Shown in pieces: positions 1 to 64,000 of a stretch of DNA of 64,000 bases. A model generated the notes under the pieces. That model saw nothing but the letters and a program-made list of their open reading frames with translations. It was not told the DNA's origin and did no database searches. Position numbers and translations under genes: made by a program. How positions within the stretch are numbered: position 1 is the stretch's first letter; every line of letters starts with the position of its first letter. The stretch comes from Diacronema lutheri (Eukaryota > Haptophyta > Pavlovophyceae > Pavlovales > Pavlovaceae), in contig JAGTXO010000005.1 in the NCBI GenBank assembly GCA_019448385.1, forward strand, positions 682,001 through 746,000, written 5' to 3'.

Positions 1-1144
1 CTAGCGGCTCATTGGTGGTCGAGTCGTGGTCCTTGAGCACTCTATGTTCGCTCTGTGTGGACTCGGCGAGGAGCCACGCGCAAGCAGCGGGTTCACGACT
101 TCACGTGCGCCGCGTGACAGTGTCCACGCTCGACCACCACCACGACGGTGCGCGCGCGGCTGCGCGTGGCAGGCGCATCTTGCGTGGCCTCCGAGCGGTT
201 CATTGGTGGTCGAGTCGCCGCCCTTGAGCGATCTGCATGAAGCTGGGAAGAGGAGCGCGCTCAGCGCGCGCCATGCGCGCGCCCGGTCAGTGTTGGCCCA
301 GAGGAGATTTTTTGGGTCAGTTTGGGCGCGCTGTCGCGGCGCGAGGTGAGCTCGATGGCCGAGTTCGCCAGCGGCAAAGTTAGCGAGACGGACGTGCCCA
401 AGCCGTTGCCGAAAGCGCGAGGTCTCACGCCCAGCCGGACGGGCGTCAGCCATGCTGGCGTTGCGACTGATTTTGGCGGTTATCGTGGGCCAATACTAGC
501 CGAACCCCCCATATACTAACGACGCTTTCCGACGGGTCGACGGATGGGGTCATATACTAACGACGCTTCCGACGGGTCAGGAAGTGCGGGGTCAGGAAGT
601 GCGCAGCGAGGCGCCAGGCGAAGCAGGCCCAAAGGCCCACACGCGCCTAGCCACCGCGCGCCGCCGCCCGCGCGCCGCCGCACCGGTGGCCGCCGTCAAC
701 CACACCACCGGCCGACCCGCACGCGCACGCCGAGGCCCGAAGATCGTCGACGACGACCGCCACCCCCGAGCCGCCGCCTGCCACGTCGCCAAGCCGCCCG
801 CCGCCGCTGCAGAGCGCGACGCCCGCCGCCAGCGAGCCGCCGCCCTCCCCGCCGCGTCGCAGCCCCCTGCCACCGCCGCGAAGCGCACCGCCACCCGCCG
901 CCAGCGTGGCAAGCGCCGCGATGCTGGCCGCGTGGCCGCGCACGCGCGCCCCGCCGCCCCCAAACCCACCGACCGGGGCGAAATGTGTGTGTTTCGTGGT
1001 GCCGGCGCAGTCGATGGGCAGGGGCGGCGGGGCGCGCGGAGCGCGGCCATCAGAGCGCGAGGGCGCAGCCGTCGCAATATTGCCATAGAAAGAGTGAAGA
1101 CAAAAATAATTCTTGAAAAAAGGGCCAAAAATGACAGTTCAAAA
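1..1144. other. Upstream region without a supportable gene; several short repeats
   Basis: I see no convincing gene here, only GC-rich open frames. The sequence holds a direct repeat of about 30 bp (9-38 and 200-229, sharing TCATTGGTGGTCGAGTCG and CCTTGAGC), two copies of a 28-29 bp motif beginning CATATACTAACGACGCTT (510-538 and 551-578), and a short duplicated GTCAGGAAGTGCG next to them. The last 50 bp before the following start codon (about 1095-1144) is strikingly A-rich compared with everything around it and is the likely core promoter or 5' UTR of the next gene. Confidence 0.5.
551..655 (+). repeat. Dispersed repeat, copy C (divergent)
   Basis: Starts with TACTAACGACGCTT followed by a CGGGTCAG-type block and ends with CACGCGCCTAGCCACC. 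These are the same terminal blocks, in the same order, as the repeats at 36680-36882 (reverse) and 48422-48551. The interior differs, so this is a diverged or internally deleted member. A second copy of just the head motif sits at 510-538, and a copy of just the tail (GCGCCTAGCCACCCC) at 2285-2299. Confidence 0.5.
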
Positions 1145-2254
1145 ATGCGCCATCATCTTGGTTGCTCGGTTTCGTCGCGCTGGGGCATGGCCGGCTTCGC
1201 GCTCGCGGCCTTTGTCGGCGCAGCGGCGGGATCCTTGGGCGGGCCGTGGCGCGCGAGCGCGCCCGTGGGCTGCGCGCGGGTGCGGCCGGGTTGGGTGGCG
1301 AGCGCGCACGCGCCCGCAGCCGTGCGGACGCGCCGGCTCTGCGGCGCTCCGCGCGCGCGCGGCGCGCGCGGGACGACGCGGATGCTCTCGGCGCTCGAGG
1401 ACGACGGCGAGCAGATCAAGCGCTTTGTGCTTCAGCGCGCGCTGCAGACCGTCATGTTTTACATGCGCACGTGCCGCGACACACCGACCGCCGATTGGCT
1501 CGAGCGCTTCCTCGAGCTCCCCGGCTTGAACGAGTACCACGGCCTCGACGGGCTGCGCGAGCCATGGCGCATGACGGTCACGCGGCTCTTCGCCGAGCCG
1601 CCGACCTCGATCGTCGTGCAGTCGATCCCGCGGAACCGCGCGGGCTCGGGCAACAATCCGTACCTCCCGCCCAAGGTGCTGACAATGGCGTTTGACATTG
1701 TGCCGCAGCGAATTGCGCTCCGTGTCCTCGATTGCACGCTCGAGGTCGCGCAGGAATGCGCGGACGATTTGGGCCTGATGTCACAGGAGAACGACCAGAT
1801 ACGCCGCGCGTACGTCGCAGGCAGCGGCAGCGCGTCAATCCGAGCGTCGACCTACCCTACCCTCGCGCACGAGCCCGAGGGCACGTCCAAGTCGGCGTTC
1901 CGGGGCGGCACGTACGACCTTCTCAAGAGGCTTGTCACGCGCGAGGCGGCGCGCGGCGCGATCAAGGCGCTCGAGCCGGGACCGGGCGCGCAGTGGCTCG
2001 CGCGCTTCTACAAGGCAAACGGGGCCGCTTTTGACGGCGAGAGCCGGTACCACGTCGGCGACGACTTCCTCAAAGCCCTTCTCGCCGAGATGCCAGCAGT
2101 GTCGAGCGGCGGCGTCGTCGACCCAAAGGCAATCGCGGATGGGATCCTCGACCAGCGCGAGGCGGTGGCCGAGCGATTGCGCGAGCAGCTCGCGAGCGTG
2201 CCGGGGGACGTGCAGGACATCAAGCGCGATTTCCTTGAAAAGGGGTTCAGGTGA
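1145..2254 (+). CDS. Protein of unknown function with signal-like N-terminus
   Basis: About 369 aa if translation starts at 1145; the alternative ATG at 1187 gives 355 aa and puts an alanine-rich hydrophobic stretch (AGFALAAFVGAAAGS) at the very N-terminus, as in an ER signal or the first half of a plastid presequence. From about residue 80 the protein becomes well structured, with mixed helices and motifs such as WLERFLELPGLNEYHGLDGL, GNNPYLPP and DIVPQRIALRVL, so it is real coding sequence. I do not recognise the family by name; the layout resembles uncharacterised proteins of algae with secondary plastids. It ends in a basic, charged helix. No intron is needed. The open frame extends upstream to 584, but that part is Arg/Ala/Pro-rich low complexity overlapping repeats and I left it out. 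Confidence 0.65.
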   Translation: MRHHLGCSVSSRWGMAGFALAAFVGAAAGSLGGPWRASAPVGCARVRPGWVASAHAPAAVRTRRLCGAPRARGARGTTRMLSALEDDGEQIKRFVLQRALQTVMFYMRTCRDTPTADWLERFLELPGLNEYHGLDGLREPWRMTVTRLFAEPPTSIVVQSIPRNRAGSGNNPYLPPKVLTMAFDIVPQRIALRVLDCTLEVAQECADDLGLMSQENDQIRRAYVAGSGSASIRASTYPTLAHEPEGTSKSAFRGGTYDLLKRLVTREAARGAIKALEPGPGAQWLARFYKANGAAFDGESRYHVGDDFLKALLAEMPAVSSGGVVDPKAIADGILDQREAVAERLREQLASVPGDVQDIKRDFLEKGFR

Positions 2255-2651
2255 CGCATTTTTTCTCCCCCCGCGGTAGGGAAGGCGCCTAGCCACCCCG
2301 CACCGGCCCGCCGTCGCCGCCGCCGCCGCGCCGGCGGCGGGCGCCGTCCACATCGCCGCAGGCGTCCACGTCAGCCTGCACGCTGTGGTCGGCCCGGCGC
2401 TGGGGTGGCGCCTGGCCGCGCGCCAACCGCGCGCGCGCGAGCAGGAGCTGCGCGTGCCCGCGCACTACGCACGCGGCAAACTGAAGGCGCATGTGCCGGT
2501 CGAGCGCCGCCTGGGCGGCGGCGCGCGAGGGCGCGCCCATGCGGGCTATTCACGCGTCCGCGCCCACGTGCGAGAAGGTCGCGAGCAGGTCGGCGAGGCC
2601 GGCCGACCACCCGCCAAACGAAGCGACGACTAGCGCGCGGACCGGTTGGGG

Positions 2652-2701
<50 letters not shown>

Positions 2702-2742
2702 GGGGGACGAGTTGAGGCGCGCCTGCATCGTGCCCACCGAAG
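2255..2742. other. Convergent intergenic region with a 48-base G homopolymer
   Basis: Lies between the stop codons of the + gene ending at 2254 and the - gene ending at 2743. It contains a tail-end match to the dispersed repeat (2285-2299) and an uninterrupted run of G at 2653-2700. No gene is visible. Confidence 0.6.
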
Positions 2743-3243
2743 TCAGATGAGCGAGGTGTGGACCGGCAAGTTGAGCACTGATCTGAACGGCTGCACGGGC
2801 GTGCGGCACGTGGCGACGGGCGAGGCGTGGGGTGTGAGTCGGGTGGCACGGCCATGTGACGCGCAGGCGCGCACCGCCCTCCGATCACGCACCGGATAGT
2901 CGTACGTGATCGACGCGCGGAACGCATCGAACAATTGGCTGCCGCCCACGATGCCCAGCTCCTTGAGCGTGGGGTTCGCGCCCGTGTCAATCAGTGTTTC
3001 TTCGACGATCGCGTCGCCCACGTACAGGCGCAGGCCCTTTACGCCGACGCCGTGGAAGTTTTGGAGCGCGGCAACCACGGTTGCAATCCGCTCGCTGGTC
3101 GTGAGCTGGAGCGTGAGGCGCATGGACTTCCACGTGGCATTGCACACGTCAACGTGCACGTACTCTTTGGCTGGCGCTTTCGGCACGGCGTCGCCCTTGC
3201 TCGCCTTCTTCTTTTTGGCTCCTGGCTTCTTCTTGACGGGCAT
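2743..3243 (-). CDS. Small ubiquitin-like-fold protein
   Basis: The unspliced frame is 166 aa. It begins with a lysine-rich tail (MPVKKKPGAKKKKASKG) followed by a beta-grasp-like domain at about residues 28-115: HVDVCNATWKSMRLTLQL, a helix (IATVVAALQNFHGV), the strand LRLYVGD, and TLKELGIVGGSQLFDAF, which reads like the end of a ubiquitin-like fold. A likely intron, 2791-2892 (GTGCGT donor, CGTGCAG acceptor, 102 nt, in frame), would shorten the product to about 132 aa ending NLPVHTSLI; it removes an Arg/His-rich segment that looks non-coding. Function is unknown; I can only name the fold. The gene is divergent from the giant gene, with 212 bp between start codons. Confidence 0.6.
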   Translation of the reverse strand: MPVKKKPGAKKKKASKGDAVPKAPAKEYVHVDVCNATWKSMRLTLQLTTSERIATVVAALQNFHGVGVKGLRLYVGDAIVEETLIDTGANPTLKELGIVGGSQLFDAFRASITYDYPVRDRRAVRACASHGRATRLTPHASPVATCRTPVQPFRSVLNLPVHTSLI

Positions 3244-3455
3244 TGGGCAGCCGGTAGTCGATGCTCTGGGGCTTCACGGGGCGTCTGCAGCCATCATGGC
3301 GAAACAACCAAAAGGCCTTTTCGGTTGTAAAAGGTCGTCAGTACCCATAAAGTACTTACCCCGACCCAAGCAGCTGGGGTGCTTTTGACCGTCGTGCAGG
3401 TCCCGGGCGGGAGACGCGCGTGGGGTTCACGCTCGGCGCGCGGCGTGCGGGCGCG
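3244..3455. promoter_or_regulatory. Divergent promoter region
   Basis: Separates the start codons of the ubiquitin-like protein (-) and the giant ASH-repeat gene (+). It includes a relatively AT-rich core with a near-perfect palindrome around 3306-3327 (AACCAAAAGG / CCTTTTCGGTT) and a smaller inverted repeat AGTAC...GTACT at about 3340-3356. Regulatory function is inferred from position. Confidence 0.4.
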
Positions 3456-6400
3456 ATGGCGGCGCACCGGCTGGTGTCGACCGATCTGCCCGACTCAAAG
3501 CTGAGCATCGAGACCGTGCTGACCGACGCGGGCTCCGCGCTTGGGCTTTTCACCGTGCGCTCGCACGTCGCCGCGCAGCTGCACATCCGCGTGACGTCGA
3601 CCATGGGCGAGCAGCTGAGCTTCCAGCTGTCGAACGAAAACCTGGCGGACAACTCGGATCCGGAGGACCAGAACGAGATGTTTAACATGGTCGACACGAT
3701 CCACGACATCTTTCTCGAGCCGATGGGCACGCAGGCTGTGATCGTCACGTTCAAGCCGTCGTCGATGCAGCTCGGCTACGGGCACGAGCGGCACGACGCG
3801 GACGAGGGCGGCGGGCGCGCGCAGCCGCCGCTGCCGTGGAACATGCGGCGGCACCAGATTTCGAAGGTGTATGGCTCGATCTTCTTGCGCGCCGAGGTGC
3901 TGCTTGACCCAGCCGGTGCCGAGCTGCTCGCGGGCGGCGACGCGGTGAGCGGCGAGCACGAGCGCGAGCAGGAGCTCGCGCTCGAGTTCGTCGGACGCGT
4001 CTGCCTGTCGATCCTCGCGACGGATGTGCGCGAGATCATCCTCGACGAGTGCGCGCCCGGGCGCTCGTCCGTCAAGGACTTCACCGTGTGGAACCGCTCC
4101 GAGGTGCCGTTGCGCTACTCGCTTAACGCCAAGGACGCTCCCGACGGCGTGCTCGACTTTGCCTACTTCGACACGGGCGAGCAGGTGGGCGACGAGTGCC
4201 GCGAGCTGGCGGCGTTCGCGCACGAGCGGATCCGGCTGACGTACGCACCGACCGACGACGCGTGCGGCGAGATTCAGTACACCATCGACGTGCAGAACGA
4301 GGTGAACACACACAACCGCGAGGCGATCGCCGTGTACGCCACGGTCAACTCGGTCGCGATGGAGGAGGCGCTTGCCATCACGGTCGGCGACGTGGCCGTG
4401 AGCACGCTCGACTTTGGCGACTGCTACGCGCTCTCGCTCACGTCGAAGCTCGTCCGCCTGCGCAACATGACCAGTGCGCCGCTCGACGTGAGGCTTCTCT
4501 CTGACGCGCCGCTCGAGGTCGCCTTTGACATGCGCACCGAGCGCTTCGCGCGCGCGGGCTCGGGCTCGGGCACGTACGAGTCGGCGGACTCGCTGGACGA
4601 CGAGGTGGGCGGCGACGAATACACCGAGCCCGAGGCGATCGCCGCGGCCGAGATGGCCGCGCTCGACGGCCAGCGCGCGCACCGCGCCGCTTCGCCCATG
4701 TCAGCCGTCGCGCTCGCGGCCGCGGCGGAGGTGCGATCGCGCGAGCGGCGGCGGCATCACCACGCGGCGGCGGGCGCGGACGGCGCGGACGGCGGCGCTG
4801 CCCGGGGCGACGCGGCAGCGCGCGCGGCGCGGCCGAGCGCGCCGCCCTCGCCCATGGACGGCATGCCCATGGACGGCGCCACGACCATCGCGGGCGGTGG
4901 CGCGACTGCGCGGCCGGGCGGCGCGCGCGCCGCCCGCACGAGCGCGGGGCGCAGCGAGAGCGACGCGCGGGCGGAGCGCCGGCTCAGCGCGGGCGGTGCG
5001 AGCGAGTCGCGCCGCCGCGCCTCGAGCGGCACCGCCGACGGCCTTGATGAGTCGAACGGCGACGACGACGAGCTGCGCGCCGGCGCGGCTCTCTCCACGG
5101 ACCGCGCACGGCAGCGCGCCAGCTCGCTCTCGGGCGCGGGCACGGAGGGCGAGGCGGAGGACGGGAGCGCGTCAGAGCGCTTCGGCAGCGACGCGTGCGT
5201 GTATGACCTCGCGTCGAGCTACCGCCCGTCCGACTCGCGCCTCATTGAGACGGCGGCCGGGCGCGGCGCGAAGCGCGCGCTGCGCGGGCGCGCGCATAAG
5301 CACCGGATCGAGGAGCTGACGCTCGAGCCGGACCGCGTGCACGAGCTGTGGGTGCGGTACACGCCGCGCGCGACGAGTGGTGGCGCGGGCGGCTCCGGCG
5401 GCGTGTCCGCCGCCGCGAGCGTCGAGCTCCTCGGCCGCGCGGACGACGCGGAAGACGCGGACGCGGCCAACGCGCGGCTCGCGCGCCGCACGTTTCGCCT
5501 CGCCTTCAAGGTGGCGGCGGGCGGCGGTGCGCGCGCGCTGCTCACGCGCTCGGTCGCGTGCACGGCGCGCGTCTGCACGTCGATCGTGCGCGTCGCCCAG
5601 CGTGAGGTCCATTTTGGCGAAGTCGACGTGCTCACGACGAGCACGGCGCTCGTGCGCGTCGACAATTTGGCCGACCTGCCCGCGCTCGTGCACATCCAGT
5701 GCACGTCCAAGGCGCTCTCGTGCCGCGAGGGCGCCTACTTCCAGATGCCGCCCAACTCGTCGCACAACCTGCGCTTCGATCTGACGCCGCGCCGGCCCAA
5801 CGCGCAGTACGAGAAGGCCGTGACGCTCTCAAACTCGCACAACCGCGCCAACGAGATCCCGCTCAAGTTCACGTCGGTCAACCTCGACCCGCACAACGTC
5901 TCGGTGCACCAGCTCTTCTACTCGCTCTCGCTCGGCGGCCTCCTCTCGCCAGCGGCGGTCGTCGCGCCCGCGAGCGGCGCGGGCGGCCTCTCGTCTGCCG
6001 CCGCCGCGCTCAGCGTGGGCGCGGCCGCGCAGCAGGCGGGCAAGGGGTGCGCGACGGCCAGCGCGCACGCGCAGCTCGGCGCGCACGCGCCCGGCGGCGC
6101 GCACCATGACGAGCGCGCGATCAACACGGGCGTGCCGCTCGGCGACATTGTGCAGAACTGCGCGACGCTGCGCATGCTCAAGGTGGGCAACAGGACCGCA
6201 CACCGCCTCGTCCTCGAGCTCACGTCGTCGTCGCCTGCGGACCTCGCCGTGTACCGGCTGTGTGGCCGCAAGGCGCACGCGCGCGCGGGCGCGGGCGCGG
6301 CGGCCGGTGCGGACGCGCACAGCGCGCACTGGCAGCTCTCGCGGATCCAGCGCGCGCGCGCGCCGACGGACAAGCGCGAGCAGTTGCTCGAGTCAATGGA

Positions 6401-6620
6401 GGACCGCAGCCGCACGCCGCACTGCAAGCTGCAGGCGGGCTTCTTGCGCGCGGGTGAGCCGGGCGGCGGCGCCGCCGCTGCCGCCGAAGCGGCGGGCGGG
6501 CTGGCCAAGGCGGGCGGTGGCGCGAGCGCGAGCGCGGAGGGCGCGCGCGAGCGCTCGCGCCACTCGCTCGACCTCGCCGTCTTCAGCCCCGCCGGCGCGC
6601 CCGGCGGCGGCGGCGGCGGC

Positions 6621-6658
<38 letters not shown>

Positions 6659-9600
6659 GCGCGCCGGCGCGCGCGCGCCCGAGCGCGCGCACGCCGACGC
6701 GTCGTGCAGCGACGCGTTCTCGGCCGGCGGAGAGCGCGCCGGCGTCCGGGGCCGCTCGCACTCGACGTCGTCGGCGATTGGCATCAACGGCTCCGCTGAG
6801 CTGGGCGGCGCGAGCGCGCTGCGCCAGCTGCTCGATCGCTCGTACCGCACGTCGAGCGGCGTGGGCGTCCGGCGCAGCGGCTCGGCTGACGGCGACGCGG
6901 AGCGCACGCCGGCGTACGCGCTGTTCGGCGCCGACCGGTCGGAGACGACGACACACGACTGCGCGTCGTCGTCGTCGCACACGCCCGTCTCCGTCTGCTC
7001 CGACGCGAGCGTCGCGGGCTTTGCGCCCTGTAGCGCCGCCGAGCTCAGCGGCTGCGCGACCAGCGACGGCGGGGGTGCGGCCGACGCGTGCACGCACGGC
7101 GGCGGTGGCAGCGGCTGGGCGAGCGGCTCGTGCAGGACATCCGACGCTGCGATGCCGGTCCGGCCGATCCACGGCTTTGGCCATTGGATGGCGCCCTGCT
7201 CTGGTGCACCCGGCGGCGCGCTGTGCGAGACACAGCCGGTCGCGCAACCGCACTGGGCGGCCGCGCATGGGCGGCCGCGCACGCCATTGGGCACGTGTGG
7301 CGCGCACGGCCGGCTCGGCGGCGGCGCTGGCAGCGCGGGCAGCGGTGGCGGCGTGTGCGGCGCGCTGCCGGGCGCGCTCGCGGTGTGCGCGCCGTCGCTC
7401 GAGCTGTGCAAGCAGGCATCGATGCCTGCGTTCCTCGCGCACGCCGAGCCGGCCGCGGGCGGCGGCGTCGGCGCCGGCGGCGTCGACGTGACCGCGCCAC
7501 CGCGCGCCGTGTACGGCTCGTGGGAGGAGGCGCGGCTGAGCGCGACGCGCGTGCGCGCCGACGCGCTCGCGTGCGCGCCGACGCGCGCGTGCGCGCCCGC
7601 CGACGCGCACGCGCGCGCCGCGCTCGACGCGCGCGCCGCCGCCGGCGAGCCGCGCGCGCCGGCACGTGACAGCCTTGACCTGGACCTCGACGACCTGGCC
7701 TTCATGTGCGAGGCCGCATCGGAGGTGCAGGCGCAGCCGCGCGCGCTCGTCTGCGCGTCGCTCGCGATGCGCGCGCTGCACGACCTTTTTAAAAAGGAGC
7801 CGCACTACACATCGGCGATGCAGCACTCATCGCACGCCCTCGGCGCAAAGCTGCGCGCCGCGCGGCTCGCGTGGCGGCGCGCTGCGGGCGCGGACGGCGG
7901 CGGCGCGAGCAATGAGGCGATCGCGGCGGACGCGGCGCACATGGTGCTGCACGGCGAGCCGTGCTTCGCGCCCGCGCTCGCGCTCGCCGCCGAGCCCGAC
8001 GGCGCGCACACGCAGCTGCCCGGCGCCGCGGAGATTGAGGAGGCGGTCGTCCGCCTCGTCGTGCTGCTGCACACCCTCGTTGAGCGCGCGCTGCTCGACG
8101 GCGAGCTCGCGCCGGTCTCGCGGCTCGAGATCGGCGGCAAGGAGACGGCGCACGTCTTCGTCATCGCGTACACGCAGCCCGTCGCCGCGCCGCCGCCCGC
8201 CGGCGCGCTTGCCGCCGCGGCGGGCGCGCCGGCCGCCGCGGCCGACGCGGACACATTCGGCGCCGTCGCGTGCGCGCTGACGCATGGCGTGGGCGCGGCG
8301 ATGACGAGCCCTCAGCTCTCGCTCGCGCAGTCGGGCGCATCGTGCGGCACGTGCTGCGCCGCCGCAGCGGCCACCACCGCTGCGCCGCCGCCGCCACCCG
8401 TCGTCGCCGCGGCGAGCGCGTGCTCGCTGCAGAGCGCGCAGCCCACGTCCGCGTCGCTTGCGATCGCGCCGCCGCGCCAGTTCAGCGAGAAGCTGCACGT
8501 GCGGCTCGTCGAGTTCGACCAGCTCGAGTACGCGAGGCACCACGACAAGATGGCCGCGCGCGCGCTCGCCGCGCGCGGCACGCGCGGCGCGCGCGTCGCG
8601 GCGGCGGCGGCGGCGGCGGCGGCCGCGCGCGCCGCGCCGCTCGCCGCAAACGCGCCGCGCGCGCTGCCCGAGCCGCCGGTGCGCTCGCTGCCGCTCGTCG
8701 GGCGCGTGGTCGTCTCGCGCGTCGGCCTCGACCAGCGCCACATTCACTTTGGCACGCGCTCCGTCTCCGAGGTGACGGAGAGGACGCTCGTGCTGTACAA
8801 CCGCTCGGCCGCGCCGGTCGTGTACAAGGTGAACAAGTCGGGGCTCAACGCGTCCTTCGACCTCGACTTTGGCAACCGCGTGCGCGGCAACCGCGTCACG
8901 TCGGGCCTGATCCGGCCGCACTCGTCGCGCGACGTGCAGCTCGTCTTCCGCCCGTCGCTCTCCGGCCTCTTCAACGAGGCTCTCACCGTGAGCAACGTGC
9001 TCGACCCGACGGACGTCGTCACGATCGTGATCAAGGCGCACGTCACCAAGCGCGACACGTTCCACGCGGTGCTCGCGGGCGGCGGCACGCTGATCGACTT
9101 TGCGCACTGCGCGCCCGGCGAGCGTGCCATCGCGAGCGCCCGACTGCTTCTCACGAACACGACGCGCGCGCGCCGCGCGTTTGTCGTCCTCGTCGACGAG
9201 CAGTCGATTGTACCGGGCGGCGAGGACGCCCACGAGGCCGTGCGCGCGCGCGCGGCGGCGCTCCTGCCGTACGGCCTGTCGGCGGTGCTCGAGCTCGAGA
9301 CGCTCGGCACGAGCGCTGCGCCCGCCGGCGGTGTGGCGCAGGGCACCGCGAACGAGCGCATTGAGAAGCTCGAGCACAAGCTGCGCATTGCGAGGCGCAA
9401 GGGCAAGGCAGACAAGGTGCTCAAGCTACAGGCCAAGCTGCGAGAGTGGCGTGCAAAAGTCAAGCTCGGCACGGACGCGCCGATCGCCGACGCGGGCGCG
9501 CTCGCGCGCGTCTCCGACACCGAGTCCGACACGCAGTCCGAGTCGGACGGCGAGAGCGCGCGCTCGGCGCCAGCAATGGCCGTCCGCTTCGTCGCGCGGC

Positions 9601-10522
9601 GCGCGACCACGCAGAGCGCGCAGCAGGCAGTGGTCCGCTCGCTCACCGACTCGGTGCGCGTCGAGGTGGACGCGCTCACAACGCAGACGCTCGCCGTCAG
9701 CATCCGCCTCTGCCCGCGCTCGGCCGACGCCGCCGCCGCGGCGGGCCACGCGGCGGCGGCGGCGGCGGCGGCGGCGGCCGAGGCGGCGGCGGCGGCGGGC
9801 GTGGTGGATGCGGAGAGCTTGGACGGCGCGGGCGCGCGGCCGAGCGGCGTGATCCCCATTTTCGGCCGCGTCCTCGTGTTCGACACCAAAGATACGGAAG
9901 CCGCTCGCGCCGAGTTCCCATTCACGGCGGAGCTCAACACGGCGGCGGAGGGCATCGCGTCGCCGATCGCGCTCTCGCTCGTCGCCGCGGCCAAGGCGGC
10001 GCGCGGCGGGCGCGAGCCGGCGGATGAGATCCCGCCGCTCTCGCTCGACGAGTCGGCCGTCGGCGTGGGCAGCGCGTCGGGCTCTGGCGCGCCGTCGCCG
10101 TCGCGGGGCGCGGGCGCGGGTGCGCCGACGGGTGCGCTCCCGCCACCGCCGCCGCCGCCGCCGCGCTACCGATCGAGGCTGAGCGAGCTGCTCGAGGGCC
10201 ACGCAGGACGAGCGGCGGAGCGCGTCGATTCGCCCAACCGCCGCGGCGGCGCGCCCGAGCCGGGCGACTCGCCCCTTGCGCCGCGCGCGGCCGCGCTGGC
10301 GGCCGCGCCCCTGGCCACCGCGCTGGTCGCGCCGGGCGAGCAGGCGTGGCCAGCGGCCGCGCGCGACGTTGCGCGCGCCGCGGCCGGCGTGCGCGAGGGC
10401 GCGACGTTGGAGAGGGGATGCGACGGCGCGCCCACGCCGCACGCGACCTTCGGCTCGGCGCACGTCGGCCCGCGCCGCGGCACGCGGTCGGCGAACGCGT
10501 CGGCGGCGCCTTCAGACGACGA

Positions 10523-10563
<41 letters not shown>

Positions 10564-13500
10564 ACCTCATCTTGGAGCGCGAGAGCGCCCGCGCGGGCGG
10601 TGAGCTCCACCAGCTGCGCGGCCGCCATTTTGCGCTGCTGCGCGCCGAGTCGACGCCGAGCGCGTTCACCGAGCTCGTCGCCGCCGGGCGGCGCGCGGGC
10701 GGCGCGCGCGCCATTTCGACCGCCGCGCTCGTGCACGCGGCCGGCGCGGGCGGCGAATCGGCGCCGTCGACACCGCGCGGTGGCGTCGATGCCGCGCCGG
10801 GCGCGGCCGCGCCGGCCGCGGGCGAGCGCGCGCGCATCTCGCGCCTCGTGCTGCCGCCGCCGGCGCGGGCCGGCGGCGGCAGCGCCGATGTCGGCGCGTG
10901 CGCGCACGCCCGCGACGAGCGGCGACAGGCAGCGTTTCGCCGGCTGATGCGCAAGTCCCGCGGCTCGGGCTCGGCGGCCGCGCGGCGCTCACAGCACGAG
11001 CAGCTCGCTTCGCTCGATGCGCACGGCGCGAGCAGCAGCGCGCCCGCGCACTCGGGCGGCGCACTGCTCGCGGCAGCAGGCACGGCGGGCGCGCCAGCCG
11101 TGCGCGCGCGCCGCCGGCTCCCAAAGGTGATCGCCGAGGCGCTCGCCGCGCACAACACCGCGCGCGAGGCCGCCGCGCGCGAGGCCGCGCCCGGCGCAGC
11201 CGGCGCGCTGGCCATCGCCGCCGCCGCCGCGACGCGCGGCGCGGGCGACGCGCACGTGTGTGAGCCGCGCGCTCACGTGGCAGGCGCGCACACCGTCGCC
11301 TCGTGCGCCGCCGCGCGGCTCGGCGCCGACGCCACGGCCAGCGCCGATGCGGCTCTTGCCAGCGTGCCGCCTGCGCCGCTGGCAGCGCTCAACGAGGCTG
11401 AGACGCCGTCGGCCGGCATCGTGCCGCTGCCGAGCGGCACAGCCGTCCCGTCGCTCTCGTCGCCAATGGAGCGGCGCGCGCCCGACGCCGCCGCCGTTGG
11501 TGCGAGCGCGACCGACGGCGCGGCGGACGCGTGCGGCGCGGTGGACGCGAGCGCGGCGGCGGCGGGCGCGGCGGCTGGCCCCCCGCTCGCGATCGAGCCC
11601 GCCGATCTGGCGCTGCCGCCGCAGGTGGCGGGCGTGTCGAACCGCTGCTCCTTCCGGCTGCGTAACTGCGCGTCTGCAAAGCTCTCATTCATGGTGCTTC
11701 AGCATGGCGACGAGGGCGCGCACGGCGACACGCTCACGCTCGGCCAGACGCACGGCATCGTGCACCCTGCGGCCGACGCGCCGGACGTCGACGCGGGCGG
11801 CAGCGGCGGCGGTGGGTGGTGCGAGATCGAGCTCAACATTCGGCCGTCCGATCTGCCCGGCAAGCGACGCCATCGGATCACCGTGCGCTGCCTCGGCCCC
11901 GCGCCCGGCGGCACGCCGCGCTGCGCGCGCTCGGCCGCGCCCGTGCCCGGCGGCAGCAGCGGCGGCGGCTGCGCGCTCGCCTCGGCGCCGCCGTCGGCGC
12001 AGGCGCGCGGCTGGGCGTTCCCGCACGACACGCCGCTCACCGTCTCCTACTCCATCGTGCACCCAACCTACCTCGAGCTGCCCGAGCTGGCCAAGATCCA
12101 GGAGCCTGGCGGCGCGCCGAGCGCGGCCGGCGGCGCGGCGCCCGTGCCCGTCGCCTCTGCGGCCGCGCACTCGACGGCCGAGGCGGCCGCCGCCGCCGAG
12201 CGCGGCGGCGGCTACTACGCGTTGCCCTTCGGCCTCGTCTACGTGCACGCGTCCCTCTCGCCGCCGGACGGCGCGCGCGCGGAGACCATGCGCACGTCGG
12301 AGAACGTGCGCTCGGCGCGCGTGCGCGTGCGCAACGTGCGCGAGCGCACCGTCCTGCTGTCGGGCACGTCCAACACGAAGCAGCTCGGCGTCTTTACCGA
12401 CGAGGCGTGCACGCTGCCCGCGGCCGCGGTGCGCGTGCCGCCGCGCGCGGACGCCGAGCTCTTCGTTTGCCTGCAGCCGCTGCAGCCGGCCGACTTTTTC
12501 ACCGGCCGGGCGGCGTCCAAGGAGTTCGTCGCCGGCGTGCACATCCGCGTGCACGCGAGCGCGGACGGCGCGCTGGACGGCGGCGGCGGCGACGCGGCCG
12601 GTGGCGGCGGCGGCGGCGAGGCCGACGGGCGCGGCGGCGGCAGCGGCGACGGCGCGGAGACGGCCGCGCCCGCGCTCGGCGCAGTCGTGGAGGAGCACGT
12701 GCTGCGCGTTTCGGCGACAATTGGCCGCGCGCTGCTCTGGACACCGCGCCTCTTTCTCGACCTCGGCCGGACGACTACAGTCGGCGAGCCGGTCGCGGGC
12801 GTGCTGGTCATTGCAAACGAGCAGCCCACGATGCCGATGCATTGGGCGCTCAGCGCGTCCGTCCTGCCCGACACAGCGGCGGACGGCAGTGAGCCTGGCT
12901 GCGAGCTCTCGCCCGCCGCACTGACCGGCACGATCGCCGCCGCGCCGCCCTCGACGCCCGCGTCCGGCGCCGCGGCCATCGTCGGCGCACTGCCGCCGCC
13001 GCCGCCGCCGCCCGCGGCCCTCGCGTGCGCGCCGACGGCGACGAGTACGGTGGGCGCGGCCTCGGCGCTCGCTGACGGCGCGAACGGCGCGGACGGCGTC
13101 GTCATGTCCATTGCAAAGTCGCCGATCAAGCCGCGGCGCAGCAGCGCGCTCGCCGACACGCCGCCGGCCGACGCGGCCGGCGCGTGCGCACCGCCGGCGC
13201 CGGCGGCGTCGGCGGCCAGCGCGGGCGCGGCGGCGGCGGGCGGGCCGCGTGCGGCGCAGCTCGTGCACTTCTCGCTGCGCCCATTCCGCTGCGGGGTGCA
13301 CCGCGCGGTGCTCGTGCTCACCGACCTCAACGCGCCCGCCGAGCCGATCGCCGTCACCGTCCAGCTCTCGGTGGAGTCGGTCGCTGCCAAGTTTGTGCGT
13401 CCGCCGAGGCTCGCGCGCGCGCTCGGCGGCGGCGCGGGCGCGGCGGCCGCCGCGCACGCGCCGGGCGAGGCGCCGGCCGACGAGATGGGCGAGATCGAGC

Positions 13501-16500
13501 GCGCGCGCGATGTGGTCGACGCGCACGCGCGCTCCGCGTGGGCGCCGCGCTCCGCTTGGGCGTGGCCGCGCGCCGACCGGCAGACAGCCGCGGTGCTCCG
13601 GCGGTCGGCAACGCCGCCGCTCGAGCTGCGCGCGCCGCGCGCCGACGGCGCGCCGGCCGAGGGTGGGACGGGCGCGCCTCTCGCGCGCCTCGCCTTCGGC
13701 ACCGTCGCGTGTGCGCCCGTCGAGCGTGCCGCGTCCGCCTCGCCACCGTTCGCCCTTGCGCTCGCGCGGCCGTTTCATCCGCCGGCCGACTGCGCACCCG
13801 CGGCGCCCGCCGGCGGTGCGCTCGCGCTGAGCGCACCGGACCGCGCACCGGACCGTGCCTCGCAGCTGCCCGCCGAGCTCGAAGCCGCCGAGCGCGTCGA
13901 GTCAAGCGGCCTGCTCATCGCGCTGCTCAAGGTTGGCCTGCGCGCGCGCGCGCACGGCGGCGCGCGCGCGCCGCGCGCGCTTGTCGCGCGCTCGACGCTG
14001 CGCGTGGCAGCCCTTCTCTCGCTCGAGCCCCTCACCGCGGCGGAGGCGAGCATGCAGCTCGACGCGCGCCGCCGGCGCGCGTCAGCGCCCGTCGAGCGCG
14101 CGGGCCCCGCCGGCGCGCCCGGCGCGGGCCGCGCGCCCAGCGCGCCGGCGGCGCTCGAGTGGCAGATCTGCTCGGAGGCGCTTGCGCTGCCGCCCGCGCC
14201 GGCGGACGCGCCATGCGACGACTCGGTCGGCGTGTGGCTCGCGCTCGCGCTTGACGAGCTGCCCGCGCGGCTGGGTGAAGGGTGCGACCTCTTTGGCGCG
14301 TGCGCTCCGGACTCGATTGTGGGCGGGCGACTTGTCCATTTCTCCGGACTCCTCGCGCTGCACGATGCCGAGACGGCCGCGCCCGCATCCTCGCACGCGC
14401 ACGCGCGCGGCGCCGCGGCGGCGGCTGCGCCACCGCTGGCGCTCACCGAGCCGCGCGTCGGCCAGGCGCTGCTCGCCGCGTGGCTCGTCGGTAGCGCGTG
14501 CGTGCCGTGCGTGCGCGCGCTGCCCGCGCGGCTCGACGTTGGGATGCGCGCGCGCACCGCCGAGACGGCGTTGCCGCCCATCGCGCTGTGCAACGAGTCG
14601 GACATGGGCATGCGCGTGCACGTGATCGCCGCCGAGCTACCGCCGTGCCTGCGCGTGCGCGACGTGGGCGCGAGTGCATGGCGCGGCGGCGCGGATGGCG
14701 CCGCCGCGTCGCTCGGCGCGTCGCCTGCTCCGACGCCGGGCGGCTCGCCGCGGCTCGCGCCGGTGTGCGGCTCGCCGCTCGGCCCGCCCAAGCGCGCACT
14801 CTCACCGATCCACGCCGGCGAGCCCGCGGCCGGCGCGCCGACGCGAGCCGCGCTCGCCGGCGGCGCGGCCGGCGCGCGCGGCGCGTGCCGCGCCGGGCTG
14901 TGGGCATGGCTTCCGCCGCGCGCGACCATCCCGTTCGACCTGCTCGTGCGCTTCTGCGCCGAGTGGGCGGACGCGGCGGTCGAGGCGGCGGGCGACGCGG
15001 ACAAGCCCGCGCGGCTCTCCGGCAGCGACGCGCCATTGACGGCCGGTGCGACCCTCGACGCGCCGTGCGCGCGCAGCTGGCCGGTGCGGCTGCGCGTCGG
15101 CGCGGACGGCGCGCGCGAGCTCGGCTTCGAGCTCGCCGCCGCCACGTACGAGCCGCCGCTCGCGTACAAGCACGCGCTGCTCCTCGCGGAGGGCGAGCGT
15201 CTCGAGCTCATCCCCGCCGCGACCGACGGCGGGCCGCCCGCCCTCGCGCCCGCCGACGGCCAGCAGCCGCTGCCGGGCGCGCTCGCGCGCAAGCAGAGCT
15301 ACGCCGCCATCGTGATGGCGCCCCAGCCGCTCCCGCCGCCCGCGCGCCACGTGCTCACCGGCGTGCGCGTCGCGACGTTCACGGCGGCGCGGCCGGGCAT
15401 GGCGGTCGCGCTGCCTGCGCTCGTGCTGCCCGCGCAGCGCCGAGTGAGCCGTTCGGCGGGCGGACCGGCCGACGGCGGCGCGAGCGCGGCGGTGGGCGGC
15501 GCGCAGCCCACGCTCGCGCAGCTGGGCGCGCCTGCGCTCGACAGCGGCGTGCTGCACATTCAGAACGTGTCGTCCGAGCTGCAGCTCCTCGAGTTCTCGC
15601 TGCGTGTGGCCGACGTGGACGACGACGCGGACTTGGACGCGGGCGGCGATGAGTGCAGCGCGAGCGGCGGCGGCGCGCGCGCGCGCGGTGCGGAGCCGGC
15701 GGCCGCGCCAACGGCTGCGGCCGCCGTCGCGCGCGCGCATGGCGCACCGCCCGCGCGGCAAGAGAGCACCGCGGCGCTCGCGCGCCAGTTCCTCGTCGGG
15801 TGTGCGGTCGCGGACGCGATCTGCCTCGAGCTGCTCCGCTGCGCAAAGGGGAAGCCCGTCAAGGGCAGCCCGCCGCTCGCGAGCACGGCCGGCAGCGCGG
15901 CGGCGAGCGGCGGCGCGGGCAGCGGCCTGCCCGCCAGCGCCTCGCTCGCGCCGGGCGAGGTGATCGAGCTGAGCGTCAAGGCGAGTGCGCGACAGGGCGC
16001 GCGCGCGCGCCGCGTGCGCGGCCAGACCGAGCTGCCGCTCCGCCTGGGCACGCTTGAGGTGCGCGCGCGCGGCGGCGGGCGCGAGGCGGCAGCCGGGCTG
16101 CGCGCGCCGTCCGTCGACGACCTCGCGCGCGTCTCCGAGTCGGTCGACGCGTTTCAGATCGTCGGCTCGGTGCGGCGCGTCTCGCCGCTCTCGCTGCTCG
16201 CGACACACCTCCACTTTGTCGACGGTGCGCAGGCGGGCACGCAGACGCAGACGATGTGGGTGTGCAACGAGGCCGCGCACGCGCCCCTTACCTTCCGCGT
16301 ACAGATCGAGGGCGCGCGCACGGCTGGCGCGGCGCGCGGCGCCGGCGCGCCCGCCGACGTGGCCGCAGCCGTGCGCTGCTCGCCGTCGCACGGCATCGTC
16401 CCCCCGGGCGAGCGCGTTGCCGTCTCCGTCCACTTTGATCCGGCCGCGTGCCGCGCGGCATACGAGGCGGGTGCGCCGGTCGGCTGCGCGCGCGCGAGCA

Positions 16501-17603
16501 CGATCGAGCTGCGCGTCTTCGACCTGGACGACGACCCGCTCGGTGCCGAGGGCGGGGCGGATGACGATGGCGTCGTCGCGGGCGGCGGCAGCGGCGGGAA
16601 CGGCGCGCGCGCGGCCGAAGGGCAGCGTGTGCTCCTGCACATTGCGCCGAGCGTCTCGGCGGCGGGCACGGCCACGTCCGCGCTCGCTGGCGGCGCGCTC
16701 GCGCCGCCGGACGGCGGGTCCGGCGGTGCAGCGGGCGGCACCACCGGCGCCGGCGCCGGCGGGGGCAGCGCAGCCACCATCGCCGGCGCTGCCGCCGGTG
16801 CGGGCGGTGCGGGCGCCGGCGAGCGCACGGACACGCCCGCGCTCGCGCGCGAGCGATCGCCCGCGTCGCTCGACACGGACAGCGGCTCGGGCGCCGCGGC
16901 GGCGGTCGCGGGCGGCGCGGGCGCGGGCGCGGCGCCGTGCGGCGCGCCCGCGATACCTGTCGCCACCGGATCGGCCGTCTGCGAGCGCGACGGCACGGAG
17001 CCGCCCTTTGCGCGCGTGGGCGCGGGCGCGGGCGCGGGCGCGCTCGGCGCGCGCGCGCCCGCGCCGCCGTGTCCTCCGCCGCCGCCAGCCGAGGCGCCGG
17101 TGGGGCTGATCGCGCTGCGCGGGTGCACGCCCCTCGGTGGGTCGGACCGGCGGTTCTTGGTCGATTTGGGCCAGCAGAACCGCGGCTCGGGCACGGTGCA
17201 GTGGGAGGTTGGCCTTGAGCTTGTCGCGTCGACCGCAGGCGCGAGCGCGCGTTACGCGATCGTGCCGACGGACAGCCTGAGCGGCAGCTGGCTCAGCCTC
17301 TCGCACACGCACGGCCGACTCGACGCGCGGCACGTGCGCGCCGACGTCACGCTGCGCGCGAGCACCGACGCGCTCGCGACGCTCTCGACCTACTTGTCCG
17401 TGCATAACCTCGACTGCCCGCGCGACATGGCAATTGTGCGGGTCACCCTCGAGGTGGTTGCCGAGGCCGCCGCCGCGCCGCGCTGCTTTGCCGTCTTCGT
17501 CGAAGGCGCGGCGGCTGCGCGAGGTGCCGTCGGCCATGCCGCCGCCGCTGTCAACGCCGCCGCAGCCGCCGACGCGCCGCCGAACGGCAGCTCCGCGACC
17601 ACC

Positions 17604-17644
<41 letters not shown>

Positions 17645-20301
17645 GTTCTGTGGCGGCGCACCAGCCGGTGGCGGCGGCGGTAGCGGCGGCGGCGGCGGCG
17701 GCGGCGCGCCCGACGGGGAGGGCGGCGGAGCCTGCGGTGGCGTGGCGGCGGCGGCAGGCGCGTTGGGCGGCGCGCCGAGCGGAGGTGCGGCGGGCGGTGG
17801 GCTCGGCGGCGGCGGCGTGGCCGACGGGCGGCACGCGCCACCCACTGCCGTCCTCGCCGTCGCTGCCGCCGCAGCCGCGCCGCCGGGCGCGGCCGCGGCT
17901 GCACCACCCAGCGCGACCGGCGCAGCCGGCGGCGCGCGCCCGCTCATGCTCGACTATGGCGACGTGTACTACGAGCATCTGTACACGAACCGGTCGTTCG
18001 TCATCGAGAATTTGACGGGCATGTCGCTCGATTTTCTCGTGACGCACAACCCAACGATAACGACCGTCGTGCGGCCGGCAATGGACGGCGGCGTGCGGTC
18101 ACCCGACGCCGCGCAGAGCGGCGGCATCGGGCTGCCCGCGCCCGACGGCGCGGCGGCGTGTGCGCCGCTCGGCGCGCGCAGGACCAGCGGCGACGAGCGG
18201 TGCGGAAAGGAGGGCGCCGAGCGCGAGACGCGCGACGTCGTGCCCGCCGAGGCGCCGGGCGCGCTCGCCGCAGTGACGGCGGCGGCTGCCGGCGCGCCGC
18301 TCGGCGGCGGCGGCGGCGGCGGCGGTGGCGGCGGTGGCGCTGGGGGCGGTGGCGCTGGCGGCGGTGGCGGCGGTGGCGGTGGTGGCGGTGGCTCGTTCGC
18401 GATGCAGGCGGCGCACGAGGTGCTCTTCTCGCTCTCGAACACGACGCTTAAGCTCTTCGACACGATCGTCATCCCCGCCTTCTCGTCGCGCCGCGTGTGG
18501 GTGCACCTCCGTCCCGCGCTGCTCCAACTGCCGGCCTCGGCGCGCGCGCCCGCACGCGCGCCGAGCGGCGATGCATCGGAGACGCTTACGCAGCCGGCGG
18601 TCGCGCCGCCTCCGCTACCCTCGACGGACCTGGTCGTACGCGCATTCGTCTCGTGCCGCCTCGTACGCGACCACCGCACGGCCATCACGATCAACGCACG
18701 CTGCCACCCGCCACACATGGCGGTCCCTGTCGCGCAGCTCACGTACGCGGCGGTTGGGCTCGTCGGCGCGGACGCGGTGGCGGACGCGGCGGACGCGGCG
18801 GACGGGCCGCCGAGCGCGCCGCCCGCCAAGCTAAGCCGGCGGCGATCCAACATGCCCGCCGTCTCGACGGCGGGTCCGATCGCGCGGCTTGTGCTCGACG
18901 CGGCGGCGTGCGAGGCCGCGCGCGGCTGTGCGGGCGCGCCGTCGCTCGGCTCAATCGGCGCGGCGGACGGCGTGTGCGCGCTCGTGCCGGTCATCAACTT
19001 GAGCTCCGCCGCCGACCTCGAGCTCGAGATGCGCCCGACCACTTTCTTCTTCGACGTTGACCTCGAGCTGCCCTCCGAGCACGTGCGCGCGGACGGGGCG
19101 GAGGGGGGCAGTGCGGCAGGCGGTGGCGGCAACGCGGCAGGCGCAGGCGGCGGTAGTGGTAGCAGCGGCGGCGGCGGCGGCTTCTCGCACCTGCGCGCGG
19201 GCCCGCCGGTACGTTGCACGGTGCCAAGCGGCGGCTCGGTCACGTTTCGCGTGCGGCCGCGCGAGGCGGCGTTGCGCGAGAGCGCACCCTTTTTGCTCAA
19301 GGCGCGCTACGTGATAGAGCACTTCTCCGTGTACAACGTGCGCGACCTCAACGAGCATTGGCGCGTCGCGATCACGCTCTCGTGCGCGCGCTCCGACTGG
19401 TGCCTCACGCGCGGCCTCTCGCGCAAGCTGTCGGTGCTTGGCGCTTCGAAGCGTGCGCCCGCCTTCCTCCACCTTGAGGAGGAGGTGCTGCGATTCCACT
19501 GCGCATTCCGCCACTTTTGGGACCGCAGGCTCCGCATGCTCGGTGCGGCGCATGCCGCCGCCGCCGCCGCCGCCGACGGCGCCGACGGGCAGCCAGCGCC
19601 GCTCGCCGCCGAACGCGTGCTTGCCGTGCTGCCGCCTGCCCTTGTCTTCGGCGGGCTTGGCGATGACGCGGAGCACAACGCGCTCTGGTTTGCCTACCGC
19701 TTCGTCACCGACGAGTTTGTCTTCTACGGCGTCGAGGGCTCCGCGTCGATGGCAGTCGTGCTGCAGCTTGCCGTCCTGTGCTACTCGGTGCGCGCCGCGG
19801 CGATGCTCCGCGCCTCCCCGCGCGCGCCACGCGCCGCGTCCGTGCGCCGCTGATCCGATCGCCGCCGCCCTCCGCCCCGCACACGGCGTCGCTGCGCCGT
19901 CGCAGGCGCTCTTCCAACACGAGATCTTCGCAGGGCCGTATGGCGGCGCGAGCCTCGCGCCCGCCGCGCGGCCACAGTCGAGCGCGCGCGAGCGCACGCG
20001 CGTCGGCGCAGCGGCGGGCGCGAATTCGTCCGCACCAGGCTCGGCGCTCGTGCCGCTGCCCGCCGAGCTGGCGCCCTACGTGAAGCAGCTGTCCTACTTC
20101 CTCTCCTACTTCCCCGACAAGCTCGTCGGCGAAGGCCTGATGCACGAACTGCAGGCGCTGCGCGACGAGTTGCGCAGGCGCCTGCTCCTCTCGTCGGGCG
20201 CGCTCGGCGCGCCGGATGCACGCGACGTGCCGAGCCGCGGCAATTGGACGCTCAAGCCCGACGGCGCCGAGTGGGGCCAGCCGCTTCTCGGCCCGCCTTA
20301 G
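3456..20301 (+). CDS. Giant ASH/MSP-domain repeat protein (about 5,575 aa)
   Basis: Two exons, 3456-19787 and 19906-20301. The splice (GTGCGC donor after 19787, CGTCGCAG acceptor) joins the 5,444-codon frame to a 131-aa C-terminus rich in helices (PYVKQLSYFLSYFPDKL); without it the frame ends in Arg/Ala/Pro low complexity. At least six segments carry the start of an ASH/MSP-type immunoglobulin-like domain: a strand ending in F/Y-G followed by a strand ending in N. They fall near residues 316 (STLDFGDCY), 717 (EVHFGEVDV), 1762 (HIHFGTRSV), 3098 (LFLDLGRTT), 4253 (LHFVDGAQ) and 4830 (LMLDYGDVY). Between them are very long Ala/Gly/Ser/Pro linkers, including GD repeats near 10517-10560. Such proteins are typical of cilia, centrosomes and secretory-pathway scaffolds (hydin, CFAP47/65, ASPM, TMEM131); no CH, IQ or membrane segment is evident. 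I chose ATG 3456 because the frame upstream to 3420 opens only with GTG. Stop-free introns hidden in the linkers cannot be excluded. Confidence 0.75.
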
Positions 20302-20532
20302 CTCGGCCGGTCCTCTCGTGCCGCTCCTCACTGTAGTTCTCTTCACAGAAAAAACGCGATTCATACCGCTACAGGGGCGAAGCGGCGCCGCCGCCCCGTG
20401 GCCCGCACACGTCAAGTGTTCAAGCGTACCGTCGCGCCGGCGACGGTGACGCGCATAACCCCCTTCCCCCCCCCCCCCCCCCCCCCCCCCCCGCGGCCCC
20501 CCCGGGGCCTCTCTTCCCCATCATCACCACCC

Positions 20533-23500
20533 CTAGGCGGCGACCGGCACGCCGACGGCGGCCGCAATCGCACCGCGCAGCGCGTCACACGACGCCTTGG
20601 CATCGCCGAGCAGGATTTCGGTGTTCTCGTTGTAGAAGACGGGGTTGTCGACACCTGCATAGCCGACCGAGCCCATCGAACGCTTGAGTACCACCACCTT
20701 GTTCGCCTTCCACACCTGCACGACGGGCATGCCCGCAATGGCTGACGTCGGGTCGTCCTCCGCATCCGAGTTGACCGTGTCAGAGGCACCGACAACGAGC
20801 GCAACATCCGCGCCGGGCAGCTGCTCGTTCACCTCCTCCATCTCGTACACGAGGTCGTAAGGCACGCCCGCCTCCGCGAGCAGCACGTTGAGCTGGCCGG
20901 GCATCCGGCCCGCGACCGGGTGGATGCCGAAGGAGACCTTCACGCCGCGCTTGGTGAGCATCGAGGCGATCTCGGCGATGGCGTACTGCGCCTTTGCGAC
21001 GGCGAGGCCGTAGCCCGGCACGATCACGACTGACTTCGCGTCGAGCATCTCCGCGGCGAGCGCGCTCGCCTCGATCGCCGTCCACGCGCCGTAGTCCTTG
21101 GCCGGGCCGCCGCTGCCGCCGGTCGGCGTCGGCGCGAGCACGACGTCGAGGATGTTGCGGTTCATCGCCTGGCACATGTCGTCGGTGAGCACCGCGCCCG
21201 ACGAGCCGATGAGCGCGCCGACCATGATGAGGAGCGTTGACGAGAGCATGAAGCCCTCGGCGCAGAGGGCCCAGCCAGACGCCGAGTTGAGGCACGTGAT
21301 CACCACGGGCATGTCGGCGCCTCCGATGCCCGACGCGACGTGCGCGCCGAGGAAGAAGGAGGATGCGGTGGCGAAGCCGAGCAGCTTGAGGCCGAGCGCG
21401 CCCGACGGGTTGGCGACGAGCAGCGCGAGCGCGGCGGCGTTAAGCGCGAGGGCGCCAAAGTTCCACACGTCGCGCAGCGGCAGCGCCTTGGGCACGCCCG
21501 AGAGCGATCCGTTCAATTTGCCAAAGGCAACGATGGAACCTGTGACGGTGATGCCGCCGAGGAAGGTGGCCGCGTAGATGGCCGCGGCCGCGAGCGGCGT
21601 CATGTGCCCCGCGCTCATCCGGAGCAGGTATTCGCCAATCGCAGTCGCTACCGCCGCGCCGCCGACGAGCGAGTGGAAGCCGGCGACGGTCTGCGGCAGC
21701 TCGGTTGGGCCAACGCGCGACGCGACGCCGAGGCCAATGGCCGCGCCCGCGCCGATGAGCGCGGCGAGCTGCTTGACGCCCGCCGCCGTCGCGCCCGCGG
21801 CGAGCTGCGCGCCGAGCGTCGCGCACAGGCCGAAGAGAACACCCACGACGCCGATCGTGTTGCCCAGTCGCGCCGTCGATTGCTTGCCCAGCCCGCCGAT
21901 CGCCGAGATGCACGCCACGCCCGACGCGAGCCCCACGACGGTGTGTCCGTACATCGAGCCTGCGCGCTGCACATAGGCGAGCCCGCCGAGCAGCACGGCC
22001 GCGGGCAGCGCGTAGAGCGAGTAGTATTCCTTTGGGTCTGTCGGCCGCTTGAAGAGCTGCAGCATCTTCTTGGTCACGAGGAAGCCGCCCGCAACTGGTG
22101 GTCGAACAGCATGGGGCGAGATGGGCATGGGGGGGGGGGGGGGGGGGGGGGGGGGGGAGGATGGGGATGAGACGCAGCGTGACGCGGCGTGACGCGGCGT
22201 GACGCGGCGCGGCGGCGCGCGTGTCGCGAGAGGCGAGACGCACTGTTAATGGCGGACGCGACGAGGGCCGCAGCGCCAAGGATCTGCGCAGTGCCCTTGA
22301 GCGCAAACGACTGGGCGGGGAGCAGCAGCATCGCGCCGACGGCGGTCAGGCCCGACACCGCGTTGGTGACGGACATGAGCGGCGAGTGGAGTGCGGGCGG
22401 CACGCCGAGCACCGCCTGATAGCCTGCGAGACACGAGAGGGCGAAGGTGGTGAGCAGCACGGACAACTCGGGCGTCGCCGCCCTGCCGAGGCCTGTGAGC
22501 ACAGCCGCGAGCACCGACAGCTTGGTCGCGTCCGCCGCGAATTTCTTCCATTGCGGTACCTCCTTTGGCGGCGCAAGGCTTGCGGCCGGCTTTGCGGGCG
22601 GCTCGGGCGGTGCATACGGCGGCGCCGGGTAGGTGAGCGACCCGTCGTGCACGACGAGCATGCCGCGCACGGCATCGTCGGCGTAGTCGATGGCGTACTG
22701 GTCCTTGGCGGGCTGCGTCGTGGGGCCGATCGAGAGCAGAAACTTGGCCACGTTGTTGCCGAAGAGGTTGGACGCCGTTGTGGGCAGCCGCGAGACGAGG
22801 TCCGTGTAGCCAAGGATCGCGACGCCATTCGGCGTGACGAACGTGTCATCCTTCTTCGTCAGCACCGTGTTGCCGCCGTTCTCCGCGGCGAGGTCGACAA
22901 TCACCGAGCCGCGCTTCATCCCGTCGATCATCTCCTTTGAGACGAGCTTTGGCGCGGGCCGGTTCGGGATGAGGGCGGTCGTAATGATGATGTCCGCCTA
23001 TGAGGCCCGGGGGTTGGGTTGGGGTTTGGAAGGAGGGGGGGGGGGGGGGGGGGGGGGGGGCAGCGCGTTAGGCCGGATGGCGAGGCGCTCGGGCGAGGCG
23101 CGCCAGCACTGGCGGCTCCCCTCCCCTCCCCCCCTGCCCCCCCCCCCCCTCGCCAGCACTGGCGGCTCCTTTCACCTGCCACGCCGCAGCGCGCACCGCG
23201 CACGCCCTCCCACAGCGGCCGCACGGCCGCCCGCGGGCCGCAGGGCGCGCGAACCGCCCGCGGGCCGCAGGGCGCGCGAACCGCCCGCGGGCCGCAGGGC
23301 GCGCGAACCGCCCGCGGGCCGCAGGGCGCGCGAACCGCCGCTCCGCGCGCCACGCGAGGCGCGCGTGGCGGAGCGCGGGGCGCGCCGCGCGCGGCGGCGA
23401 CCACGTGCGCCGCGCGCGGCGTCGGCGGCGGGCGCGCGCACGTCGGCCGCCTGCTCGAGCATCAGCTTGGCCTCGGCGGCCTTGTACCCGTCGGACATCT

Positions 23501-24374
23501 CCTTGGCGTAGCCGCCGCTGCCCGAGCCATCCTCCTGGTAGTCCACCTTGAGGAACTGCCCGCCGAGCGACTCGACCTGCTCCTTGACCACCGGCCGCAC
23601 GTCGTACGCGCGCACGATCGCGCCCATGTTCTTCGCCGTCTGGATCGCGGCGAGCCCAGCGACGCCTGCGCCGAGCACGAGCACCTTGGCGGGCGGCACC
23701 TTGCCCGCTGCGGTCATCTGGCCGGCGAAGAAGCGGCCAAACGCGTTTGACGCTTCGATCACCGCGCGATATCCCGCGATGTTGGTCTGTGACGAGAGGA
23801 CGTCGTACGTCTGGCCGCGCGAGAGGAGACGCGGAATGCAGTCGAGCGCGAAGACCGTCGACTTCTGCCGTTGGAACTGGGCAAGAAGGTCGTCGCTCTT
23901 GCTCGGGTTGATCAGCGAGATGAGCGTGCGCGAGCCAAGCAGCTGCGCCTGCTCCGCCGTCGGCGGACGGATCTTGAGCACGACGTCCTGCGACCACGCG
24001 TCGGCCGCGCTCACAATCTCGGCGCCGACGGCCACGTACGCGTCATCGGCGAAGAGGGCGCTCTCACCGGCGCCAGACTCGACTTTGACCTTGATTCCGG
24101 CCTTCGTGAGCAGCGCGACACTGTCCGGCGTCTGCACCACGCGCCGCTCGAGCGGGAACGTCTCCTTGACGACGCCCACGCTCAGCTCCGAGTAGGGCAC
24201 CGGCTTGGACACGACCGCCGCCTCCGCATGGATGAGCGCTGGGAGGCGCGCGGGCACGCGGAGCGGCGCGCGCCGAGGCAACACGACACCGCGCGGCCGC
24301 GCGGCCGCGCGGTACGCCGAGCCGATCGGCGGTTGCGCAAAGGCGAGCGCGAGCACGCTCAGCGCCGCGAGCAT
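20533..24374 (-). CDS. Proton-translocating NAD(P) transhydrogenase, single-chain PntA-PntB
   Basis: Exons 24374-23442, 22997-22244 and 22094-20533 give 1,082 aa, the usual length of single-chain transhydrogenases. The enzyme couples hydride transfer between NADH and NADP+ to proton movement across a membrane. Exon 1: signal-like N-terminus ([16 protein letters not shown]), then domain I with [14 protein letters not shown] and the NAD-binding [18 protein letters not shown]. Exon 2: [26 protein letters not shown] and the first dII helices. Exon 3: [15 protein letters not shown], a long series of membrane helices, then NADP-binding domain III ([50 protein letters not shown]). Both splices restore conserved text exactly: [15 protein letters not shown] and [15 protein letters not shown]. 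Donors are GTGCGC and GTGCGT. A signal-like presequence suggests a plastid or other endomembrane-routed location, but a mitochondrial one is possible. Confidence 0.95.
22095..22243 (-). other. PntAB intron 2 with homopolymer polypyrimidine tract
   Basis: 149-nt intron, GTGCGT donor and CACCAG acceptor. About 28 consecutive C residues (sense strand; G on the + strand at about 22129-22156) lie 35 nt upstream of the acceptor, where a polypyrimidine tract is expected. Confidence 0.8.
22998..23441 (-). other. PntAB intron 1, long and repeat-filled
   Basis: 444 nt, the longest intron in the window (most are under 165 nt). GTGCGC donor, CATAG acceptor. It holds four perfect tandem copies of a 27-bp unit (23227-23334), two copies of the 19-bp CGCCAGCACTGGCGGCTCC (23101-23119, 23151-23169) flanking a C/T-rich block, and 26 consecutive sense-strand C residues (23035-23060) near the acceptor. 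Confidence 0.8.
23227..23334. repeat. Tandem repeat, 4 x 27 bp
   Basis: Four identical head-to-tail units starting at 23227, 23254, 23281 and 23308; unit begins CCGCCCGCGGGCCGCAGGGC. Because 27 is a multiple of three it makes spurious repetitive peptides in open frames, but it lies wholly inside the first intron of the transhydrogenase gene. Confidence 0.9.
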
Positions 24375-24455
24375 TGGCGTAACACTGCTTGATCGGGGAC
24401 GCCCGACCCGCGAAAAGTTGGGGGGGGGAAAGGCCGTGCCAAAACTTAATCAGCC

Positions 24456-24776
24456 GCCCGGACTGGCGGACGGCGCGCCAAGTATGGGGGCGGCGGCTGC
24501 CGGACTGCGGCGCAATCATGGCGAGGTGACCGCTGCGCATCGACGACCGTGACGCCGTGGTTGCTCGCAGAAGGTGCGGCGCTGGGCGTCGAGGAAAAGG
24601 AGGAGGAGGAGAGCGTGTGCGGGTCGGGCGTCCGCGCGCTGTGGCAGCGCGTCGCCGAGCACTTCGGCGCGCGGCGCACGCTGGTCGAGTGCCGCGCGCG
24701 CTGGGGCGCGATCGATCCAAACGTCGTGACGGGTGAGTGGTCGGCGGCGGAGGACGCGGGGCTCGTCGATCCAGTG
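24456..24776 (+). pseudogene. Myb/SANT-like domain fragment without start codon
   Basis: The frame reads WLLAEGAALGVEEKEEEE, then RALWQRVAEHFGARRTLVEC, RARW and GEWSAAEDAG, which has the tryptophan spacing of a Myb repeat (W...EEE...W..VA..FG.RT..ECR.RW) and the start of a second (W-S-A-A-E-D). No ATG exists in this frame between the upstream TAA (24447-24449) and the domain, and the second repeat dissolves into Arg-rich sequence after 24780. A nearby frame contains LIAVHAHGG, which could be the displaced continuation. It may be a decayed Myb gene, or a gene whose introns I cannot resolve. Confidence 0.4.
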
Positions 24777-25088
24777 CGACGCGAGCCTGCGATCGGGCGT
24801 CCGGGCGCACTTGAGCGCTCATCGCCGTGCACGCGCACGGCGGCTCGCGCCGCAGGTCGGGCGAAGACGTGCTCACCCGCTCGGAGGCGCTGAGCGGCGC
24901 GTGCGCGCCGCCGCCGGCCGCCGGTGTGGGGCACGTGCTTGCCGAGCGCGCGCATCGCGCCAGTCGGTGCGTGTGCTGCGCGCCGTATCGTTGTGTGGCC
25001 CCAAGCGCAGGCGCCGTGCGCTCGCAACGTGCGCGGCGCGATATGCTCGCGCGCGCCCTACGCACCGGGGCGGAGGGGTGAGGTGGGG

Positions 25089-25130
<42 letters not shown>

Positions 25131-25365
25131 CCTGTCACAAGGGCGCCTCCGCGTCCACGGCTGGCGAGCGCGAGGAGCACCTCGAGGTCGACAATCCGTC
25201 ACTCGGCCGCGCCCGCCCGCTTGCATCCGGCGGCGACGCACCCGTTGATCCGGTTGGTCTGCTGCGCTTCGAGCGCAATCCTGCGCGACGCAATGTCCCC
25301 GTACGCAACCCATCGGCCGTGGGGTTGAGGTCCCGCGAACGGCGCCAGTCGCCGCCTGCGCGACG
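24777..25365. other. Region between Myb-like fragment and DeSI gene, with G homopolymer
   Basis: Contains a 36-base run of G at about 25092-25127. The stretch after it (25129-25330, + strand) has an open frame with fairly ordinary composition (EREEHLEVDNPSLG, DPVGLLRFERNPARRNVPV) that could be a remaining exon of the Myb-like gene; I cannot connect it with confidence. Confidence 0.35.
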
Positions 25366-27167
25366 ATGGCGGACGGTATGGGGAGTGCCGTGCGCCTCCG
25401 CGTGTACGATCTTACACGCGGCATGGCGAGTGTCGTCGGTGCGCGCGGTCTAGCGGGCGGTCACGGACGAGTGCGTGCCGCCATCGCGCGGGCGCGGGCG
25501 CCGCCTCACTCGCCGTTGCGCGCCCCATCGCCGCCGCCGCAGCGCCGTCAATCATCGGCCGGCCGGTCGAGGGGATCTGGCACTCCGGCATCGTCGTGTA
25601 CGGCCGCGAGTACTTCTTCGGCGCGGGCGTGCAGCGCGCGGGCGAGCACGAGTTCCCTGCGTTGTACGCGCTGCAGCCGACGCGCACGCTCGAGCTTGGC
25701 ATCACCGAGATCCCGGCGGACGTGTTTGACGCGTGGCTTGCGGACGTCACGGAGGGGCGGTTCGCGCCGCACGCCTACCACTTGACGCGCAACAACTGCA
25801 ACCACTTCGCCGACGAAGCGGCGCAGTTCCTCACAGGCAACCGCGTGCCCGCCGAAGTCACCAGCCAGGCCACCGAGCTGCTTGCCGCGCTGGCGGCCTC
25901 GCCTTTGGCGCCGCTCGTGCTCCCGATGCTGCAGGCGCCGACCGGCCCGCTCGGCGCGCTCGTGCCCAGCGTGGACGTGACCGACGTCGTCGCCGGCGTC
26001 GCGAGCAGCGTGCTCGCACCCGTTGCACCCCCCTCCCCCGCTGCGCCCCCGCCCGCCGCGCCCGCCGCGCCCGCCGTGCCCGCCGCGCCCGCCGTGCCCG
26101 CCGCGCCCGCCGTGCCCGCCGCGCCGGCGCGCGTCGCGCTCGGCGCCGAGCCCGCCATGGACGCCGACGAGGCCGACGCGAGCGCGCGCCGTGCCTCGCG
26201 GCTGCGCACTTTGGGCGCGAGGGCGCGGCCGCTGCTCAGCACGCAGCTGAGCGCGCATGCAGTGGCCAAAATGCTCGCCACGTCCCGGACGGGCGAGCCG
26301 GACTGCACGTTCACCCAAGCGGAGGCGAGCGCGCTCGAAGGTGCGCTCGAGCGTCTCCTCTCGCGCGCCGCGCTTGCCGAGGAGCAGCTGCTCGGCGAGC
26401 ACGTGGAGCGGAGGGCGGGCTCGCGGAAGGGGAAGGAGGCTGATGGCATGCGCCCGCCTCACCCGGCTGCCGCCTCGCTGCCGCCGCCGTCACCCCCACC
26501 GCTCTCGCCCGACGAGCGTATGGCGGTGTGCGCGCTCTCTCGCGCGCTGCGCGAGTGGCCAACGGCTCGGCTCGGCTGCCCCCTCTTCGTCGCGCGCGCG
26601 CTGCTCCTGCTGCCGGATGCGCGCGCCGTGCTCCTCGACGAGCGGCTGCTGCACGTGCTCGGCGCGCGCGCGCTCGCGCCGCCGGCGCCGGGCGGCGCAC
26701 CGCCTGCGCCACCGGCCGTGCAGCTGATGGCGATGGCGTCGCTGGCAAACTGCTTCGCGCTGCCCACCGTGATCGAGCTCCTCGTCGCCGACGAGGCGCT
26801 CGCGTCGACCCTCGTCGACGCGGCGCTGCGCCTGCTCAAGGACGAAACCTCATCGCCCGGCACGCGCCTCGTGGCGAGCGCGGCCGTGTACAACTTCACG
26901 CTGCACGCGCGCGCGCTGGCTGACGTTGAGCGATGCACCCTGCTGCTCTGCACGCTCGTCGAGGAGCTCGCACTCGCGCGCGCGCACGGCGAGCTCGCGC
27001 TGCGGCTGCTGCGCGCACTCGGCCAGCTGCTCGTGCACGGCGGGCCAGATGCGCACGGCCTCGCGCTCGCGCTCGGGCTGGGCGAGCACACCGCCGAGCT
27101 CGCCGCGGCCGACCTCGAGCTCGCGGCCGACCTGCGCGACCTGCTCCGCGAGCGGCGCGAGCCCTAA
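25366..27167 (+). CDS. PPPDE (DeSI-type) cysteine isopeptidase with C-terminal PUL-like domain
   Basis: Exons 25366-25429 and 25543-27167, 562 aa. The phase-1 splice (GTGTCG donor, CCGCAG acceptor) yields RVYDLTRGMA-TPSIIGRPVEGIWH, closely matching the start of DeSI-1 proteins. The PPPDE fold covers residues 1-135: catalytic His in EGIWHSGIVV and catalytic Cys in NNCNHFADEAAQFLTG, both present. Family members remove SUMO or ubiquitin from proteins. A Pro/Ala linker follows with a (VPAAPA) minisatellite (about 26052-26130). The helical C-terminal part (from about residue 315: SPDERMAVCALSRALREWP, MAMASLANCFALP, LVASAAVYNFTL) reads as a PUL domain, which binds Cdc48/p97 in Ufd3/PLAP proteins; a PPPDE-PUL pairing is known. 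A 21-base G run begins 16 nt after the stop. The PPPDE call is firm, PUL likely. Confidence 0.88.
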
Positions 27168-27549
27168 AAGCACTGGGAGGGAGGGGGGGGGGGGGGGGGG
27201 GGGTAGGAGGGGGGGGAAGAGAGAAAAAACGCGACCCACGTGTCAAGAAGAGGCACCGCCCGACCGCCCTGGCGGCGCGGTGGACATGTAGGGGGTGGGG
27301 TGGGTGGTTGCACGCAAAAAAGGCGTCGACGGCTCACGGTCTCGCAGACAACAGTGCGCGTGTGCGTTGTCCATTGGTGTTGGCGTCGGGGAAGGCGGCG
27401 GAAGAGGGCGTCAATGAACGGCACCGGGCTGAGGTGCGCGACGGTGTTTGCCATGGGCGATCGGAGGCGCGCCGTTCTCAACTCTCAACCGTAGGAGGAG
27501 GCCGATCTTGTGTTATTAAAAACAAATTTTCGCGTTGTCTTCATCCAAG
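27168..27549. other. Intergenic, G homopolymer and AT-richer stretch before tRNA
   Basis: Begins with a G run (27183-27203) just after the DeSI stop. The last 50 bp before the tRNA gene (about 27505-27540) is AT-rich (AAAAACAAATTTT), a plausible upstream region for RNA polymerase III. No protein gene is seen. Confidence 0.5.
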
Positions 27550-27621
27550 TGGTCGATCGTATAACGGTCAGTATAAGCGACCGTCACTCGCTAGATCCGG
27601 GTTCGATTCCCGGTCGACCAA
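27550..27621 (+). tRNA. tRNA-Asp (anticodon GTC)
   Basis: 72 nt, no intron, folds as a full cloverleaf: acceptor TGGTCGA with TCGACCA, D stem GTAT/GTAT, anticodon stem AGCGA/TCGCT with loop CCGTCAC (anticodon GTC), T stem CCGGG/CCCGG with loop TTCGATT. The GTAT...GTCAC...TTCGATTCCC pattern is that of eukaryotic tRNA-Asp. Position 73 is A, where G is usual for aspartate tRNAs. A T5 terminator for RNA polymerase III follows at 27636-27640. CCA is not encoded beyond what pairs in the stem. Confidence 0.93.
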
Positions 27622-28219
27622 AACGGGAATTGCCCTTTTTGATGCCATCCGCAGTTTTTTGCGCATCACTGCCTAGTCCCGAGGAGTATGGGGGGTATGC
27701 TTCTTGGAGAGCAACGCACGCCAGCAGGTTCCTCGCAATGCTCCTCTTTGAACGCCCGTAGCTCCGCGGCTGTGCAGCCGACGAGCACGTGCCGCTCGTC
27801 GAGTTGATCAACTCGGCCCGCAAAAAGCCGCAGCGTCGCAGCGCTTGTTCGATTGTTCGAGCGCCGCAGCCGTCCGCTTCAAGGAGCTCATGACCGGCGT
27901 ACCTTTGCAGTCGCGCGCGCGCGCCGTCATCCTTGCCGCTGACCCGTTGTCGCGTGCGTTCCTCTCGTGCCTGCCCGCGCACGAAAGTCCTCGTGCGTCT
28001 CGGTCGCCGGACGCTGACGCCCTGCGTGCGCAGGGAGCGGACCTCATGCCCCGCGTGCGCATCGTTTGTCGGCCAGCGCCTTACGTCGCCGGTCGCGCGG
28101 GCGACGGCACGGTGGATCGGCACGGCGACAACCTCGTCACGGCGTCTGCGTCCGGCGACCATGAGGCCCGCTACCGGCATGATCCGCCCCAAAAAACAAA
28201 AAAAAACCCTTCGAACAGC
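27622..28219. other. Intergenic, no supportable gene
   Basis: A minus-strand frame is open across 27584-28192 and overlaps the tRNA. A different minus frame near 27690-27850 reads LDERHVLVGCTAAELRAFKE and looks somewhat protein-like. Neither has a recognisable domain or a clear start and splice structure, so I do not call a gene. There is an A-rich stretch (28193-28207) just beyond the stop of the next minus-strand gene. Confidence 0.4.
27636..27640 (+). terminator. Pol III terminator of tRNA-Asp
   Basis: TTTTT 14 nt after the tRNA 3' end; a T6 run follows at 27655-27660. Confidence 0.75.
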
Positions 28220-29060
28220 TCACGACGGCCGCGCGCAACGCTGGCTGCTACGCGCGGCAGGAGGACAGCTCGTTCTACCGCTCAGCCATCCCAAACAAAA
28301 GGGCATGCCGACCGTAGCATGGCAGGGTGAGAAGTCGCCGAGGCCGCGCGGCAGCAAGGAGAGAAACAAGCCGCTCTCCCGACCGAGTGCCACCTCCATT
28401 CCGTCCTGCTGCTGCCCCCATCCGGCCAGCTCCGTCTGCATGCGACTCCACGCCGCCTCGAGCTCGCTGCCTAGGCGCGAGCCCGAGGCGAAGAACTGGC
28501 GCCAGCCCAGCGTGGTCATGGCGTCGAATGCGCCGCGACCGACGCGGGCTGCGATGGCCGGGCGGTCGAGGATGCCCTGCATGAGCACCGTGCCGTCCGA
28601 CGCGAGCGTGTCGAGCAAGTGCGGCACGACCCGCCACGTTGCGCCCCAGACCTCCGCGAGCGCCGAGTCTGCCTGCCGGCGCAGGCCGCCGCCGTGCTGC
28701 GCGACCGGCAGGAACAGCCGGCGGCAGGCGTGAGCGTCCGTGGACACCGAGACGCCCAGGGCGACAATGCCGACCCGAAGCATGGCAGCGTCGAAGACCA
28801 CCGCCGCGCCGGCCGCGTCGGAAGAAGGCGCGGAACCTGCGCGCCGGGTCGCGCACCTTGGCGAGCACGCCGTGAATGGCGGCGGGCGCCACGACCGCAT
28901 GCTTGCCGCCCGATGCCTTGAGCTCGTCCAGGCACCGCGCGCAAGCCTCCCCCGGCGAGATCGCGCGCATCGCCGAGGTGTGCACGGCGTGTGCCGAGAC
29001 GTTCGGCGTCGAGTCCACGCGCCGCTCGGACGCGCTCGGCACATCGTCACGCGCGGCCAT
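28220..29060 (-). CDS. Hypothetical protein, two exons
   Basis: The frames on the two sides do not join directly, but removing 28697-28856 (160 nt, GTGCGC donor, GTCGCGCAG acceptor, phase 0) links exon 1 (29060-28857, starting MAARDDVPSASERR and ending IHGVLAK) to exon 2 (28696-28220: HGGGLRRQADSALAEVWGAT, VVPHLLDTLASDG, FDAMTTLGWRQFF). Predicted length 226 aa, mainly helical. I do not recognise the family. The last 25 or so residues are Cys/Ser/Arg-rich and the true end could differ. The gene is divergent from the FkbM-like gene with only 39 bp between start codons. The same strand's alternative, reading through the intron with a frameshift, is less likely. Confidence 0.5.
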
Positions 29061-29099
29061 CGTCGCGACGCGACGCGTCACTGTGACGCCAGCGCAGCG

Positions 29100-30302
29100 A
29101 TGGGAGCAGCTCACAAAGAGAGGAGGTTGTCGGCTCATGTCCTCCTCGCCATGCTCTGCTTGCCCACGGCGAAGAGCTTGCGTACGGCAAAGGGCGTGCC
29201 CGCGGAGGAGAGCACGCGCGCCGGCTTGCGCTCAAAAAGCGTCGCGCCGCTGACCGACAGGCGCTGCGCTGAAACATGGTCGCTCTTTGGCCTGCACAAC
29301 GTGGCGAATGCCTCGCGCTGCCCCGAGGCGCGCTGGCTCGAGCGCGTGGCGGCGCGCGCGGCCGTGTGCGCGGTGGAGCACGCGCGCGTGATGGTCGTCG
29401 GCGGCAATAAAGGCTACGATTGCGCCGGCTGGACGCGCCTTTTCTCCGCGAACCGCGATATGTGGCTGAGCGCCGCAGGCTGGCGCGACGCGCTCGGCTC
29501 GGCCAACCTCGCGATGCTCGCGCACAACAAGCGCGCGTGCGGCGCGTGCATGCAGTGCGAGGTGGACTACCCGCGGCCGCCGCCCGGCCTCTCGCTCTCG
29601 CGCATCCAGCCTCCAATTGTCGATTGCATCGAGGCGCTCCCGGTCAACGCGCGCCTGCTCGCGGCGGCCTCACGCTCGTCCGCCGCCTGGGCGCGCAGCG
29701 GGCTTGGCGTCCTGCACGCAGTGGGTGTCGAAAGCGCGAAGGCGGCGGAATCGACGATCTCGTTTGTTGACGCGCCCGACGATCTCGTCGGTGTTGAGCA
29801 ATTTAACGTCGGCATGCGCCCGGAAGGCAAGATGCGGCGCACGCGCGTGGCCGCGCTCACGATCGACCAACTCGTCTACGGCCCGCCCCTCTCGCCGGCC
29901 GCGCGACTCGCGCGCTCTGCGGGCGAGAACATAAGCGCGGCGGGCGCGGCGCGCAAGCCGCGGCCGCCGCTCGTGCTGAGCATCGACACCGAGGGGCACG
30001 ACGCGCTCGTCCTGTCGGGCGCCAACCGGACGCTCAGCTCGGGAAGGCTTGCATACATCGAGTTTGAATATCACTCGGTCGGCGAATGGGGGCACCGGAA
30101 GCTGCGCGCCTCGATCAACCATCTGGACAGGAAGGGGTACGATTGTTTCTGGGCGGGGCGCGGCACAACGTACCGCATCACTGGCTGCTGGACGCCCATG
30201 TACGAATTCCACAGCTGGTCCAACGTGGTCTGTGCGCACCGCGGCGCGCAGCACGCATGCTGGCTCGACGCGCTGGAGGGCGCGCACGCGCGTCACAGAT
30301 GA
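29100..30302 (+). CDS. FkbM-like methyltransferase-fold protein
   Basis: 400 aa from ATG 29100, single exon. The N-terminus has a hydrophobic segment (HVLLAMLCLPTAKS), a possible signal or anchor. The body has VCAVEHARVMVVGGNKGYD, consistent with an S-adenosylmethionine-binding loop, and near residue 295 LVLSIDTEGHDALVLSGANR followed by LAYIEFEYH, which is the hallmark of FkbM-family methyltransferases (LKIDTEGHE...VLxG...E). FkbM proteins O-methylate sugars or other small molecules; the substrate here is unknown. A cysteine-rich CGACMQCEVDYP motif sits between the two halves, as in algal secreted members. The first G-rich motif lacks the exact GxGxG. Ends 223 bp before the stop codon of the kinase on the other strand. 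Confidence 0.7.
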   Translation: MGAAHKERRLSAHVLLAMLCLPTAKSLRTAKGVPAEESTRAGLRSKSVAPLTDRRCAETWSLFGLHNVANASRCPEARWLERVAARAAVCAVEHARVMVVGGNKGYDCAGWTRLFSANRDMWLSAAGWRDALGSANLAMLAHNKRACGACMQCEVDYPRPPPGLSLSRIQPPIVDCIEALPVNARLLAAASRSSAAWARSGLGVLHAVGVESAKAAESTISFVDAPDDLVGVEQFNVGMRPEGKMRRTRVAALTIDQLVYGPPLSPAARLARSAGENISAAGAARKPRPPLVLSIDTEGHDALVLSGANRTLSSGRLAYIEFEYHSVGEWGHRKLRASINHLDRKGYDCFWAGRGTTYRITGCWTPMYEFHSWSNVVCAHRGAQHACWLDALEGAHARHR

Positions 30303-30525
30303 CGCTGCTCGCGAATTTGAATGGCGGATGTCAAGGTCTCAAAATGACGTCGTAGGGCGACCAGTGGACGGACGGCCGCCGTCGGCCAGCGGGCCGCTCT
30401 AGCGCAGCCAGCGCGCGTCCCGTGTCACGTCGCGCCCGGGCGGTGCTAGGGACGCCCGGGCACGACCAATGTGCCGCCGCCGCCGACGCGCCGGCGAGCG
30501 CCGGCGGCCAGCGCGCTGCCCGCGC

Positions 30526-31816
30526 CTACGACTTGGCGGCGGGCAGCCCCTCGTCGATCGTTCCTTGGAAGCGGTGCATCGCGCGCGTCACGTTTATGAT
30601 CCCCTGCGCGCGCGCGCGCGCGCGCCGCGCGCGCTCGCCGATCGGCGCTCGCGCGCGTGCCCCCCCTCCGGGCGTGTGGCGCCGGCGTGCGCTCGCGTTC
30701 GCGCGCCGCGCGGCGCGGCCTTCTCACCCTCAGCTTATTGCGCGCCTGCCGGTCCTTCAGGTTCTCGGTGACGTAGCTGAGGTTGTGCGTGCTGACGGCG
30801 TGCTCGGCAGCGGACGCGAGCCACGGGTGCGCGAGCGCAATTTCGGCAGTCATGCGCCGCTTGGGGTCGACGACGAGCAGCTTTGCGACAAAGTCCTTGG
30901 CCTGGTCGGAGACCGGGTCCCAGTACGGCCGCAAGAACTCATACTTGCCCGCCTTGATCTGCTGGAAGAGCAGCGCGTCATTCTCCGCGTAAAAGGGCGG
31001 GAAGCCGCAGAGCAGGATGTAGACGATGACCCCTATGCTCCACATATCGACTTCCCGACCGTACCCTTTCATGTGCAAAACCTCAGGCGCTGCGCGCGCG
31101 CGGTGGGGAGGGAATCGGGCGCAGCGCGCGCGCGCGCGCGCGCTGCGCGTCGGCGGTGCGCTGCTGCGGCGCTCGGCGCCCCAGCCGCACGCACCAATGT
31201 AGCCCGGCGTGCCGCACGGCGTCTTCATGAGCGCCGAATGGCCGTCGGTGATCTTGCTCAGCCCAAAGTCGGTGATCTTCACCGCCGCCTCCTTTGATTC
31301 GTCCGTCATCAGCATGTTCTCCGGCTTGAGATCGCGGTGGACGACACCCTGCTCGTGCATGTACATCACGGCACTCACGAGCTTGTGCGTCATCTCGACG
31401 GCGTCCTTCTCGGAGAAGTGGCCGACATCGACGATGCGGTCAAACAGCTCGCCACCCGTCAGCCTGCGTGCGGCGCAAACCCGCCCGCCGTGCGCGCGTG
31501 GGCGGCGGAGCGCCGGAGCGCGCGCGTGCGCGCGCGCGCACAGCTCCATGACGAGGTAGACCTTATCTTCGGTCTCAAAGACGTCGTAGAGCTTGACAAT
31601 CGTCGGGTGGTCGATCCTGCGCATGATCTCCACCTCCGTGTCAAACTGCACCTTCTTGCCGGGCGCGGGCTTCTTCATGATCTTGATTGCGCACTTGAGC
31701 CCGTCCGACTTCCGCGTCGCGAGCTTGACGCGCGAGAAGTGGCCGCTGCCCAGCTCCCTGCCAATCTCGAAATCGTCGAGCTCCCGTGGCGTCTCCTTCC
31801 CCGCACTCGCCGCCAT
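30526..31816 (-). CDS. Calcium/calmodulin-dependent-type Ser/Thr protein kinase (CaMK group)
   Basis: Four exons (31816-31542, 31463-31195, 31089-30728, 30603-30526), 327 aa. Introns of 78, 105 and 124 nt start GTGCGC, GTGCGT and GTGAGA; the first two are stop-free and multiples of three, so the unspliced frame looks continuous, but removal restores LVMELLTGGELFDRIV and GTPGYIAPEVLH. Kinase motifs are complete: LGSGHFSRV loop (residues 22-30), CAIK lysine 45, HRDLKPEN, DFGLSK, GTPGYIAPEVL. The tail after the kinase domain (VSTHNLSYVTENLKDRQARN, KLRGIINVTRAMHRF) is a basic amphipathic helix placed like the autoinhibitory/calmodulin-binding segment of CaMKI. There are no EF-hands, which separates it from plant-type CDPKs. 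Divergent from CDC123 (105 bp between start codons). Confidence 0.93.
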
Positions 31817-31921
31817 CCCTCCGCGCGAGCGGCGCTACGAGGGCGGCAGCCCCTGGCACCGCACGGCGGCGCGCAACGACACCCGCTGCGACCTTTCCTG
31901 GGACGAAAAAGGACCGTAACG

Positions 31922-33067
31922 ATGGGCGACGAGCTCGCCGACGACCTGCGGGCGTGCAGCTTCGACGCGTGGTACCCGAGGCTGCGGTGCGTGTCGATCA
32001 GGAGCGCGATCGTGCCGCTGCCCGTAGGCTTTATCTCCTACCTCCTCGACGATGCGGACGGCCTCTTTCTCCCGCCTCCGCCCGCCGGCGCCGCCGGCGG
32101 CGCTAGCGGCGGGAGCGACGCGAGCGGCTCGCCCGGCTGGACGGACGACGAGGAGGGTGACGGCGGCGGGGACGGCGCGCGCGCGCCGGCGCAGCATGGG
32201 CCAGCGGCTTTTGGCTTCGACGTGCAGGCGCTCTTCGCGCAGATCGACGCGGCCATCGCCCGGCTTGGAGGCGCCGCCTTCCCCAAGCTCAACTGGAGCG
32301 CACCGCGCGACGCTGCGTGGCTGCTGGGCGGCACAATGCGCTGCGCGTGCGCGCGCGACGTGGTCTCGCTGCTCAAGTGCTCGCAGCACGTGGCGCACGA
32401 CCTACGCGAGCACGCGCCGCACCTCGGTCCGCCCGGCGCCACCGAGCCCGCGCGTGCCTCGCGCTCCGTGCTCGCGCTCCGCCGGTGGTGCGAGCTGAAC
32501 CCGGCGCGCGAGCTGCGCTGCTTTGCGCACAGCGGCGCGCTGCTCGCGCTGTGCCAGCGCGACCGGCACACGCACTACGCGCACCTGGCTGACGAGCGCG
32601 ACGAGCTCGTCCGCCACGTCCGCGCCTTTTGGGACGCATCCCTCGCCGCCGACGCCGAGTTTGGCGTGCCGCGGGGCCGGCCGTGCGCGGTCGACGTGTA
32701 CGTCGACGGCGCGAGCGCCGTGCACGTCGTGGACGTCGCGCCATTCGCAGACGCGACGACGGACGCGCTGCTCTTCGCGTGGGAGGAGCTCGCCGCGCTC
32801 GCAGCACGCGCGGCCGTAGGCTCTCCGCCCGACCCGCCCGAGCTGCGGCTCGTCGGCGCGGAGGGCGCGCGCGTGCGGCCGTCGGCCGCGCTGTACGCGG
32901 GCATTCCGCTCGAGCTGCACCCGGGGCGGATTGGCGGCGAGGAGGGCCGCGACGAGGGCGAAGGCCAGGCGGCGGACGCGGCGGCAGCCATCGCGCTCGT
33001 ACGCGCCGAGCTCCAACCGGCAGGCGCCTCATCGGCTCGCGCGCATGGGTGCGCAGCGCGATGTTGA
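31922..33067 (+). CDS. CDC123: CDC123-family eIF2 assembly factor
   Basis: 381 aa, single exon, full length for the family. CDC123/D123 proteins are ATP-grasp chaperones that bind eIF2 gamma and help assemble the eIF2 heterotrimer. Signature blocks in order: FPKLNWSAPRDAAW, MRCACARDVVSLLKCS, LRRWCELNPARELRCF, LALCQRDRHTHYAHL, CAVDVYVDGASAVHVVDVAP and TTDALLFAWEEL. An acidic Gly-rich insert (about residues 50-85) separates the N-terminal SWYP-like segment from the core. In the metal-binding region the usual D-F-N-P is D-V-A-P, so the conserved Asn is missing. The C-terminus after the ATP-grasp is long and low complexity. A G homopolymer begins 43 nt after the stop. Confidence 0.93.
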   Translation: MGDELADDLRACSFDAWYPRLRCVSIRSAIVPLPVGFISYLLDDADGLFLPPPPAGAAGGASGGSDASGSPGWTDDEEGDGGGDGARAPAQHGPAAFGFDVQALFAQIDAAIARLGGAAFPKLNWSAPRDAAWLLGGTMRCACARDVVSLLKCSQHVAHDLREHAPHLGPPGATEPARASRSVLALRRWCELNPARELRCFAHSGALLALCQRDRHTHYAHLADERDELVRHVRAFWDASLAADAEFGVPRGRPCAVDVYVDGASAVHVVDVAPFADATTDALLFAWEELAALAARAAVGSPPDPPELRLVGAEGARVRPSAALYAGIPLELHPGRIGGEEGRDEGEGQAADAAAAIALVRAELQPAGASSARAHGCAARC

Positions 33068-33438
33068 GCGCGCCAGAAAGTGTCCACCTTTTTTTCCTTT
33101 TTTTGGGGTTGGGGGGGGGGGGGGGGGGGGGCGGGGGGGGGGGGGGGGGGGGTCAAGTTTTTAGTATTTCCCAGCCGCTCCGCTCGCAGTCGGCGGCCGC
33201 ACACACGGTCTCCTCGTCTCCGCGTCCCTCACGCGGCCGTTGCGGTGGGCGACGGCACGCCCGCTGACGAGCCGGTCTCGCGCTGCGCGCGGCCGGCGGG
33301 CGCGGCCGGCTTGGCGAGCGGCGTGCGGCCGGGCGTCTGCGGCCAGTGACCCGCGTTCAGCTCGCGGTCATCGAGCTGGAGGCCTGCACCGCGCTGCGCG
33401 GGCGGGGTGGGAGCGCATCGCAGTCAATCGCGGCGTGG
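33068..33438. other. Convergent intergenic with paired G homopolymers
   Basis: Lies between the stops of CDC123 (+) and the Myb gene (-). It holds T-rich DNA then two G runs separated by one C (33111-33131 and 33133-33152). No gene is seen. Confidence 0.6.
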
Positions 33439-36069
33439 TCAGGCGCGCGGCGCGCGGCGCTGGCGCAGCGCCGGTGTAACGGTCGCTGAGCGCAACTGAC
33501 CGGCCGGGGCGCTCAGCGCGCGGTCGAGGCCGGGCGGCACGGGTTGCGCGTAGGCCGAGTTGGCCGCCACGAACGAGGCGAGCGCGGCATCGTACTCGCA
33601 CGAGCCGCCGCCGACGCCGCCAGCGCCGCTCGCCTCGCCGCCCGCGGCCGCGACCTCGCCGCCCGCGGCCGCGGCCGCACCGCCCGCGCTCGGCTCCCGT
33701 TGCGGCTCGGCAAGCGCGCCGAGCGGCGAGAAGGGCGCGCCGTGCGCTTCGGCCTCTGTCTGCTCGAGGAGCGCGTGGAAGTGCAGCAGCTCGGCGGGTG
33801 GCATCTGCAGCTGGAGCAAGTCGATCGAATCGAGACCGCCCACGATCCCGGAGATCCCGGGATGTCCGATCCCGGAGATCCCGGGATGTCCGATCCCCGT
33901 GTGCACGTCGCCGAGGAGAGGGGACGGCGCGCTGCCGCCCTCGCACAGCGCGAGGCCATCGTCCGCTTCGATCCCGACGGGCGCACCGCGCGCGTGCGCC
34001 TCGAGCCCGAACGGCGCCGCGCTCGCGCGACCGGCCGCGCCACCCGCCGCCGGCGGCCAGCCTGCCGCGCCTCCATGCAGCCGAATGCCGACAGGCTGGC
34101 CTTGGGCGGCGACGGCCATGCGCTGCGCCTGCATATGCGCGTGGTGCGCGCGCAGCTGCGCCTGCATCGCCAGCTGGTGCTGCCGCTGCGCGTGCGCCTG
34201 CGCGCGCTGCGCTTGCTGCCGCTGTGCGGCGATTGAGTGCGCGATGGGCGACACGCTCGCCGCCGGCAGCAGCGGCGACGCGGCGGCGGCGGCGTGCACG
34301 ACGGTGGCGTGCTTCGGTAGCGCGTGGTGTGCCGGCTGCGTCGCGCCACCGCCCGCCTCGCCTGGCGCGGTCGGCCGGCGACGCAAGGCCGCGTGCGATG
34401 ATCGTCTGTCTGCCTGCGCGCAACGGCCGGAAATGAGCGCGCGCGCGAGGGCGTGCCGCGGCGGCCGCGGGTGAGCGCGTGCGCGCGCGCGGCTGCTTGC
34501 GCAGCGCGCGTGGCGGCGCGTCTGCGCTTGCCTGCTCGAGGTGCAATTGGCGCATCTTGTCCTGCGCGGCCTCGTAGACGCGCGCGTCGGACTCGAGAGT
34601 GACAGTGCACAAGTGTCCACGCTTGGGCTGGCCGCAACGGCCGCACTTGTACCCGCCGCTGCCCGACGTGCGCGGGCCGGGCTGCTGCACCGCGTGCGCC
34701 GGCAGCAGCGCCGGCGCTGGTTCTCGCGGTACGTGCTCGAAGCGCGCGCCGTGCGCAGGGGGCAGCCCGCCAGCATGGCCGAGCGTGTGCCGGCTGGTGG
34801 CCATCTCGTCGCGCCACTTGCGCGCGCGCTCGAGGCGGTGCCAGCGGTTGCGCACGGCGTTGTCCGTCCGTCCGGGCAGCAGCGCCGAGAGCACACCCCA
34901 CTTGCAGCCGAACCGCTTGACCGCTTCAGAGATCACCTGGTCCTCAGTGCGTGTCCATGGCGCCGTTTTTGGTCCCGAGCGCGCGCTTGACAGCTCGTCG
35001 CCCTCAAAGCTCCACGCCTGCGGCGCATTCGGTGCGGCGTGGGCGGCAGAAGTGAGCGCGGCGCGCGCGCCGCACCGCGCCACGCTGCGCCGCGCCGCGC
35101 CGCGCTATGCCGCGCTATGCCGCGCGCCGCGCACGCCGCACCGCATCGCGTTCGAGGTCGTCGTCGCGCAACTCGAATGCGTAGTGAGGGCCGGCGTACA
35201 CGGTGGCGCCGCGCTGCCAGCGGACGTCGTCGTCGTCCTGCGCGCCCTCGGAGAACGCCCGCCGGTGCAGCGGCGGCGCGCCCGTGGGTAGCGACGCAGG
35301 CCGCCGCTTTGGCGGCGGCGACGTGGGGAGCAGCGCCGCATCGAGCTCAAAGCCGTCACCGTCGTCGAGCGCGTGGTGGTCGACTTGGTTGGAGAGCGTG
35401 CTCTCCACGGAGTGGACGGAAACCGAGCGGTATGGTCCCATCGCCGGCGGCAGATGCGCGGTGCGCTCCGCCGCCGGCGTGGGCGCCCCCGCGGGCGCGC
35501 GCGCATCCGCCGGCTGCGCGTGCGACGCAGTGGGCGCGCACGCCGTGGCGCGCGAGCGCTTGCCGAGCACGTCGGCGGCGTCGGCATCGGGAGCCTCGTG
35601 CGCGGGCGTCTGCACGGCGCAGAGCGACGGGCGTGCGCGCGCGCGCGGTGCGATTGCACGCGGTGAGCGCGACGGCGCGCGCTGGCGTGCGCGCACCGCA
35701 GTGATGAGGACAGGCGGCCGGGCGTGGCGCGGCGCGCACCCACGCGGCGGCCGCGCAATGCAGGGCGCGCACTGCGTTTTGCCGGCCACCACCACCCTGC
35801 CGCTCGGCCGCGCGGCCATCATCGGCCTCCACTGCGGCGGCAGCGCGCGGCCGCTCCGCTGTCGGCGATGCGTTGAGCCCGTCGAGGTCCTGGAGGAAGG
35901 CCACACACCAATCGTCGACGTCACGAGGGTCGCCGGGCGCGCGCACGTTGCCACCGATGCGCTCCTGCTTGTACATGGCCGCGCGCGCCGGCGTCCACAG
36001 CTCGCCGCGCGTAACGACGCGCACCGGCGCCGGAAAGGGGCTCCGATATCGGCGCGTCTCGGCGCCCAT
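33439..36069 (-). CDS. Myb-domain transcription factor with CCHC zinc knuckle
   Basis: Four exons (36069-35773, 35609-35142, 35017-34532, 34413-33439), 741 aa. Exon 3 carries a Myb repeat: PWTRTEDQVISEAVKRFGC, KWGVLSALLPGRTDNAVRNR, WHRLERARKW, followed by YKCGRCGQPKRGHLC, a Cys-x2-Cys-x6-His-x-Cys knuckle. Only one full repeat is seen; WSFEGDEL just before may be the vestige of another. The C-terminal exon is Gln/Ala/His-rich (QRQQAQRAQAHAQRQHQLAM), typical of activation regions, and contains an 8-residue duplication GIGHPGIS encoded by a perfect 24-bp tandem repeat (about 33846-33893). Splice junctions: GTGCGC, GTGCGG and, for intron 3 (34414-34531), a GCAAGC donor; no usable GT exists there. 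Divergent from the small gene at 36173. Confidence 0.8.
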
Positions 36070-36172
36070 TTGTGCGGTTCAAAAACGAGCTGCGGTTTTG
36101 GCGCCATGTGGGTACTGTACCATACGGGTACTCGCAGGACAGCTTTTGGAAGGGGGCGAGGGGAGGGCGGCG

Positions 36173-36415
36173 ATGACATCGCTCACCGACTCGATCGCAG
36201 CGCAGCAGCGTACGCTTGAGGACTTCGACCAGTGCTATCGGCAGACGCTGCACGGCCACGCGCGCGACATCGCCGAGCTCGCCGACAAGGTGGCCGCACG
36301 CGCGCGCGACGACGAGGCGGCGATTCGCCGGCTGATCCACGACCAGACGCTCGCGCTGCAGCACCTCGAGGCGGAGCCGGGCGTCGCATACGATCCCACC
36401 GGCAAGAGTCGGTGA
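36173..36415 (+). CDS. Small hypothetical helical protein
   Basis: 80 aa, ATG at 36173, TGA at 36413. Charged, helix-rich sequence with heptad character (TLEDFDQCYRQTLHGHARDI, AELADKVAARARDDEAAIRR), suggesting a short coiled coil. No family recognised. It could be a complete small protein or the first exon of a gene whose remainder was lost downstream, where a repeat insertion now lies. 103 bp separates its start from that of the Myb gene on the other strand. Confidence 0.5.
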   Translation: MTSLTDSIAAQQRTLEDFDQCYRQTLHGHARDIAELADKVAARARDDEAAIRRLIHDQTLALQHLEAEPGVAYDPTGKSR

Positions 36416-36962
36416 CCGCTGGTAATGTCGAGATGGAGTCTGACGCACACTAGCTGAGGTTTGCGCGGCGCGGCGCGAAGCTGCTCCGTGCGGTCCTACG
36501 CCGCATGCGTCGGAATTCCGCACGCAACCCGCAGGGCCGCGCTCGACGCGCGCGCGCTCGCGCGCGCGTCATCGTCTGCGCGTCGGCGTGCACGGCCGAC
36601 GGGCTACGCTCGGAATCGAGGGCGAGAGCGCCGGCGCGCGCACAGGCTCCTCTGATCGTGAGACTGTATGTACTCTTGCGAGGGGTGGCTAGGCGTGTGT
36701 GGGTGTCCGCCCATGACGCGTCCTGCCACGTCCTTGCCGTCCCGGCCGTTCCCGCTGCCGGCGTGCACAGGGTCGACGCCCTGATTTCGGCCTGATGTTG
36801 CGTGCGCCCTTTCGCTCGCTCCGTTTGTCCAGCCTCGGCCCCGTGCGCGCCCCTCCTGCTGACCCGCCTGTAAGCGTCGTTAGTATGTACTCTTGCCTGA
36901 TGAGTCGAACGCCAGTCGCGCACGCGCAACATGGCGGACTGGCGTGCGTAGAGCAGGGTGAG
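36416..36962. other. Intergenic region carrying a repeat insertion
   Basis: No gene is seen from 36416 to 36665. The remainder is occupied by the 203-bp dispersed repeat and its flanking duplication, followed by about 66 bp that form the probable 5' UTR of RBM25. Confidence 0.6.
36666..36896 (-). mobile_element. Dispersed repeat, copy A, with 14-bp target-site duplication
   Basis: The core 36680-36882 (203 bp) is flanked by identical copies of GTATGTACTCTTGC (36666-36679 and 36883-36896), the footprint expected of a transposition. Read on the minus strand it starts CTAACGACGCTTACAGGCGG and ends CGCCTAGCCACCCCTC, matching copy B at 48422-48551 at both ends and in internal blocks (GGGTCAGCAGGAGG, CAGGGCGTCGACCCT, GGGCGGACAC). 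It is too small to code and has no terminal inverted repeat that I can see, so it is non-autonomous. Confidence 0.75.
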
Positions 36963-38530
36963 ATGCATCCACACCGCCCGCCCATGGGCTTTGCGATGCC
37001 GGGGCCGCCGCCCGGGCACGCGCCGCCCATGGTGCTTGCGCCTTCGCTCTTCTTCCCGCCCGGCGCGCTGCCGCCGCTGCCCATGCCGCTCGCCGCCTGC
37101 GCGTGGGCGCCTCCGGGCGGCGCCGTGCCGCCGGCGGGCGCGGTGCTCGACCGCGCATGCACGCTCTACGTTGGCAAGATCCCCGAGTGGCTCGACGACG
37201 GGACGGTGCGCCGGATGCTCGACGCGTGCGGCCACGTCGTCAGTTGGAAGCGACCCTCAGACCCGGAGAACGGCAGGCCCAAGGCGTTCGGGCTGTGCGA
37301 GTATCGCTCGGGCGCGCACGCGCTCCGTGCGCTGCGCGTGCTCGGGCCCTTCGCGCTGCGCGACGGCGCGACGTTGCTCGTGCGCGCGCGTAGCATCGCG
37401 CCGCGCCCTGCGCGCGAGCCGCCTGCGTCCACCCTCATTGCCGCCGCGCACGCCGCCGCTGCGCACGCCCGCCCGCTGCGCATGCGCGCGACGCGCTCGC
37501 CGCGCGCAGGTCAAGGTGGAGGCCAAGACGCAGCAATTCCTCGACAGGCTTGACGAGGGCTCGGCGGGCAGCGCGGAGGTTGCGGCGGCAAAGGCGGCAG
37601 AGGACGAGGCGGCGCGCGCGGCAGTGCGCACTGCGCTCGGGCTGGCGGGCGCCTTGCCCACACCGCCGCTGGCCGTGGAACCGACGCCGGCTGGTGCGGA
37701 CGCGGACGTGGAGCGCACGCGCAACGAGCAGCGCGCGGCGGCACTGCTGAGCGCGCCGCCCGACGCCGTCGTCGGCGGCGCGGTGCTGCCAGACGCGGAG
37801 CTCGACCCAGAGCACCTCGAGCGCGTGCGCCGCCGCGCGAACGAGGCGCGCGAGCGGCTTGCCGAGCGCGCGCGCGCGCGCGCGTGCGCGAGGCCGAGCG
37901 CGCCGCGCGCGACGACGAGCGCGAGTTTGCCGAGCGGCTCCGGCGGTGCGAGGCGCGCGAGCAGAGGTGTGCGCGCGGCGGCGGCGCGCGCGCGCGCGCC
38001 CTGCACCCCGCTCGCGCGCGCCGCTTAGCCGCTCGCGCCGCTGCGCTGCTGCGCTGCCCTTGTCGCGCCGCCGACCACTCGCGCCGCAGCTTTGCGCGCT
38101 GGCTCGACCGGCACGAGGAGCGGCGCGCGGAGCGGCAGAGGCTCCTCTCCGACCCGTTCGCGCTGCACGCACTCGGCGCGCACGCGCGCGACGAGCTGCG
38201 CCGCCGTCGGCGCGACGAGCGGCGCGCCGACGAAACTGACGCGACCGCGCAGCTCGATCTCGAGCGTCGCGACGTTGCGCCGCCGCCGCAGCCGCCTCCG
38301 CCGCCGCGCGCGCTGCCGCCTCCGCCCGCCGCGAGCGCGGCGCCGCTCGCCGTCGCCGACGCGACCGACGCGTCGCGCGAGCACGAGCGGGCGGCGCACG
38401 CGTGGGAACGCGAGCGCGCGCGTGCCGCCGCGCCGTCGCCGCCCGCGCCCGTCGCGAGCTCGGACTTGAAGGGCGATGCAGGCGCGGCCAACGGCGCCGG
38501 GCGTGACGACGACGACGACGACGACGAACA

Positions 38531-38573
<43 letters not shown>

Positions 38574-39451
38574 ATGATGGCGCTCGCCCTCGAGGCGCAC
38601 GAACGATCGCGACCCGTGCGGCCTGCGTGCGGTGCGCTCGGCGCGGCCGGCGGCGCTGCGGCTGCCGGGGAGCCGCGCGCGCGCGCCGAGCCCCTGCCAC
38701 GCCCAGCCGGCGGCGCGCAGCCGCTCCGGCTGGGCGCGCTCGCGCTCGGCGCGGGCGCGCGCAAACGGCCGGCTGCAGCGGGCGGCACGCCCGCTGCGTT
38801 CGCTGCAGACGCGGACGGCGGCGCGGGTCAGAAGCGGCGGCTCGAGCGCATCGAGTACAGCGAGGCGGAGGAGGCGGCCGTCGCGTCTGTGCCGCTCTAC
38901 GCGCGCGAGCGCGAGCGTGAGCGAGTCGCAGCGCTCGAGCGCGCGCGCCGGCTGGTCACACGGATCCCGGCAAACGAGGCGGAACTTTTCGCCTTCCCGA
39001 TTGACTGGCGCGCGCTCGAGGCGGTGCGCGCGCGCACGGCACGGCCCGAGCGCACGCCGTGCGCGCGCGCGCCTCGCACGAGCGCGCCTCGCGCCTCACG
39101 CGCGCGCGCGAACGCGCACGTGCGACCCGTGGCGCCGCGTGACGCCCCGCGTGACGCCCCTCGGCGTCGTCCGGTGCGCAGCACGGCGTGCTTGAGGCCA
39201 AGCTGCGGCCGTGGGTGCGCGCAAAGCTGCAGGAGTACGTGGGCGACGAGGACCCGACCGATCTCGTCGACTTTGTGCTCTCCACTCTCGGCGCGCGCGG
39301 CTCTGCCGCCGAGATTGCCGAGCAACTCGCCATCGTGCTCGACGACGATGCTCGCCTCTTTTGCGCCAAGCTATGGCGCATGGTCGCCTTCGAGGCGCTC
39401 GCCGCGGCCGAGAGCGCGGGCGCTGCTGAGGCCGGCGCGGACGGGTCGTAG
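36963..39451 (+). CDS. RBM25: RBM25-like U1 snRNP-associated splicing factor (RRM + PWI)
   Basis: Proposed exons: 36963-37379, 37510-37966 (containing a frame shift), 38090-39023, 39182-39451. The product starts MHPHRPPMGFAMPGPPPG, like animal RBM25. RRM: CTLYVGKIPEWLDDGTVRRM, VVSWKRPSD, AFGLCEYRS, ATLLVKVEAKT, where the last two residues before KVEAK are joined by a 130-nt GTGCGC intron. Then KAAEDEAARAAVRTALG, a long Arg/Glu region, an acidic DDDDD block, and the C-terminal PWI domain (LVTRIPANEAELFAFPIDWR, then after a 158-nt intron LEAKLRPWVRAKLQEYVGDE). PWI domains bind nucleic acid. Within exon 2 the frame changes by two nucleotides inside an alternating CG tract (about 37866-37884). 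Intron 2 (37967-38089) is stop-free and less certain. RBM25 regulates alternative splicing with the U1 snRNP. Confidence 0.88.
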
Positions 39452-39484
39452 AACACACCGTACAAATTTTTTTAAAAAATTCCT
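39452..39484. terminator. Shared 33-bp convergent 3' region
   Basis: Only 33 bp separates the stop codons of RBM25 (+) and HDAC (-). It includes AAATTTTTTTAAAAAATTCC, exceptional in this GC-rich DNA, and A/T runs on both strands. It is the likely site of polyadenylation signals for both transcripts, which must overlap. Function inferred from position and composition. Confidence 0.5.
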
Positions 39485-41015
39485 TTATTTACTCGTGCCA
39501 TCCTTCGATGGGCGGCCGGCTGCAGAGCGTTGGCGCTTAGCAGCGCCACCACTGCCGCCATGCTGCGCACGCACCGTCACGCGCTGCGACGCGCGCTGCG
39601 CACTCGCGTTGCGGCGTGAGCGGTCAAAAAAGTGCTCGACGAGCGCGATGTGCGCATCCGTGCGCAAGCACGGCCAGTAGGCGGCGTGCGCGTCGATGGC
39701 AGCGCGCAGCTGTGCCTCGGCGTGCGCGCAGACGGACGAAGACGCCGCGACGTCGAGCGCGCCGAGCGGCGCGACGTCGCCGAGCAGCGCGCGCATCACC
39801 TGAGCAACGCAGCGCGCGGTCACATCCTGATTGTATCCGCCCTCGAGCGCCAGCGCGAGCGGACGGCCGAGCGTGCCAAGCGCGCTCGTCATCTGCGCGA
39901 AGCCGTCGGCCGTCACGCGCATCCCGCCCTGCACGTCGCCGTCCGCCGCGTCGAAGCCCGCGCTGACGAGCACGAGCTGCGGGTCGAAGGCGCGCGCAAT
40001 CGGCAGCAGGAGCAGATGGCACGCCGCGAGGTATTCAGCGTCGCCGCAGCCGGTCTGCAGCCAAGGCAGGTTCACCGTGAAGCCCAAGCCCGCGCCCTCG
40101 CCCACGTCTTCGATCGCGCCCGTCTCCGGGTAGAAGTTTCTGCCGTACCTGCAGCCCGCGCGGCGCGCACGCGGCGAGGCGCGGTCGGTCCGGCGGTGCA
40201 CGCGCGCGCGCGGCGCGTGACGGGTGCGCGAGCCTGTGCACGCTCATGAAGAGGACGTCGTCCGCCTCCCAAAAGAGACGCTCGGTCCCGTTGCCGTGGT
40301 GCACGTCGTAGTCAACGATGAGCACGCGCGACGCGCGGCCCGACGCGATCGCCGCGCGCGCGGCAATCGCGACCGAGTTGAAGAAGCAAAAGCCCTCGGC
40401 GCGGTGGCCGGGCGTGTCGTCGTACCCCGCGTGGTGGCCGGGTGGGCGTACGAGCGCGAGCGCGCACGGCGGCATGCACGCGCGCGGCGCGCAGCCCGCG
40501 TCGACCGCAACCGCCGGGCCGTTTGCACGGTCCCCCGCGTCGAGGTCGGCACTGTCGCCGCTCGCCGCGCCGTGCGCGCCAGCCTCGCTCTCGCTGCTCG
40601 CGCGCGTGTTTGGCGCGAGGAGCGCGTGGCACATCTCGATGACGCAGCCGGCGGCGAGCTGCGCGGCGTTGAGACTCGCCGGCGAGTAGTAAATGCCACC
40701 CGGGCCGTCGGGCTCGCGCAGCTCGCGGTTGGAGGGCGCGCTCGCCACCTGCGCCGTGATGGCTTGGACCTCCGCAAAGTGCTCGGCCGAGTGCACGAGC
40801 AGGATTTCGCGCTCGGTGGCAGGCCGTGGACGCACGCTCTCGCAATCGCAGCGTGCGAGCAGGCCGAGCTCGCGCAAATGCTGATGGATCGTCGTGATCC
40901 GCGACGGTTTCTCGGGGTGCTTCTTCTGCAGGTGCGGGATGTGCTCGTGCGCGAGCATCGCACCGTCATATACGAGCAACACTCGCCGCGACGGCGCTGG
41001 CGGTGGCGGCGGCAT
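39485..41015 (-). CDS. Class II-type histone deacetylase
   Basis: Exons 41015-40234 and 40148-39485, 481 aa. Catalytic motifs are complete: ALVRPPGHHAGY (tandem His), EGFCFFNSVAIAA, VDYDVHHGNGTE (zinc ligands and charge relay), VLVSAGFDAADGD (zinc Asp) and LEGGYN. The N-terminus VLLVYDGAMLAHEHIPHLQK and HPEKPSRI is of the class II/HDA1 type. A Ser/Glu/Ala-rich insert of about 45 residues precedes RPPGHH. The splice joins FMSVH-R-YGRNFYPETGA; the best-fitting donor is AG|GCTCGC, a GC donor, giving an 85-nt intron. A GTCACG donor slightly downstream would also keep the frame and add four residues, so the junction is uncertain. The basic C-terminus (AAKRQRSAAGRPSK) may be a nuclear signal. Confidence 0.93.
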
Positions 41016-41262
41016 GCGCGAGTGCGGCGCGCGCGGCGCGCGCCACGCCCCCGGCGGAACTTGACTTCGCGCCGGACGAGGCCAACACCTTTGCGATGCG
41101 GAGTCAACTTTTTCGGTTGAGTATGGGTCAACCTGACGGCTGCATCGTGACAGACGACTGAGACGAGAGCGGCTCGTGGATGCTTGACAACCCCCCATCC
41201 CCCCCCTCCCTCCCTCCCTCCCCCCCTCCCCCTCTCCTGTCTCGCCAATCTTGACAATCTGC

Positions 41263-42159
41263 TCATGGCAACGCAGCGAACATGCGCACGAACTCAGCAA
41301 AGGAGATCAACCCGTCCCGGTTCGTGTCGTACGACGACACGACGCGCAGTAGCTCCGCTTCGGCAAAATCTTAGCCGATCGAGCGGAACAGCTCGTGCAG
41401 TTCTGACGCGCTGAGGAAGCCGTTGCCATCGCGGTCGTAGTCCGCGTAGATACTTCGCAGTCGGACCGTCTCCGCGTCCACGGGCGGCGTGGTGGCGTCC
41501 ACAGCGAGACGCGCAGCCTGGCGAGGTGGTGGCACGGCCGCTGCACTGGATTGCCGTTGCACGCACTCGGCCAGTTGCGCGCGCAGGCTGTGTGCGAGCT
41601 CTGCGGCGATGTCCTCTGCCCGCGCGCGCGCCTCAAGCTCGGCGGCCAGAAGCGTGGTGGTCGCCTGCAGCTCGGCCTCGAGCAGCGCGCCACGCTCGGT
41701 GAGCGTCGCTGTGACCCGTGCGAGTTCGGCGCCCGCCTGCTCGTGCGCCACCTGCGACGCGCGCCGCGCGTCTGCGAGTTGAGCCTCGAGAGACGAGACA
41801 TGCGTGGCCAGCTGCGCGAGCGATGCCACGGAGGCGGCCTGCGCGCTCGACGCAGCGCACAGCTGGGCGGAGAATGTCACCTTCTCACTCTGTAGCTGCA
41901 AAAGTTCGTGCTCCGCCTCCGCGATCCTCTCCGTCGCCTGCTCGAGCCGGCGCTGCAGCGCCGCGTTCTGCGCGGCGATGCCGCCGGACAGGGCGACGCG
42001 CGCAGAGGTCGCGCAGAGCTCGCGCAGGGGCTCCATCTGCTCGACTCGGAAGCGCGACAGCTCCATTCGCGCGCATGCGCGAGCCGTGAGTGATTGGGAT
42101 CGAGCGCGGAGGCGTGTCGACGGGTGTGCGCCGAGCGCCAGGAGCGCGAGAACCATCAT
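41263..42159 (-). pseudogene. Coiled-coil protein with two EF-hands, interrupted by an in-frame TAA
   Basis: The upstream frame (42159-41371, 262 aa) has a hydrophobic start (MMVLALLALG), a long Ala/Glu/Leu-rich coiled coil with no prolines, then the EF-hand DRDGNGFLSASELHELF. It ends at TAA (41371-41373). Beyond that, in the same frame, the sequence carries on as a second canonical EF-hand, EAELLRVVSSYDTNRDGLIS and FAEFVRMFAALP, to TGA at 41263-41265. Spacing between the two calcium loops is normal if one residue replaces the TAA. So this is a nonsense allele, a base-call error, programmed readthrough, or a gene that truncated recently. The downstream hand still has intact calcium ligands. 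The coding part upstream is otherwise undamaged. Sense-strand G-rich DNA follows 25 nt after the TGA. Confidence 0.65.
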
Positions 42160-42231
42160 GATTTTGGTTTCAGGAATGTCTTGGTGGCAGGGTCATGAAG
42201 TTCAAATCGGGCACCCCCGCGCCGCTCAACC

Positions 42232-43113
42232 TCAGCCAGCCGCGAGGTTGAGCACGCTCTGCAGCCGCTCTTCCCACGACGCGCCCATCTCTTCGCCCAG
42301 CGCGTGCACGGACCAAAACATGGCCGGGCTGCGTCGCGCGAGCTGCTCCGCATTGAGCAGGTGCGACGCGCTCGTCGCCGTTCGTCGCCGGCTTGTCGTC
42401 TGGCGCGCAGTGATTTCGCCGACGATGCCAACGAGCTCGTCGAACGAGTAGCACGGGGTGCGCTCTTCAAAGGCCTTTCGGTTACCCGTGAACCGAATGC
42501 TCAGCGTCGCAGAGCGGCCCTTGCGCTGCACGTTGAGCTCGACGCGGCGCGCCAGAACCGCGTCGAGCCGCGCAGCAGCCGCCATCTGCGAGTAGGCGCC
42601 CTCGCCGCTCATTCGGTCGCCGTCGGGCATCATGAAGGCCACGGCAATGTCACGCGGCGTCTTCCCCTCGCGCAAGTACTCGCCGCCCGACTTGGCGGGA
42701 GCGCCTTTTGGCCGTTTGGCAACGCTGCCGCCCGCGTCGTCGACCGCCGCCTTGGCCTTGCGCGCCGCCACGGGCTTGACCTGCATCGAGAGCATGTCGC
42801 CATGCTCGAGCGCGAGTCCGTCGCGGCCGAGGGTCTCATCGTCGTCGTCCAGCGGCTCGGTGCAACCCACATCAAGAAAAAGCAGCACGCGCGAGAGCGG
42901 GGCCACCTTGGTCGCGTCGCTCGCCATCTGGCGCAGGTCGCCGACGGTCTGCGCCGGGCGCACCGAGAAGCGGTCCGTGCCATTTGGGTGGCGCACGCGC
43001 ACGGTGAACGGCGTGTTTCCCGACGCGACGTTGGCCGTGTCCGCGCGCGCGACTTCCGACGTCTGCGGCTCCGCCTGATGGGTCCTGGTCGGGGTCGCCT
43101 TAACGCGCGGCAT
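42232..43113 (-). CDS. Ubiquitin-like-domain protein of unknown function
   Basis: 293 aa, single exon. ATG at 43113; the frame upstream has only GTG. A ubiquitin-like beta-grasp lies at about residues 35-115 (FTVRVRHPNGTDRFSVRPAQ, TVGDLRQMASDATKVAPLSR, LALEHGDMLSM), similar in style to the Npl4/UBX group. It is followed by a lysine-rich linker and a conserved-looking C-terminal domain (PRDIAVAFMMPDGDRMSGEG, CYSFDELVGIVGEI, LNAEQLARRSPAMFWSVHAL) that I cannot name. No catalytic motif is visible. It may act as a ubiquitin-pathway adaptor, which is only inference from the fold. Divergent from the DHHC gene (71 bp between start codons); 72 bp downstream is the start of the EF-hand gene on the same strand. 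Confidence 0.7.
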   Translation of the reverse strand: MPRVKATPTRTHQAEPQTSEVARADTANVASGNTPFTVRVRHPNGTDRFSVRPAQTVGDLRQMASDATKVAPLSRVLLFLDVGCTEPLDDDDETLGRDGLALEHGDMLSMQVKPVAARKAKAAVDDAGGSVAKRPKGAPAKSGGEYLREGKTPRDIAVAFMMPDGDRMSGEGAYSQMAAAARLDAVLARRVELNVQRKGRSATLSIRFTGNRKAFEERTPCYSFDELVGIVGEITARQTTSRRRTATSASHLLNAEQLARRSPAMFWSVHALGEEMGASWEERLQSVLNLAAG

Positions 43114-43184
43114 CGTGCGCGCTTTCAACGTCCGTGTGACCACGCGCGGTCCGCGCCGGCGTCCGGTGCTGCGCGCGGGCTCCC

Positions 43185-44066
43185 ATGCACATCGTGCACG
43201 CGGTCACGGCGGTGGTCGGTCTGACGCTCGTTCCGCTCTTCCTCGACCTGCTGCGCAGCTTCGCCGCCTTCCGGCGGGGCGCGCTCGGCCGCGCGGTCTC
43301 GCGCGCGGCGAGCGCGAGCCTGATGTGCGCGGTGGGCGCGATCTGCTGCATCGGCCTCGCGCTCTTCTTTGCGCACGTGCTGCCCTTTCACGCGCGCACG
43401 CGCTGGTCCTCAGAGTGGACGGCGCTCGCGCTCATCGCGTGCTACCTTTGCGGCGGCACGATCGCGTCGCACGCCATGGCGGTCGCGATCGCGCCCGGCC
43501 GCTGCGCGTCGGCGGCTCGGCCGGAGGACGGCGCGACGGTGGCCAGCCTTCCGCCGCATGCGCGCTTCTGTTCGGTCTGCCGGTACACGGTGCTCGACTT
43601 TGATCACCACTGCCTGTTCACGGGCAAGTGCGTCGGCCGCTTCAACCGGCGCCCGTTCTACATCTTTTTGGCGCACTTGCTCGCGGCCGCGTCGTTTGCT
43701 GTGGGCACATCGGTCGCGCCCTTCCGTCGCTGCGTGCTCGCGCGGCTGCTTGGGCCGCGTGGCGCGCCGCGCGACCCGGCTTGCGCCGGCGTCGGCTCGG
43801 GGCAGCTCGCGCTCGTGCCCGCGCTGATGGTGTGGGTGCCGATCGTTCCGCTCGTTGCGTGGCACATGCTGCTCCTGCGCGCAGACGTGTCCACCGCAGA
43901 GTTTGTCCGGCGGGCGAACGCCGACGGCCTGCGCGCGGCCATTGCCGCTTTAGGCGTGCGCAAGGCGCTCGGTCAGAACCGCGCCTGGGCCCTTGCGCAC
44001 GCGCGTTTCGAGGCTGCTGATGCACTGGCGGCCGCCCGTCAAAACAGTCCGCGGCGGCCCAGATGA
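43185..44066 (+). CDS. DHHC-type palmitoyltransferase-like membrane protein with reduced Cys-rich domain
   Basis: 293 aa, single exon. Two hydrophobic helices in the first 100 residues (VHAVTAVVGLTLVPLFLDLL; LMCAVGAICCIGLALFFAHV), a third near residues 82-105, the catalytic core FDHHCLFTGKCVGRFNRRPF, then further helices (FLAHLLAAASFAVG; LVPALMVWVPIVPLVAWHML). This order matches protein S-acyltransferases, with the DHHC loop in the cytosol. The zinc-binding half is incomplete: only FCSVCRYTVLDF precedes DHHC. The first Cys pair is absent and the Cys usually four residues before DHHC is Thr. So it may be a divergent enzyme or one with altered zinc binding. Convergent with the COPI-associated gene, 102 bp apart. 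Confidence 0.85.
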   Translation: MHIVHAVTAVVGLTLVPLFLDLLRSFAAFRRGALGRAVSRAASASLMCAVGAICCIGLALFFAHVLPFHARTRWSSEWTALALIACYLCGGTIASHAMAVAIAPGRCASAARPEDGATVASLPPHARFCSVCRYTVLDFDHHCLFTGKCVGRFNRRPFYIFLAHLLAAASFAVGTSVAPFRRCVLARLLGPRGAPRDPACAGVGSGQLALVPALMVWVPIVPLVAWHMLLLRADVSTAEFVRRANADGLRAAIAALGVRKALGQNRAWALAHARFEAADALAAARQNSPRRPR

Positions 44067-44168
44067 AGTCTATCGATCTTGGGATCGCGCGGGCCCGCAC
44101 TGCTGCTGCGCCCGCCCGTGCTCTCGCGCGTTCGATGCCCCAAAACGCGCCCTCCCAAATGGCGGCGT

Positions 44169-44991
44169 TCACACCCGGTCGCTCGCCGCCGCCTCCTCAC
44201 GCGCCGTGCCCGCCCCCCAGTCCTCTGCGCCTTCCCTTTGGTTCTGCGTCGCCACGATCGAGCTCCACTCGCTCGCGCTCGCCGAGCTGCCGGGCGCCGC
44301 CTGCGGCGGCGGCAAGTCGGCGGGCACAGGCGCGCTGGTTGGGTAGTTTGGCGCGGGCGGGACGGATGTGTCCTTGGCGCCACCAATGGCCTGCGTGGTC
44401 GGGTGGGCCTTGGCGTTGATCGACTCCTCGTGTACAATCCGGAACGAGTGCAGCACGCCTGCGATGATCATGCAGATCGATGCTCCGCCGATCAGCGAGA
44501 TCTTGTTGCCCTCCGTGAAGAGCGTCAGCACGCCAGCGCCCGAGTAGAAGAAGCCCTTGCCGCGCTGCGAGGCGAGCATGTGGAACTCGACGTCGAGCAG
44601 CTGGTAAAACCTCTCCAGCAGCGCCACGTTCTGTAGCCACGTGCCGTGCTCGATCACTGCGCGGCGATCCGCGCCGGAGCGCGATTGCGCGCGCAGTTCA
44701 GCTGAGCGCGCTGATGGCCACGCGTGGTGCGCCACGCGCGCGCGGCAACGCGACGCGCGCGCGCTTGTGTCGTGCGGCACGGACGGCCGTGCGCACACCT
44801 ATGACTGTAAAGCCAAAGAGCATCGCGTACACGCCGATCACAATGTAGAAGGGCGACTTGAAGACCATGATGAGGCCGAGCAGGCCGGCAACAAAGAGAA
44901 GGATGCCCGAGAGCAGCGAGTAGACCTTGAGCGCGAAGAGGGCGCGTGGGTTCTGCCGTACCGTCTTCAGGCACTCCACGCACCGCTCCAT
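44169..44991 (-). CDS. COPI-associated (COPI_assoc family) tetraspan membrane protein
   Basis: Exons 44991-44799 and 44656-44169, 226 aa. The frame continues upstream to 45063 only with a TTG, so ATG 44991 is used. Phase-1 splice (GTGTGC donor, CCGCGCAG acceptor, 142 nt) gives FTVIVIEHGTWLQNVALLER. Four hydrophobic segments: VYSLLSGILLFVAGLLGLIM, FYIVIGVYAMLFGFTVIV, GFFYSGAGVLTLF, and ISLIGGASICMIIAGVLHSF. The pattern short loop, GxYxxLFG, GRGxFYxxxG, GGxxxxxGxLH is that of the COPI-associated/Tvp15-like Golgi family. Its precise role is poorly known even in yeast. The tail is proline/serine-rich and cytosolic by prediction. Confidence 0.75.
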
Positions 44992-45326
44992 CGCACCCCC
45001 GTGCTCGGCGTGGGCGGAGTTCCCGGCGGCACCACAAGAACGACTTGCGCTGCGGCCGGCCAAGAAAAATGGCCGCCCTCCGATCTGAAGGGAGTGCGCA
45101 TGGCCGCTTAAAGGGACATCGAGCTCTTACGATGGGTGCGCGCGGCGCGGCGCGCGCGCGGGCGCGGGCGCGCTCTCGCGTGCTCGAGCGCGTTCACTCA
45201 CCAATTGCCGCGCCGTCCGCGCTTCAGCGCGCCCGGCGCGCCTCGAACCGCGCCTGCTGAGCTCGTCCGCGCTGAGAGCCTCCCGCGCCTCGCGCCGGCG
45301 CGCCGCGCGCCGCCGCCGTGCGCGGC
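44992..45326. promoter_or_regulatory. Divergent intergenic region, 335 bp
   Basis: Separates the starts of the COPI-associated gene (-) and the zinc-finger/ELM2 gene (+). It is GC-rich with (GC)n stretches near 45140-45180; the only AT-richer segment is about 45062-45125. No gene is visible. Confidence 0.4.
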
Positions 45327-46243
45327 ATGTCGCGCGCAGGTGGCGACGACGAGTCTGACGACGACGATGGCCACGATCTTGGCCGACGGCGCGGCCGCTC
45401 GTCCGATGCCTTTGAGGAGCCCAAGTGCCACTTCTGCAACGGGAAGATGACGGGCGACTCGGATATCCTCTACTGCACGTCGCTCGGCTGCGGCCGTGTG
45501 CTCTGCACCAACTGCGTGCACGAGCATTTTGCGCACGTCTACCTGCGGGGCCACGGCGCCGACGGCGCACCGGCGACTGCGCCCGCCGCCGACCCCATCG
45601 ACTACAACGCGGAGGATGAGCGCGCGGGCGAGTGGCTGTGTGTCGTCTGCCGCCACGCGTGCTGCTGCGCTGGCCGCGAAGCATCATGCACGCGCACGCA
45701 CACGCACTGCCGGATGTACGCCAAGAAGCAGAAGCGCAAGCGGCTGGCGACCGAGCTGGGCGCGCCCGATGACCTCGGCGGCGCCGGTCCGCGCTTGCGC
45801 CACCGCGCGGCCGCACCTCCGCCGCCTGAGAGGCCACGGAAAGAGCGACCGGCGGAGCGCGACAGGGCGGCGGCGGCGGCGGCGGCGGTGGGCGGTGCTG
45901 CGGGCGGCGGCAGCGTGGGCAGCGGCGGCGTGGCGATGGCGGCGGCGGGCGGTGGCGCCGCCGCGGGCAAGGCCAAAGTACCGCCGAACGTGCCCTTCGC
46001 CGCACCGGATGCGTCCGCCTCTGCCGCGCCCGCCTTGGCTCCGCAGCCCAGCTTGGCCGCGCCCACTGGCGTCGAGCAGAGCGCGCCGCCGCCGCGCGAC
46101 ACGGGCGACGCCGGCAGTCCGCCCGACGCGTCCAATCCGCCCTCTGCACTCGCCGCCAAGCCCGCCGCAGCCTCCCTGGCTGGCTGCGCGCCGTACGGAG
46201 CGTCTGGCCTCACAATCCAGACCCACCACCACCACGAGCAGCT

Positions 46244-46306
<63 letters not shown>

Positions 46307-48421
46307 GGAGGTGGCGCCGCAGCAGCAGCACGCTGTCGCGTCCACGCGAGTCGGTGGCGGCCGGTCGCAGCCTCCGAGTGGGCCGAGCACACCATCGATC
46401 GCACCGAGCGTGGGCGCACCGAGCCGACGCAGCTCTGCCTCTGGCGCGCACGCCATCGCACCAGCCGCCGGCCAGGCCACGCATGGCGGCGCGCACAGTT
46501 TGAACGGAAGGCGGCACGCGCAGCCTGATCGGCACGGGGGCGCACAGCCGCACGGGCACGGGCTGCACGCGGCGGCGGCGGCGGCGGTAGGCGGCGCGAC
46601 GCCGGCGCACGGCACTGGCTGGCAGACTGCGGACACCGACGCGCCAGACGCGCGCGGCCCCGCCGCCAAGCGCTCCCGATCGGGCGCGACGGCGAGCGGG
46701 CACGGCCGGGCGAGCGCGCGCGACTCGCCGCGTTCGCACGCCGCGTGCGGCGTGGACGGGAGCGTTGACGGCAAAGAGGTGCGTGAGGGCGGGGCAGCCG
46801 CTCCGCCGCACGCCACGGGCGCACCCACGCGCCTCGCGGCCGCCGCTGCCGCGGGCGGGCCGGCGTGCGGCGGCGGTGCAACCAGCGCCCTCGCGGGCGC
46901 GGCGGCGGCTGGCGACGGCACGTCACGCACCGACGCGCCCGTTGGCGGCAGAGAGGGTTGCGGCGGTGGGCGCGCACGCGCTAACGGCGGCGGCAGCGGC
47001 GCGTCTGGCGCAGACGCGGCAGCCCGCGCGGCCGGCGCCGGCGGTGGCCGCGCGCCGCCCGTCCCACCACCGGCGGTTCGAACTGGCCGCAGTGACGCGG
47101 CGGCGGGCGGCGGCACGGCGGTGGCGGCCGGCGCGGCGGTCGGCGCGCCGCCAGCGGGCGGACTTGCGCTCGAGTGGAAGGGCCGGCTGCGCGCGATTCG
47201 CGAGAAGCTTGGCCTCTCGCAGCCCCAGTTTGGCGCGCTTCTCCGCCCTGCGCACCCCGTCGGGCAGCAGACGCTCTCGCGCTGGGAGTCAGGGCTATGC
47301 CGCGTGCCCACCGAGGCGATGACGCGCGCGCAGGAGTTGCTGCGCAGCGGGCTCGCGGTGCTAGCGCCCGCCACCGTCGAGCCAGGCGGTGGCGCGGTCG
47401 CGGCGGGCGCGGCGACCTCCGACGGCGGCGAGGCGAGCGCCGAGGACGGCACGGGCGCGGACGGCAACACATACCTTACGTCGGAGTACCCCTACCAGGA
47501 GCCAATGATCGGCGACTCGTTCCAGGTCGTCGCGCGCGACATCCCGACGCCGACGCCGTACGTGCCACCGGACGGCAGCGGCACCGCCACCGACGCCATC
47601 GCCGCAGCCGATGATGATGAGCGCGTGGGTATTCGAGAGTGGGTGGGCGAGCGGGCGGCTACGCCCCGGCTGCAGTGCGACGGTGGGCTCGATGGCTACC
47701 TCGCCGCGGCCAAGCAGCTGTGCGCGGCGTGCGCCAAGATCGAGTTCAGCGAGGAGATAGCCCTCTCCTCACTCCACGCGCTCGGTTGCGACGCCGCCGC
47801 TGCGCTCGGCGCGCTCAGCGCGGCCGTCGCGTGGTACAACGGCGACGCCGAGGCGGTGCGCGCGCCGCTGCTCTTGGCCGCGGCACGCTCGCTGCCGTCG
47901 TCCCACGCGCCGCGTGCGCCGCACGCGCGCCGCACGCTCAACTTTCCCCTCTTCCCTCCCCCTTACCCGCCTCCCCCTTCAAACAAAACCTACCTCTCCC
48001 CGCCACACATAGGTGTTACGCACACCCCCCGAGGTGCTCGCGCGCACGCCGCTTTGGGCGGGTCGGCGCGCACAGCCGGTGCGTGCGCGCGCACGCGCGC
48101 TGCCATGCGGCACAGTCGTTTCGCCACGCTTGTCCACTTCCACGCGCCCACGCGCCCACGCGCGCGTGCGTCCACCGCTCGCGCCCCGCCGCTTCTTGCG
48201 TCTCGGCCGTGTGCCCTGCTGCACAGGCGTTCCCGATCGAGTGGAAGCCAGGAGAGGTCGCTGCGCTCGATGCGGCTATGCTCGGCTACGACCGCGACCT
48301 GCTCGCGATCCACGAGAACGCCTTCTCCGAGCGGCGCCTCAAGGAGGTCGTCTGGCACTACTATCGGCATGGCGCATTTCGCAGACACCAGCACGCTGCG
48401 CAGGCGCTCGGAACTCTGTAG
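45327..48421 (+). CDS. Chromatin protein: 4CXXC-type zinc finger, XRE helix-turn-helix, ELM2-SANT
   Basis: Exons 45327-47855 and 48227-48421, 907 aa. N-terminal cysteine cluster (residues about 30-130: CHFCNGKMTGDSDILYCTSL, GCGRVLCTNCVHEHF, WLCVVCRHACCC) has the layout of the zf-4CXXC_R1 domain of CDCA7. After 500 residues of low complexity, including 20 consecutive CAG codons (46245-46304), comes LRAIREKLGLSQPQFGALL and QQTLSRWESGLCRVP, a Cro/C1-type helix-turn-helix. The C-terminus has an ELM2-like block (IGDSFQVVARDIPTPTPYVP ... EIALSSLHALGCDAAAAL) and, across a GTGCGC intron of 371 nt, a SANT-like end (WKPGEVAALDAAMLGYDRDL, RRLKEVVWHYYRHG). ELM2-SANT pairs recruit histone deacetylases. 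ATG 45327 is the first in frame. The stop abuts a dispersed repeat. Confidence 0.8.
46245..46304 (+). repeat. (CAG)20 trinucleotide repeat encoding polyglutamine
   Basis: Twenty perfect CAG codons inside the ELM2-SANT gene, preceded by four His codons; a further short CAG cluster follows at about 46320-46328. Pure CAG makes length polymorphism likely. Confidence 0.95.
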
Positions 48422-48551
48422 TAAACGACGCTTACAGGCGGGTCAGCAGGAGGGCGAGCGAAAGTGTGCACGCAGCGTCGGGCCGAAGTCAGGGCGTCGA
48501 CCCTATGCACGCGCGTGGGCGGACACCTACACATGCCTAGCCACCCCTCGC
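48422..48551 (+). mobile_element. Dispersed repeat, copy B
   Basis: Begins directly after the TAG stop of the ELM2-SANT gene with AAACGACGCTTACAGGCGGG and ends ATGCCTAGCCACCCCTCGC. It matches copy A (36680-36882, opposite orientation) at both ends and in the blocks GGGTCAGCAGGAGG, GAGCGAAAG, CAGGGCGTCGACCCT and GGGCGGACAC, with about 70 bp missing in the interior. No clear target-site duplication. Its tail overlaps the 3' end of the ybeY reading frame, supplying its stop codon. Confidence 0.75.
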
Positions 48552-49242
48552 CGCGATGGCATGCTCAGCTGCCCGCAGCGCCGAGTCCTCGTCGGCGATC
48601 ATGGCGGCGGTATCTGCCACATCCTCATGGGTATGCCCGAGCAAATGGCAGATCCCGTGCACCGCGAGGAGCCAGCATGCGTCGTCGACGCCCACGGGCG
48701 CGGCGGCCGCGTATAGGCGGCCGTAGCACCCACAGACGGCGGGTACGAGGCCCGCAGGGTCGGCCGCGCAGCCGCTCGGCACGCGTACAGCGGCGCTCCG
48801 CGCCGCGGCGATGCCGACAAAAACGTCGCCGAGCCGCGCGTCCGCGCGGCTCGTTGGTAGAGGCAGCGCGCCCGGCGAGAGGAAGGCGCGTGTGACGTGC
48901 TCGTGAGCGTACGGGAAGGAGAGCACGTCCGTCGTGCGATCCTTGCCGCGGTGGGTTCGATTGAGCGAGCGCATGCGCTCGTCGTCGGCCAGCCAAATGT
49001 CAAGCGCGTAGTCGCCAACGTTGAAGGCGCGCAAGGCGGCCGCGGCTCGCACGCGCAAGAGCGCCGCGTTGATGTCCCGCGAGGGCAGCGCGGCGGCGCG
49101 GTGCACGCGCACGCCTGCGGCGCGGCCGCGCAGGGGCGCGGTCGCGCGTGAGCCGCGGCCACACCGGCCATGGCTGCGAACGGAGGCGCACGCGCACACG
49201 TGAGCCCGCCGTGCGCCCGCACGCTGCCACCGCGCGCCTCAT
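48537..49242 (-). CDS. ybeY: YbeY-type endoribonuclease (rRNA maturation), organelle-targeted
   Basis: Exons 49242-49200 and 49114-48537, 206 aa; the phase-1 splice (GTGTGC donor, CGCCGCAG acceptor) supplies the start codon MRRAVAACGRTAGS, since the main frame lacks a suitable ATG. YbeY proteins are single-strand endoribonucleases that process rRNA 3' ends and monitor ribosomes. Motifs: LDIWLADDERMRSLN, RGKDRTTDVLSFP, LGDVFVGIAAA and the metal triad HGICHLLGHTH (His-x3-His-x5-His), all intact. An insert of about 30 residues, more than in bacterial forms, sits before WLLAVHGICH. The last residues (ARGG-stop) come from the dispersed repeat. It is head to head with MnmG. Confidence 0.92.
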
Positions 49243-49298
49243 GCCTCCGCGCGGACGGCGGCCATTCTTAAAATCCTGCGACGAGGACGGCGTCAAGA
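49243..49298. promoter_or_regulatory. Very short divergent promoter, ybeY/mnmG
   Basis: 56 bp between the two start codons, including a small AT-rich patch (TTCTTAAAATCC). Both flanking genes encode bacterial-type RNA-processing enzymes, so shared regulation is a reasonable inference. Confidence 0.5.
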
Positions 49299-51480
49299 AT
49301 GCCTCCTCGAGAACGGCGCGCGGCTGCGCTCGCCCTGTGCCTGGCTGCGTGCGTCTCGCGCGTGCGGGGCCTCGCGGCGCCGGCGCGTCCGGGCGCGCCC
49401 ACTGTAATCGTCATCGGCGGCGGCCATGCAGGCACGGAGGCGGTGGCCGCGGCCGCGCGGTGCGGAGCGCGCGCGCTCCTCGTCAGCCAACGGCTGGACA
49501 CGATCGGCGAGATGTCGTGCAACCCGTCGATCGGCGGGATCGGCAAGGGCCACCTGGTCCGTGAAGTCGACGCGCTTGACGGCCTGATGGGCAAGCTGAT
49601 CGACGAGGCGGGCATCCACTTCCGAATGCTCAACGAGCGCAAGGGGCCGGCCGTCCGCGGGCCGCGCGCGCAAGCCGACCGCGACATCTACCGCGCCGCG
49701 GCGCAGGCGGCGCTGGCCGCGTACCCGGGCGTCGAGCTGATCGAGGGCTCGGTCGACGAGCTCCTCATCGACGATGCCGACGCCGCCGCGGCCGGCGCGG
49801 CGCGCGCGACGGTGCGCGGCGTGCGACTCGCCGACGGTCGCGAGCTCGCCGCCGACTCGGTCGTGATCACGACGGGCACCTTCTTGCGCGGCGTTGTGCA
49901 CGTTGGGCAGGAGTCAAGGCCAGCAGGGCGTTACATCCGCTCCGAGGCGCGCGAGGTCGAACCGCCAGCTAGCGCGCTCGCCCAATCGCTCGCCTCCCTT
50001 CGGCTTCCGCTCGCGCGTCTCAAGACGGGCACGCCGCCGCGTCTCGACGGTCGGACGATCGAGTGGGACCGGCTCGAGCCACAGCCGAGCTCGCGGCCGG
50101 CCGAGCCCTTCTCGTATGTCCGCGCTGGCCTTGGCCTGCCCGTCGCGCAGGCCGACCGCCTCATCTCGTGCTACCGCACGGCGACAAACGCGCGCACGCA
50201 CGAGCTTGTCCTGCAGAACGCCCACCTGCTGCCCCGCTACGAGGGGCCGGGCCCGCGCTACTGCCCTTCACTCACGGCCAAGGTGACGCGCTTTGCCGGG
50301 CGCGACAGCCACGGCGTCTGGCTCGAGCCCGAGGGCCTTTCGTCGCACCTCGTCTACCCGAACGGCCTCTCATCTGCCTTCCCCGAGAGCGTGCAGCAGC
50401 GGGTCATCTCCTCCATCGCGGGTGCGCGCGCGCTTCCGCCGCGCGCGCCGCCGCGCCGCCGCCGCGTCTGTTACCCTGAACGCCCTGCCCGGGATGCGAT
50501 GGCGCGCAGGCCTCGAGAAGGCGACGATCGTGCGGCCCGCGTACGACGTCGAGTATGACTTCGTTGATCCGAAGGCGGTGGACCACGCGCTCGCGGTGAA
50601 GGCGTGCGCTGGCCTGTACCTCGCGGGCCAGGTGCTCGGCACCACCGGCTACGAGGAGGCCGCCGCGATGGGCGTGGTCGCGGGCGCGAACGCGGCGCTC
50701 GCGCCCGCAGGCGCCGAGCCGTTTCTTGTCGGGCGGGGCGAGGCGTACATTGGCGTGCTGATCGACGATCTGGTGACGCACGGGACGAGCGAGCCGTACC
50801 GCATGTTCACCTCGCGCGCCGAATACCGCCTCGCGCTGCGGCAGGACAACGCAGACCTGCGGCTGACGGCGAGCGGCGCAGCCGCTGGCCTCGTGACAGA
50901 CCCGGTCAGGCTTGAGCTCGCGCAGCGCAAGCAGCGCGGTGCGACGGAGGCGCGCGCTGCGCTCGACGCGGTGCGGCTCGGCGCCGCCGACTGGCTCGCC
51001 CGCGGCTTTGCGCACGTCAAGGCCGACGGCCCCGTGCGCTCGGCCGCGGAGATGATGGCGATGCCGGAGACGCAGCTCGCCGATGTCGAGCGCGTGCTCG
51101 TCGAGAAGGGTGCGTTGCCGTGCGGCCTCGACCCGCTTGCCTTCGAGGAGGTGAGCATCTCCGCAAAGTACGCAAACTACCTCAAGCGGCAGGACCTCGA
51201 GGTCGCGCGCTGGCGCTCGCACGAGGGCGCGCAGATCCCGCCGTCGACCGACTACCGCACGCTGGGGTCGCTCTCGAACGAGGAGGTGGAGAAGCTCGAG
51301 GCGGCGAGGCCGCGCACGCTCGGCGAGGCGGGTCTCATCCCTGGAATCACGCCAAACTCCCTCACCTACCTCCTCGCACACCTGCGCAGCCGGCGCGCGG
51401 GCGGCAGCCGCGCCAACGCGCCTCCGGCGGCGCGCGACTCGGACGCTGCGCCTGCGGCGTCGGCCGCGCGGCCATTTTGA
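49299..51480 (+). CDS. mnmG: MnmG/GidA tRNA uridine 5-carboxymethylaminomethyl modification enzyme, organellar
   Basis: Exons 49299-50421 and 50510-51480, 697 aa. With MnmE it modifies the wobble uridine of organellar tRNAs using FAD and folate. The N-terminus ([20 protein letters not shown]) is a signal-like presequence, about 30 residues, fitting plastid import, with mitochondria as the alternative. Then FAD-binding [58 protein letters not shown], and, across an 88-nt GTGCGC intron splitting [16 protein letters not shown], the FAD motif [20 protein letters not shown], then [20 protein letters not shown] and the C-terminal KYANYLKRQ and IPPSTDY. The tail after LLAHLR is low complexity. All conserved positions that I can check are present. 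Confidence 0.97.
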
Positions 51481-51577
51481 TCGGTCGCATTCCCTCTCTC
51501 GGGATCAAGACCCAACGGAGGTCAAGCACATCCGTGCAGCCCTTGCGAGTCGGAACGGTCGGAGCGAGGGGCAGGAA

Positions 51578-51997
51578 CTAGGCGACGAAAATTGCGTCAT
51601 TCAGCGCAGACTTCTGCGAGATCACGCCTCCGGACGCCTTGAACTCTCGCCACTTGAGGAAGTGCGGCTGCTCCTTGTGGAAGTCGAGCGCCGCGCGATC
51701 TCTGTACAGCTCGTATAGTCTGAACACGTTGCTTCTCTCCTGGTCGCGCAGCACGTCGAAGCGGAGGCACCCTCCGTTCTCGCGCTCGCGCGAACCGATC
51801 GCGTCCCCCTCCATGACCTTGAGGAAGTCGTCGATGCGGTCGGGCGCGATCTCGACCTCAACGACGACCGCAATGTTGCCCACGGCGGCGGACGTCATCG
51901 AGCTGCGGCTCCGGATGTTGGCAGGCGAGCACGCGGCCATCAGGCCGAAGCACACCGCGGACGCGCGGAAAGCGTGCTCGCCCGTCATGAACACCAT
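51578..51997 (-). CDS. ABM-domain (quinol monooxygenase-like) protein
   Basis: 139 aa, single exon. The first 40 residues (MTGEHAFRASAVCFGLMAAC...) may be a targeting sequence; the rest is one ABM ferredoxin-like domain: IAVVVEVEIAPDRIDDFLKV, ENGGCLRFDVLRDQERSNVF, RLYELYRDRAALDFHKEQPH, FLKWREF. This matches the YgiN/antibiotic biosynthesis monooxygenase family (E-x-G-C-x-x-F-D-V, F-x-L-Y-E-x-Y, H-x-x-x-x-H-F). Substrates vary widely and cannot be inferred. Divergent from the glutaredoxin with 65 bp between starts, convergent with mnmG. Confidence 0.88.
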   Translation of the reverse strand: MVFMTGEHAFRASAVCFGLMAACSPANIRSRSSMTSAAVGNIAVVVEVEIAPDRIDDFLKVMEGDAIGSRERENGGCLRFDVLRDQERSNVFRLYELYRDRAALDFHKEQPHFLKWREFKASGGVISQKSALNDAIFVA

Positions 51998-52062
51998 TCT
52001 TTCACCCTTTCACGTTTTTTTCGCGTCGAAGGTGAACGAGTCGTTCGTCGCCGTCCGCCGCG
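51998..52062. promoter_or_regulatory. Short divergent promoter, ABM/glutaredoxin
   Basis: 65 bp between start codons, holding a pyrimidine-rich patch with TTTCACCCTTTCACGTTTTT. Two redox-type genes share it. Confidence 0.4.
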
Positions 52063-52533
52063 ATGCTTGCGCGCGCATCCCTGCTCGCCGGCTCGCACCT
52101 GCGCGCGTGGCCCGCGGCTCCGGCGCTGCGGCGGCTGTGCACTGATTCGCACAGCGATTTCAAGCCGCATCGCAAGCCACCGCCCGCCGACGCGCCAAAG
52201 GACACGCAGGCTCGCATCGCCGCCGAGCTGGCCAAGAACCCGCTCGTCGTCTTTATGAAGGGCGTGCCATCTGCGCCGCAGTGCGGCTTCAGCAACCGCG
52301 TGGTGCAGGTGCTCAACGCCGAGGGTGTGAAGGAGTACAAGGCGTTTAATGTTCTCGCCGACCAGGAGCTGCGCGAGGGCATCAAAAAGTACTCGTCGTG
52401 GCCAACAATTCCGCAAGTCTACATCAAGGGCGAGTTCCAGGGCGGCTCGGACGTGCTGCTCGAGATGTACGAGAGCGGCGAGCTGACCAAGAAGCTGGTC
52501 GAGGCGGGCGTTCCGATCGCCGACACGCCCTAG
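52063..52533 (+). CDS. GRX5: Monothiol CGFS glutaredoxin (GRX5 type), mitochondrial or plastid
   Basis: 156 aa, single exon. An Arg/Ala/Leu-rich N-terminus ([20 protein letters not shown]) without acidic residues resembles a mitochondrial presequence. The glutaredoxin domain contains [20 protein letters not shown] (monothiol CGFS active site and the K-G glutathione-binding lysine), [15 protein letters not shown] (WP-T-I-PQ) and [18 protein letters not shown]5 proteins carry [2Fe-2S] clusters in iron-sulfur assembly. Length and all motifs are typical. The flanking ABM gene shares the promoter. Confidence 0.95.
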
Positions 52534-52854
52534 CATCCGCGCCGCCGGCGCAACGCGATGTGCGTGCAGCCGTCCAGTCCAGAGTCCCACTCCGAGTCCG
52601 GCCGGCTGCTGAATCGCGCGGGCGCGGGCCGAGCGCATGGACGCGTCGCATGCCGCTCGCTGCCCCGAGGTTTGTCGTGGGGCGCGAGGCGAAGCCGTTG
52701 CCGTGCAAGACAAACAGGGCGAATCTCGGGCGGGAAAGGGTACGCCTCAACGAGCCAGACTTCAGGAGACGCGGCGCGTGCAATGTGTCCGAACTCGGCT
52801 CAGAGACAGGAATGCCGGGTCGGCTCGCTCAGCTGAGGACGCAGCACAACGCGC
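52534..52854. other. Convergent intergenic with a short tandem duplication
   Basis: Lies between the stops of the glutaredoxin (+) and the kinase (-). No gene is seen. Its right-hand end (about 52812-52854) holds an imperfect copy of the kinase's last codons plus a repeat of the adjoining GCCGGGTCGGCTCGCT. Confidence 0.6.
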
Positions 52855-54366
52855 TCAGCTGATGACGCAGCACGACGCCGGGTCGGCTCGCTGCACGGTG
52901 ATGGCGACGCCGGGGCTCGCGTAGGGTGGGTTCGACGAGGCGGCAGAGACGAGCGAGAGGCGCGTCGCCTTCTTCTGCCAGGGCGCAACGCTCTGCTCCT
53001 CGAGCATCAGCTCGAGGTGCTGCGTGATCCGCGTGAAGTCAGGCCGGTCTGCCGGGTTGTCTGACCACATGGTGCCCATCAGCTCCTTGAGCGCAACGGG
53101 CCACCCCGTGGGCAGCGTCGGCCTCAGCCCCTTGGTCGCGACGCCCTGCGCGATCTGCTCGGCGGTGAGGAAGAGCGGCTGGTATGCGCGCTTCGAAGCG
53201 AACACCTCCCACGCGAGCACGGCGAAGGAGAAGACATCAACCTTTGACGAGTAGGCTTGGCGATGCCAGTTCTCCGGGGCCATGTACCGCTCGGAGCCGG
53301 TGCGCCCCGTCGTGATCGCTGCGCGCAGCGGCTTGAGGCCGTTGGGCAGCACTGCCGGCTGGTCGGCCGTCTCCGGCCGCATCTGCGCGCTCACCATGAA
53401 CCGGAAGAGGCCAAAGTCTGCGATCTTGGCGCGGTTGTCGGCGGTGATGAGAATGTTCTCCGGCTTGAGGTCGCGGTGCGCGATCGCGATCTCGAGCTCG
53501 TGGTGCAGGTAGCGCAGTCCGCGCGATATGTCGACGAGCCACGTGAGCGCCGTTACGGTGCCGTACCCGCCCGCCGTGATCTTGCCGAGCAGCGTGCCGC
53601 CGCGCATGAATTCCTGGACGATTGCAAACGTGTCCTCGCCCGTCTTTGGGTCCGGAAATGTCGTGAAGCCGAGCACCTTGACGATGTTCTCGTGTGCGAG
53701 CTGACGGAGCAGCACTCCCTCCGCGTAGATGTTGATCGCCTCCGAGTCGGGCAGCCGAACCAGGTGGCGCTCACCCGGCGCGAGGTCGCTCAGCTCAAGC
53801 ACCTCGTACTTGCGCGCGCTCTTGAGCGCCATGTAGTTGAGCGTCGTCAGCAGCTCCGCCGTCTCCGTCGAGGAGCGGCGCGCGGATGAGCGCCGGCGCG
53901 CGATGCCAATCCTTGGTAGGCCGAGCCGCGGCGCACGTGTCGACGATGTGCTCGGCAGCGGCTCGGTCGATGCGCGAGAGCGCTCCGCCGGCTGCTGCGG
54001 CGAGCCCGCCGCGTCGTCGGCCGACCGCGAGGCGGCCAGATCGGCGGCGGGCTCGGCCGAGAGCGTCGCGATGCTCCGCTCGGATGACCCAGGCGGGTCA
54101 AGCATCGAGTACAGGTCAACCAGCGCGAAAGCACCCTCGCCGATCCTCCGGTGGAACGTGAGGCGAGCGTAGTCGATGTGCCCGTCGGCGAGCGCTAGAA
54201 GGCGGAGCTTTTGCGCGGAGGGCGAGTGGATGCTGGACGAGTCGAGCCTGAGAAGAAGCTCCTGCAGAGCGCGGAGGCGCTGGTGCCGGGCCACGAAGGC
54301 GAGCTCCGGCGGCTCGGCCCCAACCTCGGGCTCCGTCGGTTGGTCCGACAGATCGCCAGCGTGCAT
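52855..54366 (-). CDS. TKL-like protein kinase ending in a CaaX prenylation box
   Basis: 503 aa, single exon. Kinase motifs: RIGEGAFALV (residues 74-82), the ATP lysine in YMALKS (182), alpha-C Glu 215, IAHRDLKPEN (HRD 297-299), IADFGLF (317-319), RYMAPENWH, and VDVFSFAVLAWEVFASKRAY with RPDFTRITQHLELML, which is the style of tyrosine-kinase-like (TKL) kinases. Specificity is probably Ser/Thr (KPEN). An unusual insert of about 85 Ser/Ala/Arg-rich residues separates the glycine loop from the ATP lysine. The last four residues, CVIS, form a CaaX box with a second Cys just before, suggesting lipid anchoring to a membrane. Divergent from the hydrolase gene (150 bp between starts). Confidence 0.92.
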   Translation of the reverse strand: MHAGDLSDQPTEPEVGAEPPELAFVARHQRLRALQELLLRLDSSSIHSPSAQKLRLLALADGHIDYARLTFHRRIGEGAFALVDLYSMLDPPGSSERSIATLSAEPAADLAASRSADDAAGSPQQPAERSRASTEPLPSTSSTRAPRLGLPRIGIARRRSSARRSSTETAELLTTLNYMALKSARKYEVLELSDLAPGERHLVRLPDSEAINIYAEGVLLRQLAHENIVKVLGFTTFPDPKTGEDTFAIVQEFMRGGTLLGKITAGGYGTVTALTWLVDISRGLRYLHHELEIAIAHRDLKPENILITADNRAKIADFGLFRFMVSAQMRPETADQPAVLPNGLKPLRAAITTGRTGSERYMAPENWHRQAYSSKVDVFSFAVLAWEVFASKRAYQPLFLTAEQIAQGVATKGLRPTLPTGWPVALKELMGTMWSDNPADRPDFTRITQHLELMLEEQSVAPWQKKATRLSLVSAASSNPPYASPGVAITVQRADPASCCVIS

Positions 54367-54516
54367 GACGGTTCATGCACGCATCCCTACTTGCATAAAA
54401 GGCGTCCGAGTGCCCTTCTCACCATACTCATGACTCGGCTGCCTTGTTGGGATACTTCCATAATTATGGGTAGACCCGACCCCAAAGGGCAAAGGTCGGC
54501 CCTTCCGCTCCGGACG

Positions 54517-55673
54517 ATGGCGGCGATGGAAGTGCTCGAGGCAGCGACGCACGGTGGTCTGTCATTCCTCCGGACGCGACTTGGGCGACAGACGGCGGGC
54601 GAGCCGCTGCTCCTCTTCACGCATGGCTCGGGCTTCAATGCGGGTGTCTGGCGGCCGACGCTTGACCACCTGCGCGCCGTCCGGCCCAAGCTGACGGCCG
54701 AGGTGCTCGCGCTCGACTGGACCGGCCACGGCAGGAGCCGACCGCCCGCCGGCTTGGGCGTGTCGGCCGAGCGGTACGAATGGCGCACGGTGGCGCCGCG
54801 CGATGTCTTTGAGTTGCTCGCTGAGCAATCCTCCGCCACGGCCGGACGCCCGCTCGTGGGCGTCGGCCACTCGTTCGGCGGTGCGGGCCTCGTGCTCGCC
54901 GAGCTCGCGCGCCCAGGCACGTTCCGCGGGCTTGTGCTGGTCGAGCCGATAATACGCGCGCCTGAAGCGGGCGCGACACACCCGCTCGTCGAGCGCACGC
55001 GCCGCCGGCGCGCGCGCTTCGACGTCGCCTCGCTCGACGACGTGCGCGAGCATTTTGCGGCGCGTGCCTACGCAATGTGGGACCCGGCCGCGCTTGCGGG
55101 CTACGTCGAGCGCGGCTTTCGGCCGGCGTCGGCGCCCGGTGGCGCGCGCTGCTTTGAGCTAGCGTGCGCGCCGGATGTCGAGGCCTCTGTCTATCTTGGC
55201 GGGATGCAGAGCAGCATTTATGAGCGGCTCAGTGACGTCGGCTGCGCGTGCACCGTTGCGGCCGGCGGCAGGTCGGCGACGCTCGCGACCGAGAGGCGCA
55301 GCAACGTGCAGCAGCACCGCGAGATTGCGCGCGCGCTCAAAGGCTGCATCCTGCCCGTCGCGGTCGCCGCCGAGCGCGGGCATTCCGTCCCGAGTGGGCG
55401 CCACGCCGCGCGCGCGCGCCGACTTCCCGACCGTGCAGACTGCTCACCCCGTGCCGTCCGCTCACCCTGCGCGAACGTGCGCGCCTCGACGCCCGTGCGC
55501 GCACGCTTGCAGTGGAAGACCCTGCATGGATGGCCAGGCTCGTTGCGCTGTCGCTGGATCACTTTGCCGCGCAAGCGCAGCGCGACGATGCTGCGGCGCC
55601 GCTGATTGAGCAGGACCTCCTGCGCTCATGGGAGCGGCTCGGCGGTCAGCCTTTTTTTGCAAGCCGGTTGTAG
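54517..55673 (+). CDS. Alpha/beta-hydrolase fold enzyme
   Basis: Exons 54517-55393 and 55513-55673, 345 aa. Oxyanion-region HGSGFNAGVW, ALDWTGHGRS, nucleophile elbow VGVGHSFGG (Ser in GxSxG), then after a 119-nt intron (GTGGGC donor, CTTGCAG acceptor, phase 1) the catalytic-His motif GHSVPMEDP, which is split by the intron immediately after V-P. Without the splice the frame runs into Arg-rich sequence. The fold covers esterases, lipases, epoxide hydrolases and dehalogenases, so the substrate is unknown; a cap region with many Arg lies after LVEPIIRAPEAG. In-frame ATGs also exist upstream at 54430 and 54466; 54517 is the best context and precedes the fold directly. Convergent with the FANCD2-like gene, 40 bp apart. 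Confidence 0.88.
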
Positions 55674-55713
55674 TGGCCTTTGGCCTGGGGGGCCACTCAA
55701 ACATTTGTCAGCG

Positions 55714-58700
55714 TCAAGGCGCGGGGCCGGTCCGTACCGCTCCCGTGAGTGAGCGCATGCCGGTCCGTGCGCCCAAGACGAGCATTGGCGCGGAGGCCGT
55801 GTTGTCGGCGTCCTCGAGCTGCGCGCCCGCGCACGCCACAGCCTCAAAGCCGGCCGCGCCGCCGCACGTACGGCCACCGCGCCGAGCGTCAAAGCGCTCG
55901 CCGCCAGGGCCGTCGGCGCGGGCGCGTGCCGTATGCGCGTCCAGGCCGTCGCCACGCTCGCCTTTGCCGTCGCTCGCTTCTTCGTGCGAATCGTCGTCCG
56001 TCTCGTCCTCCGACTGCGAGGGCGCCGAGTAGCCGAGTTCCTCCGCCTCGGCGAGCAGCGCGCCGAACCGCTCGTGCGCGCGCGCGCGAGCGCGGCTGCG
56101 CCCGCCGCGCTCGTCACGTGCACCAACCGCAGCCTCTGCGCCGCCGCCGCCGCCGCCGCCGCCGCTGCTGCTGCTGCCGTTGGCCACGGCCGTGGATGCG
56201 GCAGCGGGCGATCCGCAGCGCGACCTCGGCCCACCCTTGCAGCCGCTGTTGCCATCGATTGCAGCGCGCGCGCGCGCGACGGCTGCAGAGAGCGCCTGCT
56301 CTTGCCGACGCAACTGTGGCAGCGCACTGCACGCGCGCGCAGCAGGCGACGGCTTTCGCGCACACGCGCCGCGATGCGCAGCTAGCTCGGCCTCACGGAG
56401 ATGCCGCGCAGCGTCTGTACGCGCGCGCGCGCCGCACAGCGCCGCAATCATGTCAGCAGCCCTGTCGCACGCGCGCTCCGCGGCGGCGCAGAGCGCGGCG
56501 ATGGGTGCAGCCGGCACCGCGCGGCCACGCGTCGCACGCCAGCCCAAAACTGCCTGCAGCGCGACGCGCAGCGCTGAGAGCAACCGGCCGCACGACATGG
56601 CGGCAGCACCCGGCGCACGCCCGCCCCTCTCGAGCGCGCGCTCGAGCGACCGCGTGCACGCGCGCAGCGCACGCTCTGCCTCGGCGGCAAGTGCGACAAG
56701 GGCCTCGAGCGCGGCGGCAGAAAACGCACGCGGCGTCGCGCGCGCGAGCGCGACGGCGACGAGCTGCGGTAGCGCGGCGCGCACCGCCGCGCGCACCGCC
56801 GGCGAGAAGCGCGGCGCGCGCGCGCGCGCGCGGTCGCGGTCGCTCGCCGTGCGCGCGCGCTTTGGCGGCGGCCGCGCGCGCGCCGCGCCTGCGCGCGCGC
56901 GCGCGTCGGCGCGTGTAGGTTGCGCGCGCGCGCGCGCGGCGCGGAGGCGCTCGCCGCCCGGTAGCGCGCGGACGGGCGCGCGCGTCGACGGTGCGCCCTC
57001 ATCATCGCTCGAGCCCGCGCCGCCATCTCCCGACTCGCCGCCATCGCCGCCATCTCCCGAGTCGCGATCCCTGCGCTGCTCGGCATCGATGCCGCTCGCG
57101 TCGCTCTGCGACGACGAGTCGATCTCCTCGTCCTCGCTCGCGTCCTCGCTCTCGTCCTCGCTCGCGTCCTCGCTCGCGTCCTCGCTCGCGTCCTCGCTCG
57201 CGTCCTCGCTCTTGTCTTCGTCCTCGCCACAGCCGCGCGTGCGCGCCATGCCACCGTCGACAAGCGTCTGCACGAAGGGCGCGAGCTCGGCCGTTGGCAG
57301 CCATTCGCCAAGCGCGAGGCAGCAGCAGCAGACAGCCCAGCCATGCTGCACATATCGGCTCGCGACGCCGGCCGCGCGCGCGGTGCCGATGGCCTCGGCG
57401 AGCCAAGGCCGCAGCTCTGCGAGCTCGAGCGGGAAGCGTGCGCACAGGAGCTCGAGTGTAAGGCGGCTCAGCTCAGTGCTGCCGCCCTCTGGGCTCGGTG
57501 CGCACGTTTGGACCGGCGGCGCGTGGGCGGAGGCCACGGCGCCGTCCGCGGCCGCCGCGCGGCGCGTGGCGACAGCGGCCGCGCGCGCGGCGGCGATCGC
57601 GCGCAGCGCGTGCACGGCGCAGTGCGGCTCTGGGCATTGACGAAACGAGGCGATCAAAGCGCGCTGCACGCCCTCGGCAGCCTCGGCGTCGGCGCCGCGC
57701 GCTCTCTCGCGCTCGGCCGCGGCGGATGGCGCGGGCCGCGGCTCTGCGTGTGCAACCCTCGCCAATCGCGTGTGCAGAAGCCAATAACAGCAGCCGAGCG
57801 CGCGCGCACACGCGTGCGCTACATCGAGCGGCTGGTGCGCGTCCTCGCCTCGCGCGTCTTGCCCGTCGTCCGCGCAGCTGTCGCCATCCGAAGCAGACAG
57901 GTCGCAACCCGAAGTCGGAGCGCACGCCTCGCGCGAGGCTGCGGCCGCCATCAATACGCCGCCACGCGCCATGGCACCGCGTGCCACGCGCCTGCCGCGC
58001 GCGCCGCGGGCCGAGCGCGGCGCGCCCATCTGGCGCGCGGCGGCGAGAGCTGCGTCAGAGCGGAGATGTGCAATCGCCGAGCGCAGAGCGTCGCCCAGCC
58101 CGAGCAGCTGCATCGCCGCGTCCCACAGCTGAGGCGAGACGCGCTGCTCGGGCTGGGCAACGCTCAGCGCACCGCGCGTCGCGTCCGCGTCCGCGCCCGC
58201 GCCCGCGCCCGCACCCGCGCCCGCGCCCGCAAGCGCGAGCGCGCGCAAGCAGTGCGCGCGTAGCCCTTCAGAGAACGTGCTGAGCGCGCGCGCGGCCGAC
58301 GCGTCGTCGCGCGTGCCGCCGTCCCCGCCCGGCGGCGGCAAGCCGTCGAGGACGGCGAGCAGCAGCGCGCCGCTCGGCTCGCCCGCAGCAGAGCGCAGCG
58401 CAGCCTCGAGTTGCCGCCGTGCGCCGAGAGCGGCGCCCGTCGCGCCCACCGTGCGCGCGCATTGGGCGGCGCGCTCGCGGAGCGCGAGCGCGAGGCTCAG
58501 CCGATCGCACAGCGCAGCGGCGAGGGGCCCCTGCGGCCGAACCGACGAGCAGCTCGACCCGCAAGTCGACGGCTGTAGAGCGGCGGGCAGCGGGCCGCTC
58601 GCCGCCGCTGAATGCTCTTCGAGCGCGAGCTCGCACAGCTGCAGCTGAATCGCCGCAGCCACCACGCACTCCCAGCCCGCCCGTTGCGCGTCGAGCGGCG

Positions 58701-61170
58701 CCACGAGCGACGGGCGGCCGTGCGATCGCACGTCGCCTGCCGCGTCGGCGCGGTGCGCGGCGCGGCTGCGACCGGGTGCGACGACCGACGGCGATGCGGC
58801 CGCGCTCGTGGCGGCGGGCATACCGCTCAACATGTCCCATAAGCCGCTCGCGCGCTCGCCGCGCTCGGTCGTGGCCCCCTCGCCGCGCTGCGTCCTGCGC
58901 GCGAGTGTCGTGGGTGCAAGGAGCACGGCGCGCGCGCCGACGCGCGCGTGCTCCGGCACGGCCACCTCGAGCGCGAGCCACTCGGCCGCGCTGCGCGGCA
59001 GGGGCTGGCACGGCGCCGGGCCATTCAGTGCGCCGCTGCCGCCATTATAACCTCGGCCACCCGCGCCCTCGCCGTGCGCTCCGCCCAGCTGGGGCTCAAG
59101 CACGCCGCGCAGCGCGCGCCCGAGCCTGGCGGCGGCGCAGAGCGCTCGACGCAGCTGCGCGAGCGCCTCGTTGCGCTCCGCCGCGGCGACGAAGAGCAGC
59201 GCGCACGCGGCGTGCGGTGCGCCGCGCGCTTCAGCCGCCGCGCCGAGCGCCGAGGCGAGCACGGGCCACAGAGCGGCGTGTAGCGCGTGCGATGCGACGT
59301 CGCCCGCCCAAGATGGCGCGCCCACCTGCTCCAGAAAGGCGCACGTCGCGCCGCTCAGTGCCCACTCGGCGAAGCGCGAGGGCGCGCACGCGTCGAGCGG
59401 TGCGCCCGTGCCGTTGCTGTCTGCGCCCAGCGCGCGCGCGCCGGCGCTGGCGCGCAGCGTGCCGAGCGCGCGGCGCAGAATTTCCAAGGCTTCGTCGCGC
59501 GCCTCGGCGACGCACGTGTCATCCTCCGCCGCGCCGCCGCCGTTGGCCTCGCCGCGCTCGCCGCCGGCACTGGCGCGCACCACGCAGCACAAGCCGCCGA
59601 TGAGCGCGCCGCCCAGCTCGAGCGCGCAGCACGCGGCTGCGCCCGCGCGCACGCCGTGCCGCGCCGCGCGCGCGCACGGCGCCGAGCGCAGCCCGGACGC
59701 GTCTGCGCGCGCGCGCCGCGCAACCGCGAGCAGCGGCTTGTGCACGGCCGCGGAGAGGAGCAACGCGCGCACGCGCGTCGCATGCTCACACAGTGCGCCG
59801 AGGGTGCTGGCGAGGCTGGTGCGTGCGCCGTGGGGGAGCGCTGGTGCCACGCCCTCCCACGCTTCGGCGAAGAGCTGCGCATGCGCACCGAGCGCGTGCG
59901 CGCGCGCCACGCACGCCGCGCGCAGCTCGTCGCAGTAGAACTGCGCGTCGAGCTCGGCCACGACGAGCCGCGCGGGGGCGTCCGCGCCGCCCGACGCGAG
60001 CGCGGCACGCGCGCTGTCGAGCTCGCGCGCGCGCGCGCCGAGCGCGACGAGCGCGAGGCTGAGCAGCTCGACGCGCCGCACGCCGAGCGCGGGCGGCGCG
60101 GCCGGCTCGGCGGCGGCGGCGACCGCGGCGAGCGCGACGCGCACAGCGCCCGCACGCACGCCGCCGCCGCGCGAGCGCGTGTCGCGCGGCGAGAGCAACG
60201 CGGCGCACGCGGCGGGGAGCGCGTCGGCCGCGCGCGCGGCAAGCACTGGATCGACGAGGCATGCGCGCACGAGCTCGAGCGCGGTCCCGCCGCCCTCCGC
60301 GTCCGCGAGCTTCACGAGTGCAGCACGTGCATCGCCGGAATGGATGCCGCGCTCGAGCAGCAGTAGGAGCAAGAGCATGTCGAGTGGGCCGTGTGCGCGC
60401 GGCGGCTCGCGCGCGAGAGCGCGCAGATAGCCCGCCGCCGCTGGCGCATTGAGCCGCAGCGCGCCCGCCACCACCTCCGCCGTGAGCGCGACCGTGCCGG
60501 CGGATGCGCCGCGCACGCTCGCACGTACCGCCGCCGCCGTTCGCGCGGCGCGCTCGGGCGACGCGACGGCGAGAAGCGCTCTTGCGAGCGCGGGGATGTC
60601 CGATTCGTCGACAACCAACAGCGCGTGCAGCGCCATCTCGCCGACCTCGTCGCGCGTGGCGGGCGCGAGCGGCAGCTCGGCGAGCGATCCGATGACCGGC
60701 AGGAGGAGTGAACGGTCTGCCGCGACGAGCTCGCGGTAAACATCGACGACGGCGTCGAGCTCGGCGGGCGGGCGCGGGGCGACGAGGCAGCCGACAGCAT
60801 GGAGCAGCTCCTTCGCCGTCTCACTTTCCACGCACGGCAGTAGCTCGACCAGCGCCGCCGTCGCCGGCGCGCACGGCGCGCCCCAGGCGGCGAGCAGCCG
60901 GACCGTCGGCCGGACCGCCGCGGCCGACTCGTCGAGCTGCAGGCGGCGGATGAGTGCGACGGTCGCGGCGGCGGCCGTTGGTGCCGCGCGGAGCAGCGCG
61001 GACGCCGAAGCGAGCGCCTCCTCGAGGGGCGCCTCGAGCAGCTGTTCCAGCGCGCCGTAGGTGTGGGGGACGAGCGCCGACGAGTTTCTCTTTGAAACGC
61101 TTTTGGAAGGGGCCCGGTCGGACGTGCTCGTACTGACTGACGTCTGACGGGCGACCGCCGACGGCTGCTT
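55714..61170 (-). CDS. FANCD2: FANCD2-like Fanconi anaemia DNA-repair protein; start codon not found
   Basis: Open frame from the codon after TGA 61171-61173 to the stop at 55714, about 1,818 codons. The N-terminal part aligns by eye with FANCD2: ALIRRLQLDESAAAVRPTVR, then TAALVELLPCVESETAKELL, then LLLPVIGSLAELPLAPATRD and ESDIPALARALLAV, in the same order and spacing as the human LIVSQLKWLD, IITSLPEILG, TVPILDVLSSLRLDP and LEDLPVIIKFIL blocks. The rest is an alpha-solenoid with Ala-rich inserts. Acidic repeats (SEDA)n lie at about 57117-57230, a PPPKRAR basic motif follows, and a second acidic stretch precedes the C-terminus. FANCD2 pairs with FANCI and clamps DNA at crosslinks. No ATG lies between the upstream stop and the conserved region; the first GTG is at 60831, which would cut off conserved sequence. 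The neighbour's stop is only 32 bp away. Confidence 0.62.
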   Translation of the reverse strand, partial: KQPSAVARQTSVSTSTSDRAPSKSVSKRNSSALVPHTYGALEQLLEAPLEEALASASALLRAAPTAAAATVALIRRLQLDESAAAVRPTVRLLAAWGAPCAPATAALVELLPCVESETAKELLHAVGCLVAPRPPAELDAVVDVYRELVAADRSLLLPVIGSLAELPLAPATRDEVGEMALHALLVVDESDIPALARALLAVASPERAARTAAAVRASVRGASAGTVALTAEVVAGALRLNAPAAAGYLRALAREPPRAHGPLDMLLLLLLLERGIHSGDARAALVKLADAEGGGTALELVRACLVDPVLAARAADALPAACAALLSPRDTRSRGGGVRAGAVRVALAAVAAAAEPAAPPALGVRRVELLSLALVALGARARELDSARAALASGGADAPARLVVAELDAQFYCDELRAACVARAHALGAHAQLFAEAWEGVAPALPHGARTSLASTLGALCEHATRVRALLLSAAVHKPLLAVARRARADASGLRSAPCARAARHGVRAGAAACCALELGGALIGGLCCVVRASAGGERGEANGGGAAEDDTCVAEARDEALEILRRALGTLRASAGARALGADSNGTGAPLDACAPSRFAEWALSGATCAFLEQVGAPSWAGDVASHALHAALWPVLASALGAAAEARGAPHAACALLFVAAAERNEALAQLRRALCAAARLGRALRGVLEPQLGGAHGEGAGGRGYNGGSGALNGPAPCQPLPRSAAEWLALEVAVPEHARVGARAVLLAPTTLARRTQRGEGATTERGERASGLWDMLSGMPAATSAAASPSVVAPGRSRAAHRADAAGDVRSHGRPSLVAPLDAQRAGWECVVAAAIQLQLCELALEEHSAAASGPLPAALQPSTCGSSCSSVRPQGPLAAALCDRLSLALALRERAAQCARTVGATGAALGARRQLEAALRSAAGEPSGALLLAVLDGLPPPGGDGGTRDDASAARALSTFSEGLRAHCLRALALAGAGAGAGAGAGADADATRGALSVAQPEQRVSPQLWDAAMQLLGLGDALRSAIAHLRSDAALAAARQMGAPRSARGARGRRVARGAMARGGVLMAAAASREACAPTSGCDLSASDGDSCADDGQDARGEDAHQPLDVAHACARALGCCYWLLHTRLARVAHAEPRPAPSAAAERERARGADAEAAEGVQRALIASFRQCPEPHCAVHALRAIAAARAAAVATRRAAAADGAVASAHAPPVQTCAPSPEGGSTELSRLTLELLCARFPLELAELRPWLAEAIGTARAAGVASRYVQHGWAVCCCCLALGEWLPTAELAPFVQTLVDGGMARTRGCGEDEDKSEDASEDASEDASEDASEDESEDASEDEEIDSSSQSDASGIDAEQRRDRDSGDGGDGGESGDGGAGSSDDEGAPSTRAPVRALPGGERLRAARARAQPTRADARARAGAARARPPPKRARTASDRDRARARAPRFSPAVRAAVRAALPQLVAVALARATPRAFSAAALEALVALAAEAERALRACTRSLERALERGGRAPGAAAMSCGRLLSALRVALQAVLGWRATRGRAVPAAPIAALCAAAERACDRAADMIAALCGARARTDAARHLREAELAAHRGACARKPSPAARACSALPQLRRQEQALSAAVARARAAIDGNSGCKGGPRSRCGSPAAASTAVANGSSSSGGGGGGGGAEAAVGARDERGGRSRARARAHERFGALLAEAEELGYSAPSQSEDETDDDSHEEASDGKGERGDGLDAHTARARADGPGGERFDARRGGRTCGGAAGFEAVACAGAQLEDADNTASAPMLVLGARTGMRSLTGAVRTGPAP

Positions 61171-61202
61171 TCAGCCGTCGTGTCACCAGTCGCAGCGGCC
61201 AC

Positions 61203-62809
61203 TCAGTCTGAGGCGGACCCGCCGGGCGGCGCGTCCGACTCCGCGTCCGCACCGCGCGCGAGCTCGCCGCAGTCTGCGATAAGGACGTCCTGCAGCGGCT
61301 TGTCGTCGCTGTCCGTCTCAAGGCTCTCGATCCGCCGCACGACGTCCATCCCGGCCGTCACCTTGCCGAAGACGACGTGCTTGCCGTCGAGGTGCGGCGT
61401 CTCCGCTGTCGTGATGAAGAACTGCGAGCCGTTGGTCCCCGGGCCTGCGGGACGCCAGTCCGACGCGTCGCGCGGCCGCCGCGGGCGGGGCGCACGCAGC
61501 AGCCGCGCCGCATGTGAGCGGTCGATGCACGCACGCGCCGCGCGCGCGCGCGCTGGCGCGCACCAGAGTTTGCCATGGAGAGGAGTCCGGGTGTGTCGTG
61601 CTTGAGCTCAAAATTCTCATCGTCAAACTTGGAGCCGTAGATGGATTCGCCGCCCATCCCGTTTGCCAGCGTGAAGTCGCCTCCCTGCAGCATAAAGTCT
61701 TTGATCACGCGGTGGAAAGAGCATTCCTTGTAGTGCAGCGGCACGCCAGCCACACCGATGCCCTTCTCGCCCGTGCAGAGCGCGCGAAAGTTCTCCGCCG
61801 TCTTGGGCACCTTGTGCGCGAAGAGCTCAAACTCGATGCGCCCGGCCGCCTCGCCGTCGATCGTGATGTCAAAGAAGGTGCGCGGGAGCGGGCCGGTGTG
61901 GACGAGGATGGACGGCTTGTCGTCGTACATGGACACCTTGGAGAACATGCCGCCGTACAGCGAGGCCTCCTTCGCCTTGGCCGCGCTCTCCGCTTTCTTC
62001 ACTGCGTCGTACAGCTCGCGCAGCTCGCGGTTCGCCGGCTCGAGCGCGATGGCCGCGCGCAGGTCCGTCTTGGCCTCAGCGTACGATTGGAGGGCCTTGT
62101 GCGCGCTCGCGCGGCGGAAGAGGGCCTTGACGTTGTTGGCGTCGAGCTCGAGCGCCGTGTTGCACGCGGCGAGCGCGGCCGCCGCGTCGCCCAGCTTGAG
62201 CCGGCACATCGCCTCGTTGAGCAGGCACGTCACCTCACTCGCGAGCGCGTCGCGCGCCGCGTCGGCGGCCGCTTCGTCGAGCTCGTCGCCCACCTCGTGC
62301 AGGTAGTCGGCGGCCGACTTGTACACGTCGGCGGCGTCGGCGAATGAGCCCGCCTTAAAAAGCGCGGTCCCTTCCGCCTTGCATTTGGCTGCCTCCGCGA
62401 TGCGCTCGTCGGCCGACATCTCCCACTTGCTCTTCTTCACCGCCGCCCACGAGAAAAGCTCGACCTCAAAGTCGAGCGTCGCGCCGGGCGGGATCTTGGG
62501 CGGCGAACCGCGCGCGCCGTAGGCGTATTCGGGCGTGCACGTGAGCACGGCCTTCTCGCCCTTGTGCATCGACGCCACGCCCACGTCCCAGCCCTTGATC
62601 ACCTGCCCCTGGCCGATCACAAACTCAAACTCCGTCCCGCGGTCCCGGCTCGAGTCGAACTTGGAGCCGTCCGCAGCGAGCGTGCCGACGTAGTGCACCT
62701 TGACGCGCGATCCGGCGGGGGGCGTCCCCGCCGACGGGTCGCCCGCCTCGAGCACGCGCTTCAAGCAGCCGGCGTCGCCCGACACGTCGATCGCCTCGGA
62801 GTCGGCCAT
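61203..62809 (-). CDS. Dual-family immunophilin: FKBP-TPR-cyclophilin
   Basis: Exons 62809-61564 and 61444-61203, 495 aa. Order: FKBP peptidyl-prolyl isomerase (residues about 10-118: [60 protein letters not shown]), three TPR repeats (about 128-275: [60 protein letters not shown]), then cyclophilin (about 300-475: [64 protein letters not shown]). Catalytic Arg in SFHR and Gln in MLQGG are present; the cyclosporin-contacting Trp position is His (TPHLDG). The 119-nt GTGCGC intron splits [12 protein letters not shown]. This FKBP-TPR-Cyp architecture is the FCBP type described in Toxoplasma and some other protists. Divergent from EF-P (56 bp between starts). Confidence 0.95.
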
Positions 62810-62865
62810 TGTTCCAGACGTTTTCTCAAACAAACGCATTTTCGCACGCGTGGAAGGCGAGGGCG
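62810..62865. promoter_or_regulatory. Very short divergent promoter, immunophilin/EF-P
   Basis: 56 bp separates the two start codons (identical in length to the ybeY/mnmG spacer). It contains TTTTCTCAAACAAACGCATT, AT-rich for this DNA. Confidence 0.5.
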
Positions 62866-63689
62866 ATGTTGGCGAATGTTTTGATTGCCCTCGCTGTCGG
62901 CCACGTGCGGGCCGCGCGCGTGGGCCAGCGCGCGGCGCCTGTGCAGGTGCGCGCGCGCGCGCGCGAGGCTTGCGCGGTCTGCGCTGCGCCCATTGCGCAC
63001 ACGCGCGGGCCGCAAGACGCATGCTAGCAACCCCCTGGCCGTAACGCACGCGCGTCTGAAGCGCGGCACGTCGCCGTGCGTGCGCGCGCGCGCGTTGGGC
63101 CACGCAGTCGCGCGCGGCGGTCTCGATGCTCACGTCAAACGACTTTAAGGTCGGCATGACGATTGAGTCGGACGCCGTCCCGTACAAGGTGATCGAGTTC
63201 CTCCACGTGAAGCCGGGCAAGGGCTCCGCGTTTGTGCGCTCAAAGTTGAAGAACCTGATCACCGGAAACACGATGGAGAAGACGTGGCGTGCGGGCGAGT
63301 CGGTCGGCGCTGCAGAGGTTGAAAAGTTTGACGTGCAGTACACGTACAAGGAGGGCGACCAGTATGTCTTCATGGACATGGCCTCGTTTGAGGAGATGCG
63401 CATCGACGCAAAGGCGATCGACCAGATCGACTTCCTCAAAGAGAGCGGCTCGGCGCAGGTGGCAAAGTGGAACGGCCAGATCATCTCGGTCGAGCTGCCC
63501 AACCAGATGAACCTCAAGGTGATCGAGACCATGCCGGGCGTCAAGGGCAACACGGTGCAGGGCGGCCAAAAGCCGGCGACGCTCGAGACGGGCGCGGTCA
63601 TCCAGGTGCCGCTCTTCATCGAGGAGGGCGAGGAGGTGCGCGTGGACACGATCGAGAAGAAGTACCTCTCACGGGCAGCCAAGGAGTAG
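62866..63689 (+). CDS. efp: Translation elongation factor P, plastid-targeted
   Basis: Exons 62866-62946 and 63108-63689, 220 aa. EF-P relieves ribosome stalling at polyproline. Exon 1 encodes a textbook signal peptide ([20 protein letters not shown]) and the splice (GTGCGC donor, CCACGCAG acceptor, phase 0) joins it to [16 protein letters not shown], giving a bipartite presequence as used for plastids of red-algal secondary origin. The mature part has three domains: [12 protein letters not shown] with the tip lysine in PGKG that is modified in many bacteria, the middle domain, and the C-terminal [20 protein letters not shown] and [17 protein letters not shown] signature. A 48-base G homopolymer starts 34 nt after the stop. 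Confidence 0.97.
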
Positions 63690-63720
63690 CGCCACCGGGC
63701 CAGGGGGGGGAGGGGGGGGC

Positions 63721-63770
<50 letters not shown>

Positions 63771-63895
63771 CGGGGGCGGGGGGGCAGGGCGGGGGGGCAG
63801 GGCGGCAGCCGACGGGGGGCTCGGGCTCCCCAGTGACACGTTTTTCAAAAATCAACGCGACGTCGTACGTACGACTCCATCGTGGCAGGTCGGAA
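63690..63895. other. Intergenic G-rich tract
   Basis: Contains several G runs, the longest 63723-63770 (48 bases), between EF-P and CCDC25, which are on the same strand. AT-richer DNA (TTTTTCAAAAATCAACG) at 63841-63857 probably marks the next promoter. Confidence 0.6.
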
Positions 63896-64000
63896 ATGGT
63901 GTTCTACTTCGTGGGCCGGGACCCGCGCTACCTCATGTACATGGGGCGCGACAAAGAGGAGAACGAGGAGCTCATCCGCTACGGCTGGCCCGAAGACGTG
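63896..64000 (+). CDS. CCDC25: CCDC25-like NFACT-R domain protein, 5' end only
   Basis: The first 35 residues, up to the window edge: [20 protein letters not shown] then [15 protein letters not shown]. This is nearly identical in pattern to the start of CCDC25 (MVFYFTS...[29 protein letters not shown]), a conserved eukaryotic protein with an NFACT-R (RNA-associated) domain; the animal protein has also been reported as a DNA sensor. The rest lies outside the window. Confidence 0.93.

Follow-up and report, generated by a model that had tools for sequence, protein, structure and literature searches.

The window analysed here, a 64,000-nucleotide stretch of the Diacronema lutheri genome with a GC content of 73.1%, carries on its minus strand, at positions 61203–62809 (contig C82), a two-exon gene for a 495-aa protein in which an FKBP domain, three TPRs and a cyclophilin domain follow one another, the layout of the proteins known as FCBPs. 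The gene, delimited by splicing and translation, Pfam matches and placement in the genome, runs from an ATG at 62809 to a stop codon ending at 61203, exactly as given in a preliminary description of this DNA. A second gene, for the elongation factor EF-P, lies upstream on the plus strand (62866–63689), and the downstream flank holds a 1705-aa open frame (55714–60831, minus strand) that has no Pfam match at 1e-3.

Gene structure and integrity of the reading frame

Exon 1 of the FCBP gene (61564–62809, minus strand, 1246 nt) encodes the FKBP domain, the TPRs and two thirds of the cyclophilin, whose end is encoded, together with the stop codon, by exon 2 (61203–61444, minus strand, 242 nt). Between them lies a 119-nt GT-AG intron in phase 1 (61445–61563), which separates the residues ANSG from PGTNGSQFF, and the alignment of the spliced product with CypA and Cyp40 is gapless across the exon junction. 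By eye, the intron position, after residue 415, coincides with none of those in three cyclophilin paralogues (approximately 372, 398, 421 and 442). Pfam places an FKBP_C domain (PF00254, E 3e-34) at residues 30–118 (62456–62722, minus strand) and, beyond the TPRs and in the same chain, a Pro_isomerase domain (PF00160, E 4e-53) at residues 312–475, within a cyclophilin domain that we delimit as residues 309–477 (61260–61885, minus strand, split by the intron), bearing out the domain order originally described.

The frame is unbroken over residues 1–415, through the FKBP domain, the TPRs, the linker and the start of the cyclophilin. Given the base composition, the chance that a frame stays open for 415 codons is about 2e-4 per frame; this length is in itself weak evidence, and it is the match of the FCBP domains that rules out chance. 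GC content at third codon positions is 0.85–1.00 in all nine 40-codon blocks covering residues 1–360, with lower values at positions 1 and 2, and the block spanning the TPR-cyclophilin linker (281–320) falls within the same range; the value drops to 0.72 in block 361–400, inside the cyclophilin domain. The continuous frame and the coding signal running through the domain junctions thus argue for a single gene carrying both isomerases, as had been proposed, although the splice that had been taken to confirm the fusion does not do so, since the intron sits within the cyclophilin and crosses no domain junction; support for the fusion comes instead from the unbroken frame and the codon-position GC. 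That the FKBP-TPR part and the cyclophilin are two neighbouring genes misread as one, owing to a faulty join in the assembly or an overlooked stop codon, is highly improbable given the open frame, the third-position GC of 0.85–1.00 over residues 121–320, junctions included, the agreement of the domain order with the known FCBP family, and the PacBio coverage (~315x) and Illumina polishing of the published assembly, which comprises 43,502,671 bp in 103 contigs at 73.25% GC (PMC8379373).

The neighbouring EF-P gene

EF-P, a 220-aa protein with three EF-P Pfam domains, is encoded by exons at 62866–62946 and 63108–63689 on the plus strand, separated by an intron at 62947–63107, and appears to be single-copy, the two matches in a genome search being its two exons. 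Between EF-P and the next gene, an unbroken run of 48 G at 63723–63770 lies in a longer G-rich tract, and the assembled length of this run may be unsure. The start codons of EF-P and the FCBP gene diverge from a gap of 56 bp (62810–62865), the spacing initially reported, from which it had been suggested that the two genes share a theme of proline in protein synthesis or folding. Such short gaps would be expected in a genome as compact as that of D. lutheri, in which 43.5 Mb hold 14,446 genes and protein-coding sequence makes up 61.2% (PMC8379373), and the theme, drawn solely from the spacing, finds no support. By eye, the EF-P N-terminus resembles a signal peptide followed by a transit peptide, so that EF-P is probably plastid-targeted, and no N-terminal targeting extension was noticed on FCBP; the two proteins therefore probably act in different compartments. 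The proximity of the start codons and the single-copy state of EF-P are what one would cite for a divergently transcribed pair serving one proline-related programme, a reading that we regard as very unlikely in view of the compact genome and the apparent difference in targeting.

The two isomerase domains

Aligned with FKBP12, the FKBP domain is identical at Y40, F51, D52, R57, F61, V70, I71, W74, Y97, I106 and F114, and 13 of the 16 pocket positions compared (the residue list and numbering being those we take to define the FKBP12 pocket) are the same. At the remaining three, Glu54 of FKBP12 is replaced by Gln, His87 by Ser and Ile90 by Lys; FKBP52 shares the replacements of His87 and Ile90.

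For the cyclophilin domain, using what we take to be the CypA active-site residues and their numbering, Arg55, Phe60, Met61, Gln63, Ala101, Asn102, Gln111, Phe113, Leu122 and His126 are kept (among the corresponding FCBP residues are R367, F372, M373, Q375, F425, L434 and H438), and two residues are altered: Trp121 is replaced by His433, a histidine being found in Cyp40 as well, and Ala103 by Ser415. The description of both active sites as intact consequently stands for most residues of either site and fails for these two cyclophilin positions. According to a 2025 review, a histidine at the Trp121 position permits activity and cyclosporin binding, with RANBP2 an exception as to binding, and His141 of Cyp40 impairs neither (PMC12865271). 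The domain also bears a divergent-loop insertion and two cysteines, C345 and C474, as described for divergent-loop cyclophilins (PMC7641896).

We considered the exchange of Trp121 for His as a mark of Cyp40 kinship and set it aside as nonspecific, since among the 38 rows of our cyclophilin alignment it recurs in five other loci of the same genome (L011, L014, L015, L019 and L072) and in a prokaryotic one (L081). In the tree of these 38 rows, FCBP and Cyp40 both fall outside a 21-row group (93/91), FCBP on the CypA/Cyp40 side, with the exact position of neither settled. In AU tests of pairs picked after the tree had been seen, groupings of FCBP with Cyp40 (p 0.41), with a TPR-cyclophilin-ankyrin protein encoded on contig C4 (L014; p 0.37) and with L010 (p 0.26) were not rejected; a grouping with L024 was rejected (p 0.001). 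The tree includes 11 of the 74 prokaryotic loci described below and omits L016 (the same gene as L072), L025 (row too short), L026–L030, L034, L036–L038 and L069 (the same gene as L014), together with 18 cyclophilin matches assigned to no locus, save those on C69, represented through L148, and second exons lying inside included loci; the row for L033 is badly pieced, and its letters at positions 113–126 are not real. The FKBP-domain tree drew on 27 loci of the same genome, 17 of which gave a non-duplicate row of at least 75 aa, and among its 21 rows the placement of FCBP is likewise not settled, no branch being starred.

A scan of prokaryotic sequences, which catches close relatives only, returned 94 pattern-matching stretches, 74 of them encoding a relative, in every case of the cyclophilin part; the FKBP-TPR part (residues 1–300) matched none of these 74 loci (tblastn, E <=1, flanks up to 3 kb). 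In viral contigs, seven stretches fitted the pattern and none was a relative. Seven of the prokaryotic loci (L074–L079 and L147), which belong to Nannocystis species and to the MAG of a planctomycete, encode cyclophilins 63–70% identical to the FCBP domain; these may have come from eukaryotes by transfer or, in the MAG, be contaminants.

The TPR region and its clamp residues

The TPR region spans residues 133–286 (61952–62413, minus strand). Three single-repeat TPR models of Pfam score above cut-off, their best stretches falling at two places (195–226 and 228–260), and FCBP aligns to the TPR domain of FKBP52 along the full length of that domain. A single-sequence AlphaFold model of the exon 1 product is poor overall (mean pLDDT 46, pTM 0.31), its best part being a run of seven helices over residues 133–286 with a pLDDT of 43–76 in 10-residue blocks, which is the layout expected of three TPR helix pairs and a capping helix. 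Taken together, the alignment, the Pfam models and the weakly modelled helices agree with the three TPRs that had been placed between the isomerases.

At the five positions that we take to form the Hsp90-binding carboxylate clamp (K, N, N, K, R), the alignment gives K144, T148, N198, K228 and R232 in FCBP, that is K-T-N-K-R, identical to FKBP52 (K-T-N-K-R) and differing from Cyp40 (K-N-N-K-R) at T148, where Cyp40 has Asn. These residues are not peculiar to FCBP, since other TPR proteins of the genome keep all or some of them: the TPR-cyclophilin-ankyrin protein of C4 has K-T-N-K-R, and an FKBP-TPR protein of contig C33 has R-V-N-K-R, with three kept. One Hsp90 of D. lutheri, encoded on contig C11, has a C-terminus reading SKMEEVD, the sole MEEVD tail among the eight Hsp90 loci examined out of nine matches. 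Because the clamp residues are kept and this Hsp90 ends in MEEVD, docking on Hsp90 is the most economical reading of the TPR region; the residues indicate a capacity for docking, as distinct from binding itself, and the AlphaFold model is too weak for judging the geometry of the clamp.

Relation to solved immunophilins and to other genes of D. lutheri

The closest solved relative of FCBP by sequence is Cyp40, over the cyclophilin and TPR stretches taken in reversed order, and the best for the FKBP-TPR part is FKBP52, which aligns over the FKBP domain, the TPRs and the final helix, with 98 of 286 residues identical between its second FKBP domain plus TPRs and FCBP. FCBP is accordingly of the FKBP51/52 kind in its FKBP-TPR part, taken as far as the helix that succeeds the third TPR: as in these proteins, an FKBP domain precedes a three-TPR domain of the clamp type and a final helix, and the K-T-N-K-R set is that of FKBP52; it differs from them in having a single FKBP domain and in the cyclophilin that follows the TPRs. 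The C-terminal cyclophilin is of the CypA/Cyp40 kind, and FCBP resembles Cyp40 in its divergent-loop cyclophilin, in the histidine at the Trp121 position and in the joining of a cyclophilin to a clamp-type TPR domain, whereas Cyp40 has the cyclophilin ahead of the TPRs and lacks an FKBP domain.

Six-frame searches of the genome gave at least 33 FKBP matches (at least 30 loci at 3-kb grouping) and at least 48 cyclophilin matches (at least 33 loci), FCBP included in each case, these counts being matches, as distinct from gene models, and therefore lower bounds. Among the matches listed, the FCBP locus is the sole FKBP and cyclophilin pair less than 17 kb apart, the next, on contig C6, being 17.7 kb apart. 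Other FKBP-TPR genes lie on C33 and C69; the frame on C33 (L070, 1792–3546, minus strand) has a hydrophobic C-terminal stretch, presumably like that of tail-anchored FKBP38.

A search with the Cyp40 TPR domain gave 24 matches, the best being FCBP itself. When these and six further TPR matches from another search, whose other TPR matches coincide with some of the 24, were compared with the cyclophilin matches, only FCBP and the TPR-cyclophilin-ankyrin gene had the two within 10 kb of each other, and since both carry the TPRs first, no Cyp40 was found by this 10-kb proximity of matches, which a much-split or divergent copy could escape. Apart from FCBP, no gene was found in which a cyclophilin occurs together with a clamp-type TPR domain and an FKBP domain. 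The TPR-cyclophilin-ankyrin frame (C4, approximately 1155065–1159552, plus strand; 4566–9053 of L069) lacks an FKBP match and continues beyond the cyclophilin into ankyrin repeats; alignment reveals its TPRs, which the Pfam scan misses. Ankyrin repeats and a cyclophilin are combined a second time in the genome, in a frame (L072, 1591–2832; C4:707090–708331, plus strand) with a histidine at the Trp121 position.

Discussion

FCBP was first reported from Toxoplasma in 2005, and a 2018 survey by Barik tabulates 44 eukaryotic members (40 according to its text), of which 13 are apicomplexan, 11 oomycete, 8 ciliate, 4 diatom, 2 dinoflagellate and 6 from other groups (PMC6316441). The preliminary description, which spoke of few known examples, notably in Toxoplasma, overstated the rarity of the class, given the 44 in this table. 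The D. lutheri protein shares with TgFCBP57 and its apicomplexan, ciliate, oomycete, diatom and dinoflagellate relatives the order of FKBP, three TPRs and a Cyp_ABH-like cyclophilin, its host is unicellular like Toxoplasma, and its length of 495 aa compares with 521 aa for TgFCBP. Since it shows the layout features of FCBPs that were tested, it is a further member of this class of dual-family immunophilins, a joined enzyme of a known, uncommon kind in single-celled eukaryotes. The CFBPs of Flavobacteria and spirochaetes likewise hold both isomerase families in one chain; they differ in being prokaryotic, in placing the cyclophilin first and in the lack of TPRs (PMC6316441). An earlier survey, from 2009, recorded TPR-bearing FCBPs in Theileria, Babesia, two ciliates and one oomycete, and TPR-less FKBP-cyclophilin proteins in Ostreococcus and archaea, and held several origins of FCBPs to be slightly likelier (PMC2713222). 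Haptophytes are unnamed in the main text of both surveys (PMC6316441, PMC2713222), and our literature search found no haptophyte FCBP, although Barik's six other organisms could include one.

From the kept clamp residues and the tail of the C11 Hsp90, we consider that FCBP probably serves in the cytosol as a co-chaperone of Hsp90, one that bears two isomerase heads. Its TPR clamp would bind there to the MEEVD terminus of Hsp90 and might also accept the similar tail of Hsp70; docked in this way, it would place two prolyl isomerases of different families beside a client held by Hsp90, and prolyl bonds of the client would be isomerised during its maturation. If docking occurs as proposed, the three TPRs would not only space the isomerases but also form a docking module. 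Both domains of TgFCBP are active, and FK506 and cyclosporin A both inhibit it (PMC6316441). A different role has been proposed for FCBPs, that of a translational co-folding centre (PMC6316441), in which the TPRs would chiefly serve as a flexible hinge, linking two isomerases that would co-fold two nascent chains near membranes, Hsp90 taking no part. The location of TgFCBP at or close to the membrane of the parasitophorous vacuole (PMC6316441) speaks for such a role; it leaves the kept Hsp90-clamp residues unexplained, however, and inspection by eye revealed neither a membrane anchor nor a signal in the D. lutheri protein, for which we think this role unlikely. In the main text of the survey that sets it out, Hsp90 appears in the reference list only (PMC6316441).

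If FCBP is an Hsp90 co-chaperone, it is possible, though doubtful, that in the D. lutheri lineage it took over the role of Cyp40, so that a single chain would supply Hsp90 with isomerases of both families. Apicomplexans are apparently without a PPID orthologue, PPID being given a mitochondrial role in the same source, so that a cyclophilin other than Cyp40 may be meant (PMC2713222). Only if PPID stands for Cyp40 would this absence agree with such a replacement, and we draw no support from it.

The D. lutheri gene puts FCBP in a haptophyte. Organisms with FCBPs are, as a rule, without single FKBPs, Phytophthora infestans being an exception (PMC6316441), whereas D. lutheri has at least 29 other FKBP loci; the published rule therefore fails in this species, and a genome that encodes an FCBP can have many further FKBP loci. 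For a class whose role is unsettled, the analysis offers a concrete candidate partner, Hsp90. Should the proposed docking be true, and should the clamp be kept in other protist FCBPs, the whole class would consist of Hsp90 co-chaperones and not of stand-alone folding centres; and should FCBP indeed have replaced Cyp40, its presence would trade off with that of Cyp40, a relation that is checkable across protist genomes.
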